A stretch of 45,924 nucleotides of DNA from the NCBI GenBank assembly GCA_902528215.1, contig CABZRR010000009.1, forward strand, positions 1-45,924, in the 5' to 3' direction. Positions 1 to 45,924 of this stretch are shown piece by piece. This DNA comes from an uncultured SAR86 cluster bacterium (GTDB lineage: Bacteria; Pseudomonadota; Gammaproteobacteria; Magnimaribacterales; D2472). The notes under the pieces are model-generated. The model saw only the letters and a list, made by a program, of their open reading frames with translations. It did no database searches and was not told where the DNA came from. The translations under genes and the position numbers were made by a program. How positions within the stretch are numbered: position 1 is the stretch's first letter; each line of letters begins with the position of its first letter.

Positions 1-52
1 TAAAAGTAACTAATCTTAATATATAAACTAATTGAAATTATTCAAGGATTTG

Positions 53-2680
53 CTACTTAGAAACTTCGATCCATTTTTCGCCATTATGCGAGGCAGTGTT
101 GCCAGTCTTTTTTCCCTCCTTTTCTGAAGCAAGATAATGAGTGTCTTCTAACTTGTTATATCGAATAATATATGGATTTCCATCAATATCATACTCAGGA
201 GCACTTAGTAAATGTGTGTGTTTTTCTTGATCTTCAAGATACTTACAAGCATCTAGCAATGTTTTCTCAGTCACAGCTTTATTGAACTCCTCAACAGATG
301 GCGCTCGGGTTTCTCTATTTTTTGGATATTTGCTAGCCGCTAAAAACAGCCCCTTCATGCTGTCTCTTAACAAATATATGTCTTCAAATTTAATACAAGG
401 AATCTCTGTAGTAATAGGCTCCATAACTATTGGTTTAGGCTCACCATTTCGCTGAAGCGCTCTAGTAGCTCCACAATTATCATTCATGCAACCAAAATAT
501 TTACCAAATCTGCCTGTTTTAAGTTGCATTTCCGAGCCACATTTATGACACGACAAGGTTGGACCATCATACCCTTTAATTTTAAAAGCTCCCTCTTCAA
601 CTTCAAATCCATCACAGTCAGGATTATTTGAGCAAACATGTAGCTTATGATTTTCATCTAAAAGGTAGTTATCCATGCTGGTATCGCATTTTGGGCACCG
701 TCGTTTAGTAATTAAATGTTCTGCTTCCTCTTGATCATCAATACTTACTGCTTCATCGCCTGAAATAAGGTTCAATGTTTTCTTGCATTGCATTTCAGCT
801 GGCAAGCTATAACCTGCACATCCAAGAAAAACTCCATTACTTGCATTTCTTATTGTAAGTTTGTTAATTTTGCATTCTGGACAATTGATATTTGTCATAG
901 TGGGAAGATTAGGAGACATTCCATTTTCTTCGTCCATTGCTATAGAAAGATCATCTTGAAAAGCTGAATAATAAGAATTTAAGACTTCTTTCCAATCTAG
1001 CTCGCCACTTGCAATTCTATCTAATTGATCTTCAAAATTAGCTGTGAAGCTGTAATCCATGATGTCATCAAAACTACTCACCAGTCTATCTGTAACGATC
1101 ATTCCAATTTTTTTTACAAAAAATCGTCTATTTTGAATTTCTACATAACCACGATCTTGTATTGTTGAAATAATATTTGCATAAGTAGATGGTCTTCCGA
1201 TGCCTTTCTTTTCGAGTTCTTTTACTAATGCAGCCTCTGAAAATCTTGCAGGAGGCTTAGTATATTTTTGTTTATTATCTATATCTTTTAGGATTAATTG
1301 TTGATTTAATTCAAGCGAAGGCAAGATATTAGATTCTTTATCATCCGATTTTGCTTTAACAACTCTTGTAAAACCATCAAATACGACCTCTCGACCTGTT
1401 GCAGAAAATTGATACTCATCTAACTGAATTTTTGCATTAGTTGCTAGGTACTCTGCATCAGGTAATTGTGATCCTATAAATTGCTGCCAGATTAATTCAT
1501 ATAAGCGTTTTTCTTCATCTGTAGAAGAGATTAAAACGTCCGATTTAATGGATGCATTGGTTGGCCTAATGGCTTCATGAGCCTCTTGAGCATTTTCATT
1601 GGAGGAATAAATTCTGGGAGCATTTGTAAGGTACTTTTCTCCTAGATTAGTCTCGATAAAAATTCTAGCATCTTTAATAGATTCGGGAGATAAGGCAGGA
1701 GCATCAGTTCTCATATATGTTATGAGTCCACTTTCGTAAAGCTTTTGGGCAGTTCTCATAGTTCTTTTCACATTGAATCCAAGCTTTGTACTTGCGGCTT
1801 GCTGCAATGTTGATGTAATAAAAGGAGGCTTCGGTTTTGATTTTACTGGTTTTTGAGTAACCTCATTTACAACTAAATCTGAGGAATTGATTAGCTCCTC
1901 AATTTTTTTTGATTCTTCAGCTTGAAGTAATGGCTCTGATTTCTTTCTATTAAGATTAAATACAATTGAAGTATTTTCACCATTTTCTGCTTTAAACGAA
2001 ATTTCCCAAAACTCTTCTGGCTTAAACTTTTGAATACTATGTTCTCTTTCTACCAAAAGTCTTAATGCAACAGATTGAACTCTTCCTGCCGACAAATTAC
2101 GGGCAATTTTTGCCCACAAAAGTGGAGATAATTCGAATCCAACGACCCTATCAAGAAATCTTCTTGCTTGTTGGGCATCGACAAGGCTCGAATCTATGTC
2201 TTTTGGATCTTCAAAAGATTCTAAGATTGCATCTTTAGTTATTTGATTAAATCTAACCCTGGAATAGTTAAATTTATCTGCACCTAATGCTTCTTTAAGA
2301 TGCCAAGCTATTGCCTCTCCCTCTCTATCAAGATCAGTTGCAAGAAAAATAGAATCTACTGACTTAGCAGCTTTTTTGAGTTCCTTAATAACTTTTTCTT
2401 TTTCTGGAATGATTTCATAGTTTGCAGCCCATCCATTATCTGGATCTATACCCATTCTCCTGATTAATCTTTTACGTTCATTAATCTGTTTTAATCTTCT
2501 TTTCTCATCTTCAGGTAAATTCTTTGGAATAGTATTTCTTTGTAAAGGTTTTTTAGACTTACCCTTTGGAAGATCTCTTATATGCCCTACACTAGATTTA
2601 ACTATGTACTCTGACCCTAAATATTTAGAGATAGTCTTAGCTTTGGCTGGTGATTCAACTATAACTAGAGTTTTTGACAT
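53..2680 (-). CDS. topA: DNA topoisomerase I (type IA)
   Basis: Relaxes negatively supercoiled DNA through a transient 5'-phosphotyrosine link. The 875-residue length is close to that of E. coli TopA (865). The Toprim domain begins at the N-terminus (LVIVESPAKAKTI) and carries the metal-binding DLDREGEAIAWHL acidic motif near residue 115. The active-site tyrosine is Tyr322 in GLITYMRTDAP. Three C-terminal four-Cys zinc ribbons follow: CPEC...C...C, CPKC...C...C and CHKC...C...C, the last near residue 715. It is the last gene of a minus-strand run that starts at nadK; the upstream 144-aa gene ends only 30 bp before its ATG. No key residue is missing. Identification is secure. Confidence 0.98.
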   Translation of the reverse strand: MSKTLVIVESPAKAKTISKYLGSEYIVKSSVGHIRDLPKGKSKKPLQRNTIPKNLPEDEKRRLKQINERKRLIRRMGIDPDNGWAANYEIIPEKEKVIKELKKAAKSVDSIFLATDLDREGEAIAWHLKEALGADKFNYSRVRFNQITKDAILESFEDPKDIDSSLVDAQQARRFLDRVVGFELSPLLWAKIARNLSAGRVQSVALRLLVEREHSIQKFKPEEFWEISFKAENGENTSIVFNLNRKKSEPLLQAEESKKIEELINSSDLVVNEVTQKPVKSKPKPPFITSTLQQAASTKLGFNVKRTMRTAQKLYESGLITYMRTDAPALSPESIKDARIFIETNLGEKYLTNAPRIYSSNENAQEAHEAIRPTNASIKSDVLISSTDEEKRLYELIWQQFIGSQLPDAEYLATNAKIQLDEYQFSATGREVVFDGFTRVVKAKSDDKESNILPSLELNQQLILKDIDNKQKYTKPPARFSEAALVKELEKKGIGRPSTYANIISTIQDRGYVEIQNRRFFVKKIGMIVTDRLVSSFDDIMDYSFTANFEDQLDRIASGELDWKEVLNSYYSAFQDDLSIAMDEENGMSPNLPTMTNINCPECKINKLTIRNASNGVFLGCAGYSLPAEMQCKKTLNLISGDEAVSIDDQEEAEHLITKRRCPKCDTSMDNYLLDENHKLHVCSNNPDCDGFEVEEGAFKIKGYDGPTLSCHKCGSEMQLKTGRFGKYFGCMNDNCGATRALQRNGEPKPIVMEPITTEIPCIKFEDIYLLRDSMKGLFLAASKYPKNRETRAPSVEEFNKAVTEKTLLDACKYLEDQEKHTHLLSAPEYDIDGNPYIIRYNKLEDTHYLASEKEGKKTGNTASHNGEKWIEVSK

Positions 2681-2710
2681 AAATTAATTAAAAAAAATTT
2701 TTTATGAACA

Positions 2711-3145
2711 TCATATTTTTATGATAGCTTCCTTGATTTTGAGTAGCTCTTCAGTTCCTAACATTTCGTTCCAGACGATTGCTATATTGGACTGATAAAA
2801 AATAATTTCAAGTATTGATGATGGTAATTTAGAAATTTTTTTTTCAATTATCTCAAAATTTTTTTCATATTTAATTGAAATTGGATCATAAAGCTCCAAG
2901 GTTTTTTCAATTTTTATATAGTGCAAATTTTTATACTCCGATAAATTTTTGAATTGATATATGGCAACTTGGGGACTCCAGTTTTTAAATTTTTTTCTTA
3001 GTTGATTTGTTGATCCAATCTTAAAACCTTCTTTTGCAGCTGCCATTCTTACTTGGCTTAGAGCTTTCATTTTTTTTGATGGCTTAAGAAAACTGATAGC
3101 ACCAATTAAGAAGATAATGACAAAAACAACGATAAAGGATTCCAT
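2711..3145 (-). CDS. Small single-pass membrane protein of unknown function
   Basis: The 144-residue protein has one N-terminal hydrophobic segment (residues about 3-20, ending in KPSKKMK), then a soluble basic domain with no motif I can tie to an enzyme. The positive residues just after the helix suggest an N-out/C-in anchor with a cytoplasmic domain. From memory, a short membrane protein of similar layout (hydrophobic anchor, then KPS and a basic helix) sits next to topA in Pseudomonas, which supports it as a real gene of conserved neighbourhood; that comparison is recall, not a search. It lies between pyrD (11 bp gap) and topA (30 bp gap) on the same strand, so it is probably co-transcribed. 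Function unknown. Confidence 0.75.
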   Translation of the reverse strand: MESFIVVFVIIFLIGAISFLKPSKKMKALSQVRMAAAKEGFKIGSTNQLRKKFKNWSPQVAIYQFKNLSEYKNLHYIKIEKTLELYDPISIKYEKNFEIIEKKISKLPSSILEIIFYQSNIAIVWNEMLGTEELLKIKEAIIKI

Positions 3146-3156
3146 AAAAAAGTTTT

Positions 3157-4143
3157 TTACTTAAGCAATTTTTTCACAATCCTAGGACCTTGATAAATAA
3201 AACTTGTATAAACTTGAACCAATGAAGCCCCCAAATCTAATTTCATATCAAAGGTTTCTTTGCTATCTACTCCGCCAACGCCAATTTTGAACATTTGAGG
3301 ATCATGAGCATGAGCGATTTTCAATAAATTATTAGATTTAACATATAAAGGTTTGCCAGAAAGCCCTCCAGAAAGATTATGTCGACCCGAATAAATTAAA
3401 TTTTCTTTGTTAACTGTGGTATTTGAGGTAATAACACCATCAAAATCAAATTTTTTAACTGCAGTTAAAATTGCAGAAATAGTTTCTTCATTTTCATCTG
3501 GAGAAAGTTTGATAAATATTGGATTAGTATACTTCCTCTCCATTCGAGCAAAATGTAAAGCCTCGAATAATGGTAAAAAATTTTCCTCTAAGTGAAGCTT
3601 TCTTAAGTTTGGAGTGTTTGGTGAAGAAATATTTACCGCTACATAGTCTGCATATGGGGTAACTTTTAAAAAGCATTCAATATAATCATCAATTCTTTTT
3701 TGTCCTTCTGATTCTTTGTTGGCACCAATATTGACGCCCAGAATTCCTTTAAAAGATCTAAATTTTATTTTCTCAACAAGGTAGTCAACTCCTTTATTAT
3801 TAAAACCTAGTCTATTGACAATGGCGCCTTGGCTAGGAAAACGAAATACCCTTGGCTTCGAATTTCCTGACTGAGCCAAAGGTGTTGTTGTTCCTACCTC
3901 TATAAAGCCAAAACCTAATGCGCCCAAACAATCAATAAAGTCTCCATTTTTATCAAGCCCCGCAGCAATGCCAAGTCTATTTTTAAAAGTTAGTCCTTTA
4001 AAATCTAATGATTCTCCATAATCATGATTTGAAAAAAGAAAACCAAGAAGGTTAAGTTTATAGAGGAAATTAAGGAAATTTAATGCTATTGCGTGAGATA
4101 TTTCAGGTGGAAGCAGTCTAAGGAATAGCAAAGCAAATTTCAT
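3157..4143 (-). CDS. pyrD: Dihydroorotate dehydrogenase (quinone), class 2
   Basis: Oxidises dihydroorotate to orotate in de novo pyrimidine synthesis, passing electrons to membrane quinone. At 328 residues it matches class 2 enzymes (E. coli 336). The N-terminal amphipathic/hydrophobic stretch (LRLLPPEISHAIALNFLNFLY) is the membrane-associating extension that class 1 enzymes lack. FMN and substrate motifs are visible: AAGLDKNG near residue 60, RLGFNN near 112, and NISSPNTPNLR with the catalytic base Ser174, the class 2 signature (class 1 uses Cys). IKLSPD, GGLSGKPL and the phosphate-binding GVGGV are also present. It sits 21 bp after galU and 11 bp before the membrane protein gene, in one probable operon. 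Confidence 0.97.
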   Translation of the reverse strand: MKFALLFLRLLPPEISHAIALNFLNFLYKLNLLGFLFSNHDYGESLDFKGLTFKNRLGIAAGLDKNGDFIDCLGALGFGFIEVGTTTPLAQSGNSKPRVFRFPSQGAIVNRLGFNNKGVDYLVEKIKFRSFKGILGVNIGANKESEGQKRIDDYIECFLKVTPYADYVAVNISSPNTPNLRKLHLEENFLPLFEALHFARMERKYTNPIFIKLSPDENEETISAILTAVKKFDFDGVITSNTTVNKENLIYSGRHNLSGGLSGKPLYVKSNNLLKIAHAHDPQMFKIGVGGVDSKETFDMKLDLGASLVQVYTSFIYQGPRIVKKLLK

Positions 4144-4164
4144 TTGAAAATTTCCTCACCAAAC

Positions 4165-4998
4165 TCAGTCATGCAGAATTTCTTTAGCAAGATATTGAAT
4201 AGCATTTACATAACCATGCCTAGAGCCGCAATCAAATTTTTTGCCCTCGTACAGATATCCCACAACATTTTCATCATAAAGCATCAATTTTATTGCATCT
4301 GTGAGCTGAACTTCACCGCCAACACTCGGCTTAAGATTTTTAAGATATTTAAATATTTTACTAGACAGAACATATCTTCCAACTACTGCTAAATTTGATG
4401 GCGCATTGCTTTTCGGTTTTTCGATAATATCTTTTAATACAAATGATTTGGTAGGTGAGGAAGGTTCCTCAACAGAAACCATGCCGTATTTATCTGTTTC
4501 ATGTTCTGGGACCTCATTCAAACCTATGATTGAACATTGATTTTCATTATAAGCAGAAATTAACTGACTTGTGCATGACGTATTGTTAATTATCAAATCA
4601 TCGGCAAGAATAATTACAAATGATTCATCCTTAATTAAGTGCTCAGAATGCAAAATAGCATCGCCAAGTCCGTTTTGTGATTTTTGCCTTACGTAAGTAA
4701 AATTTATATTCTGGAAAATATCTCTATTAATTTTATTTACAAAATCTTTTTTACCTGAATTGATCAATTTTTCTTCTAGTTCAAAGTTTTGATCGAAATG
4801 GTCCTCAATAGCTCTTTTAGTATGGCTGGTAATAAAAATAATCTCATTAATACCTGCATTAACTGCTTCTTCAACTGCATACTCTATCAAGGGCTTATCT
4901 ATTACTGGTAGCATTTCTTTTGGTATTGCCTTAGTCGCTGGCAAAAATCTTGTTCCCAAACCTGCTACCGGGAATACTGCTTTAGTAATTTTTTTCAT
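4165..4998 (-). CDS. galU: UTP--glucose-1-phosphate uridylyltransferase
   Basis: Makes UDP-glucose from UTP and glucose-1-phosphate, a precursor of surface polysaccharides and glycolipids. The 277-residue protein has the nucleotidyltransferase signature at its start (FPVAGLGTRFLPATKAIPKE) followed by MLPVIDKPLIEYAVEEA. Further GalU motifs are ILADDLI, KYGMVSVEE, IEKP and VGRYVLSSKIF, with GGEVQLTDAI near residue 223. The length is slightly shorter than E. coli GalU (302) because the C-terminal tail is short. It is separated by only 5 bp from the rhomboid gene upstream. The surface-glycan genes near 30.6-36.3 kb would be natural consumers of its product, but no regulatory link is visible. Confidence 0.97.
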   Translation of the reverse strand: MKKITKAVFPVAGLGTRFLPATKAIPKEMLPVIDKPLIEYAVEEAVNAGINEIIFITSHTKRAIEDHFDQNFELEEKLINSGKKDFVNKINRDIFQNINFTYVRQKSQNGLGDAILHSEHLIKDESFVIILADDLIINNTSCTSQLISAYNENQCSIIGLNEVPEHETDKYGMVSVEEPSSPTKSFVLKDIIEKPKSNAPSNLAVVGRYVLSSKIFKYLKNLKPSVGGEVQLTDAIKLMLYDENVVGYLYEGKKFDCGSRHGYVNAIQYLAKEILHD

Positions 4999-5003
4999 TA
5001 AAA

Positions 5004-5606
5004 TTAAATTTTTAAACTATATCTAGCAATTATGCCAAGAATAAATCCAGCTATCATACCAACTAAATGAGCAATGTTTGCAACATTGCCAAAACCAAAA
5101 ATCTTCAATACTCCGGTAAAACCAATTAATAACCAGCAAAACATAAAGATATACAAAGCTGGGGGTAAATTATATCTATGACCTCTATCATCTAAATCTA
5201 ATATAAAACAATAACCTAAAAGGCCATATACTGCTCCACTCAAACCGCCAAATAAAAAATTATCAGTCCAAAAATACTGACCCAGGTTACTTGATAGCCC
5301 TGTAATTAAAAACAATGTAATGAATATTCCTTTACCATCAATTATTTCAATCTTGGAGCCAAGAATGTATATCCATAAACAATTAAAAATTAAATGGGTA
5401 AAAGAAAAATGAAGAAAAGTTGGTGTGATAAGTCTCCACCACTCTTTAGATATTAAATAAGTATTTTCAAACGATGGATAAAAAGGCCCATTATTTTTAA
5501 GGAAAAGAAATGGTTCAAGAAATTTACTATATCCAAAGTTGGTTACAAAACTAAGCAATACCGCAATTGCAATAATGTAAAAATATATTGATTTGGTATC
5601 CAGCAC
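5004..5606 (-). CDS. Rhomboid-family intramembrane serine protease
   Basis: Membrane serine protease that cleaves transmembrane segments of client proteins; the client is unknown. Six hydrophobic segments are apparent in 200 residues. The catalytic dyad is visible: Ser123 in the GLSG motif (GGLSGAVYGLLGY) and His180 in NIAHLVGMIAG. The first conserved motif HFSFTHLIFN (His66, His71, Asn75) supplies the oxyanion-stabilising residues. It has no N-terminal cytoplasmic domain of the GlpG type, so it is a minimal rhomboid. The start is a GTG whose G is also the last base of the nadK stop (TAGTG), which implies translational coupling to nadK. All catalytic residues are intact. Confidence 0.93.
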   Translation of the reverse strand: MLDTKSIYFYIIAIAVLLSFVTNFGYSKFLEPFLFLKNNGPFYPSFENTYLISKEWWRLITPTFLHFSFTHLIFNCLWIYILGSKIEIIDGKGIFITLFLITGLSSNLGQYFWTDNFLFGGLSGAVYGLLGYCFILDLDDRGHRYNLPPALYIFMFCWLLIGFTGVLKIFGFGNVANIAHLVGMIAGFILGIIARYSLKI

Positions 5607-6469
5607 TAATGAGTTTGTTTAGCGGTAATATCTAAACTCCAACCTAACTTTTCTCTGCATGCTTCATAAAAATCATTATTTGAAGGATGGATAATTTTTA
5701 AAGAAGAATCTTTCTTAGAAATATATATAGATTCGTTGTATTGAATGGGGATGTCTTGTTGGCCATCAACACAGACCATCGCATGATCTAATGGCCCTTC
5801 AATTAATTGAATCTCCATAGATTTCTTGTTAGATACTACCAAGGGTCTTGACGAAAGGCTCTGTGACATCATAGGTATTATATTCCAAACATTTAATTCT
5901 GGATGGATAATTGATCCGCCAGCAGATAATGCATAAGCAGTTGATCCTGTTGGAGTAGCGACAATCAAACCATCTGAGCGTTGTTCGTAAACTGTTTTAT
6001 CATCAATTAACAACCTATACCTCATCAGCTGAGCATATGAGCCTGAATGAATTAGCACCTCATTAAGACCAAAAACTTCCTGTTCGGCAAACTTTGCTTT
6101 TACTAAGCTTCTTTCTTCTAAAATATGGTTACCCTCAAAAATGTCTTTAACCACAGATTCAAAATTTTCTATATTTACATCAGTTAAAAACCCAACAGTA
6201 CCCATGTTTATTCCAAGGATTGGAGTCTGACTATTAATAAATTTTCTTGCAGCGCCCAATAAAGTACCATCGCCACCAAAGACAATAATTAAATCAGCCA
6301 AATCATTAAATTCTTCAATATTTAAAGTCTTCACCCGATCAATATTTACATCATCAATTGAGAAAATATTTTCGGTTTTGCTAGACAAGACTTTTATTAG
6401 CTTATTTAAAACTGAAGAGTCTCCAGATGTTGGGCTATTTTTTAAAACAATACCTATATTTTTAAACAT
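5606..6469 (-). CDS. nadK: NAD kinase
   Basis: Phosphorylates NAD to NADP, the committed step to NADP(H). At 287 residues it matches gammaproteobacterial NadK (E. coli 292). The diagnostic GGDGT motif lies at residues 65-69 with the catalytic Asp67. It is followed by GINMGTVGFLTDV, the NAD-binding RSDGLIVATPTGSTAYALSA segment and GGSIIHP. It is the first gene of the minus-strand run toward topA, and its stop overlaps the rhomboid start by one base. The 41-bp gap to the divergent sirtuin gene must hold both promoters, an intriguing pairing since sirtuins consume NAD. Confidence 0.97.
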   Translation of the reverse strand: MFKNIGIVLKNSPTSGDSSVLNKLIKVLSSKTENIFSIDDVNIDRVKTLNIEEFNDLADLIIVFGGDGTLLGAARKFINSQTPILGINMGTVGFLTDVNIENFESVVKDIFEGNHILEERSLVKAKFAEQEVFGLNEVLIHSGSYAQLMRYRLLIDDKTVYEQRSDGLIVATPTGSTAYALSAGGSIIHPELNVWNIIPMMSQSLSSRPLVVSNKKSMEIQLIEGPLDHAMVCVDGQQDIPIQYNESIYISKKDSSLKIIHPSNNDFYEACREKLGWSLDITAKQTH

Positions 6470-6510
6470 GCGTGCAATTATACTCTGTTAGTTAATATAG
6501 AAGAGTATTT

Positions 6511-7257
6511 GTGAATACATTTAATAAGATAATCAAGTTAATAAAAACTAGCAAGAAAACTATTGTGCTTACCGGTGCAGGCATAAGCACTGAATCTGGG
6601 CTACCAGATTTCAGAAGTAATGATGGATTTTGGACTAAAAATAAACCAATCCAGTTTCAAGATTATCTTGATGATGAGGAAAAACAAAGATTATCATGGA
6701 GCCGAAACATTGAGCTGCACAAAATTTTAAGGGAAATAACTCCAAACATTGGACATGCGTTTGTTGAAAAAGTTATTAATCTTAACAAGGAAAACCTACT
6801 AATTACTCAAAATATTGATGGCTTGCATCAAAGGTCTGGGATACAAGAGCATAGGATTATTGAAATTCATGGTAATGCCATTGAAGCCAAATGTTTAAAT
6901 TGCGAAAAAAAAGCAGAAATTTTAGATTTTCATTCTGCAATTAAGACAAATAATCCGCTCCCAAAATGCTCAAATTGCAACGGGATTGTAAAAGTGGCAA
7001 CAATCTCTTTCGGACAGCCAATGAATGAAAGCGATATGCTCAAAGCCTCTAAGATATCCTCAGAATGTGAGCTGATGATAGTTATGGGTTCATCGTTAAG
7101 CGTAATGCCTGCAGGACAGATTCCTAATTTAGCAATTCAATCAGGAGCTAAGTTAGTAATTTTAAATCGAGAAGAAACAATTTATGATGCAATGGCAGAT
7201 ATTGTGATTAATGACGAATTAAAAAATATATGTGTCAAGTTAATTGATAAAATTTAA
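6511..7257 (+). CDS. NAD-dependent protein deacylase (sirtuin, SIR2 family)
   Basis: Removes acyl groups from lysines using NAD+, yielding nicotinamide and O-acyl-ADP-ribose. The 248-residue protein shows GAGIS (22-26), PDFRS (32-36), TQNIDGLHQRSG (99-110) and the catalytic His120 in IEIHGN. The structural zinc is bound by four cysteines in two CxxC pairs (C128/C131 and C153/C156). The Tyr/Arg pair typical of CobB/SIRT5-like desuccinylases is not evident in the helix after the FWT segment, so a deacetylase is more likely; this is an inference. The start is GTG at 6511. Its stop overlaps that of the convergent alcohol dehydrogenase. It is divergent from nadK. Confidence 0.93.
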   Translation: MNTFNKIIKLIKTSKKTIVLTGAGISTESGLPDFRSNDGFWTKNKPIQFQDYLDDEEKQRLSWSRNIELHKILREITPNIGHAFVEKVINLNKENLLITQNIDGLHQRSGIQEHRIIEIHGNAIEAKCLNCEKKAEILDFHSAIKTNNPLPKCSNCNGIVKVATISFGQPMNESDMLKASKISSECELMIVMGSSLSVMPAGQIPNLAIQSGAKLVILNREETIYDAMADIVINDELKNICVKLIDKI

Positions 7258-8297
7258 CTATGTACTAATGAGGCTCTGCCTAAAATTTTGCCGTTCTTTA
7301 AATCCATCAATGTTTTAGATGCTTCTGATGCGTCTCTTGCTTGCAAAGGAATAGGATCAATTTTATTCTGTCGAACTAACGCCATTAGCTCAGACATATC
7401 ACCAGGACTTCCAACATATGAACCCTGAATATCTCTTTCCATAATTGGAATAAGAGGCAGAGGAAACTTAAATTCACCTCCATGCAAACCAACAATTACA
7501 TACTTGCCACCTTTTACTAAAAGATTTATTCCAAAGTTTACTGATAGCTCAGAACCAACAAAATCAATAGCATTAAGCGCGCCACCTCCTGTATGTTGAA
7601 TAATCTCTTGCATGACATTCTCATTTTTAGAATTAAATGTTGCTGACGCACCATTTTCTAGGGCAACATTAAGCTTCTCATCATCAATATCAATGACTAT
7701 AGGATTACAATTAAAAGCAGCTTTTGCGATTTGAAGTGCCATCATGCCAACTCCACCGGCTCCTATAATAATTACTTTGTTATTTGCCAGATATGGCGCT
7801 CCCTTTTTTAAGGCGCTGTAAGCGGTTAATCCAGAACAAGCGAAAGCACCGGCAAGATGTGGATCAGTATCTCCAGCATCATGTAAATATTTTGCATGAG
7901 GAACTAAAACATGATCACCAAAACCACCTGAGACTTGAAGTCCAATTATTTGAGGAGAATTACATAAGTGCTCATCCCCTCTAACACACATCTCACACCC
8001 ACCACATCCAATCCATGGATAAATAACAAATTTTTTGCCAACTTTGACATCTGAAAGTTCGCCTGTTTCTACTACTTCTCCATATATCTCATGGCCAAGT
8101 GTATAAGGAACTGGTAATGGTAATTCAAGCATTTTTCCTGCTCCTAAATCAAAACCACCATCATAGAAATGAACATCAGAGTGACAAACGCAGCAACTAA
8201 TTGTCTTTATAAGTACTTCATTGCCTTTTGGTATAGGTGTCTGTATTTTATTACACACCAATGGTTTACCGCTCTCAATAACTTGATAAGCTATCAT
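7254..8297 (-). CDS. Zinc-dependent alcohol dehydrogenase (MDR superfamily)
   Basis: A 347-residue medium-chain dehydrogenase/reductase oxidising an alcohol (or reducing an aldehyde) with NAD(P). The catalytic zinc ligands are Cys38 in CCVCHSDVH, His69-Glu70 in GHEIYGEV and the later Cys in FACSGLTAYSAL. The structural zinc lobe has four cysteines, C98, C101, C104 and C112, with classical spacing. The Rossmann motif is GAGGVGMMALQIAKA, followed by VIDIDDEKL; the acidic residue after the second strand favours NAD. Substrate cannot be read from sequence. It stands alone on the minus strand and is divergent from the acyl-CoA dehydrogenase operon at 8372, so a role in feeding alcohol- or aldehyde-derived acids into that pathway is possible but unproven. 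Confidence 0.92.
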   Translation of the reverse strand: MIAYQVIESGKPLVCNKIQTPIPKGNEVLIKTISCCVCHSDVHFYDGGFDLGAGKMLELPLPVPYTLGHEIYGEVVETGELSDVKVGKKFVIYPWIGCGGCEMCVRGDEHLCNSPQIIGLQVSGGFGDHVLVPHAKYLHDAGDTDPHLAGAFACSGLTAYSALKKGAPYLANNKVIIIGAGGVGMMALQIAKAAFNCNPIVIDIDDEKLNVALENGASATFNSKNENVMQEIIQHTGGGALNAIDFVGSELSVNFGINLLVKGGKYVIVGLHGGEFKFPLPLIPIMERDIQGSYVGSPGDMSELMALVRQNKIDPIPLQARDASEASKTLMDLKNGKILGRASLVHS

Positions 8298-8371
8298 AAA
8301 TATTCCTCAAATATACTCTATTGAATTATAATATTGTTTTAATTGTCAAAAAACAGAACCTTGAAAAAATT

Positions 8372-9556
8372 ATGAGTGATTTAACAGCATTTAGAGAAGA
8401 AGTAAGAGATTGGCTGGAAGAAAATTGTCCGCCCTCAATGAGAACTCCCATGGTACCTGAGGAAGAAGTTTGGGGAGGCAGAAATGCTGAATATGTTAAT
8501 CCTGAATCAAAATTATGGCTTGATAGAATGGGCGAAAAAGGATGGACAGCACCAAAGATACCAAAAGAGTATGGCGGAGGTGGATTAGATAGAGATCAAA
8601 CAAAAGTACTTCATCAAGAGCTTTTTAGAATAAATGCAAGGCAACCATTAAATAGTTTCGGCATTTGGATGCTTGCTCCCTGCATAATAGAATTTGGATC
8701 AGAGGAACAAAAACTAGAACATATACCCAAAATAATTAAAGGTGAGATTAGGTGGTGTCAAGGGTATTCTGAGCCAGGCTCAGGCTCTGATTTAGCAAGC
8801 CTCTCTACTAAAGCTGAGGACATGGGAGACCATTATTTAGTAAATGGTCAAAAAGTTTGGACATCTTATGCAGACAAAGCGGATTGGATTTTTGCACTTG
8901 TAAGAACTGGGCCCAAAGAGCCAAAACATAATGGAATTAGTTTCTTACTAATAGATATGGCAACTGAGGGAGTTAGCACCAAGCCCATCACTCTCATCAG
9001 TGGGAAATCACCATTTTGCGAAACATTTTTTGATAATGTAAAGGCACCTAAAGAAAATCTGGTTGGTGTTGAAAATTCTGGTTGGACGATAGCAAAAAAG
9101 CTTTTACAGCATGAAAGAAACTTCATTTCAAATTTTGGGCTTGCTGGAGGTGGAACAGGATCAGGTGCAGATGTTGTAAACATTGCAAAAAAATATTTAG
9201 GTGAAGTTAATGGTCAAATAGCAAATCTTACTCACAGAGAAAATATTACTTTACACAAAATGAAAGAACACGCCTTTGGCCTAACCCTTCAAAGATCTGG
9301 GGATGAAGGCGCAAAAGCATCAGCTGCCTCTTCAATGTTTAAATACTATGGTACAGAACACAACAAAGATCGTTATGAACTTATGATTGCAGCAATGGGT
9401 AATAAGGGTCTAGGTTGGACAAATGAAGGTTTTTCAGATGACGAACAAGCTATAACTAAAGCTTGGCTTAGAACTAAGGCTAATTCGATTGAGGGTGGAA
9501 CTTCGGAGGTTCAACTCAATGTAATCTCTAGAAGAGTTCTAGATTTACCAAACTAA
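8372..9556 (+). CDS. Acyl-CoA dehydrogenase, catalytic-type subunit of a probable pair
   Basis: FAD enzyme of the acyl-CoA dehydrogenase superfamily, introducing an alpha,beta double bond in an acyl-CoA. I use the ATG at 8372 (394 residues, MSDLTAFREEVRDWLEE); a longer reading to a TTG at 8321 adds 17 residues unlike the family. FAD/substrate motifs WCQGYSEPGSGSDLASL and NGQKVWTS are intact. The MCAD-type catalytic Glu position reads EGGTSE (Gly instead of Glu before GTSE). A Glu is present at the isovaleryl-CoA-dehydrogenase-type position on helix G (Glu248 in QHERNFIS), so the base is probably there. The next gene, 6 bp downstream, encodes a shorter homologue lacking both, which suggests a heteromeric enzyme. 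Confidence 0.94.
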   Translation: MSDLTAFREEVRDWLEENCPPSMRTPMVPEEEVWGGRNAEYVNPESKLWLDRMGEKGWTAPKIPKEYGGGGLDRDQTKVLHQELFRINARQPLNSFGIWMLAPCIIEFGSEEQKLEHIPKIIKGEIRWCQGYSEPGSGSDLASLSTKAEDMGDHYLVNGQKVWTSYADKADWIFALVRTGPKEPKHNGISFLLIDMATEGVSTKPITLISGKSPFCETFFDNVKAPKENLVGVENSGWTIAKKLLQHERNFISNFGLAGGGTGSGADVVNIAKKYLGEVNGQIANLTHRENITLHKMKEHAFGLTLQRSGDEGAKASAASSMFKYYGTEHNKDRYELMIAAMGNKGLGWTNEGFSDDEQAITKAWLRTKANSIEGGTSEVQLNVISRRVLDLPN

Positions 9557-9562
9557 GAAAAT

Positions 9563-10702
9563 ATGAAATTAATACTCTCAGAGGAGCAACAGTTTCTAAA
9601 GGATACCGCTAAAAGTTTCGCTAGAGATAAGACCCCTGTAACTCATTTTAGAGAGCTGCGAGACAGTGAAAATGCCCAATGTTGGGATGAGACAGTTTGG
9701 AAAGAAATGGTTGAGCTAGGGTGGTCTGGAATTCTTGTTCCTGAAAAATTTGGCGGCTCAGATTTTGGGATGGCCGGTATCAGTGTCATAATGCAGGAAC
9801 TGGGTAAAACTCTTACGCCCTCTCCAATATTATCAACATCCGTTCTTGGTGTTTCATCAATCAATATGCTTGGCTCAGATAAGCAAAAGGATGATTATCT
9901 TCCTAAAATTGTAGCCGGTGAATTAACTATAGCTTTGGCAATTGATGAAGGCAACCATCATGATCCTTTTGCTATAGCTACAACTGCAATTTTTGACGGA
10001 GATAAGTGGATTTTGAATGGAAAGAAAGTCTTTGTTGTGGATGGTGCAAGTGCTGATATTCTTTTATTAGTTACTCGTACTTCTGGTAAATCTGGAGAAT
10101 CAAATGGAATTTCTGTTTTTGCTGCAAATAAAGATAATACTGGGCTTAATATTACAAAGATTTCTACAGCTGATTCGAGAAATTATGCAAACATTGAGAT
10201 CTCAGATCTTAAATTAGAGCAAAGCGCTTTATTGGGCGAGCAAGATTTAGCAGGTGAAACCCTTGAGAAAATTCTTGATTTAGGTCGCATTGCTATTTCA
10301 GCTGAGATGTTAGGAAATACAGAGGAAGCTTTTGAGGTTACAGTGAATTATCTGAAAGAAAGAAAGCAATTTGGTGTGCAAATTGGATCCTTTCAAGCTC
10401 TTCAACACAGAGCTGCAAAAATGTTCTGTGAAATTGAATTAACCAAATCTGCAGTAATAGCTGCAATGCATGCTGCTGATGAAAATTCAAATGAACTAGA
10501 GCGACTTGCAAGTCTTGCAAAGTTTCAGGCTGGAGAAACGCTCCACCTGGTAAGTAACGAGGCGATTCAGATGCATGGCGGAATAGGTGTAACCGATGAA
10601 TATGACATTGGTTTTTATCTAAAAAGAGCAAGGGTTGCTGAACAAATTTTTGGAACCTCAGAATTTCATCAAGCTAGGTATGCAGATATAAGCGGCTTCT
10701 AA
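9563..10702 (+). CDS. Acyl-CoA dehydrogenase homologue, probable non-catalytic partner subunit
   Basis: A 379-residue acyl-CoA dehydrogenase fold protein with the usual N-terminal helical domain (LSEEQQFLKDTAKSFARD), middle beta domain and C-terminal helical domain (MHGGIGVTDEYDIGFYLKR). Neither known catalytic-base position is filled: the MCAD-type position reads QIFGTSE (Phe for Glu) and the helix-G position reads DLGRIAIS (Gly241). Its substrate-contact segment is also weaker than the WCQGYSEPGSGSD of its neighbour. This matches the partner subunit of alpha2beta2 enzymes such as the FadE26/FadE27 and FadE28/FadE29 pairs of mycobacterial sterol degradation. It starts 6 bp after the first subunit and its TAA overlaps the mazG ATG (TAATG). 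Confidence 0.9.
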   Translation: MKLILSEEQQFLKDTAKSFARDKTPVTHFRELRDSENAQCWDETVWKEMVELGWSGILVPEKFGGSDFGMAGISVIMQELGKTLTPSPILSTSVLGVSSINMLGSDKQKDDYLPKIVAGELTIALAIDEGNHHDPFAIATTAIFDGDKWILNGKKVFVVDGASADILLLVTRTSGKSGESNGISVFAANKDNTGLNITKISTADSRNYANIEISDLKLEQSALLGEQDLAGETLEKILDLGRIAISAEMLGNTEEAFEVTVNYLKERKQFGVQIGSFQALQHRAAKMFCEIELTKSAVIAAMHAADENSNELERLASLAKFQAGETLHLVSNEAIQMHGGIGVTDEYDIGFYLKRARVAEQIFGTSEFHQARYADISGF

Positions 10703-11481
10703 TGTCTTCAATCAAAACCTTACTCGAGACAATGCGAATGCTTCGAGATAAGGATAATGGATGTCCATGGGATATCGAACAAACTTTTGAATCACTTTCT
10801 CCTTGTGTTGTTGAAGAAGCTTATGAGGTTTCAGACGCCATTGCCAGAAATGATTATGAAAATCTAAAAGAAGAGCTTGGCGATGTTCTGCTTCAAGTTA
10901 TATTTCAAGCAGAAATAGCTGACGAGTTAAAGTTATTTAACTTTGATGAGATAGTCGACACTTTAAATAAGAAACTGATCAGAAGACATCCTCATGTCTT
11001 TGATGAAGCCTCAAAGCCTCTTTCAGCTGAAGAGCAAACCCAAATATGGGATCAAATAAAAGCACAAGAAAAAAGCAATATGGATGCAAGCTGGACCTTT
11101 GCTGACATACCTACATCATTGCCTCCTCTTTTAAAAGCAAAAAAAATACAAAAAAAAGCCGCTAAAAAAGGTTTTGATTGGAAAGAAAGCATTGAGGTTA
11201 TTGAAAAAGTTGAAGAAGAGCTAAAAGAGCTTAAATCTGAGATTCAACAAAACAATAAACAAAACACTCATGAAGAATTAGGAGATTTACTGTTTTCTAT
11301 AGTCAATTTGTCTAGACACTTAGAAATAGATGCAAGCGAGGCTATCAATCAAGCAAACCATAAATTTATAAAGCGCTTTAGACTAATGGAAGAAGAGATT
11401 ACTAAAGAAAAAAAGAAATTAGAAAATCTTTCGGCTGAGGAGCTAGAACAGTTCTGGGTTAAAATAAAGTCGTATGGATGA
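10702..11481 (+). CDS. mazG: Nucleoside triphosphate pyrophosphohydrolase MazG
   Basis: Hydrolyses NTPs/dNTPs to monophosphates and pyrophosphate, a house-cleaning role that can also lower ppGpp. The 259 residues match E. coli MazG (263) and contain two tandem MazG domains. The first has GCPWDIEQT, VVEEAYEVSDAI and the metal-binding LKEELGDVLLQVIFQ. The second has KVEEELKEL and THEELGDLLFSIVNLSRH, with the EExxD acidic residues kept in both. The ATG overlaps the preceding dehydrogenase stop (TAATG) and its end overlaps the acyltransferase start by 8 bp, so it is embedded in this operon and likely translated by coupling. Assignment is firm; why it sits with acyl-CoA dehydrogenases is unclear. 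Confidence 0.96.
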   Translation: MSSIKTLLETMRMLRDKDNGCPWDIEQTFESLSPCVVEEAYEVSDAIARNDYENLKEELGDVLLQVIFQAEIADELKLFNFDEIVDTLNKKLIRRHPHVFDEASKPLSAEEQTQIWDQIKAQEKSNMDASWTFADIPTSLPPLLKAKKIQKKAAKKGFDWKESIEVIEKVEEELKELKSEIQQNNKQNTHEELGDLLFSIVNLSRHLEIDASEAINQANHKFIKRFRLMEEEITKEKKKLENLSAEELEQFWVKIKSYG

Positions 11482-12355
11482 AGTAAGAAGATTTTTTGTT
11501 GGCATTCTTACCTTTTTTGCAATTTTAATTATTCTCAGTTTTTGGTTAATACCGCTATCAATTGCAAATACTCCTAGAATTATTCCTAATCAGAATTTGA
11601 AGATTTATTTAGGCTCAATTTCAAATAAGATGGGTAATGCAGCCGTCGCTAATATAAGAACAGCATTAAAAATACTGCATAAACTTGAGTGGGAAATACA
11701 AATACCTGAGGATGTAAATACTGAAACTTGGTACATTGCTATGAGCAACCATCAGTCCTGGGCTGACATATTTGTTTTATTGATTGCTGGTCATAAGAAG
11801 ATCCCCCTCGTAAAGTTCTTTATGAAAAAAGAATTACAGTGGATACCAATTATTTATTTAGTGCATAAGACAATAGATATGCCATTTTTAAATAGACACT
11901 CTAGAGCTCAAATTCAAGCGAATCCAGAATTAAAAAAAGTTGATTATGAGAACGCAAAAAAAGCTGCAAAAAGATTCTCTAGAAATCCTGCTACAGCATT
12001 TAGCTTTGCTGAGGGTACTAGATTTTCCTTTAAAAAACATGCTGTGCAGAAGTCCCCTTACTCTAATTTATTAAAGCCAAAAATAGGAGCTCTTGCTATT
12101 GCATTATCTGGAATGCCTCAAGTAAATACTTTAATTGATTTTACGGTAGTCTATTCATCTGAAAAAAGATCGACATGGGACTTCCTCTGTGGCGACTTAA
12201 GTGAAGCAAAAGTAGTTGCAAAAACGTATGCTCTGCCAGAAAATCTTAAAAATAGATCTTTCGAGGATGAAGATGATTACAGAAAAAGCTTCCAAACATT
12301 CGTAGATGCAATCTGGTTAGAAAAGCAACAAACGATTAAAAATTTAAAATTCTAG
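11474..12355 (+). CDS. PlsC-family lysophospholipid acyltransferase (YihG-like)
   Basis: Probably transfers an acyl group to lysophosphatidic acid or a related lysophospholipid. The 293-residue protein begins with a strong transmembrane segment (residues about 7-30). It carries the HX4D catalytic motif as NHQSWAD (His93, Asp98), the substrate-binding FAEGTRFS motif near residue 178, and the downstream DMPFLNR segment. The W in NHQSWAD, the EGTRF motif and the overall length match the YihG subfamily of gammaproteobacteria better than PlsC itself. The start codon lies 8 bp inside mazG. The 3' end overlaps the convergent rraA-like gene by 12 bp, leaving no room for a separate terminator. Confidence 0.9.
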   Translation: MDEVRRFFVGILTFFAILIILSFWLIPLSIANTPRIIPNQNLKIYLGSISNKMGNAAVANIRTALKILHKLEWEIQIPEDVNTETWYIAMSNHQSWADIFVLLIAGHKKIPLVKFFMKKELQWIPIIYLVHKTIDMPFLNRHSRAQIQANPELKKVDYENAKKAAKRFSRNPATAFSFAEGTRFSFKKHAVQKSPYSNLLKPKIGALAIALSGMPQVNTLIDFTVVYSSEKRSTWDFLCGDLSEAKVVAKTYALPENLKNRSFEDEDDYRKSFQTFVDAIWLEKQQTIKNLKF

Positions 12356-12823
12356 ATTATTATCAGCGATCAACCATCCGTTTTGATCAATGTAAATCCA
12401 TTTCCCAGAAATCATAACAACACCTCCAAATGAAATTAATACATCTTCAAAACCATGGTTTTTTTTATTTGTTTTTTGGGCAACCACTCCTTTAGCAAAG
12501 ATACCTATAGGAAGATTAATCAGCTCCTCAAAGTCTCTTACGTACCCATTAACAACAATGCCAGCCCAATTATTTTTTACCGCAGATTCTGCAATTTGGC
12601 CTCCAATCATCGAGGCATGACTTACACCAGAAGCATCTATAACCAAAACTTTATTTTTTCCTTTCCGAGAGAGAATTTCTTTCACAACAGAGTTATCATC
12701 TGAGCAAGAAACTGTATATATCTCTCCTGAAATTGAATGCCTGCTCCCAAAGGATTGCAATGGAAGTTTGCCAATTTGAATCTGCTTGGAATGTTGATCA
12801 GACAGATCTGGCAAAGAGGTCAT
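12344..12823 (-). CDS. rraA: RraA-family protein (RNase E inhibitor or related aldolase fold)
   Basis: The 159 residues match E. coli RraA (161), which binds RNase E and modulates mRNA decay. The conserved fold segments are FGSRHSISGEIYTV near residue 25, VLVIDASGVSHASMIGG, AVKNNWAGIVVNGYVRD, and the C-terminal FGGVVMISGKWIYID. The family also contains HMG/CHA aldolases, which need an Arg-Asp pair. This protein has that pair (VRD), whereas E. coli RraA, as I recall it, has RQ; however, the further acidic residue of the aldolase motif seems to be Gly here. An RNase E regulator is therefore preferred, with aldolase or decarboxylase activity the alternative. The ATG overlaps the nagZ stop by 4 bp. 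Confidence 0.85.
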   Translation of the reverse strand: MTSLPDLSDQHSKQIQIGKLPLQSFGSRHSISGEIYTVSCSDDNSVVKEILSRKGKNKVLVIDASGVSHASMIGGQIAESAVKNNWAGIVVNGYVRDFEELINLPIGIFAKGVVAQKTNKKNHGFEDVLISFGGVVMISGKWIYIDQNGWLIADNNLEF

Positions 12824-13851
12824 AACTTTAATTTTTCTATTATGTTTAATTTATCTCTTATATCTATTCTTCTTGCATCATTTTCCAAGTCTGCCCAGGC
12901 AATCGATCCTGAAGCTTTTAATTTAGTTACTTTTTCTGACTGAGAAATTTTTTCTTTCTCCAAAAAATTGATTGCTTTTAAAGCTGCAGGTCTGTCATTG
13001 CATACCAAAACCATGTTACAACCACTCTCTAATGCTTTACTCACTTTGGCTTCAATACCTCCAACATAATCTGAGCCCTTCATTGAGAGGTCATCACTAA
13101 AGATTGTTCCAGTAAATTCAATTTTATTTCTTAAAACATCTTGCAGCCAAAATTTTGAAAAAGTTGCTATCTCTTTATCAATACTTGAAAAAGATATGTG
13201 AGCCGTCATTATCCCACCAAGTTTAAGCTTTAAAGCATCAAAGGGACGCAAGTCATGGTTCTCTAATTCTAATAAAGATCTAGTATCTTGAGAAAAAGTT
13301 AGATGACTATCAGCAATGATACCGCCATGTCCCGGGAAATGCTTGCCAGTAGCCTGCATTCCCGCTTGATTCATACCTTTAATAAAGGCGCTTGCAATAG
13401 CAATAACCTTCTCTGGATTATCGCCTATTGATCTATCGCCAATAACAGAACTTCTTGAATCATCTAGATCTAACACAGGTGCAAAACTTATGTCTAATCC
13501 TGATGCAATCACCTCGGAGGCCATTAGCCAACCTAAATCGGTCGCAAAGGAAAAGTTTTTATCACTTTCTGATTTTAAAAATGCAGCTAGTTTTTGCATA
13601 GTAGGCAAAATTGTATATCCTTCTTTTAAACGCTGAACTCTTCCCCCCTCTTGATCAACTGCAATAAGAAGCTTGGGATTTATATTTCTTATTGCTCCAC
13701 ATAACTCTTGAACTTGATCTCTTGAAGAGATATTTCTTGCAAATAAAATCACGCCCCCTACATGTGGATTAACCAATATTTTATTTTCTTCTTGAGTAAG
13801 GGAGTTTCCATCCAGATCTAACATTAGCCTCCCAAGAAAAGATTTGCTCAT
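12820..13851 (-). CDS. nagZ: Beta-N-acetylhexosaminidase (peptidoglycan recycling)
   Basis: GH3 enzyme that removes GlcNAc from anhydro-muropeptides in the cytoplasm during cell-wall recycling. The 343 residues match NagZ (E. coli 341). Visible motifs are DQEGGRVQRL (residues 66-75), KHFPGHG (170-176, with the His of the NagZ-specific catalytic loop in the following DSH), the GGIMTAHISF segment, and FSDDLSMKG (251-259) with the nucleophilic Asp. No signal peptide is present, consistent with cytoplasmic location. It overlaps the upstream LLM-type gene and the downstream rraA-like gene by 4 bp each, so the three are translated in series. Confidence 0.96.
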   Translation of the reverse strand: MSKSFLGRLMLDLDGNSLTQEENKILVNPHVGGVILFARNISSRDQVQELCGAIRNINPKLLIAVDQEGGRVQRLKEGYTILPTMQKLAAFLKSESDKNFSFATDLGWLMASEVIASGLDISFAPVLDLDDSRSSVIGDRSIGDNPEKVIAIASAFIKGMNQAGMQATGKHFPGHGGIIADSHLTFSQDTRSLLELENHDLRPFDALKLKLGGIMTAHISFSSIDKEIATFSKFWLQDVLRNKIEFTGTIFSDDLSMKGSDYVGGIEAKVSKALESGCNMVLVCNDRPAALKAINFLEKEKISQSEKVTKLKASGSIAWADLENDARRIDIRDKLNIIEKLKL

Positions 13852-14864
13852 AATTTTTCTTTTAGTGAGGTAATTAATGCTTTGGTTACCTCGGGATCCC
13901 CTGAGAATATTGAAGGAGCTATTCTTGAAGCAATAGAACCATATCTATCAAAAATAATGTTTGAAACTTCATCTGGCGTTCCAGTTACAGCTATGCTTTC
14001 TAAAACTTCATCTGAAATAAGATTTGGAATATCTTGCCATAATCCTTTCTTTGTCAGGCTGTTAAGCTCTGGCTGAATACTTTCCCAGCCATGTTGCTCT
14101 AAAACTACTTTATAGGCTGGAGTAGAACCATAAAACCCAATTTGTGCCTTACAAGCATCCCTTGCTTTAGCAATTTCTTCATCGTTTATCCCTGTCGCAA
14201 CCATAACTCCCACTGAAAAATCAAATTCTTGAGTTTTAGATAATTCAAGACCTTTTTTAACGGATGGCAAGGTTACATTTTCTAAAAACTTAGTTGTATG
14301 AAAAGGATGTACGATAAACCCATCGCCGGATTCTGCTGCGGCTTGAGTCATCAATGGACCCACGCCTGCAACATATATTTTTGGAATGCCAAAAGGGTTC
14401 TCCCCTGGATTAAAAAAAGGGGTCATTAATGTATGCTTATAAAATTCACCTCTGAAATCTAGATCTTTCCCTTCGTGCCAGCATCCCCATATAGCCTTGA
14501 TGGCACCAACCATCTCTTTCATGCGTTTAGCAGGTGCAGACCAAGACATGGAGTATCTCTTCTCAATGTGAGGTTTTATTTGAGAGCCCAAACCAAGAGT
14601 GAACCTCCCTTTGGACATCAATTGCAAATCATATCCTATGTTAGCCAAAGTCATGGGATTTCTAGAAAATGCTACTGCAATTGAAGTTGAAAGTTCTAAT
14701 TTTTCTGTTGCTAGAGCGGCTGCTGCAAGAGGAAGGAATGGCTCATGCGGTCCCTCAAATGTGTATGCTCCATCATAACCAAGATTCTCAAGATTTTTGC
14801 TGACCTCTGAAGCCTCGGCAGGATCTCGAGTAATCATAGAACAGTCGACCTTAATTTTTTTCAT
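13848..14864 (-). CDS. LLM-class flavin-dependent oxidoreductase (TIGR03617-like)
   Basis: A 338-residue luciferase-like monooxygenase family TIM barrel. The pattern GYDGAYTFEGPHEPFLPLA, then AVAFSRNPMTLA, GLGSQIKPHIEKRYSM and HTLMTPFFNPGENPFG, matches my memory of the MSMEG_2256-type subgroup (TIGR03617) almost block for block. That subgroup is annotated as F420-dependent in actinobacteria, but most gammaproteobacteria are not known to make F420, so FMN may be used here. Cofactor and substrate cannot be read from the sequence. It is first in the minus-strand run with nagZ and rraA (4-bp overlap with nagZ). The 106-bp gap upstream is shared with a divergent nitronate-monooxygenase-like gene. 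Confidence 0.9.
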   Translation of the reverse strand: MKKIKVDCSMITRDPAEASEVSKNLENLGYDGAYTFEGPHEPFLPLAAAALATEKLELSTSIAVAFSRNPMTLANIGYDLQLMSKGRFTLGLGSQIKPHIEKRYSMSWSAPAKRMKEMVGAIKAIWGCWHEGKDLDFRGEFYKHTLMTPFFNPGENPFGIPKIYVAGVGPLMTQAAAESGDGFIVHPFHTTKFLENVTLPSVKKGLELSKTQEFDFSVGVMVATGINDEEIAKARDACKAQIGFYGSTPAYKVVLEQHGWESIQPELNSLTKKGLWQDIPNLISDEVLESIAVTGTPDEVSNIIFDRYGSIASRIAPSIFSGDPEVTKALITSLKEKL

Positions 14865-14899
14865 ATTTAATTATCTTTACTTGATAATGCATGATTATG

Positions 14900-14914
14900 A
14901 TGGATGTATTCCAT
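14900..14914. promoter_or_regulatory. 15-bp palindrome in the divergent LLM/NMO intergenic region
   Basis: ATGGA-TGTAT-TCCAT is a perfect 5-bp inverted repeat with a 5-bp spacer, lying in the 106-bp gap between two divergent oxidoreductase genes. Size and location suit a dimeric repressor site, but a 15-bp AT-rich palindrome can occur by chance. A ribosome binding site AAGGA follows at 14961-14965, 5 bases before the downstream ATG. Confidence 0.25.
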
Positions 14915-14970
14915 TTTGTGTATCCCAAGTGGTAATATAAAAATTAGTCTTTTGGCCTATAAGGAAAATT

Positions 14971-16110
14971 ATGAACTCAAAAATTTGTGAACTTCTTAAT
15001 ATTGAATTCCCCCTTGTTGCATTTACACATTGTAGAGATGTGGTCGTAGCAGTATCAAAAGCAGGAGGATGTGGTGTTTTAGGGGCAGTTGGAATGACTC
15101 CTGAGCAACTTGAAGAAGAACTGAAGTGGATTGATGATCATATCGATGGGCTTCCATACGGTGTGGATGTATTAATACCCAATAAAATGGCAGATCAAGA
15201 TCAAAAATTTGACGCTGAGAAATTAACCGCAATGATACCTCAAGAATATGCAGATTTCAGGGCAGATATTTTAGAGCAGCATGACATTGAAGCTGATGAA
15301 TTAAGAACGATTAAACCAGCTGCAACCTACATGGCAGAAAATACTAAGGCAGATGGTGCAAAAGCTTTACTTGATGTTGCATTCAGTCATCCAATTAAAA
15401 TAATTGCAAATGCATTGGGTGTCCCACCAGACTGGATGGTGCAAATGGGAAAAGAAAATGATGTAAAAGTTGCTGCTCTTCTAGGCACAGCACAACACGC
15501 GATCAATCAGGTAAAAGCAGGTGTAGATATTTTAGTTGTTTCAGGCACAGAAGCTGGTGGCCATTGTGGCAGTGTTTCGACTATGGTCTTGATCCCTGAA
15601 GTTCATAAAGCTATTCAGCCTTTCGGAGATGTTCCGATTCTCGCTGCAGGAGGAATCGCGACAGGAAGACAAATGGCAGCTGCAATGAGCATGGGAGCAT
15701 CAGGTGCTTGGTGCGGCTCTGTCTGGCTTACAACTGCTGAATCTGAAGTTCCCCCGGTAATTAAAGAAAAAATGGTGGCTGCAACTTCAAGCCAAACAAC
15801 TAGATCAAGAAGCAGAACAGGTAAGCACTCAAGACAACTTGTATCTGAATGGACAAAAGCATGGGAAGCAGACGGAGCTCCTAAGCCACTTCCATTACCT
15901 CTTCAACCCATGGTGGCTGAGCCAGCTTTAACAAAAGTTAATAAATTAGCAGAAAGTGGTCATGAAGGCGCTAAAGAGCTGTCGACTTATTGGGTGGGCC
16001 AAGGTGTAGGATTGATGAATCAAACAATTTCAGCAAGCGATGTTGTGCAAGAATTTAAAGAGGACTTTATTGAAGCCTATGAAAGATTAGCTAATTTTGT
16101 CGGTAATTAA
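14971..16110 (+). CDS. Nitronate monooxygenase / 2-nitropropane dioxygenase family FMN protein
   Basis: A 379-residue TIM-barrel FMN enzyme of the NMO (2-nitropropane dioxygenase-like) family. The N-terminal part shows AVSKAGGCGVLGAVGMTPEQL. The conserved active-site segment is GTEAGGHCGSVSTMVLIPE with the likely catalytic His198. FMN phosphate binding is by VPILAAGGIATGRQMAAAMSMGASGAWCGSVWL. The real substrate may be an alkyl nitronate or an enoyl compound: FabK and related reductases share this fold, and the family is often misnamed. A good SD (AAGGA) lies 5 bases before the ATG. The stop at 16108-16110 abuts the convergent GST stop with no gap. Confidence 0.88.
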   Translation: MNSKICELLNIEFPLVAFTHCRDVVVAVSKAGGCGVLGAVGMTPEQLEEELKWIDDHIDGLPYGVDVLIPNKMADQDQKFDAEKLTAMIPQEYADFRADILEQHDIEADELRTIKPAATYMAENTKADGAKALLDVAFSHPIKIIANALGVPPDWMVQMGKENDVKVAALLGTAQHAINQVKAGVDILVVSGTEAGGHCGSVSTMVLIPEVHKAIQPFGDVPILAAGGIATGRQMAAAMSMGASGAWCGSVWLTTAESEVPPVIKEKMVAATSSQTTRSRSRTGKHSRQLVSEWTKAWEADGAPKPLPLPLQPMVAEPALTKVNKLAESGHEGAKELSTYWVGQGVGLMNQTISASDVVQEFKEDFIEAYERLANFVGN

Positions 16111-16734
16111 TTATTCAGGTTCCTTATAACGAATAGACACAGCTCTGTTAAATCCCTCTCTATCAAAAAGCATATCAGTCCAACGTTTAATATTTGGCTT
16201 AAATGCCTCCTCTATTTGAAGTGACTTAGCTAAATGTAATGCATAACTCACACATATATCTGCAATAGTAAATCTGTTTGAACACAAGTATTCTCTTGAT
16301 TCCAATTTTTGCTCAAGCAACTTTAATCTAGCAACAAACCATCTTCGATAACCTTCTGCTGCCTTATCAGCAATACCTATCTCTTGAAGGGTATATCTAA
16401 GAACTACAGTTTGAGGAAACGTCAAAGTTGCATCAGAGTGAGCAAGCCAATTTATATAATGATGATAGTCAGCTTCATCGCTGTTTACACGCAAATCTGT
16501 AGGGCCATATTTTTCTACTAAATATTGGCACATGGCAACTGATTCAGTCATTTCTACATCACCATCAATAAGGTATGGGATGGTACCAAGAATATTTACA
16601 TCCATGTATTCCTTATGCAAAAACCTTGGGGGGAATGGCATCATTTCAGTCTCATAACTTAATCCCATTTCTTCTGCAGTCCACATCGGCCTCAAGCCTC
16701 TAGAATCATTGCAACTGTAAATCTTTATACCCAT
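16111..16734 (-). CDS. Glutathione S-transferase family protein
   Basis: The 207-residue protein has the two-domain cytosolic GST layout. The N-terminal thioredoxin-like domain runs to about residue 75, with the cis-Pro/GSH-gamma-Glu signature GTIPYLIDGDVEMTES. The helical C-terminal domain contains the N-capping box FTIADICVSYALHLA near residue 155. The N-terminal catalytic position is a Ser/Arg region (SCNDSRGLRP), with no Cys-Pro-Tyr motif of the Beta/Omega type. It probably conjugates or isomerises electrophilic metabolites, consistent with the oxidoreductases around it, but the substrate is unknown. It is divergent from the carboxylase operon across a 98-bp regulatory gap. Confidence 0.88.
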   Translation of the reverse strand: MGIKIYSCNDSRGLRPMWTAEEMGLSYETEMMPFPPRFLHKEYMDVNILGTIPYLIDGDVEMTESVAMCQYLVEKYGPTDLRVNSDEADYHHYINWLAHSDATLTFPQTVVLRYTLQEIGIADKAAEGYRRWFVARLKLLEQKLESREYLCSNRFTIADICVSYALHLAKSLQIEEAFKPNIKRWTDMLFDREGFNRAVSIRYKEPE

Positions 16735-16784
16735 TATTTTGCCCTCAGAAAATAAATTATAATTTTAAAAAATTAATTTAAAAA

Positions 16785-16812
16785 TGGTAATTATTTGTAT
16801 ATTATATTACCA
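16785..16812. promoter_or_regulatory. Inverted repeat overlapping the probable carboxylase-operon promoter
   Basis: TGGTAAT (16785-16791) and ATTACCA (16806-16812) form a perfect 7-bp inverted repeat around a 14-bp AT-rich spacer. Two -10-like hexamers TATATT (16798-16803 and 16803-16808) lie inside it, 25-35 bp before the ATG at 16833. A protein bound here would block the promoter. The operon's own third gene encodes a TetR-type regulator, the obvious candidate ligand-responsive repressor; the assignment is inference. Confidence 0.45.
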
Positions 16813-16832
16813 CTCAATTTTATTAAATAGAA

Positions 16833-18491
16833 ATGCTTAGAAAAAACTTAGCCTCCGAAATTAAAACAAATATTGACATTAATTCTGATGAATTTATTCA
16901 TAACAAAAATGTGATGTTAAAGAAAATAAATTTTCTTGATGAGCTTTTAGATAAGGCTGAATTGGGAGGCGGTGCCTATCATCATGAAAGATTAGCAAAG
17001 CGAGGCAAAATGCCTGTAAGGGAAAGAGTCTTTAATTTACTTGATCCTGATACGCCCTTTCTTGAAATTGCACCATTTGCAGCCTATGGAACAGACTTTA
17101 CTGTGGGAGGCGGATGTGTGGCTGGAATTGGAATTGTTGCTGGTACTGAATGTGTAATATTTGCTAATGATCCCTCAGTTTTAGCTGGCGCTATGACGGT
17201 TTATGTTGGGGAAAAATGGAACAGGGCAATGGAAATCTCTAGAGACAACCGTCTTCCGTATATTAATTTTGTTGAATCTGCAGGAGGAGATCTTCGAATG
17301 GGGACCGGCAAGAAAGGAGATCAACCCCCAATCGCACCCACCATAGGTCATACTCATTTTGCAGCATCTGGAAGATATTTTTATGATCTAACAGAACTTT
17401 CTAAAATGCGTATCCCAGTAATATCAATTGTTTTCGGCTCATCAACTGCAGGTGGCGCTTATCAACCAGGCATGTCTGATTACAATATCTTTGTTAAAGA
17501 TCAAGCCAAAGTATTCCTTGCAGGGCCACCTTTAGTCAAAATGGCGACTGGTGAGGTATCAGATGACGAAACCTTAGGGGGAGCAAAAATGCATTCCGAA
17601 GTTTCAGGCCTTTCAGATTATTTAGCTGAAGATGAAATGGATGCCTTGAGATTATGTAGGAGTGTTGTTTCACACTTACACTGGGGGAAAGAAGGTCCCT
17701 CTCCTCTCCCTGATTCTGATAGTCCAAGTTTATCTCAAGAAGAATTGTTAGGACTGGTAGATGAGGAACTTAAAAGCCCGTTAGATATCAGGGAAGTGAT
17801 TGGTCGAATTGTGGATGGATCAAGATTTGAGGAATATAAGCCGAGATATGGTAAGACCATGATTTGCGGGTGGTCAATGCTTCATGGTTATCCAGTAGGC
17901 ATATTAGGAAATAATGGTCCCATCTACCCAGAAAGTGCTGAAAAAGCGGCCACCTTTATCCAGCTATGTAATAAACGAAACATACCATTAATTTTTCTTC
18001 AAAATGTTACAGGATTTTTGGTTGGAAAGGATTTCGAAAGGCAAGCCATTATAAAAAAAGGGTCTCAACTTATTAATGCAGTCTCTAACTCTAATGTTCC
18101 TCATATAACAATTATTATTGGAGCATCATTTGGGGCAGGTACATATGCTATGTCAGGAAGAGCATATAACAACAGATTCACATTCCTCTGGCCCACAGCA
18201 AAAATTGCTGTTATGGGTTCTAAACAGATTGCTGGAGTAATGTCTATTGTTCGAAGAGGTCAAGCTGCAAGAAAAGGAGAAAAATTTGATGAAAAACAAG
18301 ATGCTGAAATCGTAAAGATGGTTGAACAAATGTCAGATCAGATGTCTGAGGCGCTGGTTGCAAGCAGCATGGTTACTGATGATGGCATCATTGATCCTAG
18401 AGATACAAGAAGTGTCATTGGATTTTGCCTATCTATAGTTTCTAATTCTTCAATTGATGGAGCTGAAGAATATGGAGTGTTTAGGTTATGA
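16833..18491 (+). CDS. Acyl-CoA carboxylase, carboxyltransferase (beta) subunit
   Basis: Transfers CO2 from carboxybiotin to an acyl-CoA. The 552-residue protein belongs to the methylcrotonyl-/geranyl-CoA carboxylase beta family. The two oxyanion-type loops are VFGSSTAGGAYQPGMSD (residues 200-216) and GASFGAGTYAMSGRAYNN (about 430-447). The acceptor-pocket segment after ESAGG (148-152) reads DLRMGTGKKGDQPP and lacks the FPD...HFGRIFYNQ pattern I recall from leucine-pathway MCC beta subunits. The acceptor may therefore be a longer or different 3-methyl-2-enoyl-CoA such as geranyl-CoA (AtuC-type). It is the first gene of a seven-gene operon; its TTATGA end overlaps the biotin carboxylase start by 4 bp. 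Confidence 0.92.
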   Translation: MLRKNLASEIKTNIDINSDEFIHNKNVMLKKINFLDELLDKAELGGGAYHHERLAKRGKMPVRERVFNLLDPDTPFLEIAPFAAYGTDFTVGGGCVAGIGIVAGTECVIFANDPSVLAGAMTVYVGEKWNRAMEISRDNRLPYINFVESAGGDLRMGTGKKGDQPPIAPTIGHTHFAASGRYFYDLTELSKMRIPVISIVFGSSTAGGAYQPGMSDYNIFVKDQAKVFLAGPPLVKMATGEVSDDETLGGAKMHSEVSGLSDYLAEDEMDALRLCRSVVSHLHWGKEGPSPLPDSDSPSLSQEELLGLVDEELKSPLDIREVIGRIVDGSRFEEYKPRYGKTMICGWSMLHGYPVGILGNNGPIYPESAEKAATFIQLCNKRNIPLIFLQNVTGFLVGKDFERQAIIKKGSQLINAVSNSNVPHITIIIGASFGAGTYAMSGRAYNNRFTFLWPTAKIAVMGSKQIAGVMSIVRRGQAARKGEKFDEKQDAEIVKMVEQMSDQMSEALVASSMVTDDGIIDPRDTRSVIGFCLSIVSNSSIDGAEEYGVFRL

Positions 18492-20407
18492 GATTTAATT
18501 CAATTCTTGTTGCGAATCGTGGAGAGATTGCCTGTCGAATAATGCAAACCGCTCAATTTATGGGTATTAAATGTGTAGCTGTTTTTGTTGATGCTGATAA
18601 GGATGCTCCATTTGTAAAGATGGCTGATGAAGCTATAAAGTTATCTTCTGGCTATATGGATGGCTCTGCTATTATTAATGCAGCTAAACAATCTGGAGCA
18701 GAAGCGATCCATCCAGGATATGGTTTTTTATCAGAAAATGCAGCCTTTGCTAGAAAGGTTAAAAGCAATAAATTAATTTGGATTGGCCCATCGCCCCATG
18801 TAATAAAAGTCATGGGTGATAAATTAAAAGCTAAAGAAATAGCAGAAAAATCTGGGGTTCCCACTCTGCCAATGACCTCAAATACTAAAGATGTTAAAAG
18901 TATTGGCTATCCGATCTTGATCAAAGCTGCCGCAGGAGGTGGTGGTAAAGGAATGCGAATTGTTGAAAAAGAAAGTGAATTAAAAGACTCAATCATAAGC
19001 GCTAAAAGAGAAGCTCTTTTGGGTTTTGATGACGATAGAATTTTTATAGAGAGATATGTAGAAAAATCACGTCATATTGAAATACAAATCTTAGGAGACG
19101 AACACGGTAATGTAGTTCATTTAGGAGAACGTGAATGTTCTATACAAAGAAGGCATCAGAAAATTATTGAGGAATCGCCTTCTCCAAGAATTGATCCCTT
19201 TTTACGGGAGGAAATGGGTCAAGCAGCTATTAAGTTAGCTAAAAAAATTAAATACTGCTCTGCAGGAACTGTTGAATTTTTGTTTGATGATAAAACAGAT
19301 GAATACTGGTTTTTAGAGGTAAACACTAGACTGCAAGTTGAGCACCCAGTCACAGAAGAAGTTACAGGAATAGATTTGGTTGCGGAGCAAATTAAGATAG
19401 CGAGAGGAGATGAGCTTGAATTTGCTCAAGATGATATTGATTGGCATGGACATGCAATTGAAGCAAGATTGTATGCTGAGGATCCTGGAAATAACTTTTT
19501 ACCTGAAATAGGAACCCTGCACGCATATGACACTAGCCTAGCTTCAGAGGTTAGATGGGATTCAGGCGTGGAAGAAGGTAGTGTTATTGGAACAGATTTT
19601 GATCCAATGTTATCTAAGGTTATTTCTTGGGCCCCTGATAGAATTGATGCTGCAAATAAACTGGCACGCGGACTTGAAAAAGCTCACATGGGAGGTGTGA
19701 TAACAAATCGTCAATTTTTAATTTCCTGTTTAAGAAATGAAAATTTCTTAAACGGAAATACAACAACAGACTTTATTGAACGTGAAACTTTAGAAACTAA
19801 AAAGCATCTTTCTGTAAATGAGCTTCATCAAACATCAACAGCAATTGCTTTATGGATAGCGCAACAAAATAGAGTCTCTGACCCCGTTACAGGTTTTATG
19901 CCCGCAAACTGGACCAATGGAAGAATGCCACTTCAAAGGGTTAAATTACTTTTTATGCAAGATGAGATAGATGTAAAGTATAAATTAAATAAAGAAAATT
20001 TATATGAAGTTATGGGCTCCATTTGTAAAATTTACCATTGCGATAGTTTTGGCATTGATATAGAGATAGACTCTCACAGATTTTATGCTCATTTAACTGA
20101 GGTAGGCAGTGAAATCATAATAAATATGCCATTTGGAGACGTTAATGTATCTGTTCTACCTAGGTTTATTGAACCAGGTAATGAGATCCCTGAAGGTGGT
20201 TTGATAGCTCCAATGCCTGGAAAAGTTATTGATGTGAAAGTTAAAAAAGGCAGTAAAGTAAAAGCTGGTGATACTTTGGTAATTATTGAGGCAATGAAAA
20301 TGGAACATTCAATTAAAGCAACTGAGACAGGCAAGATAGCCAAAGTAATGATCCAACTGAATGATCAAGTTGATAACGGTGCTACCCTTCTCGTTCTTGA
20401 AAAATAA
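18488..20407 (+). CDS. Acyl-CoA carboxylase, biotin carboxylase/BCCP (alpha) subunit
   Basis: Carboxylates its own biotin using ATP and bicarbonate, then delivers it to the beta subunit. The 639 residues contain, in order, the biotin carboxylase N-domain (ILVANRGEIACRIMQTA, GYGFLSENAAFA), the ATP-grasp domain with the glycine-rich KAAAGGGGKGMR loop near residue 145-156 and EVNTRLQVEHPVTE from residue 277, the BC C-domain (HAIEARLYAEDP), a linker/BT domain, and a C-terminal biotinyl domain with EAMKMEH and the biotinylated Lys604. Length and order fit MCC/GCC alpha subunits (LiuD/AtuF). It starts by a 4-bp ATGA overlap with the beta subunit; the TetR gene begins 1 bp after its stop. Confidence 0.95.
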   Translation: MRFNSILVANRGEIACRIMQTAQFMGIKCVAVFVDADKDAPFVKMADEAIKLSSGYMDGSAIINAAKQSGAEAIHPGYGFLSENAAFARKVKSNKLIWIGPSPHVIKVMGDKLKAKEIAEKSGVPTLPMTSNTKDVKSIGYPILIKAAAGGGGKGMRIVEKESELKDSIISAKREALLGFDDDRIFIERYVEKSRHIEIQILGDEHGNVVHLGERECSIQRRHQKIIEESPSPRIDPFLREEMGQAAIKLAKKIKYCSAGTVEFLFDDKTDEYWFLEVNTRLQVEHPVTEEVTGIDLVAEQIKIARGDELEFAQDDIDWHGHAIEARLYAEDPGNNFLPEIGTLHAYDTSLASEVRWDSGVEEGSVIGTDFDPMLSKVISWAPDRIDAANKLARGLEKAHMGGVITNRQFLISCLRNENFLNGNTTTDFIERETLETKKHLSVNELHQTSTAIALWIAQQNRVSDPVTGFMPANWTNGRMPLQRVKLLFMQDEIDVKYKLNKENLYEVMGSICKIYHCDSFGIDIEIDSHRFYAHLTEVGSEIIINMPFGDVNVSVLPRFIEPGNEIPEGGLIAPMPGKVIDVKVKKGSKVKAGDTLVIIEAMKMEHSIKATETGKIAKVMIQLNDQVDNGATLLVLEK

Positions 20408-20408
20408 T

Positions 20409-21011
20409 ATGAAATTTCAAGCTGTCCTTTCAAAACAGTCGCCTCAACTTAGAAAGCGACATCTTGAGGTTATGGACGAACTAGAAAGCATGCTTGATAA
20501 AGGAAAGTCATTTTCAACAATGTCTGACCTAGCAAAACAATTGAAAATTTCACTAAGAACCCTATATGAAATTGCACCAAGCAAAGAGGAATTAATAGTG
20601 ACAACCGTTGATAGGGTTCTAAAAAAACACGGTAAGATAGCAATAGATGCAATGAATGCTCATTCATCTCCTATAAAAAAATTAGAAAGTTTTCTGACTG
20701 TAGCTAATCAAGCAGTTGGTCCAAGATTTGAAAGATTCACACTATCTCTTAGTAGTTTAAATTCATCTAAGCCAATGGTGGACTACCATGAACAATACAT
20801 AACTGACCTTATAAAAAATCTTTTAGATGAAGCAAGAATTAAAAATGAAATAAAAGAGATTGATACTCAGGCAACTGCATTGCTATTGGGAGGCCTTGGT
20901 AGATATTTTCAATCTAAGAAACTCTTAAAAGATTTATATCAAACACCTGAAAAAACAAGTAACTTTTTAACAAAAGTTATTATTGATGGCATCAAAATGG
21001 AGAAATCTTGA
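20409..21011 (+). CDS. TetR-family transcriptional regulator
   Basis: A 200-residue regulator. I choose the ATG at 20409 (MKFQAVLSKQSPQLRKRHLEVMDELESML); a longer reading from 20361 lies inside the biotin carboxylase frame and adds 16 residues foreign to the family. The DNA-binding domain has the TetR helix-turn-helix pattern: STMSDLAKQLKISLRTLYEIAPSKEELIVTTVDRVL (residues about 37-72, with the typical LY..x.SKEEL end). The all-helical C-terminal half is the ligand pocket, probably for an acyl-CoA pathway intermediate. Being third in the carboxylase operon, it probably autoregulates the operon through the palindrome at 16785-16812. It ends in a TTGA overlap with the AtuA-like start. AtuR of Pseudomonas is a functional parallel. 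Confidence 0.88.
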   Translation: MKFQAVLSKQSPQLRKRHLEVMDELESMLDKGKSFSTMSDLAKQLKISLRTLYEIAPSKEELIVTTVDRVLKKHGKIAIDAMNAHSSPIKKLESFLTVANQAVGPRFERFTLSLSSLNSSKPMVDYHEQYITDLIKNLLDEARIKNEIKEIDTQATALLLGGLGRYFQSKKLLKDLYQTPEKTSNFLTKVIIDGIKMEKS

Positions 21012-22783
21012 GCGAAGGAATTATAAAGATTGCAAATTGTAGTGGTTACTACGGAGATAAATTATCTGCTGCTAAAGAGATGGTGGATGGAGGACCTATA
21101 GATGTTCTGACTGGAGACTATTTAGCAGAACTCACCATGACAATTCTTTTTAATCAAAAGATGCAGCGTGGAGACGATAAGGGATACGTTGGCACCTTCT
21201 TAAAACAAGTGAAAGCAGTAGCCAAATCATGTAAAGAAAAAAATATTAAAATTGTTACCAATGCCGGTGGCTTAAATCCCTCTTCCATGGCCAATGAAAT
21301 AGAAAAAATTTTAGAAGAGCTCAATATTTCTCTCAATGTGGCTTATATAACTGGAGATGACTTGATGGCAAGAATGGAGTCTCTAAAAAAGGAAGGAGAA
21401 TCATTTTTAAACATTGATAAAGATATCCCGATTGATAAATCGGGATGTCAAACACTAACTGCAAACGCATATCTTGGTGCATGGGGAATTAAAGAGGCAT
21501 TAGATAAAGGCGCTGATATTGTCGTATGCCCAAGGGTGACCGATGCTGCAGTAGTAATTGGTCCTGCAGCATGGAAATTTAATTGGAAGAGAGATGATTA
21601 CGATGCATTGGCTGGCGCATTAGCAGCAGGTCATATTATTGAATGTGGTTGTCAAGCAACCGGTGGTAACTATGCTTTTTTTAAGGAGGTGCCAAGCTTT
21701 GATAACGTGGGCTACCCAATAGCTGAAATAAAAAATGATGGAAGTTTTTATATTACAAAGCATCCGGGCACTGGTGGCTTGGTATCCACCGGAACCGTAA
21801 CAGCTCAGTTATTGTATGAAATTAGCTCACCTGCATACCTAAATCCTGACGTCATAGCTCATTTTGATACCTTGAATATCGAGGAAATTTCTAAAGATAG
21901 AGTTTATGTATCAGGATGCAGAGGAAGCTCACCAACAAATACTCATAAAGTTTGCATAAATCTTGCTGGTGGATATAGAAATGGTATGGAATTTATTCTT
22001 ACTGGTATAGATATTGAAGAAAAAGCTAAAATAATTACTGACGCTTTATTTAATAATGTTGGAGGCAAAGACCAATTTGATGATGTTTCAATCCTGTTAG
22101 ATAGAACCGACAAAAAAGATCCAAATTCTAATGAAGAAGCAATGGCCGCTCTTAGAATTTCAGTTAAATCAAAAGATCCTGATCTAGTTGGCAGAATGTT
22201 TACACAAAAGATGATAGAGCTTGCTTTAGCGAATTATCCAGGTTTTTTAACAGGAAGTGGAGTTCGATCCGGAGGACCTGTATTGGTCTATTGGCCAGCT
22301 TTAATAAATAGTAAACATATAAAAGAGACTGTTCATATAGACGGTAAAGAAATTGATGTAATACCGACTAATCAAATGGATTTGGAAGACACATATTATC
22401 AAAAAAAGCCTATTGAAATTCCTCCTCCTCCTTCAGGTGAAACTCTTAATAGACCATTAGGAGAAATTTTTGGAGCTAGATCTGGCGATAAGGGCGGATG
22501 TGCAAATATTGGTGTATGGGCAAAAAATGAAAATGCATTCTCTTTTTTAAATAATTATTTAACTGTTAAGAAAATCAAAGAATTAATGCCTGACATAAGT
22601 GAATTTGAAATAGACAGATATGAACTTCCAAACATACTGTCGCTAAATTTTTACATCCATGACATATTAGAAGATGGGGTTTCTTCCAATACCAGAAAAG
22701 ATGGTCAAGCTAAATCTCTTGGGGAATACTTGAGAGCAAAGTATGCAGATATCCCTAAATCTTTATTTGAGGAAAACTTATGA
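21008..22783 (+). CDS. AtuA-like acyclic terpene utilisation family protein (DUF1446)
   Basis: The 591-residue protein matches the AtuA/DUF1446 family: an N-terminal domain starting IANCSGYYGDKLSAAKEMV and including GGLNPSSMA, GCQTLTANAYLGAWGI and VVCPRVTDAAVVIGPAAW; the GHIIECGCQATGGNYAFF segment; and a C-terminal AtuA-like domain (about residues 482-585) with GEIFGARSGDKGGCANIGVWA. AtuA is required for citronellol/geraniol growth in Pseudomonas, but its reaction is unknown. The start is a TTG overlapping the TetR stop (TTGA); no nearby ATG keeps the conserved N-terminus. Its presence with a carboxylase, crotonase and dehydrogenases is the best argument for an atu-type rather than leucine pathway. 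Confidence 0.93.
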   Translation: MSEGIIKIANCSGYYGDKLSAAKEMVDGGPIDVLTGDYLAELTMTILFNQKMQRGDDKGYVGTFLKQVKAVAKSCKEKNIKIVTNAGGLNPSSMANEIEKILEELNISLNVAYITGDDLMARMESLKKEGESFLNIDKDIPIDKSGCQTLTANAYLGAWGIKEALDKGADIVVCPRVTDAAVVIGPAAWKFNWKRDDYDALAGALAAGHIIECGCQATGGNYAFFKEVPSFDNVGYPIAEIKNDGSFYITKHPGTGGLVSTGTVTAQLLYEISSPAYLNPDVIAHFDTLNIEEISKDRVYVSGCRGSSPTNTHKVCINLAGGYRNGMEFILTGIDIEEKAKIITDALFNNVGGKDQFDDVSILLDRTDKKDPNSNEEAMAALRISVKSKDPDLVGRMFTQKMIELALANYPGFLTGSGVRSGGPVLVYWPALINSKHIKETVHIDGKEIDVIPTNQMDLEDTYYQKKPIEIPPPPSGETLNRPLGEIFGARSGDKGGCANIGVWAKNENAFSFLNNYLTVKKIKELMPDISEFEIDRYELPNILSLNFYIHDILEDGVSSNTRKDGQAKSLGEYLRAKYADIPKSLFEENL

Positions 22784-23571
22784 ACATAAATAAATTATCT
22801 TTGGAGGGTTTGGATTTTCAAGCAACAAAAATAAATATTAAAAATAATATTTTAACTATTACATTGAATCGACCTGAGAAAAAAAATGCATTAAATAATG
22901 TGATGATGAATGAGATAAATTTTGCTTTAGCTTATGCGAAACAAGAAAGAGAAATTAGGGTTGTTATTATTGATGCAGAAGGAGACATTTTTTGTGCCGG
23001 AGCTGATCTGAGGCTTGCCAAAGAGGATTCTAATGTCCCAAAAATAGAGGGTGCAGATGATATCAGTTTCTCCCTGCGAAGACTGCACAAGCCCACAATA
23101 TGCAAAATTCAAGGATCAGTACTTGCAGGAGCATTATTACTATTAACGAATGCAACTCATGCTATAGCTGTTGAGTCAGCTAAATTTTCAGCCCCAGAGA
23201 TTCACAGAGGCTTGTGGCCTTTTATGGTCATGGCTGGATTATTCAGAGTAATGCCCAAAAGAGCTGGGCTTGATTTTATTATGCGAGGTCAACCCATTGA
23301 TGCAAATAAAGCTGAGACATGGGGATTAATCAATGAGTCCGTTGCAGCTAATGAACTGGACAAAAGGGTTAGCGAGCTAGCTGAAGAACTAGCCAGCCTA
23401 GCCCCGGGAACCATGCAGTTTGGTCTAGAAGCATATGAAAAGCAAGATGCGTTAGGGTTTGATGATGCACTTCCCTATTTACAAAAACAAATTGCTAAAT
23501 GTTTTGAAGGTGAGGATGCCAAGGAAGGTATTACTGCGTTTTTAGAAAAAAGAAAACCAAATTGGAAATAA
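22780..23571 (+). CDS. Enoyl-CoA hydratase/isomerase (crotonase) family protein, one catalytic Glu replaced
   Basis: A 263-residue crotonase. LNRPEKKNALNN (29-40) and the oxyanion-hole segment FCAGADLR (71-78) are typical. By hand alignment with rat crotonase, the second Glu (Glu164) is kept as Glu140 in APEIHRGLWP. The first (Glu144, normally GGGCE) is Leu120 in VLAGALLLLT. Loss of the first Glu argues against simple hydration with two acids and for isomerisation or a variant hydratase. In an atu-type pathway this slot is AtuE, isohexenylglutaconyl-CoA hydratase. The start overlaps the AtuA-like stop by 4 bp (ATGA); 13 bp separate it from the next dehydrogenase gene. Confidence 0.9.
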   Translation: MNINKLSLEGLDFQATKINIKNNILTITLNRPEKKNALNNVMMNEINFALAYAKQEREIRVVIIDAEGDIFCAGADLRLAKEDSNVPKIEGADDISFSLRRLHKPTICKIQGSVLAGALLLLTNATHAIAVESAKFSAPEIHRGLWPFMVMAGLFRVMPKRAGLDFIMRGQPIDANKAETWGLINESVAANELDKRVSELAEELASLAPGTMQFGLEAYEKQDALGFDDALPYLQKQIAKCFEGEDAKEGITAFLEKRKPNWK

Positions 23572-23584
23572 ATAAGGAAGATTA

Positions 23585-24808
23585 ATGGATTTAGAATACG
23601 GGCCTGAATATCAAGACTTCACAAAAGAGGTTCAAAGCTTTTGTAAAAAATATGAAGGGCTGTCTTTCACAGATCGTTCTAATAATCCTTTGGGAAGTTC
23701 AGGAGGATCTGGTGGTCCCAAAATGTCAAGGTCTGAATGGCAAAAAATCTTAATTAAAAACGGTTATTTTGCTCGCTCAGTTCCTAAAGAATATGGAGGA
23801 TATGGCGGTGAAGCAGATATTCTCAAAAGCAGAATTGTTGCTGCAGAGTTTTCGAAAGCAAGAACTCCTATGGCAATGGGTGGTCAAGGTATTGATATGT
23901 TGGTTCCTACATTATTGGAGATGGGTACCGAAGAGCAAAAACAAACATATATCAAATCTACACTTCATGGAGAAATAATTTGGTGCCAAGGTTACTCGGA
24001 ACCAAATGCAGGAAGTGATCTGGCAAGTTTACAAACTAAAGGAGAGTTAGTTGGAGATGAATGGGTGATTAATGGTCAAAAAATTTGGACTAGTACTGCT
24101 CAATACTCTCAAATGTGTTTTTGTCTTGTAAGAACTGAGCCAGATGCTCCAAAGCACTCTGGAATAAGCTACTTATTGATTCCAATGGATACTCCAGGCA
24201 TTGAAATTAGACCACTTGTTGATATGACTTTGAAGGCAGGATTTAATGAGGTCTTTTTTACTGATGTAAAAATTCCTGCAAGCAATATTGTAGGTAAAAG
24301 AGGTGAAGGCTGGGCAGTTGCAAATGCAACCTTAGGTCACGAAAGAGGCTCCTTGGCTCCACCAGATGCAACGATGAATAGAGTAAACATGTTAATGCAA
24401 CTAATGAAAGAAGAAACACTGGATGGAATGCCATTAATAGAATATCCAGTTTATCGGGATCGATTGATGAAAATTCAAGGCAAAGTTTTAGCGCAGCAAT
24501 CACATGCTTTAAGACTGCTATCAGCCAAGCTAAATCCTATGGCTGATGTAAAGTTAGGTAAAATGATTCAAAAGCTTACCGGAACTGAGCTGAGACATGA
24601 GTTAGAGGGCCTTGCCATAGACGTATTGGGTGAAATTGGAACCTTGTACGAAGATAGCCCGCATCTCAAAAATGACGGCACTTGGCAATTTATATACATG
24701 TATTTTCTGGGCCTCATTATAGGGGGAGGTACGAGTCAAATTCAAAAGAATATTATTGCCGAGCGGGGTCTAGGCATGCCTAAAGAACCAAAAGTAGAGG
24801 GAGCATAA
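23585..24808 (+). CDS. Acyl-CoA dehydrogenase, catalytic-type subunit of second pair
   Basis: A 407-residue acyl-CoA dehydrogenase, homologous to the 8372 gene. WCQGYSEPNAGSDLASLQTK and NGQKIWTS mark the FAD/substrate region. The MCAD-type base position reads GGGTSQIQ, with no Glu. A Glu sits at the isovaleryl-type helix-G position (Glu253 in LGHERGSLAPP), matching Glu248 of the first pair. A short glycine/serine-rich insert (residues about 38-48, GSSGGSGGP) precedes the first conserved helix. A strong SD (AAGGAAG, 23574-23580) lies 4 bases before the ATG. The GTG of the partner subunit follows one base after its stop. Probable substrate: a branched or isoprenoid acyl-CoA of this operon, by context. 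Confidence 0.93.
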   Translation: MDLEYGPEYQDFTKEVQSFCKKYEGLSFTDRSNNPLGSSGGSGGPKMSRSEWQKILIKNGYFARSVPKEYGGYGGEADILKSRIVAAEFSKARTPMAMGGQGIDMLVPTLLEMGTEEQKQTYIKSTLHGEIIWCQGYSEPNAGSDLASLQTKGELVGDEWVINGQKIWTSTAQYSQMCFCLVRTEPDAPKHSGISYLLIPMDTPGIEIRPLVDMTLKAGFNEVFFTDVKIPASNIVGKRGEGWAVANATLGHERGSLAPPDATMNRVNMLMQLMKEETLDGMPLIEYPVYRDRLMKIQGKVLAQQSHALRLLSAKLNPMADVKLGKMIQKLTGTELRHELEGLAIDVLGEIGTLYEDSPHLKNDGTWQFIYMYFLGLIIGGGTSQIQKNIIAERGLGMPKEPKVEGA

Positions 24809-24809
24809 A

Positions 24810-25895
24810 GTGTATTTCGGCTTATCAGAAGAACAATCCTTTTTTCAAGACAATGTAAAAAAATACCTAGAAGAGCATGCTACGATTGATAACATTAGGC
24901 ACATTGCTAACGGCGATGAAAATAATCTTTCCGCAGAGATTCATCAAGGCCTTTTAAATCTAGGAATAAATGGGCTCTTAATTCCAGAAGAATTTGGTGG
25001 CCTAGGCCTGGATTTGCTATTTGCAGCTGTCGTTTCAGAAGCTCTCGGAAGCGGAGTGAGCCCTACTCCATTTATTGCACCTTATGTTATGGCGCCAACA
25101 GCTTTTAAGCATGCAGGCAGCATAACTCAGCAAAAAAATTATCTTCCTAAAATTGCTATAAATGAATATCGTTTTGCAGTTGGTTTTAGTGAATTCATTG
25201 GCAAAAGAAATGATGCTGGAATAAGCTTTGTGGATAATGCATTAAATGGAAGAGCTATGTTTGTGCTCGACGCAAATGACGCAACGCATTTGTTACTTGC
25301 AGATGAAAGAGGTCGGATATTTGTTGTGAATGCAAGTTCTTCAAACATAGAAATTGTCAAACTGACTACAGTTGATAAAACTAGGCAATATGCAGAAGTG
25401 ATTTGTAAGAACTTAGAGGCAGAATTACTAGAAAATTCTTCAGATTCTGTAGAGCCAATCAACCGAACAATTGATGCTGGCAGGATTATGCTCGCTGCAG
25501 ATTCTCTTGGCGCGTCACAAATAATGATAGATAGAGCGGTTGATTATTCTAAAGAGAGAAAACAGTTTGGAAGAGCCATAGGATCTTTTCAGGCTGTAAA
25601 GCATATGTGTGCAGAGATGGCTGCTGACTTAGAACCATGCTATGCATTGATTTGGCACGCCGCGCATTGCCATGATCATTCTCCTGATGAGGCGAGATTG
25701 ATGGCCTGTCATGCAAAAGCACATGTCTCAGAAATGAGTAAAGGTATTGCCAAGAAAGCTACTGAGGTTCATGGCGGCATGGGTTTCACAGACTTGCTTG
25801 GTCTACATTACTGGTTCAAACGAATTGGGTTAAATCGTCAAATTCTTGGGAGCCCAGAACTTGTTAGAGAAGAAGCATATAAAACTCAGATTTAG
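24810..25895 (+). CDS. Acyl-CoA dehydrogenase homologue, probable partner subunit of second pair
   Basis: The 361-residue protein has the acyl-CoA dehydrogenase fold: GLSEEQSFFQDNVKKYLEEHA at the N-terminus, LLIPEEFGGLGLD, KERKQFGRAIGSFQAVKH and VHGGMGFTDLLGLHYWFKR. Both catalytic-base positions are empty: helix G reads DAGRIMLA (Gly224) and the C-terminal motif is ILGSPELV. The middle domain is shortened and lacks a recognisable SEPxxGSD segment, so it probably binds FAD only at the subunit interface or not at all. The start is GTG at 24810, one base after the previous stop. It closes the operon and overlaps the convergent HCCA-isomerase-like gene by 4 bp. Confidence 0.88.
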   Translation: MYFGLSEEQSFFQDNVKKYLEEHATIDNIRHIANGDENNLSAEIHQGLLNLGINGLLIPEEFGGLGLDLLFAAVVSEALGSGVSPTPFIAPYVMAPTAFKHAGSITQQKNYLPKIAINEYRFAVGFSEFIGKRNDAGISFVDNALNGRAMFVLDANDATHLLLADERGRIFVVNASSSNIEIVKLTTVDKTRQYAEVICKNLEAELLENSSDSVEPINRTIDAGRIMLAADSLGASQIMIDRAVDYSKERKQFGRAIGSFQAVKHMCAEMAADLEPCYALIWHAAHCHDHSPDEARLMACHAKAHVSEMSKGIAKKATEVHGGMGFTDLLGLHYWFKRIGLNRQILGSPELVREEAYKTQI

Positions 25896-26503
25896 ATTAA
25901 ATTTTTAGTAATTACCTCCTCCAAGAGATGCAAACGATCATTACCAAAGAACATTTTTTCTTTATAAAACAAAGTAGGTGAACCGAATCCTCCACGTCCA
26001 ATTAATTCATCTGTATTATTAATTAGAAGATCTTTGGCCTCTTGTGAGGCGATAAATTTTCTAAATTCCTCAGTATCTAAATTTGAATTTATAGCAATGT
26101 CGAGCAATAAATCTTCATGACTGATATCTTTTCCTTGACTCCAATAGGCGTGAAATAAATTACTAGCATAATTTACTAATTTACTTTCTTTGTCAGCAAA
26201 CAAGCAGCCTCGCATCGCCTTGACGGAATTAACCGGAAAAACTTTGGGAAAAATTATCCTAATCCCTCTAACCTTTGACCATAATTGGAGATCCTCATTT
26301 GAGTAGTTTAGTTTTAAAAGATTAGGCCTTTTTCTGAACTCGTACACATCTTGATTAACGGCATTAAAAACACCTCCAACCAGTATCGGCTTCCAAACTA
26401 TTTCTAGGCTTTGTCTTTGAGATAATGATAAAACTTCACTAAATGCTAAATACGTCCAAGGACTTGAACAGTCAAAGTAAAATTCTATATAGTTAGTACT
26501 CAT
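25892..26503 (-). CDS. DsbA-fold 2-hydroxychromene-2-carboxylate isomerase-like protein
   Basis: The 203-residue protein (ATG at 26503; an upstream in-frame extension to 26608 overlaps the divergent prc start and is not family-like) matches the HCCA isomerase / kappa-GST family. It has the N-terminal FYFDCSSPWTYLAF active-site strand-helix with the GSH-contacting Ser, VVWKPILVGGVF-like KPILVGGVFNAV, the VNSVKAMRG helix, and the C-terminal GFGSPTLFYKEKMFFGNDRLHLLEE signature. It probably uses glutathione to isomerise or transfer an unsaturated ring or acyl compound. True HCCA isomerases act in naphthalene degradation, which has no other gene here, so the substrate is open. It is divergent from prc across 28 bp. 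Confidence 0.88.
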   Translation of the reverse strand: MSTNYIEFYFDCSSPWTYLAFSEVLSLSQRQSLEIVWKPILVGGVFNAVNQDVYEFRKRPNLLKLNYSNEDLQLWSKVRGIRIIFPKVFPVNSVKAMRGCLFADKESKLVNYASNLFHAYWSQGKDISHEDLLLDIAINSNLDTEEFRKFIASQEAKDLLINNTDELIGRGGFGSPTLFYKEKMFFGNDRLHLLEEVITKNLI

Positions 26504-26531
26504 TTTTAATAAATATTGTAGATTAATTATC

Positions 26532-28655
26532 TTGTATAAACAGAAAAAAGCTTTTAGCTTAATAATAATACTCTTGCTTGGCATTGGTATTGAAGCAAAA
26601 ATCAACATACCTGTATCATCTCAGAAACAAGAGCTGTGTATGGAAATTTATAAAAAGATGACTAACGAACATTTCTTTAATGATAAGGACTTGAGCTTCA
26701 TTAATTCTGAGATATTTGATTCAATAGTTGAACAGTTGGATTCTCAAAAAATATATTTCACAGAAAATGAAATTAGGTTATATAAAAGGAAATTTTCTAA
26801 ATTTGATAATCCCACTAGCTATCAAAAAAAATACTTAAATACGCCCCTCTGCCCAATAGACTTAAAATCTAAATTTGCATTTATAAATTTATATTTTAAC
26901 CGGTTAACTGAGGCAACAAACTATCAGCTTAGAGAGGTTGCAAAAAAGAATTTTGATTTCACAAAAGAAGAATTCATTAAAATTGATTATGATCAAAAAA
27001 AATGGCTGAAGACAAAATTTCAGCTTAAGAAAGCATGGAGAAGTTTGGCAAAAAATGATGTTTTAACATCAATGCTTGCCGATAAAAAATTAGACGAAGC
27101 AACGGAGACTATTGAAAAAAGATACAAAAATAGACTAAGAAGAATTTCTCAAAGAAATGAAGAAGATGTCTTTTCAATTTCTATGAATAATCTGACATCC
27201 TATTTTGACCCCCATTCGTCATACTTCTCTCCCAAATCAGCTGAGGATTTTGAAATGAACATGAGTCTAAAGCTTGAAGGAATTGGAGCTTTGCTCACCA
27301 CAGAAGATGACTATGCAACTATAGTGAGTGTCGTCCCAGGAGGCCCAGCTGAAAAGACCGGAAAAATTAATCCAGATGACAAAATAGTAAAGATATCTCA
27401 ACTTGAAGAATCAAATTCAACTCCAATTGATGTTGTAGGATGGAGAATAGATGAAGTAGTTCAGTTAATTAGAGGTAAAGCTGGTACAAAAGTAAGGTTA
27501 GAGATCATTCCAGGAAAAACAAAGGATTTTAGTGAGCGAAAATTTGTAACAATCACTCGTGAGGAAGTGAAACTGGAGGAGCAAGCAGCAAAATCTAAAG
27601 TAATTGAAGTAAAAAGAAATTTGCAAACATTAAAAGTTGGTATTATAGACTTGCCAGCTTTTTATATAGATTTCAATGCATGGCGAAACCAAGATCCAAA
27701 TTTCAGAAGTAGCTCAAAAGATGTGGAAAGCATTCTAAGACAATTTGAAAATGAGGTTGTTGATGCTGTGCTTATAGACCTAAGAGGTAATTCTGGCGGT
27801 TCTCTTTATGAAGCAAATAAATTAACTGGATTATTTGTATCCTCTGGTGCAACGTTGCAAGTGAAAGAGAGCAATGGCAGTGTAAGGCCTTGGGGGGATC
27901 CGAGAGCAAGACAAATTTGGAAAAAACCAGTGGCAGTCATGGTTGATAGATATTCTGCTTCTGCATCTGAAATTTTCGCTGGAGCAATTCAAGATTATCA
28001 AAGAGGTATAATAATTGGTCAAAAAACATTTGGTAAGGGAACTGTCCAAAAACTAGATGATTTGAGTGTGGGGCAAATCAAAATTACTGAGTCGAAATTT
28101 TATAGAATTACGGGAGCTGGAATGCAGAGCAAAGGTATAAATCCAGATATTACACTACCAAGCACCTGGGATATTGAAGAAAGTGGAGAAAGTTCATACG
28201 ATACAGCCCTACCTTGGGATGAAATTAAACCAGTGCGTTACAAGAAATTTTCTATGGACGCATCCTTGATCTCTCAATTAAATGACAAGCATTTAAAAAG
28301 GGTTAATGAAAATCCTAATTTACAATATATCCTTGATGTAAGGAAAAGATATGAAGCCCAAAAAAATAAGGATGTCATCTCTTTAAACTTAACCAATAGA
28401 AGAATTGAAAAAAAGGAAAGGCAGTCATGGGCTTTAGATATCGAAAACAAAAGACGTGCTTCTCTAGATTTAGAAACTTTTAACTCATATGAGGCCATGG
28501 AAGATTTCAATGATTCCAAGGAGAGAGAAGACGATGAGAGGGGTTCTGATTCTAGGATAGACATTGAAAAAGACTATCTTCTTAATGAAGGAATGGAAAT
28601 ACTTTCGGACTATACAATATTCAATCAAAAAATTTACCTATCAAAAACAGCATAA
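26532..28655 (+). CDS. prc: Carboxy-terminal processing (tail-specific) protease
   Basis: Periplasmic S41 serine protease that trims or degrades proteins from their C-terminus; E. coli Prc is 682 residues, this one 707. The start is TTG at 26532, giving MYKQKKAFSLIIILLLGIGIEA as a signal peptide; the next ATG would remove it. Order: helical N-domain with FDPHSSYFSP near residue 225, PDZ domain (about 249-335), then the catalytic domain with Ser477 in SASASE (475-480) and Lys502 in FGKGTVQ. The 25-residue Ser-Lys spacing equals that of E. coli (S430/K455). A charged C-terminal domain of the Prc type follows. xthA begins 3 bp downstream. Confidence 0.96.
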   Translation: MYKQKKAFSLIIILLLGIGIEAKINIPVSSQKQELCMEIYKKMTNEHFFNDKDLSFINSEIFDSIVEQLDSQKIYFTENEIRLYKRKFSKFDNPTSYQKKYLNTPLCPIDLKSKFAFINLYFNRLTEATNYQLREVAKKNFDFTKEEFIKIDYDQKKWLKTKFQLKKAWRSLAKNDVLTSMLADKKLDEATETIEKRYKNRLRRISQRNEEDVFSISMNNLTSYFDPHSSYFSPKSAEDFEMNMSLKLEGIGALLTTEDDYATIVSVVPGGPAEKTGKINPDDKIVKISQLEESNSTPIDVVGWRIDEVVQLIRGKAGTKVRLEIIPGKTKDFSERKFVTITREEVKLEEQAAKSKVIEVKRNLQTLKVGIIDLPAFYIDFNAWRNQDPNFRSSSKDVESILRQFENEVVDAVLIDLRGNSGGSLYEANKLTGLFVSSGATLQVKESNGSVRPWGDPRARQIWKKPVAVMVDRYSASASEIFAGAIQDYQRGIIIGQKTFGKGTVQKLDDLSVGQIKITESKFYRITGAGMQSKGINPDITLPSTWDIEESGESSYDTALPWDEIKPVRYKKFSMDASLISQLNDKHLKRVNENPNLQYILDVRKRYEAQKNKDVISLNLTNRRIEKKERQSWALDIENKRRASLDLETFNSYEAMEDFNDSKEREDDERGSDSRIDIEKDYLLNEGMEILSDYTIFNQKIYLSKTA

Positions 28656-28658
28656 AAT

Positions 28659-29468
28659 ATGAAAATTGTATCTTTCAATATTAATAGCATCAGAGCACGG
28701 CCCCACCAACTTGTGCATCTAAGAGATACCATTGATCCCGACGTAATTGGGATACAAGAGACGAAAGTAAACGATCCTGAGTTTCCAATTGATGAGATTA
28801 AAAAAATTGGATACCACTCTGAGTATTGGGGCCAAAAAGGTCATTATGGAGTTGCTTTTCTTAGCAAAAAAAAACCTGAAAATGTGCAAAAAGGTTTCGT
28901 GGGTGATTCAGAGGATGATCAAAAAAGATTTATACAAGCTACTTTTAAATGGAAAAGAAAAAAAATAACTATTATGAACGGATATTTTCCTCAAGGGGAA
29001 AATAGATCTCATGCAACTAAATTTCCAAAGAAAATAAAGTTTTATGATGATTTGGAAAAACATATCAAAAAACTTCAAAAAGTCGAAGAGAATTTAATCG
29101 TGATGGGAGACTTTAATGTTGCGCCTACAGAATTAGATATTGGAATAGGCGAGCAAAATGTAAAGAGATGGTTGCGCGATGGTAAGACAGCCTTTCTTCC
29201 GGAAGAAATTGAAATGTGGAATAAAATAAGAGATTTAGGTTTTATAGATACATGGAGAAATCAAAATCCCGAGGAGGGAACAATTTATTCCTGGTTTGAT
29301 TATCGATCAAGGATGTTTGATGATAATCCAAAAAGAGGATTGCGCATTGATCACATACTATTATCAAAAAATTTAAAACATTCAGTACTCAATACTGGAA
29401 TTGACTACTTAGCTAGAGCAATGGAAAAGCCATCAGACCATTGTCCAATTTGGTTAGAATTAAAATGA
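28659..29468 (+). CDS. xthA: Exodeoxyribonuclease III
   Basis: AP endonuclease and 3'-5' exonuclease of base excision repair. The 269 residues match E. coli ExoIII (268). Catalytic motifs are FNINSIRAR, the metal ligand Glu34 in GIQETK, YFPQGENRSH, GDFNVAPTELDIG with Asp and Asn of the active site, LRIDHILLS, and the terminal SDHCPIWLEL with the catalytic His. The protein ends shortly after that motif, as in bacterial enzymes. It follows prc by 3 bp and is probably co-transcribed. Its 3' end overlaps the convergent tadA by 9 bp. Confidence 0.97.
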   Translation: MKIVSFNINSIRARPHQLVHLRDTIDPDVIGIQETKVNDPEFPIDEIKKIGYHSEYWGQKGHYGVAFLSKKKPENVQKGFVGDSEDDQKRFIQATFKWKRKKITIMNGYFPQGENRSHATKFPKKIKFYDDLEKHIKKLQKVEENLIVMGDFNVAPTELDIGIGEQNVKRWLRDGKTAFLPEEIEMWNKIRDLGFIDTWRNQNPEEGTIYSWFDYRSRMFDDNPKRGLRIDHILLSKNLKHSVLNTGIDYLARAMEKPSDHCPIWLELK

Positions 29469-29948
29469 ATTTTTTCTAGGAACTTTATTTTTTCTTTTAT
29501 TATTAAAAAATTTTTTAAGAAGGTGTGAGGATTCATCTTGCAAATGTCCGCCGCTAAACTTGACTTTATGATTGAGGTAATCTCTTTTTAGAAATTGATC
29601 TATCGATTCAATTGCGCCTGTCTTGGGTTCGTTTGCGCCGTAGTATAGATAATTTATTCTTGCATCTACAATCGCCTTCGCACACATGTGGCAGGGCTCA
29701 AGTGTTACATATATATCACATCCTTTCAGTCTATAGTTTTGAATGAAGTGGCTGGCCTGATTAATTGCATTAATTTCTGCATGAGAAGAGACCGAGTTTT
29801 TTGCTAAAACTTGATTAAAACCCCTACCAATAATTTGATCGTTATAAACAACTATCGCTCCTACTGGTACTTCATCATTGTGGAATGCAAGTTCTGCCAT
29901 GATTATGGCCTCGCTCATAAAATGATTTATATTATTATCTTCAATCAA
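29460..29948 (-). CDS. tadA: tRNA-specific adenosine-34 deaminase
   Basis: Converts A34 to inosine in tRNA-Arg(ACG). The cytidine-deaminase-fold zinc site is complete: His56-Ala-Glu58 in SHAEINAI and Cys86-xx-Cys89 in EPCHMCAKAI. DEVPVGAIVV near residue 25 and GAIESIDQFL are characteristic TadA segments. The 162-residue reading uses a TTG at 29948; an ATG at 29918 (MSEAIIMAEL) is possible, but the residues before it align with the usual N-terminal helix. The gene overlaps convergent xthA by 9 bp. A short tail of basic residues (KNKVPRKNSF) ends the protein. Confidence 0.95.
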   Translation of the reverse strand: MIEDNNINHFMSEAIIMAELAFHNDEVPVGAIVVYNDQIIGRGFNQVLAKNSVSSHAEINAINQASHFIQNYRLKGCDIYVTLEPCHMCAKAIVDARINYLYYGANEPKTGAIESIDQFLKRDYLNHKVKFSGGHLQDESSHLLKKFFNNKRKNKVPRKNSF

Positions 29949-29968
29949 TAATTCAAAAAATTAACATG

Positions 29969-30622
29969 TCATAGAAATTTAGCCCAATCATCTAAGGGCC
30001 TTCTTTCAGATTTTAAAGAATTTATCGGATCATTATGATCTTTGTAACCAACACACATTCCGCAAAATAAAATATCCTCGGGATCAGCTTTAACAAATTT
30101 AGATACGCTATCATGTTTAATGGACCATGCCTCTTGTGCGCATGTATCTAAACCAAACTCTTTTGCAAGAAGCATAAATGTTTGCAAGAACATTCCCAAA
30201 TCAGACCATTGCGGAGGTCCCATTTGGCGATCTACAAAACAGAAGAATGCACATGGTGCGCCAAAAAACTTAAAATTTTTCATAACTTGGGCGATTCGAC
30301 CATCCTTATCCTCTCTGGATATTCCCAGTAATTCGTACATTTGTTCACCTAGTTCATACCTAGATGTACGATATGGCTCTTTTAATTTTTGAGGATATAT
30401 TTCATAAGCAGGTTCTTCTGGTTTATCCCACTTCTCTTGAAACAACAGAAAATCTTTCATTGTTGAGTTATTAATTACAAAAATCTTCCATGGCTGAAGA
30501 TTTCCTCCAGATGCTGCTCTTGAGGCTTTTGATAAAAGCTTGGCCATTAAATCGTTAGAAACAGGAGTATTTAAGAAAGATCTTATTGAACTTCTTTGAT
30601 CGACAGCATCTGATACTTTCAT
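29969..30622 (-). CDS. Nitroreductase-family FMN oxidoreductase
   Basis: A 217-residue NAD(P)H:FMN oxidoreductase of the nitroreductase superfamily. FMN phosphate contacts are in the N-terminal VDQRSSIRSFL segment, and the flavin-binding SRAASGGNLQPWKIFVI follows. The C-terminal FCGMCVGYKDHNDPIN and RPLDDWAKF blocks are standard. These enzymes reduce nitroaromatics, quinones or enones; no specific substrate can be assigned. It lies 20 bp from tadA and the same distance from the upstream methyltransferase-like gene, all on the minus strand. Confidence 0.9.
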   Translation of the reverse strand: MKVSDAVDQRSSIRSFLNTPVSNDLMAKLLSKASRAASGGNLQPWKIFVINNSTMKDFLLFQEKWDKPEEPAYEIYPQKLKEPYRTSRYELGEQMYELLGISREDKDGRIAQVMKNFKFFGAPCAFFCFVDRQMGPPQWSDLGMFLQTFMLLAKEFGLDTCAQEAWSIKHDSVSKFVKADPEDILFCGMCVGYKDHNDPINSLKSERRPLDDWAKFL

Positions 30623-30641
30623 GATTAAATAATGGGGTTAT

Positions 30642-31691
30642 TTATTCTGGCTTACTTGAAAAAAAAATTGATTTGATTGTTTGTTTAAACTTTATAGGCA
30701 AAAAGTTTTTGAGTTTATTTAAAAATTTTCTTAAATATATAGATAGATCGTTTTCGAAATATTTTTTAGATTCTTTTTCTATAATTACGAGCTCATCTTC
30801 AATGTTTCCATTTGAATGATCTCTTTGAGTTAATAAAAAATGAATGTGCTCTTGCATAAAGGCTTTCTCAGATAGGATAACTTTCCAGTTTTTATCATAT
30901 GGATATCTTGATATCATAATTTTCTCACCAACTGTTTTCTTAATATACCTATTTATATTCAAAAAATACCCCTCATGATGAATATTTTTTTGTATTAAAT
31001 TAAAGTATTGTTGAATTGTATTTTTCGTCATTTCCATCATTGAACGAGTATTAATAAATAAATCAATAGATAAATCTTGAGAAAATTCAATGTTCGGAGG
31101 AATAATAATTATATCAAAGTGCTCTATATCATTTTGACAAAGAGTATCTCTATTTAAATCTGAAAAATATAAAATTTCTTTTCCCTTATTTGAGAAATAC
31201 TCATTAAGATAATAACCGGAAAGCAAATTAGCTTCTGGCAAATCAATCAAAATATATTTACATTTGTGTCTACTACAAATCATCCTTGCAAGAGATCCAT
31301 AGCCCCCACCAATTTCACAAATAACAGGATTAGAAATTTTTAATAGAACATTTTCATCTAATTTACATGCATAGTCCGCTAAAAATAGTTCGTGATAATC
31401 TATGTATTTCTTAAATATATTTACAGTATGATTTGACAGGCCAACATTTTTATCTTGCATATAAAAAAGAATTTTTTCAGCATCATGAATTTGTATAAGC
31501 TCAAAGAAAACTTCTGGTATAAATTTTTTTTCTACGGCATCATCTAAGCCTTTTGAAAGAATTTTATCTGATCTAAATCTCTCCAATACTGAGATATTCT
31601 CATTTACTGAATTAAAAAAAATATCCCTTTTTGGTTGATTGAGTTTTTTCCAGTGTTGACTTTCATCTTTTAGTAAAAAATTATTAGACAA
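30642..31691 (-). CDS. Putative sugar O-methyltransferase-like SAM protein
   Basis: The 349-residue protein has a SAM-binding motif I written as VICEIGGGYGSLARM (residues 123-137), followed by KYILIDLPEANLLSGYYL. This motif I with IDLPE is what I recall from putative sugar O-methyltransferases of the NanM-like group (TIGR04371). The remainder is AT-rich, lysine-rich and unfamiliar. The start read here is a TTG at 31691; no in-frame ATG lies between it and the divergent gene, so the exact N-terminus is uncertain. It is the first gene of a surface-glycan-type block, consistent with methylating a polysaccharide sugar. Confidence in the SAM fold is higher than in the substrate. Confidence 0.7.
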   Translation of the reverse strand: MSNNFLLKDESQHWKKLNQPKRDIFFNSVNENISVLERFRSDKILSKGLDDAVEKKFIPEVFFELIQIHDAEKILFYMQDKNVGLSNHTVNIFKKYIDYHELFLADYACKLDENVLLKISNPVICEIGGGYGSLARMICSRHKCKYILIDLPEANLLSGYYLNEYFSNKGKEILYFSDLNRDTLCQNDIEHFDIIIIPPNIEFSQDLSIDLFINTRSMMEMTKNTIQQYFNLIQKNIHHEGYFLNINRYIKKTVGEKIMISRYPYDKNWKVILSEKAFMQEHIHFLLTQRDHSNGNIEDELVIIEKESKKYFENDLSIYLRKFLNKLKNFLPIKFKQTIKSIFFSSKPE

Positions 31692-31821
31692 AATATACGA
31701 ATCTATTAGTTGAGACGAATTTTTAATGATAAGACCTCGTTTGTATTAAAAATTATACATTTGTGTAAAATATTTTATTATTTTTTCTTAAAAAAAATTC
31801 ATTTGTTTTTAAAAATATAAT

Positions 31822-33702
31822 ATGAATTATAGACCAGAAATCGACGGCCTGAGAGCAGTTGCAGTATTGCCAGTTATCCTTTTTCATGCAGGATTTTTGA
31901 TATTTGAGGGTGGTTTTGTCGGAGTAGATGTCTTTTTTGTTATAAGTGGTTTTTTGATAACAAACATAATACTTGATGAACTTAATAAGAATGAATTTTC
32001 ATTAACAGAGTTTTACGAAAGGAGAGCGAGAAGAATATTGCCTGCCTTAACAATAGTAATGATCGCATGCATTCCTTTTACATTAATTTGGTTTATGCCG
32101 GGAGACATGAAAAACTTTTCAGAAAGTTTGATATCCAGTTCGCTTTTTTTTTCAAATATTCTTTTTTGGAGAGAAAGTGGATATTTTGAAATGTCATCCG
32201 AATTGAAACCCCTTATACATACGTGGAGCTTATCAATTGAGGAACAATTTTATATTTTATTTCCATTGTTATTGATCATTCTGTGGAGATTTAGAGAGAA
32301 CATTATATTTTTTGTAATACTTATATGTTTCTTTCTAAGCTTCTCTCTTGCTCATTGGGGAGCATATAATTATCCAACTGCTTCATTTTGGCTATTACCG
32401 ACAAGAGGATGGGAACTTTTATTAGGAGTAGTGATTTCAATTTATTTGTTTCGAAATAAATTTGAGCCACCAAAGAAAATATCGCAAATTTTTAGCATTA
32501 TTGGTTTTAGTTTAATAATTTTTTCAATTTTACTTTTTAATAAAAATACTCCCTCTCCAAGCATATTTCATCTTGCTCCGACTCTTGGAGCTGGATTAAT
32601 AATTCTCTTTGCATTGCCAGGAACTTTATTAAATAAATTTTTATCAAATAAATTACTTGTAGGGATTGGTCTTACATCATATAGCCTTTATCTTATCCAC
32701 CAACCAATTTTTGCTATAACTAAATATCGTTTTAAAAGTGAAACAATTGAACTTTATATCATTCCAATTCTGGTTGTAATTTTTTTCTTAGCTTTTTTGA
32801 ATTGGAAATTCATAGAAAAACCATTCAGAAATAGATCAATGTTTTCAAGAAATCAAGTTTTTAAATATTCATTTTTAAGTATATTTTTAATTTCCTCTTT
32901 TGGAATATTTGGTGTTATTACAAATGGATTTGAGCAAAGGTTTAATGAGTATGAGAGAAAAGTTTTATTGCAATATACTGATCCTGGAAAATACGTAAAT
33001 TCAAGATTTCATAATTTTGATATCAATTTTGACGATACTGATGAAACACGAAATGTTTTAATAATAGGAGATAGTTTTGCTGAAGATCTCATTAATGCAG
33101 TATTTGAGTCAAAAATAAACAACAACATATCAATTTCAACAAAAAAGATACAAACTCATTGTGGAAATTTATTCACTAAAAGAAATTTATCGAGGTATAT
33201 CTTGCCTCAAAAAATAAAGAGTTGTAAAAGTAATTTTAATGATTCTATATTTTTATCGCGCCTAGAAAATGCTGATGAAATATGGCTAGCAGCAAGTTGG
33301 AAAAAATGGGCACTACCAATGATCCCTGAATCTATTGAAAATTATAAGAAAGTTTCTCCAAATGCTAATATCAAGGTATTTGGGCGTAAGAACTTTGGCC
33401 AAAGAAACGCTAATGAATTCATTAATTCATTTAACCTTGGTACAAAAGCACTTTTATCGAGCAAACCACTAGAGGAAGATCATATTATTATTAATGAGCT
33501 GATGAGAGAAATGATTAATAAGGAAGAATTTATCGATGTTTCTGAGTTAATTTGTAATTCAAAAACGGAATGCTCGAACACAACTCTTGACGGATTACCA
33601 ATTTCTTATGATGGAGCTCATTTAACAAAAGCAGGAGCAAAGTATTTTGGTGATAAATTAGCTGGAAAAAAATATTTTCAGTCACTGATGAATAAGCTTT
33701 AG
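31822..33702 (+). CDS. OafA-type membrane acyltransferase with C-terminal SGNH domain
   Basis: A 626-residue two-domain protein. The N-terminal half (about residues 1-370) is an acyltransferase-3 domain with roughly ten membrane segments, opening with the hallmark YRPEIDGLRAVAVLPVILFHA and GGFVGVDVFFVISGFLIT. The C-terminal periplasmic SGNH domain has the nucleophile in IIGDSFAED (near residue 416) and the Asp-x-x-His pair in YDGAHLT (Asp597, His600). Such proteins O-acetylate O-antigen or other surface glycans. No SD precedes the ATG. It converges with the FkbM gene (4-bp overlap). Substrate not determinable; the neighbouring methyltransferases fit glycan decoration. Confidence 0.92.
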   Translation: MNYRPEIDGLRAVAVLPVILFHAGFLIFEGGFVGVDVFFVISGFLITNIILDELNKNEFSLTEFYERRARRILPALTIVMIACIPFTLIWFMPGDMKNFSESLISSSLFFSNILFWRESGYFEMSSELKPLIHTWSLSIEEQFYILFPLLLIILWRFRENIIFFVILICFFLSFSLAHWGAYNYPTASFWLLPTRGWELLLGVVISIYLFRNKFEPPKKISQIFSIIGFSLIIFSILLFNKNTPSPSIFHLAPTLGAGLIILFALPGTLLNKFLSNKLLVGIGLTSYSLYLIHQPIFAITKYRFKSETIELYIIPILVVIFFLAFLNWKFIEKPFRNRSMFSRNQVFKYSFLSIFLISSFGIFGVITNGFEQRFNEYERKVLLQYTDPGKYVNSRFHNFDINFDDTDETRNVLIIGDSFAEDLINAVFESKINNNISISTKKIQTHCGNLFTKRNLSRYILPQKIKSCKSNFNDSIFLSRLENADEIWLAASWKKWALPMIPESIENYKKVSPNANIKVFGRKNFGQRNANEFINSFNLGTKALLSSKPLEEDHIIINELMREMINKEEFIDVSELICNSKTECSNTTLDGLPISYDGAHLTKAGAKYFGDKLAGKKYFQSLMNKL

Positions 33703-34577
33703 GTTTGGAGATTAAAATTAAATTCTGATGGTAAAAATAGTACATTCCTACCTATTTTACTCTCACCTTTCAGATTTTTGACTCGTTTAGCTTGATAGTT
33801 TTTGTCATCAATTAAAATGCTTTCATATCCGTAAGGGGTAAAAAGCTCGTCAAATTTTGGATATAAGTCCTTATCCAGAATTTCGCAAAGAATTATAGTC
33901 TTGTCTAGAACTATTCTTTTAATTATTAATCTAAGAAGAGATAATTCTGCTCTTTCAATATCAATTTTAATTAACGAAATCTTCATATCTGTGAGATTTT
34001 TTTGAAATAAATTATTGACATTTTTTGCTTTGCATATCATTGTTCCTGCATCTTTTTCTATGAAACTGTGATTAATTGCTGAGAAACCAGATGGGTTCTC
34101 ACCTTTAGAATTATAAAATACTAGATCTCCATCTTTATGACTTAATGCAAAATTATTGATATTGATGTTTTTAAACTTATTTGAATTTATATTTTTTTTT
34201 AACCAACTGAAGGTATTTGGATGAGGCTCATAAGTTTGTATATTTATCTTGTTATTTGCGCTGGCAGCTACCAAGGAGTAAACACCGGAGTACCCACCAA
34301 TATCTAAAACATAAGATTTTTTAGCTTCAAGGCATAATTGACTCCAAATTTTAAGACTAAATCCCTCATAATTACCAAAAATTCCAGAGTAAAAAATATC
34401 ATTACTGATTTCGTCTCTAAAATTATGAAAAGTTATCTTTGTTTTGTTAAGCGATACTGAAAAAACCCCATAAAAACCCAAAGATTTATATATGTCTCTG
34501 GACAGCTTGACATGAAAAATATTTCTCAAAAATTTTCCAAAATTTCCGGCTAAATACTTTACGAAATTTTTTATCAC
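33699..34577 (-). CDS. FkbM-family SAM-dependent methyltransferase
   Basis: The 292-residue protein has motif I YVLDIGGYSGVYSLVAAS (residues 89-106), then YEPHPNTFSWLKKNI as motif II, and the FkbM signature ISLIKIDIERAELSLL near residue 205. FkbM enzymes O-methylate sugars or polyketides; the glycan context here favours a sugar. The start is GTG at 34577. N-terminal residues are basic with no signal peptide, so it acts in the cytoplasm on a nucleotide- or lipid-linked precursor. Very AT-rich codon use, like its neighbours. Confidence 0.87.
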   Translation of the reverse strand: MIKNFVKYLAGNFGKFLRNIFHVKLSRDIYKSLGFYGVFSVSLNKTKITFHNFRDEISNDIFYSGIFGNYEGFSLKIWSQLCLEAKKSYVLDIGGYSGVYSLVAASANNKINIQTYEPHPNTFSWLKKNINSNKFKNININNFALSHKDGDLVFYNSKGENPSGFSAINHSFIEKDAGTMICKAKNVNNLFQKNLTDMKISLIKIDIERAELSLLRLIIKRIVLDKTIILCEILDKDLYPKFDELFTPYGYESILIDDKNYQAKRVKNLKGESKIGRNVLFLPSEFNFNLQT

Positions 34578-34646
34578 AATAATTTTTTAATAAATCAATT
34601 ATAATACACCATGCCAATTTACTAATTTATTTTAATTAAAGTTGAG

Positions 34647-35534
34647 ATGATAATATCTGATAAAAATAATATTTGGAATAAATGCTATCTATGTGATTCT
34701 CCATTTTTAAAAAATTTTTATAAAGAAAAGGAGATTGTTAAATGCAAAAATTGCAGTTTTGTTTTTTATCAACCCATTCCATCAAAAGAAGACCTTGATT
34801 CAGTTTATTCTAATTATGAAAGGGAAGAATACATTACTGAAAATTCTGTCGCTAAAATTAAAAAAGAGTTAGAAAAAATATTATCAACATACAATATTAA
34901 AACTATCCTAGATATTGCTTGTGGTGAATGTTATTTTTTGGATATTCTTAAAACTATTAATCCCTCATTAGAGCTTTATGCAACTGAACACATTTCCGCA
35001 AAAGAAAATGTTATCAATAAAGGTTATGGATTCATAGAGGGAGAATTTTTTCCCATAACAAATAAAAAGTTTGATTTGATAATCTTTACAGAGGCTATAG
35101 AACATATTAATGACGCTGACAATTTTCTTGCAAATGCATACGATCTTCTTAATCCAAATGGATTGATTTACATTACGACACCTAATTTTTCATCTTTAGA
35201 GAGATTATTGATGGGTAAGAATTGGGGTATGGTCGTGCCACCAGAACACCTTTCTTATTTCACGCCAAAAACTCTTAAATTTGTAATGACAAAAAATAAA
35301 TTTACAAAAAGGTTCTCTAAAACTGAAAATATTAGTATCTTTAGAATTATTCAATTCCTCAATAAGTTTAATAAAAAAAATAACTCTAAGATTTCACCTC
35401 AAAAAATATCTGACAATCTTCAAAGTGTTGCAACCTCAAATTTTTTTTTAAGATATATTAAAAAAATAATTAACATTATTTTAGATTTTCTAAACCTCGG
35501 AAGCAGTTTAAAAGCTTTATATCAGAAGAAATAA
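34647..35534 (+). CDS. Class I SAM-dependent methyltransferase with N-terminal zinc ribbon
   Basis: The 295-residue protein begins with a four-Cys zinc ribbon (C13, C16, C33, C36: CYLCDSP...CKNCSFVF), then a SAM domain with motif I ILDIACGECYFLDIL (about 85-99), FDLIIFTEAIEHINDADNF and LNPNGLIYITTPNFSSLERL. This combination, with NWGMVVPPEHLSYFTPKTL, is the Methyltransf_23-type protein common in O-antigen and capsule loci, where it alters sugar precursors. The last 50 residues are lysine-rich and may be membrane-apposed. It ends 22 bp before the convergent SGNH hydrolase, separated by a palindromic terminator candidate. Confidence 0.87.
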   Translation: MIISDKNNIWNKCYLCDSPFLKNFYKEKEIVKCKNCSFVFYQPIPSKEDLDSVYSNYEREEYITENSVAKIKKELEKILSTYNIKTILDIACGECYFLDILKTINPSLELYATEHISAKENVINKGYGFIEGEFFPITNKKFDLIIFTEAIEHINDADNFLANAYDLLNPNGLIYITTPNFSSLERLLMGKNWGMVVPPEHLSYFTPKTLKFVMTKNKFTKRFSKTENISIFRIIQFLNKFNKKNNSKISPQKISDNLQSVATSNFFLRYIKKIINIILDFLNLGSSLKALYQKK

Positions 35535-35543
35535 AATTGCTGG

Positions 35544-35563
35544 AAACTAATACCTATTAGTTT
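35544..35563. terminator. Palindromic bidirectional terminator candidate
   Basis: AAACTAAT-ACCT-ATTAGTTT is a perfect 8-bp stem with a 4-base loop (9 bp if the loop closes to 2). It sits exactly between two convergent genes and overlaps the stop codon of the minus-strand one. The stem is AT-rich and no long U-run follows, so termination would be weak. Confidence 0.4.
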
Positions 35564-36264
35564 ATATAGTTAAATTTTGAATCAATTTTTGAGACCCAAT
35601 ATCTATAACCGAGTGCATTTAGATGAATGCCGTCGTAAGTAAAGTCTTTATTAAGACCATTTTCAGATGATAGCTCACCTAAATTTAGAAAAATAATATC
35701 TTCAGCTTTACCTAAATTTTCAAGTTCTTTGTTTAGAAGGTTCACTTTAGCAACTCTGTCTGTTCCACAAATCTCTAACTGGCATTGAATTGTAGATTGA
35801 GCAATTACCACAAAGTTTTTATCTTTCAATGAACTTATAATTTTCTTATAATTTTCCACAATTCTATTTATGGATAAATTTGCATAAATATCATTAATGC
35901 CAATCATTAGAAATGCTTTTCTTGCTTTAGTAGTGTAGATAGAATCCATTCTTAAAATGACATCTTTTGTTGTATCGCCTGCTACTCCTCTGTTTGATAA
36001 TTTTTTTGATGGAAAAAAATCATTCCACTCGCCATACTCTGTGATACTGTCTCCAATTAAAACTATCTCAACTGATGGAGAAAATTTTTCAAAAATCTCA
36101 ATTCTATATTCTCTATTTCTTTCATTCAGATCCTCGTTTGCAAGCTGCTTAATAGCAAAAAGTTGTTTATAAGGAAAAAATTTATATTTACCAACGGCAA
36201 AGCCATATGAAAAAGAAAGAAAAATGATCACAAAAAATAAAGTATAAAGAAACTTACTTTTCAT
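35557..36264 (-). CDS. SGNH/GDSL-family hydrolase, membrane-anchored or exported
   Basis: The 235-residue protein has an uncleaved anchor or signal peptide (residues about 4-24), then an SGNH fold: block I IVLIGDSITEYGEW with nucleophile Ser73, block II NRGVAGDTT (Gly93), block III LMIGINDIY (Asn124), and block V YDGIHLNALGY with the Asp-x-x-His pair. All four S-G-N-H residues are present. It probably removes acetyl or acyl groups from a surface glycan or lipid in the periplasm, the reverse of the OafA-type gene 2 kb away. It lies at the boundary between the AT-rich glycan block and guaC. Confidence 0.88.
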   Translation of the reverse strand: MKSKFLYTLFFVIIFLSFSYGFAVGKYKFFPYKQLFAIKQLANEDLNERNREYRIEIFEKFSPSVEIVLIGDSITEYGEWNDFFPSKKLSNRGVAGDTTKDVILRMDSIYTTKARKAFLMIGINDIYANLSINRIVENYKKIISSLKDKNFVVIAQSTIQCQLEICGTDRVAKVNLLNKELENLGKAEDIIFLNLGELSSENGLNKDFTYDGIHLNALGYRYWVSKIDSKFNYIN

Positions 36265-36309
36265 GAGCTATTTCACTCCAGGTAAATAATTAACGAAAAC
36301 AATTAGAAA

Positions 36310-37302
36310 CTATTCTTCCCCAAAAATTTTATTATGTGTATTATTGACTCTTACAAAAGTTGTGCATTTAGAAAGTGTTTTAATCTTATTTGCCCCAACA
36401 TAAGTACACGCAGATCGAATGCCGCTCAAAATATCTTTTATTGTATCGTCAGCTTTACCCCGATATTTTACAACTACTGTTTTACCCTCTGTGCCTCTAT
36501 ATGCATTATGATTACCATGCTTATTCATAGCAGATTCAGAAGCCATACCATAGAATTTCATAAATCCATCCTCAACCTTTCCTTTGCATTCATCATGACC
36601 AGCAAGCATTCCACCTATCATCACAAAATCAGCACCGCCGGCAAAAGCTTTAACAATATCTCCGGAACTGGTGCAACCACCGTCAGCAATTATATGTGCA
36701 TTAAGACCATGGGCTGCATCTGCGCATTCAATTACTGCGCTTAACTGAGGATAACCAATTCCAGTTTTTATTCTAGTGGTGCATACAGAACCAGGACCAA
36801 TACCAACTTTTACTATGTCCGCACCAGCAAGAATTAACTCTTGTGTCATATCAGCAGTAACTACATTACCAGCTATAATTGTGGCGTTTGGACACTTTTG
36901 TCTTAATTTTTTGACAGCATCAACAAATCTAATGGTATACCCATTTGCAACATCAAGACCTATGAAACTACCTGAGGTTTTAGACAATTTAGAAATATCA
37001 TCGATTCCACCTAGCCAGCAAATGTTTGACTTTTTTTTATTGAATTTTTTAGGATTTTTATTTAAATAATGCCTTGCAGGGCAAGTAATTAAATTATATT
37101 TAGACAACACATCATGCATTGCTGGAGTGCCTACTGTGTCCATGTTGGCTGACATGATAGGAATACCAGTCCATTTTTCTTTACTCCAAAGGAAATTATG
37201 AGTTCTCTCAAGATCTACTTCTCCTCTTGAACTCATTGTGGATCTCTTTGGTCTGATTAAAACATCAGAATAATCTAACTTTATATCTTCATTTACAAGC
37301 AA
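36310..37302 (-). CDS. guaC: GMP reductase
   Basis: Reduces GMP to IMP with NADPH, returning guanine nucleotides to the common pool. The 330 residues are a little shorter than E. coli GuaC (347). The start is TTG at 37302, and the N-terminus ([23 protein letters not shown]) aligns with E. coli GuaC from residue 1. The catalytic Cys174 is in [21 protein letters not shown], followed by [33 protein letters not shown]. No CBS domains are present, distinguishing it from GuaB. It lies on the same strand as guaA, directly behind the cassette array; the nearest repeat ends about 100 bp upstream. Confidence 0.95.
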
Positions 37303-37525
37303 AATATATAACCCTAAATAATCTCAATTAATATTATCAAACATTGCTTTGATCAGTTAGCTTTTTAGATAAAATCTTTGAATTCGAACTAATTTGTTCT
37401 TATTCACTCCCATTCAATAGTAGAATGCCTCTGAAACCTTTTAAATATTAAATTCTCAAAATGGTGTGTCACATTTGAGACATACGATGATTTCATGTCA
37501 AACTTAATAAGGTTTATGTAACTTA
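37303..37525. other. Non-coding junction between guaC and the cassette array
   Basis: The 223-bp gap holds R3 (37404-37438) and its repeat arms; 37303-37400 presumably contains the guaC leader and any promoter of its own. I see no ORF, tRNA or clear GC-rich terminator here. If no terminator exists, guaC would receive read-through from guaA and the cassettes. Confidence 0.6.
37404..37438 (-). repeat. Array repeat R3: guaA 3'-end copy plus GGTTTCAG block
   Basis: On the plus strand, 37404-37423 differs from the guaA 3' end (39511-39530) at 1 of 20 positions. In guaA sense it even encodes STIEWE-stop. The adjacent CCTCTGAAACC (37428-37438) is shared with R1 and nearly with R2, but not with guaA. 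Imperfect direct repeats (TGTCACAT at 37467-37474, TGAGACAT at 37476-37483) and a TCTCAAA/TTTGAGA inverted repeat lie just beyond. This is the distal end of the array, facing guaC. Confidence 0.85.
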
Positions 37526-38131
37526 TCATAAACTTCTTGCAAATTTCCTTACTTTTTGCATGTTTTTTTCAAAGTCAGTTTTTTTCATATTAGGAAGTAC
37601 CGAATAAAATCTTAAATACTTTGTCTTTAATCCTCCAGATTGAAATATTGATTTTTTCAATCTTCTGTAAGGAATATTATCAAAGAAAGAAAAGTTGAAA
37701 TAACTTACCATTGGTCCTCCATAAGTCATTGAAACAATCCCAATTTTACTTTTCATTGCTCCAGCAACAGGATATCCATAATTCCCAAAGAACTTACTAT
37801 CAGGTAATAATGATTTGTAAGAAAAAAACCATGTTGGGTGAAGAACCCAATCAATCCAGTTTTCTAGGACCCCACTCATTCTTAAGTTATGACAAGCACT
37901 CATTAAAAACATAACATCAGCATCCTCAAGTCTATTTCTATAATCCGTTACTAACTTTGGTGGAGGATTTATGTCACTTCTATAAAATGGTAATTGTTCT
38001 TCTTCATCAAATAAATTTATCAAATCTATTTCATGTCCAATTTTTTTTGCTTCATCAATAAAGGTATCTCTAATGGATGCATTAAATGAATCTTTAGTAT
38101 TGTAATGACCGAAAATTATACAAATTTTCAT
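37526..38131 (-). CDS. Flavodoxin-fold NAD(P)H oxidoreductase (cassette C)
   Basis: A 201-residue protein of the NAD(P)H:quinone reductase/modulator-of-drug-activity flavodoxin-like family. I start at the ATG at 38131 (MKICIIFGHYNTKDSFNASI); a longer reading to 38182 is just the R2 repeat translated. FMN/FAD phosphate binding is by FGHYNTKDSFNASI, the flavin contact by FLMSACHNLRMSGVLENWIDWVL, and MTYGGPMVSYFNF follows. The ATG lies immediately after the R2 repeat (GGGAATAAG-ATG), so repeat sequence provides the SD-like element. It is the third gene of the guaA cassette array, in guaA orientation. Likely a two-electron quinone or electrophile reductase. Confidence 0.87.
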   Translation of the reverse strand: MKICIIFGHYNTKDSFNASIRDTFIDEAKKIGHEIDLINLFDEEEQLPFYRSDINPPPKLVTDYRNRLEDADVMFLMSACHNLRMSGVLENWIDWVLHPTWFFSYKSLLPDSKFFGNYGYPVAGAMKSKIGIVSMTYGGPMVSYFNFSFFDNIPYRRLKKSIFQSGGLKTKYLRFYSVLPNMKKTDFEKNMQKVRKFARSL

Positions 38132-38132
38132 C

Positions 38133-38167
38133 TTATTCCCACTCAGCAAAACAATGCCCTGAAACCC
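38133..38167 (-). repeat. Array repeat R2 (degenerate core plus GGTTTCAG block)
   Basis: The first 13 bases (38133-38145) match R1 at 12 positions (TTATTCCCACTCA against TCATTCCCACTCA); the inner part has diverged. CCCTGAAACCC (38157-38167) corresponds to the block shared by R1 and R3. It separates cassette B from cassette C and abuts the cassette C start codon. Confidence 0.75.
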
Positions 38168-38213
38168 TTGATACAAAGGCATCTAAAAAAAGTTTGTATC
38201 TACTTTGTATCAA
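38168..38213. repeat. Recombinase-arm-like direct and inverted repeats at R2
   Basis: TTGATACAAAG (38168-38178) is perfectly inverted as CTTTGTATCAA (38203-38213). TTTGTATC also repeats directly at 38193-38200 and 38204-38211, an 11-bp period. Repeats of this size, period and position next to an attachment core are typical of tyrosine-recombinase binding sites. A weak hairpin terminator for cassette B is the alternative; there is no U-run after the stem. Confidence 0.6.
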
Positions 38214-38226
38214 TTTTTAATCTTTT

Positions 38227-38904
38227 TCATTGAAATTTTGCACCTTTTTGTAAGTTGTGTCTGGCACAAAGTAATTGGATATTTGTTGCAACCTTAGAAG
38301 ATCCTCCTTTTGAATACGGCAAAATGTGATCAAAGTGCAGATTGTCTTTTGATCCACAAATTCGACATTCTCCTTTATCCCTTTCGTAAACTTCTCTCTG
38401 AACTTCTCCAGGTATTTGTCTATTGTGGAGCAGATCAATATAGTCAGGATTTTCATCAATCTCATTTGTATTTGGTTTGAGGAGAAATTTAAAAACATTT
38501 CTCTTCCCATCAAATTTGTTAAAACCATCAATCAAGTCATAAAAACCCATATCAACCCAGACACCTTTTCTTATTTTCCTATAAACTTTTACGAGAGCAG
38601 GTTCTCTTTTTCCTTCCTTAAAATTATCTGCTGCTTGCATAAATTTTCCATTCTCAGTTAATGTCCCTGTTTTAGTTGCTATTGGTTGATCAACTTCTTT
38701 TTTGTTGTAACTATCATTTCGTGGGGCATCATGTCCTTCATATTCAATAACTCCATCTTCAAGCATGCTGTCGTTATAAGGTGCATTTTTTTCTGTAGAC
38801 ATCAATACGATTGAATAAGATTTCTTTATGGCAAAATTCATACCCTTTTGAACTTGGATACCTCCTTCGTTCATAACAAGTTGAGGATAGGATATTACTT
38901 TCAT
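38227..38904 (-). CDS. HNH endonuclease with SRA/YDG-like N-terminal domain (cassette B)
   Basis: The 225-residue protein has a C-terminal canonical HNH nuclease: zinc cysteines C180/C183 (CRICGS) and C213/H216 (CARHN), the metal-site H190-F-D192-H193 in LHFDHILPYSKGG, and Asn208. Residues about 30-140 resemble an SRA/YDG modified-base-reading domain: VLMSTEKNAPYNDSMLEDGVIEYEGHDA, an N/F-rich middle, then ALVKVYRKIRKGVWVDMGFYDLIDG. This layout suggests an McrA-like, modification-dependent restriction enzyme with no partner methylase, i.e. phage defence. The N-terminal call is by pattern only. It is a single-gene insert between repeats R1 and R2, in guaA orientation. Confidence 0.82.
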   Translation of the reverse strand: MKVISYPQLVMNEGGIQVQKGMNFAIKKSYSIVLMSTEKNAPYNDSMLEDGVIEYEGHDAPRNDSYNKKEVDQPIATKTGTLTENGKFMQAADNFKEGKREPALVKVYRKIRKGVWVDMGFYDLIDGFNKFDGKRNVFKFLLKPNTNEIDENPDYIDLLHNRQIPGEVQREVYERDKGECRICGSKDNLHFDHILPYSKGGSSKVATNIQLLCARHNLQKGAKFQ

Positions 38905-38929
38905 AAGTTATTGTTTTTATCTTCTTTTT

Positions 38930-38974
38930 TCATTCCCACTCAATAGTTGCACAAAATACCACCTCTGAAACCCC
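38930..38974 (-). repeat. Array repeat R1: guaA 3'-end copy plus GGTTTCAG block
   Basis: 38930-38949 matches the guaA 3' end at 18 of 20 positions and in guaA sense encodes ATIEWE-stop, the same last six residues as GuaA. CCTCTGAAACCCC (38962-38974) is the block shared with R2 and R3. It separates cassette A from cassette B. Confidence 0.85.
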
Positions 38975-39013
38975 TACTGCGACTGTGTTTCCGAGTGCCT
39001 TTTTTGTGTTTTG

Positions 39014-39037
39014 CCACTTTGTCAAACTTTGCAAAGT
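39014..39037. repeat. Recombinase-arm-like repeats at R1
   Basis: ACTTTG repeats at 39016-39021 and 39026-39031 (10-bp period), and ACTTTGCAAAGT (39026-39037) is a perfect 12-bp palindrome. It lies 40-65 bp from the R1 block, as the TTTGTATC repeats do from R2. ACTTTG also occurs at R2 (38202-38207). Confidence 0.5.
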
Positions 39038-39056
39038 AGACATCTTATTTCTTTCA

Positions 39057-39503
39057 TTATTCCTCTGTAGTTGCCTGACTGTAAAATGCAGAACAAGTTG
39101 ATAAATCATCAATCATCCAATCAGTAAAATATGTTCCTGTTTTTGCGTAGTTTTCATTCATGATGCTTAAATACTCATTTGCAATTGCAGATATAGACTC
39201 AACTGCAATTCTTTGATTTTCTTCTGCTGAGTCATTTGGTTGAATTGTCTGTATGACTGCTATTGCCATTTGACTGAATGTTTCCCCAACTTTGGAACCT
39301 CTTTCGTATAAGTCTTTTATGTTCTCTGAAAAGTGTGCCATATTGAAGTTAATTGCCCCACATCTCGCACTTACATAAAAAAGCACATTTGGTTCACTCA
39401 TGTTTTGTTCTTTCATATACTCATTCAATGGAATCATTTTCACTTCAGCAAAAAGTGGAGTTGATAAAAATATAATGAGTAATAGTTTTTTATTTCTTGT
39501 CAT
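39057..39503 (-). CDS. Exported protein of unknown function (cassette A)
   Basis: I do not recognise the family. The 148-residue protein starts with a clear Sec signal peptide (TRNKKLLLIIFLSTPLFA, likely cleavage after Ala19). The mature part is mostly predicted helical, acidic, and has exactly two cysteines (Cys48 in SARCGA and Cys137 in LSTCSAF), which could form a disulfide in the periplasm. The ATG lies 7 bases after the guaA stop, so it is almost certainly transcribed and possibly translated with guaA; GGGA within the repeat core serves as SD-like sequence. Its 3' end overlaps a short frame that reads through R1 and is not thought to be a gene. It is the first cassette of the array. Confidence 0.8.
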   Translation of the reverse strand: MTRNKKLLLIIFLSTPLFAEVKMIPLNEYMKEQNMSEPNVLFYVSARCGAINFNMAHFSENIKDLYERGSKVGETFSQMAIAVIQTIQPNDSAEENQRIAVESISAIANEYLSIMNENYAKTGTYFTDWMIDDLSTCSAFYSQATTEE

Positions 39504-39510
39504 TTATTTT

Positions 39511-39530
39511 TCATTCCCATTCAATAGTAG
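39511..39530 (-). repeat. Array repeat R0: the guaA 3' end itself (presumed attachment site)
   Basis: TCATTCCCATTCAATAGTAG on the plus strand encodes the C-terminal TIEWE-stop of GuaA and is the master copy of R1-R3. The 3' end of guaA is an established integration site for genomic islands, so this is the expected attB-type position. Insertion here leaves the GuaA reading frame intact. Confidence 0.8.
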
Positions 39531-41094
39531 CTGGTGGTTTGCTTGAAATATCATAAACAACCCTACTAACATTTTCTAACTCATTGACAATACGATTTGA
39601 AACATGCGCTAAAAATTCATGTGGCAGCTTGGCCCAATCAGCAGTCATAAAATCTACTGTTTCAACTGCTCTAATTGCTATAACATCTGCATATCTTCTT
39701 TCGTCACCAACTACTCCAACAGATTTAATGGGAAGGTAAGCACAAAAAGCCTGACTTACTTGATCATATAAATTGGCCTTAATAAGCTCTTCGATAAAAA
39801 TCGCATCTGCGTTTTGCAAGGTAGTGACTTTATCTTTACAAATTTCACCTAAAATTCTTACGCCTAATCCAGGCCCAGGAAAAGGATGACGATCAAGCAT
39901 ATTTGAGGGAAGGCCTAGTTGAGCTCCCATTTTCCTTACTTCATCTTTAAACAAATCCCTTAATGGCTCTACAAGCTCCATTTTCATATCTTCTGGCAAT
40001 CCACCAACATTATGGTGAGATTTAATGACCCGCGCCTCTTTTGATCCAGATTCTGATGATTCGATTACATCTGGATAAATTGTACCCTGAGCTAAATAGT
40101 TTATCTCATCCTTAAGTTTTGCCGCTTCATTATCAAATATATCTATAAATGTTCTTCCTATAACTTTTCTTTTTTGCTCGGGCTCAATAATACCTTTAAG
40201 ATGCCTATAGAAAATCTTCTTTGCGTCAACAACAATGAGATTTAAGTCCATTTTCTCTTTAAATAAACTTTCAACATCCTTTGCTTCATTTTTACGAAGC
40301 AATCCATTATCAACAAATACACATATCAGATTTCTTCCTATGGCTTTATCCAGTAACATTGCCGTAACTGACGAATCAACTCCCCCAGACAAACCCAATA
40401 AAACTCTTTGATCACCGACTCTTTCTTTGATTTCTTGAATTCTATGTTCAATGAGATCTTCCATGCTCCATTGAGGAGTAGATTCACATATCTTTAATAT
40501 AAAATTTTCTAATATAGCTCCTCCTTTATCGGTATGAGTCACCTCTGGATGAAACTGCAAAGCATAGATAGGTTTTTCAATATGCTCCATAGCTGCTACC
40601 GGGGCCGAGGAAGTCGAGGCTATTAAATTAAATTCATCAGGAAGAGTTGAAACATTATCTCCATGGCTCATCCAAACATCGATCAGGGAGCCAGAGCCAA
40701 AGCCGTCAAAAAGAGGTGAAGTTTTTTCTATGCTTATTTGGGCGCGTCCAAATTCTTTTGACGTTGAAGAGGAAACCTGGCCACCAAATTGCTCTGCAAG
40801 TGTTTGCATTCCATAGCAAATACCTAAAAGTGGAATATTTAACTCAAATATTATCTCAGGAATTCTTGGAGTATTTGAATCGGTAACTGATTCAGGACCA
40901 CCAGAAAGGATTACACCTTTAAGATTCAAGGATTTAATTTTTTCTAAAGAAACGTCCCAAGGAAGAATTACTGAATAAACATTAAAGTCTCTTACTCTTC
41001 TTGCAATAAGTTGTGTATATTGTGAGCCGAAGTCTAATACTAAAATCGTATCAATATTTTTTTGATCTAAAGAGAGATTGCCAGAATTGGTCAT
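39511..41094 (-). CDS. guaA: GMP synthase (glutamine-hydrolysing)
   Basis: Converts XMP to GMP with ATP and glutamine. The 527 residues match E. coli GuaA (525). The class I glutamine amidotransferase domain has Cys93 in GICYGMQ and His182/Glu184 in FHPEVTH. The ATP pyrophosphatase domain has the P-loop LSGGVDSS (235-242). The C-terminal dimerisation domain contains [16 protein letters not shown] and ends in KPPATIEWE. All catalytic residues are intact. Its last 20 bp form the R0 copy of a repeat that recurs three times downstream, so the stop region doubles as an integration site. The next gene downstream starts 7 bp after its stop. Confidence 0.98.
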
Positions 41095-41147
41095 TAATAA
41101 TATCTGATTAATTTAGTAAATATTATAAATTAAACTTTTAAAAGTCT

Positions 41148-41717
41148 TTATTTATCTATAAAAGGTTTTAATTTTTTTACAAAGTCCTTTAGAGCTGGTT
41201 TATTCAAAAAAATTTCTTCAAAAGATAATCCCTCAAGCTCATGAGGAAAAATAAGCCATTTGTCAGTTTCATGTATATAAAAATTAGGTTTTGAATCTGT
41301 CTTATTATTTGAGGGTTTAAAAAAGGTTGTTGCGACCTTAATTTCAGGAGTGTTTTTTTTACAAGCAGTTTTAAGATCGGATATTATTTGTTGAATTGAT
41401 AGGCCCGTGTCGTGTACATCATCAACAATTAAAACAGAGTCTTCGGCCTCAACCTTTTTTATTATGTAATTTAAACCAAAAACTTGAATGCTGTCATGAG
41501 TTTGTCCAATGCTTTTGTAGTGAGAGGTTCTAATTGCAATATGATCAGAAGGCACTTTTAATATATTGAGAAATTCTTGGACTGCGATTCCTATTGGAGA
41601 ACCTCCTCTCCATACTCCAATAATATAGTTAGGTCGATACCCACTCTCATATACTTGCCAAGCGAGGCGAAAAGAATCTTCAAGTAACTCGTCAGGATTG
41701 ATGAACAGTTTTTCCAT
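41148..41717 (-). CDS. Purine-type phosphoribosyltransferase (PRTase domain)
   Basis: The 189-residue protein carries the PRPP-binding motif VLIVDDVHDTGLSIQQII near residue 95 and an N-terminal YIIGVWRGGSPIGIAVQEFL segment typical of type I PRTases. It resembles COG2236-type hypoxanthine/guanine phosphoribosyltransferases rather than E. coli Hpt. It would salvage free purine bases to nucleotides using PRPP. It sits 53 bp upstream of guaA on the same strand and downstream of the TonB receptor, which supports a purine role. The base preference (hypoxanthine, guanine or xanthine) is not readable by eye. Confidence 0.88.
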   Translation of the reverse strand: MEKLFINPDELLEDSFRLAWQVYESGYRPNYIIGVWRGGSPIGIAVQEFLNILKVPSDHIAIRTSHYKSIGQTHDSIQVFGLNYIIKKVEAEDSVLIVDDVHDTGLSIQQIISDLKTACKKNTPEIKVATTFFKPSNNKTDSKPNFYIHETDKWLIFPHELEGLSFEEIFLNKPALKDFVKKLKPFIDK

Positions 41718-41771
41718 AACGATATTATAAGTTTTTAAGAAAAGATTAGATCTAAAAACTAAATAATTTTA

Positions 41772-44048
41772 TTAGAATGACATTTTTACACGAAGCATAA
41801 CTTGTCTTGGCCCGATAAGCTCAACACCAGTAGCACCAACACCAAACACATCTGTGAACCTTGCATTTGTGCCATCCTCGTCCGTGAGATTCTTTGCGAC
41901 AAATTCAAAGCTTAGATCATTATTAGATTGGGGAGTAAAACCTATAACATAATCAAGTACTTCATAGTCTGGAACCATATCGGTTAAAGGATTGTTAAAC
42001 ATTCTATGTTTAAAATCACCTCTGTAAATATACTGGAGCGAATTACTGAAGTTACCCCAATTTTCTACATAGCCTTCCCAGGTTAGAGCAAGATTAGCGG
42101 TAAAATTTGGAGTTTTTGCTAATTCATTACCTTTAACGTTAGTAATCTCAGCTGCTCGAGCAATTTGCACTTGATCACTAAATTGGTTTACTCCTTGACC
42201 AAGAAGAGCATTTGTAGCTATATCAGATTGGACATTATCTAAAGCAAAGTGATCTGCAGTTATTTCAGTTTCAATCCACGACAGATTTGCATCAAATATT
42301 ACACTGTCAGTCAAATAAGTAGAGAACTCAACCTCTGCACCATAAATTTCTGATTCAGGTATGTTGCTAACACCTCCTTGAAATAATTCAGGATCAGTTG
42401 CCTGATATTGAAGGCCCTCGTAATTATAGAAAAAAATTGCAGAGTTTATTCTAGTTTTTCCGCCTGCAAGATCAGCCTTTAGTCCAAATTCATATGCATC
42501 AACTACTTCTTCTTCAAAGGTTGGGAGAACAACAATTGGAGCAACGACATCTTCTCTACCATATGTTAAGTTTGACCCACCAGGTTTGTATCCCTTTGTA
42601 TAAGAAACATAAAACATTCTGTTTTCGTCAATATCTTTTTCAATTACAAATCTGCTAGTAACTTTGCTACCATCAACTTGGAGTATATCTGTACCCAACC
42701 TCCCAAAAAAGTTAGTTACTTCACTGTATACCTCATCGTCAGTGTATCTTAGTCCAAATACAGATCTTAGGGTGTCACTGTGATTCCATGTTCCCTGCCC
42801 ATATAAAGACATTGAATCTCTTTCGGGAGTTGAATCAGATATAAAACCAACATCACCACCAAAGGCAAGTACTTCACTTACCACAATTGGATCAAAACCA
42901 TCCCAAGCGAAATCAAGTCTCTCTCTAATACTGATATCAATTTCTGTATCCAAATAGAAAAATCCTGCGATCCAGTCTAATTTTCCCATGTATGGCTCAG
43001 CCGAAACAATATTGAATTCTTGAGTGATTGTTGTTTGCTTATTAGTTTCAGGATCATATTCACTTGGAAGTTGAGCAAATGGAGGTAAGTAAGCTGCATC
43101 ATTCCTGTCGTTATCCCTGCGCACAAGGATGTCGTCAACTTGATGACTTGTCAAAGATTTGATGCTAAATGCATCATAGTCCCATTCAAGAACTGCACTA
43201 AACAATGAAGCCTCCAACTTATGTTCAGTCTTAGAATTTTGTCTTAACTTTCTTGGATCAGTTGTGGTATCTAGTAAACCTTTTTGAGCAGATCCGTTTC
43301 GATTTTCATCAAATACTTGAGCGGTAAAATTAGCTCTGAAAGTATCAGATGGTTGGTATAGAAAACGAACTCTTGCAGAAATACTATCTGCATCGTCCAG
43401 ATCCTGACCAGTACTTAGATTGTCCGTAAAACCATCCCTTTTATGAGTAATAAAGGAGGCGCGCATTGCAACAGTGTCACTTATGGGTCTATTGAAAGAG
43501 GCTCTTGTTTTGATCAGACTATAATCACCAATTGTAATATCACCATAAGTCGTGCTCTCTTCTAATGAGGGCGCTGAAGTGATCACATTAATCGCTCCTC
43601 CAGTTGAATTTTGTCCAAATAAAGTTCCTTGAGGTCCTCTTAAAACTTCTATTCTCTCTAAATCCATAAATTCTGTTTGCAAAGAGTAAGGAGAAGCAAT
43701 ATAGATTCCATCAAGATGGTACGAAACTGATGGAGTCGCGATAGCATTTTGATTAGTCTCGTAACCAACTCCTCGAATAGTAATCACAGTTTTGAAACCT
43801 TCGTTTTTTGCAACATTAACACCTGGTGCAATTGCGCTGATGTCGACAAATGTAGAAATTTGTTTTTTATCAAGATCATCAGAACTAATCACAGTAACTG
43901 CTTGTGATAAATCTTGGAGACTTTCAGTTCTTTTTTCTGCTGTAACGAAGACTTCTTCAATAGTATTTTCTTGAGCAAATGCGTAAGTCCAAAAAAATAA
44001 AAAGGAAACTAATAGCAGGATTTGTTTGTAGAGAATGTTGTAGTTCAT
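41772..44048 (-). CDS. TonB-dependent outer-membrane receptor
   Basis: A 758-residue outer-membrane beta-barrel importer. It has a signal peptide (cleavage likely after Ala25 in YAFA-QEN), a TonB-box-like TIEEVFVTAE (29-38), a plug domain with SAIAPGVNVAK, TIRGVGYE and VLRGPQGTLFGQNSTGGAINVITS, and a long barrel ending in the terminal-Phe motif VMLRVKMSF. The GGAINV plug motif is of the general iron/nutrient receptor type; the ligand is not encoded in a recognisable way. Flanking by an AzgA-type purine permease and a PRTase suggests purines or nucleosides, by inference only. It is divergent from the permease across 218 bp with palindromes. Confidence 0.93.
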   Translation of the reverse strand: MNYNILYKQILLLVSFLFFWTYAFAQENTIEEVFVTAEKRTESLQDLSQAVTVISSDDLDKKQISTFVDISAIAPGVNVAKNEGFKTVITIRGVGYETNQNAIATPSVSYHLDGIYIASPYSLQTEFMDLERIEVLRGPQGTLFGQNSTGGAINVITSAPSLEESTTYGDITIGDYSLIKTRASFNRPISDTVAMRASFITHKRDGFTDNLSTGQDLDDADSISARVRFLYQPSDTFRANFTAQVFDENRNGSAQKGLLDTTTDPRKLRQNSKTEHKLEASLFSAVLEWDYDAFSIKSLTSHQVDDILVRRDNDRNDAAYLPPFAQLPSEYDPETNKQTTITQEFNIVSAEPYMGKLDWIAGFFYLDTEIDISIRERLDFAWDGFDPIVVSEVLAFGGDVGFISDSTPERDSMSLYGQGTWNHSDTLRSVFGLRYTDDEVYSEVTNFFGRLGTDILQVDGSKVTSRFVIEKDIDENRMFYVSYTKGYKPGGSNLTYGREDVVAPIVVLPTFEEEVVDAYEFGLKADLAGGKTRINSAIFFYNYEGLQYQATDPELFQGGVSNIPESEIYGAEVEFSTYLTDSVIFDANLSWIETEITADHFALDNVQSDIATNALLGQGVNQFSDQVQIARAAEITNVKGNELAKTPNFTANLALTWEGYVENWGNFSNSLQYIYRGDFKHRMFNNPLTDMVPDYEVLDYVIGFTPQSNNDLSFEFVAKNLTDEDGTNARFTDVFGVGATGVELIGPRQVMLRVKMSF

Positions 44049-44069
44049 TAAATGCCCCAGATTTTGTAA

Positions 44070-44091
44070 AAGATTTTAAAATCTTATTATA
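44070..44091 (-). promoter_or_regulatory. Candidate TonB-receptor promoter -10 with overlapping 16-bp palindrome
   Basis: Read on the minus strand, TATAAT (44091-44086) is followed directly by the perfect 16-bp palindrome AAGATTTTAAAATCTT (44085-44070), 22 bp before the receptor ATG. A TTGGCA lies 20 bp upstream of the -10 (44117-44112), longer than the optimal spacing. A palindrome across the expected transcription start would be an effective operator; alternatively it forms a weak 5' hairpin. Low complexity lowers confidence. Confidence 0.4.
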
Positions 44092-44203
44092 TTTAATAGA
44101 TGCAATATCTATGCCAAAAAATTAAAATAATTTTAAAAACATCTAGATTTAAATTAGCATTAAATTTGCAAATTAATTTAACTTTTGCCTTAAGTTATCT
44201 ATG

Positions 44204-44231
44204 AACTTATAACAATGTAACAGTATAAGTT
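44204..44231. promoter_or_regulatory. Inverted repeat upstream of the purine permease
   Basis: AACTTATA (44204-44211) and TATAAGTT (44224-44231) form a perfect 8-bp inverted repeat with a 12-base spacer, 36 bp before the permease ATG. It could be an operator. I checked for a purine riboswitch in this leader and see no conserved junction or loop sequences. Confidence 0.3.
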
Positions 44232-44266
44232 GTAAACTAAATTTTAAAATAGGTAAATTAAATTTA

Positions 44267-45556
44267 ATGCTTGAAAAATTATTTAAATTAAAAGAATCCA
44301 ATACAAATATTCAAACGGAGCTGCTGGCTGGGTTTACTACCTTCATTACGATGGCTTACATAATTTTTGTCAATCCGCAAATGATGTCCGCTACTGGCAT
44401 GGATCTTGGGGCAAGTTTTGTGGGTACTTGTGTTGCTGCAGCTATTGCATGCATTGCAATGGGGTTTTATTCAAATTGGCCAATTGGATTAGCTCCTGGA
44501 ATGGGACTCAATGCTTTCTTTACCTACACAGTGGTCGGAGAAATGGGTTATACATGGGAAATTGCTCTCGGCGCGGTATTTCTTGCAGGTATTTTATTTT
44601 GGATAATGAGTGTTACTCCTATAAGACAGTGGATGTTAGAAAGTATCCCTATGAATCTTAGAATTGCCATGGGATCAGGAGTAGGTCTTTTCATTGGATT
44701 CATTGGATTAAAAAATGGGGGAATCATAGTTTCAAATGAAGCCACTCTTATAAGTATTGGTGATTTGATGAAAGTTGAGACCTTGCTTGCAATGCTAGGC
44801 TTTCTTTTGATAGCAATTTTAGCAGTAAGAAGAATTCCTGGTGCAATACTGATTGGTGTGATGATTGTTACACTGGTATCAATCTTCATTGGCATTATAA
44901 AATATCAGGGTTTAATTTCCTATCCTCCAGCTTTTATGCCGGTATTTATGAAGTTAGACATATTAGGAGCGCTAGATTTAGCAATGATAAGCGTAATTAT
45001 GTCTTTTTTATTTGTAAATCTGTTTGATACTGCTGGCACTCTTTTAGGGGTAGCTAACCAAGCAAAATTAGTTGATGAAGATGGCAATATTCATAATCTT
45101 GATAAAGCTCTAAAGGCTGATAGCTCGTCTAGTGCTTTTGGAGCATTTTTAGGGTGTGCACCTGTTACAAGCTACGTTGAGAGTTCCGCAGGAGTAGAGG
45201 CTGGAGGAAGAACAGGGTTAACTGCTGTTACCGTCGGTTGTTTATTCTTAATTGCAGTATTTTTTTCACCTCTAGCAAACATAATTCCAGCGCATGCTAC
45301 TGCAGGGGCACTAATTTATGTTGCTATATTGATGATGAGCGGAATGGAAAAACTAAACTGGTCAGACTCTTCTGATCTTCTCCCAGCACTAATAATAATT
45401 GTAATGATCCCTTTAACTTTTTCTATTGCAAATGGAATTGCTCTTGGATTTATATCTTATGTAGTTTTAAAAATAGCATCCGGTCAACATAAAAAAATAT
45501 CTTCGGGAGCATGGTTTTTAACAATTGTTTTTCTATCTAAATTTTTATTTTTATAA
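44267..45556 (+). CDS. AzgA-type purine (adenine/guanine/hypoxanthine) permease, NCS2 superfamily
   Basis: Inner-membrane proton symporter for purine bases. The 429 residues form about 12-14 membrane segments. Family signatures are LLAGFTTFITMAYIIFVNPQMM at the N-terminus, NWPIGLAPGMGLNAFFTYTVV, FVNLFDTAGTLLGVANQAKLVDEDGN and GAFLGCAPVTSYVESSAGVEAGGRTGLTA, all characteristic of the GhxP/PurP/AzgA branch, not of uracil/xanthine carriers. It is divergent from the TonB receptor and convergent with guaB. Together with the PRTase, guaA, guaB and guaC it makes a purine uptake-and-interconversion neighbourhood. Confidence 0.94.
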   Translation: MLEKLFKLKESNTNIQTELLAGFTTFITMAYIIFVNPQMMSATGMDLGASFVGTCVAAAIACIAMGFYSNWPIGLAPGMGLNAFFTYTVVGEMGYTWEIALGAVFLAGILFWIMSVTPIRQWMLESIPMNLRIAMGSGVGLFIGFIGLKNGGIIVSNEATLISIGDLMKVETLLAMLGFLLIAILAVRRIPGAILIGVMIVTLVSIFIGIIKYQGLISYPPAFMPVFMKLDILGALDLAMISVIMSFLFVNLFDTAGTLLGVANQAKLVDEDGNIHNLDKALKADSSSSAFGAFLGCAPVTSYVESSAGVEAGGRTGLTAVTVGCLFLIAVFFSPLANIIPAHATAGALIYVAILMMSGMEKLNWSDSSDLLPALIIIVMIPLTFSIANGIALGFISYVVLKIASGQHKKISSGAWFLTIVFLSKFLFL

Positions 45557-45564
45557 AAGTTAAT

Positions 45565-45924
45565 TTAACTTCTTTGATAATTTGGCGCCTCTTTTGTGAT
45601 CATGACATCATGAACGTGACTTTCGGTAATTCCAGCATTTGTAATTTCTACAAATTGAGTATCATTGTGCATTTCATCAATTGACTTACATCCAACGTAT
45701 CCCATGCTCTGTCTGATGCCTCCAATTAACTGATCAATAACATTTACAACCCAGCCCTTAAATGGAACCCTGCCTTCAACACCTTCTGGGACCATTTTTT
45801 CAGTGCTCACTCCATCTTGAGAATATCTATTTAAATCGTTTCTCTCAGACATGGCACCAATTGAACCCATTCCTCGATATGTTTTAAAACTTCGGCCTTG
45901 AAAAAGCTCCAACTCACCTGGAGC
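45565..45924 (-). CDS. guaB: IMP dehydrogenase, C-terminal fragment cut by the window edge
   Basis: Only the last 119 residues are in the window; the gene runs off the right end. The fragment reads [20 protein letters not shown], then [45 protein letters not shown] and [14 protein letters not shown], which is the flap and C-terminal region of GuaB (oxidises IMP to XMP, the substrate of guaA). The SMGYVG and MITKEAPNY motifs separate it from GMP reductase, which is the distinct gene at 36310. It is intact at its 3' end and converges with the permease 8 bp away. Confidence 0.93.

Follow-up and report, generated by a model that had tools for sequence, protein, structure and literature searches.

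The integrase of GIsul2, whose site in guaA is GAGTGGGA, transfers a unit without integrase (CR2-sul2) from one att site to another in recA- E. coli (PMC9376610). GIsul2 and CR2-sul2 are an experimental precedent for integrase-less passengers. Further systems that invite comparison with the locus described here are the CIMEs formed by tandem accretion (PMC5704250), integron cassettes and CALINs (PMC11389934), and the tycheposons of marine bacteria (PMC10872708). Our search of the literature found no paper linking SAR86 and guaA in such a manner.

SAR86 bacteria are abundant in the surface ocean and have small genomes. How such small-genome ocean cells gain genes is poorly known. Our comparison of sequences makes it very probable that members of this order carry tandem mobile cassettes, mostly of one gene and without integrase, which a family of lambda-type (arm-binding) tyrosine integrases places at the 3' end of guaA. 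The row behind guaA looks like a shelf on which genes are swapped, with a recombinase that in most cases is supplied from another place.

The window, the whole stretch of 45,924 nucleotides that we analysed, is contig C9 in a MAG from the SAR86 order that measures 1.18 Mb and is 81% complete. Its guaA gene (39511..41094, minus strand, as are all features below) encodes GMP synthase, with the Pfam domains GATase and GMP_synt_C, and provides the attachment site with its 3' end. The att core of the intact gene (39511..39528) is ACTATTGAATGGGAATGA, and exchange maps to TGGGA. Three partial copies of the guaA 3' end follow, with cores at 38930-38947, 38133-38150 and 37404-37421, and each terminates one small unit. 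Cassette 1 (38930..39510, 581 bp from core to core) carries ORF148 (39057..39503), whose 148-aa product matches no Pfam family and which is akin to ORF144 of the integrase-bearing element of genome G124 (71% at the nucleotide level over 406 bp). Its att site, R1 (38930..39037), joins the core to GGGGTTTCAGAGG and a CAAAGT repeat at 10 bp, and matches our att model with 46 bits. Cassette 2 (38133..38929, 797 bp) encodes a 225-aa HNH endonuclease-domain protein (38227..38904; Pfam HNH, 2.4e-8), and its site R2 (38133..38218; 56.5 bits) has an inner GGGTTTCAGG and the 11-bp repeat arm GATACAAAGTAGATACAAAC. Cassette 3 (37404..38132, 729 bp) is about 84% identical in nucleotides to stretches in two other sequences, L164 and L166. 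It encodes a flavodoxin-fold oxidoreductase (37526..38131; Pfam Flavodoxin_2, 5.5e-19) with counterparts 90-94% identical in amino acids behind guaA in other genera; the likely start is the ATG 2 bp past the stop codon of the core, the listed start of the ORF being 38182. Its site R3 (37404..37486; 44 bits) includes GGTTTCAGAGGCATTCT and a decayed 11-bp arm, ATGTCTCAAATGTGACACA.

Each unit of the window is bounded by cores at both ends and lacks an integrase, the configuration of a CIME. As the earlier note on this DNA had stated, no recombinase gene lies in the array. The units have no tyrosine integrase of their own and are therefore non-autonomous. The stretch from guaA to a nitroreductase-tadA-xthA block (30623-39510) is hypervariable among relatives, with lengths of about 1 to 19 kb, and is rich in genes of surface-sugar type. 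The window's own genome also has a lone att-like site far from guaA (G000:C12:10062-10139, in L151; 35 bits), adjoining an enoyl-CoA-hydratase-like gene and a CoA-binding gene.

The short repeats beside the cores had been proposed to be binding sites of tyrosine recombinases, and we located every one of the named words in the window. At R2, TTTGTATC occurs at 38193-38200 and 38204-38211, with a period of 11. Its inverted partner GATACAAA (38170-38177) is present, but it is not an arm; its position is that of the inner inverted repeat AAACCC...GGGTTT, which is conserved. At R1, ACTTTG is indeed repeated (39016-39021 and 39026-39031, period 10) and the palindrome ACTTTGCAAAGT (39026-39037) exists, but the latter is by itself within chance. 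At R3, the words TGTCACAT (37467-37474) and TGAGACAT (37476-37483) are found, although the 9-bp offset quoted for them was wrong and the true period is 11 (GTGTCA); the pair TCTCAAA (37454-37460) and TTTGAGA (37474-37480) is also there, but the R3 pairs by themselves do not exceed chance. When the best 9-nt repeat of each arm region was compared with dinucleotide shuffles, we obtained P=0.028 for R2 (period 11), P=0.078 for R1 (period 10), and P=0.34 for R3 (period 11). Since only R2 exceeds chance, the window alone scarcely supports the existence of arms. For R1 and R3, words typical of AT-rich intergenic DNA, with no role for a recombinase, might seem a sufficient explanation. The sites of relatives make this hardly credible.

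For 40 genomes from the family, we compared the sequences that follow guaA and listed the guaA-like tails. Secondary tails recur 0.5-5 kb behind guaA and have flanks in common. The att model, a sequence model of 98 positions built from 17 of these secondary tails, matches 91 of the 203 genomes of the order (E 1e-4). In 365 Gammaproteobacteria from outside the order, sampled evenly across the class, it has no match (E 1e-5), which argues against a fortuitous effect of composition. The resulting survey includes 103 sites. They delimit 89 cassettes with a median length of 1215 bp, which lack integrases, mostly have one gene, and lie in tandem on the guaA 3' end. Toward the core, a site consists of an 11-bp direct repeat (such as GTTACACGAAAGTTACACG, CTTGTAAACTACTTGTAAAC or GATACAAAGTAGATACAAAC), an imperfect AAACCC...GGGTTT inverted repeat, and ACTATTGAGTGGGARTRA. 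Of 102 arms, 73 have a repeat at 11 bp (8/9 or better), a count that is partly ascertained because the model came from arm-bearing sites. Shuffled sequences give about 1%, and at periods 9, 10, 12 and 13 the count is 0 or 1. Yet, when sites were picked by their core only, the repeat was present in 50 of 78, with 0 at the same four other periods. Measured from the core, the arm repeats fall into two registers that differ by about 11 bp. At their 5' ends, 24 of the 89 cassettes have an AAACCC-type motif (control 1.3%), 18 have an 11-bp repeat (control 0.7%), and 14 have both arms; most cassettes, including all three of the window, lack 5' arms. The arm words of the two ends agree in ten distinct pairs, better than in any of 2000 permutations. 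Chance predicts neither this agreement nor the prominence of a single period.

These comparisons uphold the proposal that a tyrosine-recombinase core at the 3' end of guaA is flanked by arm-type sites, formed by the repeats. Neither of the two outcomes named in the earlier note as speaking against it was observed: integrases adjacent to guaA occur in relatives, and such repeats recur at homologous junctions. Sites of the R2 and R3 types have clean 11-bp repeats in relatives. The R3 arm (GTGACACA) reads ATGACACAAATGTGACACA elsewhere and is intact in L056, L160 and L167; in the window its first copy, now ATGTCTCA, is decayed. The R1 type has a spacer 8 bp longer than the other types, with its CAAAGT repeat at 10 bp, and the 105-bp R1 module is 93-94% identical in L052, L214, L215 and L221, from three other families. 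In the first two it sits behind an unrelated cargo ORF, and therefore recombination modules and cargo mix. The window thus has the arm repeats of guaA elements, clean in R2, decayed in R3, and as a 10-bp variant in R1.

The survey also revealed some peculiar sites. One unit (L026, 1696-1835) is an empty cassette: it has arm repeats, but its 139 bp are too short to hold a gene. Contigs often stop right at att sites (G059:C16, G056:C12, G147:C70, G153:C20), as expected where strains differ or repeats break the assembly, and arrays are therefore probably undercounted. Genome G025 has weak matches to the att model (L153). Attachment also takes place at a second location, where a sequence mimicking the guaA tail lies downstream of a D-hydroxyacid-dehydrogenase-like gene in L152 (G019:C1), L155 (G001:C5), L156 (G017:C2) and L157 (G002:C47). 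The mimic of G017 is a 19-codon ORF, MIGIIYDSSSKPMVTIEWE followed by a stop, and that of G019 bears its own cassette array.

Where could the recombinase come from? We found five integrase-bearing elements at guaA in relatives, in genomes G166, G124 and G107, in UBA7415, and in a SAR92 MAG. Four of them, two from the SAR86 order and those of UBA7415 and the SAR92 MAG, have their own 11-bp arm word; no clear 11-bp word was seen in G107. The 424-aa integrase (P0001) of G166, a genome with the same sequence as L245, lies directly behind the guaA core and has arms GTTGTAAAGATGTTGTAAAG. Its relatives in the SAR92 MAG and UBA7415, with 85-86% identity, are also behind guaA and have the arm word of G166. 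More distant integrases stand behind guaA in G124 (37%) and G107 (30%), each followed by a serine recombinase. The 5.5-kb element of G124 is bounded on either side by CATACAAACT arms, and beyond it lie cassettes without integrase that bear other arm words. In a contig titled Flavobacteriales, which is possibly misbinned (L248), an integrase-less acyltransferase cassette and the first 40 residues of an integrase of this kind lie in tandem, both with the arm word TTGTAAAGATG. A cassette of G087 also bears this word, which is that of G166, although no relative of P0001 was detected in that genome.

The integrases of guaA thus own distinct words, GTTGTAAAG (G166, UBA7415, SAR92) versus CATACAAACT (G124), in line with the earlier suggestion that differing words reflect different recombinases. 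Accordingly, R1, R2 and R3 have unlike words because the various guaA integrases have the core in common but not the arm words. The R2 word resembles that of the G124 element, and no integrase with the words of R1 or R3 was found. As to the claim that mobility must be in trans or lost, integrase-less cassettes of this kind do move, and the units of R1 and R3, which have no matching integrase among those found, may be either mobile in trans or now inactive.

The three guaA integrases that we checked all match integrase families (Phage_integrase, phrog_1). Against NCBIfam models, none of the three scored as an integron integrase above the cut-off, and we rejected an integron. The guaA integrases have a Tyr where most tyrosine recombinases have the His of HxxRH, the motif of P0001 being YSCRHY near residue 371. 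P0001 had no relative in a plasmid collection at E 1e-3, one weak match among phages, and no PDB relative by sequence; its AlphaFold model was unusable (pLDDT 36). When we scanned viral contigs for the patterns of the core, the arms and the integrase, the only matches were unrelated guaA phages or due to chance.

The search for tyrosine recombinases in the window's own genome, which the earlier note had advised, gave a single Phage_integrase gene, of Xer size, in this 81%-complete assembly; it was in relatives that guaA integrases with 11-bp arms appeared. Most genomes of the family have exactly two Xer-like recombinases and no others. Where a third tyrosine recombinase occurs, as it does in 11 genomes from the family, it is not at guaA. 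An HMM based on Xer missed the divergent guaA integrase of G124, which the search with P0001 recovered. Since most genomes have no others, the near-universal XerC and XerD might be thought to move the cassettes, in the manner of dif modules. We regard this as very unlikely. The dif site of the genus, CGCATAATATATATTATGTTAAAT, has nothing in common with the GAGTGGGA core, the cassettes have phased arm repeats, and dedicated integrases with similar arms exist. To our knowledge, Xer proteins have no arm-binding domain.

Mobility is indicated by near-identical cassettes beside divergent copies of guaA. A 571-bp cassette is 99.65-99.8% identical in G020 and G047 (family f1) and in G172 and G173 (f3), while the last 378-409 bp of guaA at these four loci show an identity of 69-72%. 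Five further genomes have the 451-bp ORF of this cassette with 95-100% identity and, together with the four complete copies, span all four families of the order. Other pairs of cassettes show the same contrast: 94.6% for the cassette vs 67.5% for guaA in G090/G160, 99.0% vs 68.7% in G141/G114, and 96.2% vs 76% in G088/G087. We conclude that integrase-less cassettes have recently moved between families. These genomes are MAGs and misbinning is possible, though guaA flanks that are specific to each host speak against this.

The junctions of the 571-bp cassette locate the exchange. At its 5' end, bases are host-specific up to GAR and constant from TGGGAGTAA, and the 3' end shows the reverse. This alignment places the exchange in TGGGA, as in the GIsul2 site, and at these junctions in relatives the guaA 3' end is the core, with exchange within GAGTGGGA. 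Homologous recombination at guaA and other flanks could in principle spread cassettes too, and tail replacement may also occur, as suggested by the displaced tails of G023 and G104. But the boundary is fixed at TGGGA, the flanks diverge by about 30%, and cassettes also occupy a second site that has merely a mimic of the guaA tail, making this mechanism extremely unlikely as the alternative to site-specific recombination. The displaced tails themselves (L018 in G023, 1489-1713; L050 in G104, 5-295) are longer guaA 3' ends of 225-290 bp next to the intact copy of guaA. They look as though the native tail had been exchanged for a foreign one.

One might instead see the units as remnants of guaA islands that lost their integrase, like CIMEs, in an array that is now immobile. 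The decayed arm of R3, the missing 5' arms, and the resemblance of ORF148 to a gene of the G124 integrase element fit this idea. Decay in place cannot, however, yield integrase-less units of equal length and 95-99.8% identity across genera and families beside divergent guaA genes. Because cassettes of fixed length recur, decay alone is disfavoured, and we consider it unlikely.

Mobile cassettes placed at guaA by arm-binding integrases would work as follows. A cassette consists of one ORF, or a few, and a 3' module made of 11-bp arms, the inner AAACCC...GGGTTT, and a copy of the guaA tail with the TGGGA exchange point. The integrase, encoded by an element already at this site or delivered from outside, would bind the arm words and the core and recombine a circular cassette with the guaA tail. 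Strand exchange would rebuild the last codons of guaA and put the new ORF directly behind it, in the same direction. The integrases are encoded by rarer elements at this site, two of which also hold a serine recombinase, and these elements have the same att architecture, several integrases sharing one core and differing in arm words. We infer the action in trans of guaA integrases on cassettes, the competence of one-armed sites for recombination, and the route of cassette DNA between cells. Among the 68 first ORFs detected, 36 begin no more than 60 bp from the core, and for 21 the distance is at most 15 bp; this proximity makes expression with guaA plausible.

A fixed and searchable cassette site should allow gene gain and loss to be counted directly in wild populations, and our results suggest that small integrase-less cassettes can spread without integrons. 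We give even chances to a broader proposal: that the SAR86 order has a gene-capture platform independent of integrons, in which guaA stands in for attI and a single core is used by several lineages of integrases, each recognising other arm words. The one-gene cassettes, whose 3' modules would be interchangeable, would form a common pool that circulates among families, and they would be expressed behind a housekeeping gene.

Overall, the locus resembles several known systems and differs from each. It shares with GIsul2 and other guaA islands the gene end, the core, a tyrosine integrase at guaA, and an integrase-less unit bounded by att cores (PMC9376610), but GIsul2 is a 15-kb island with an integrase, whereas SAR86 units are mostly 0.4-2 kb, integrase-less and in tandem. 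In prophage-like contigs at guaA (L117, L119), the core is likewise accompanied by arm repeats of 11 bp, for example CGTACTAAAATCGTACTA; yet they are phage contigs instead of cassettes, and the integrase-like ORF of L119 is on the other strand. CIMEs formed by accretion also lack integrases, keep their att sites and accumulate in tandem at a gene 3' end (PMC5704250), but in the SAR86 order the units are single-gene packets of conserved length that have spread between families. Tycheposons are cargo elements of tyrosine recombinases in streamlined aquatic plankton too, but measure 4-200 kb and target tRNA genes (PMC10872708), and the target here is guaA. Finally, integron cassettes and CALINs also associate a gene with a recombination site, with sites in one orientation, tandem arrays, and an integrase that is often absent (PMC11389934). 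The SAR86 units differ from them by targeting guaA instead of attI, by their phage-like arm repeats, and by integrases that are not called integron integrases. Our best reading is that the system is integron-like in its effect, yet is not an integron.
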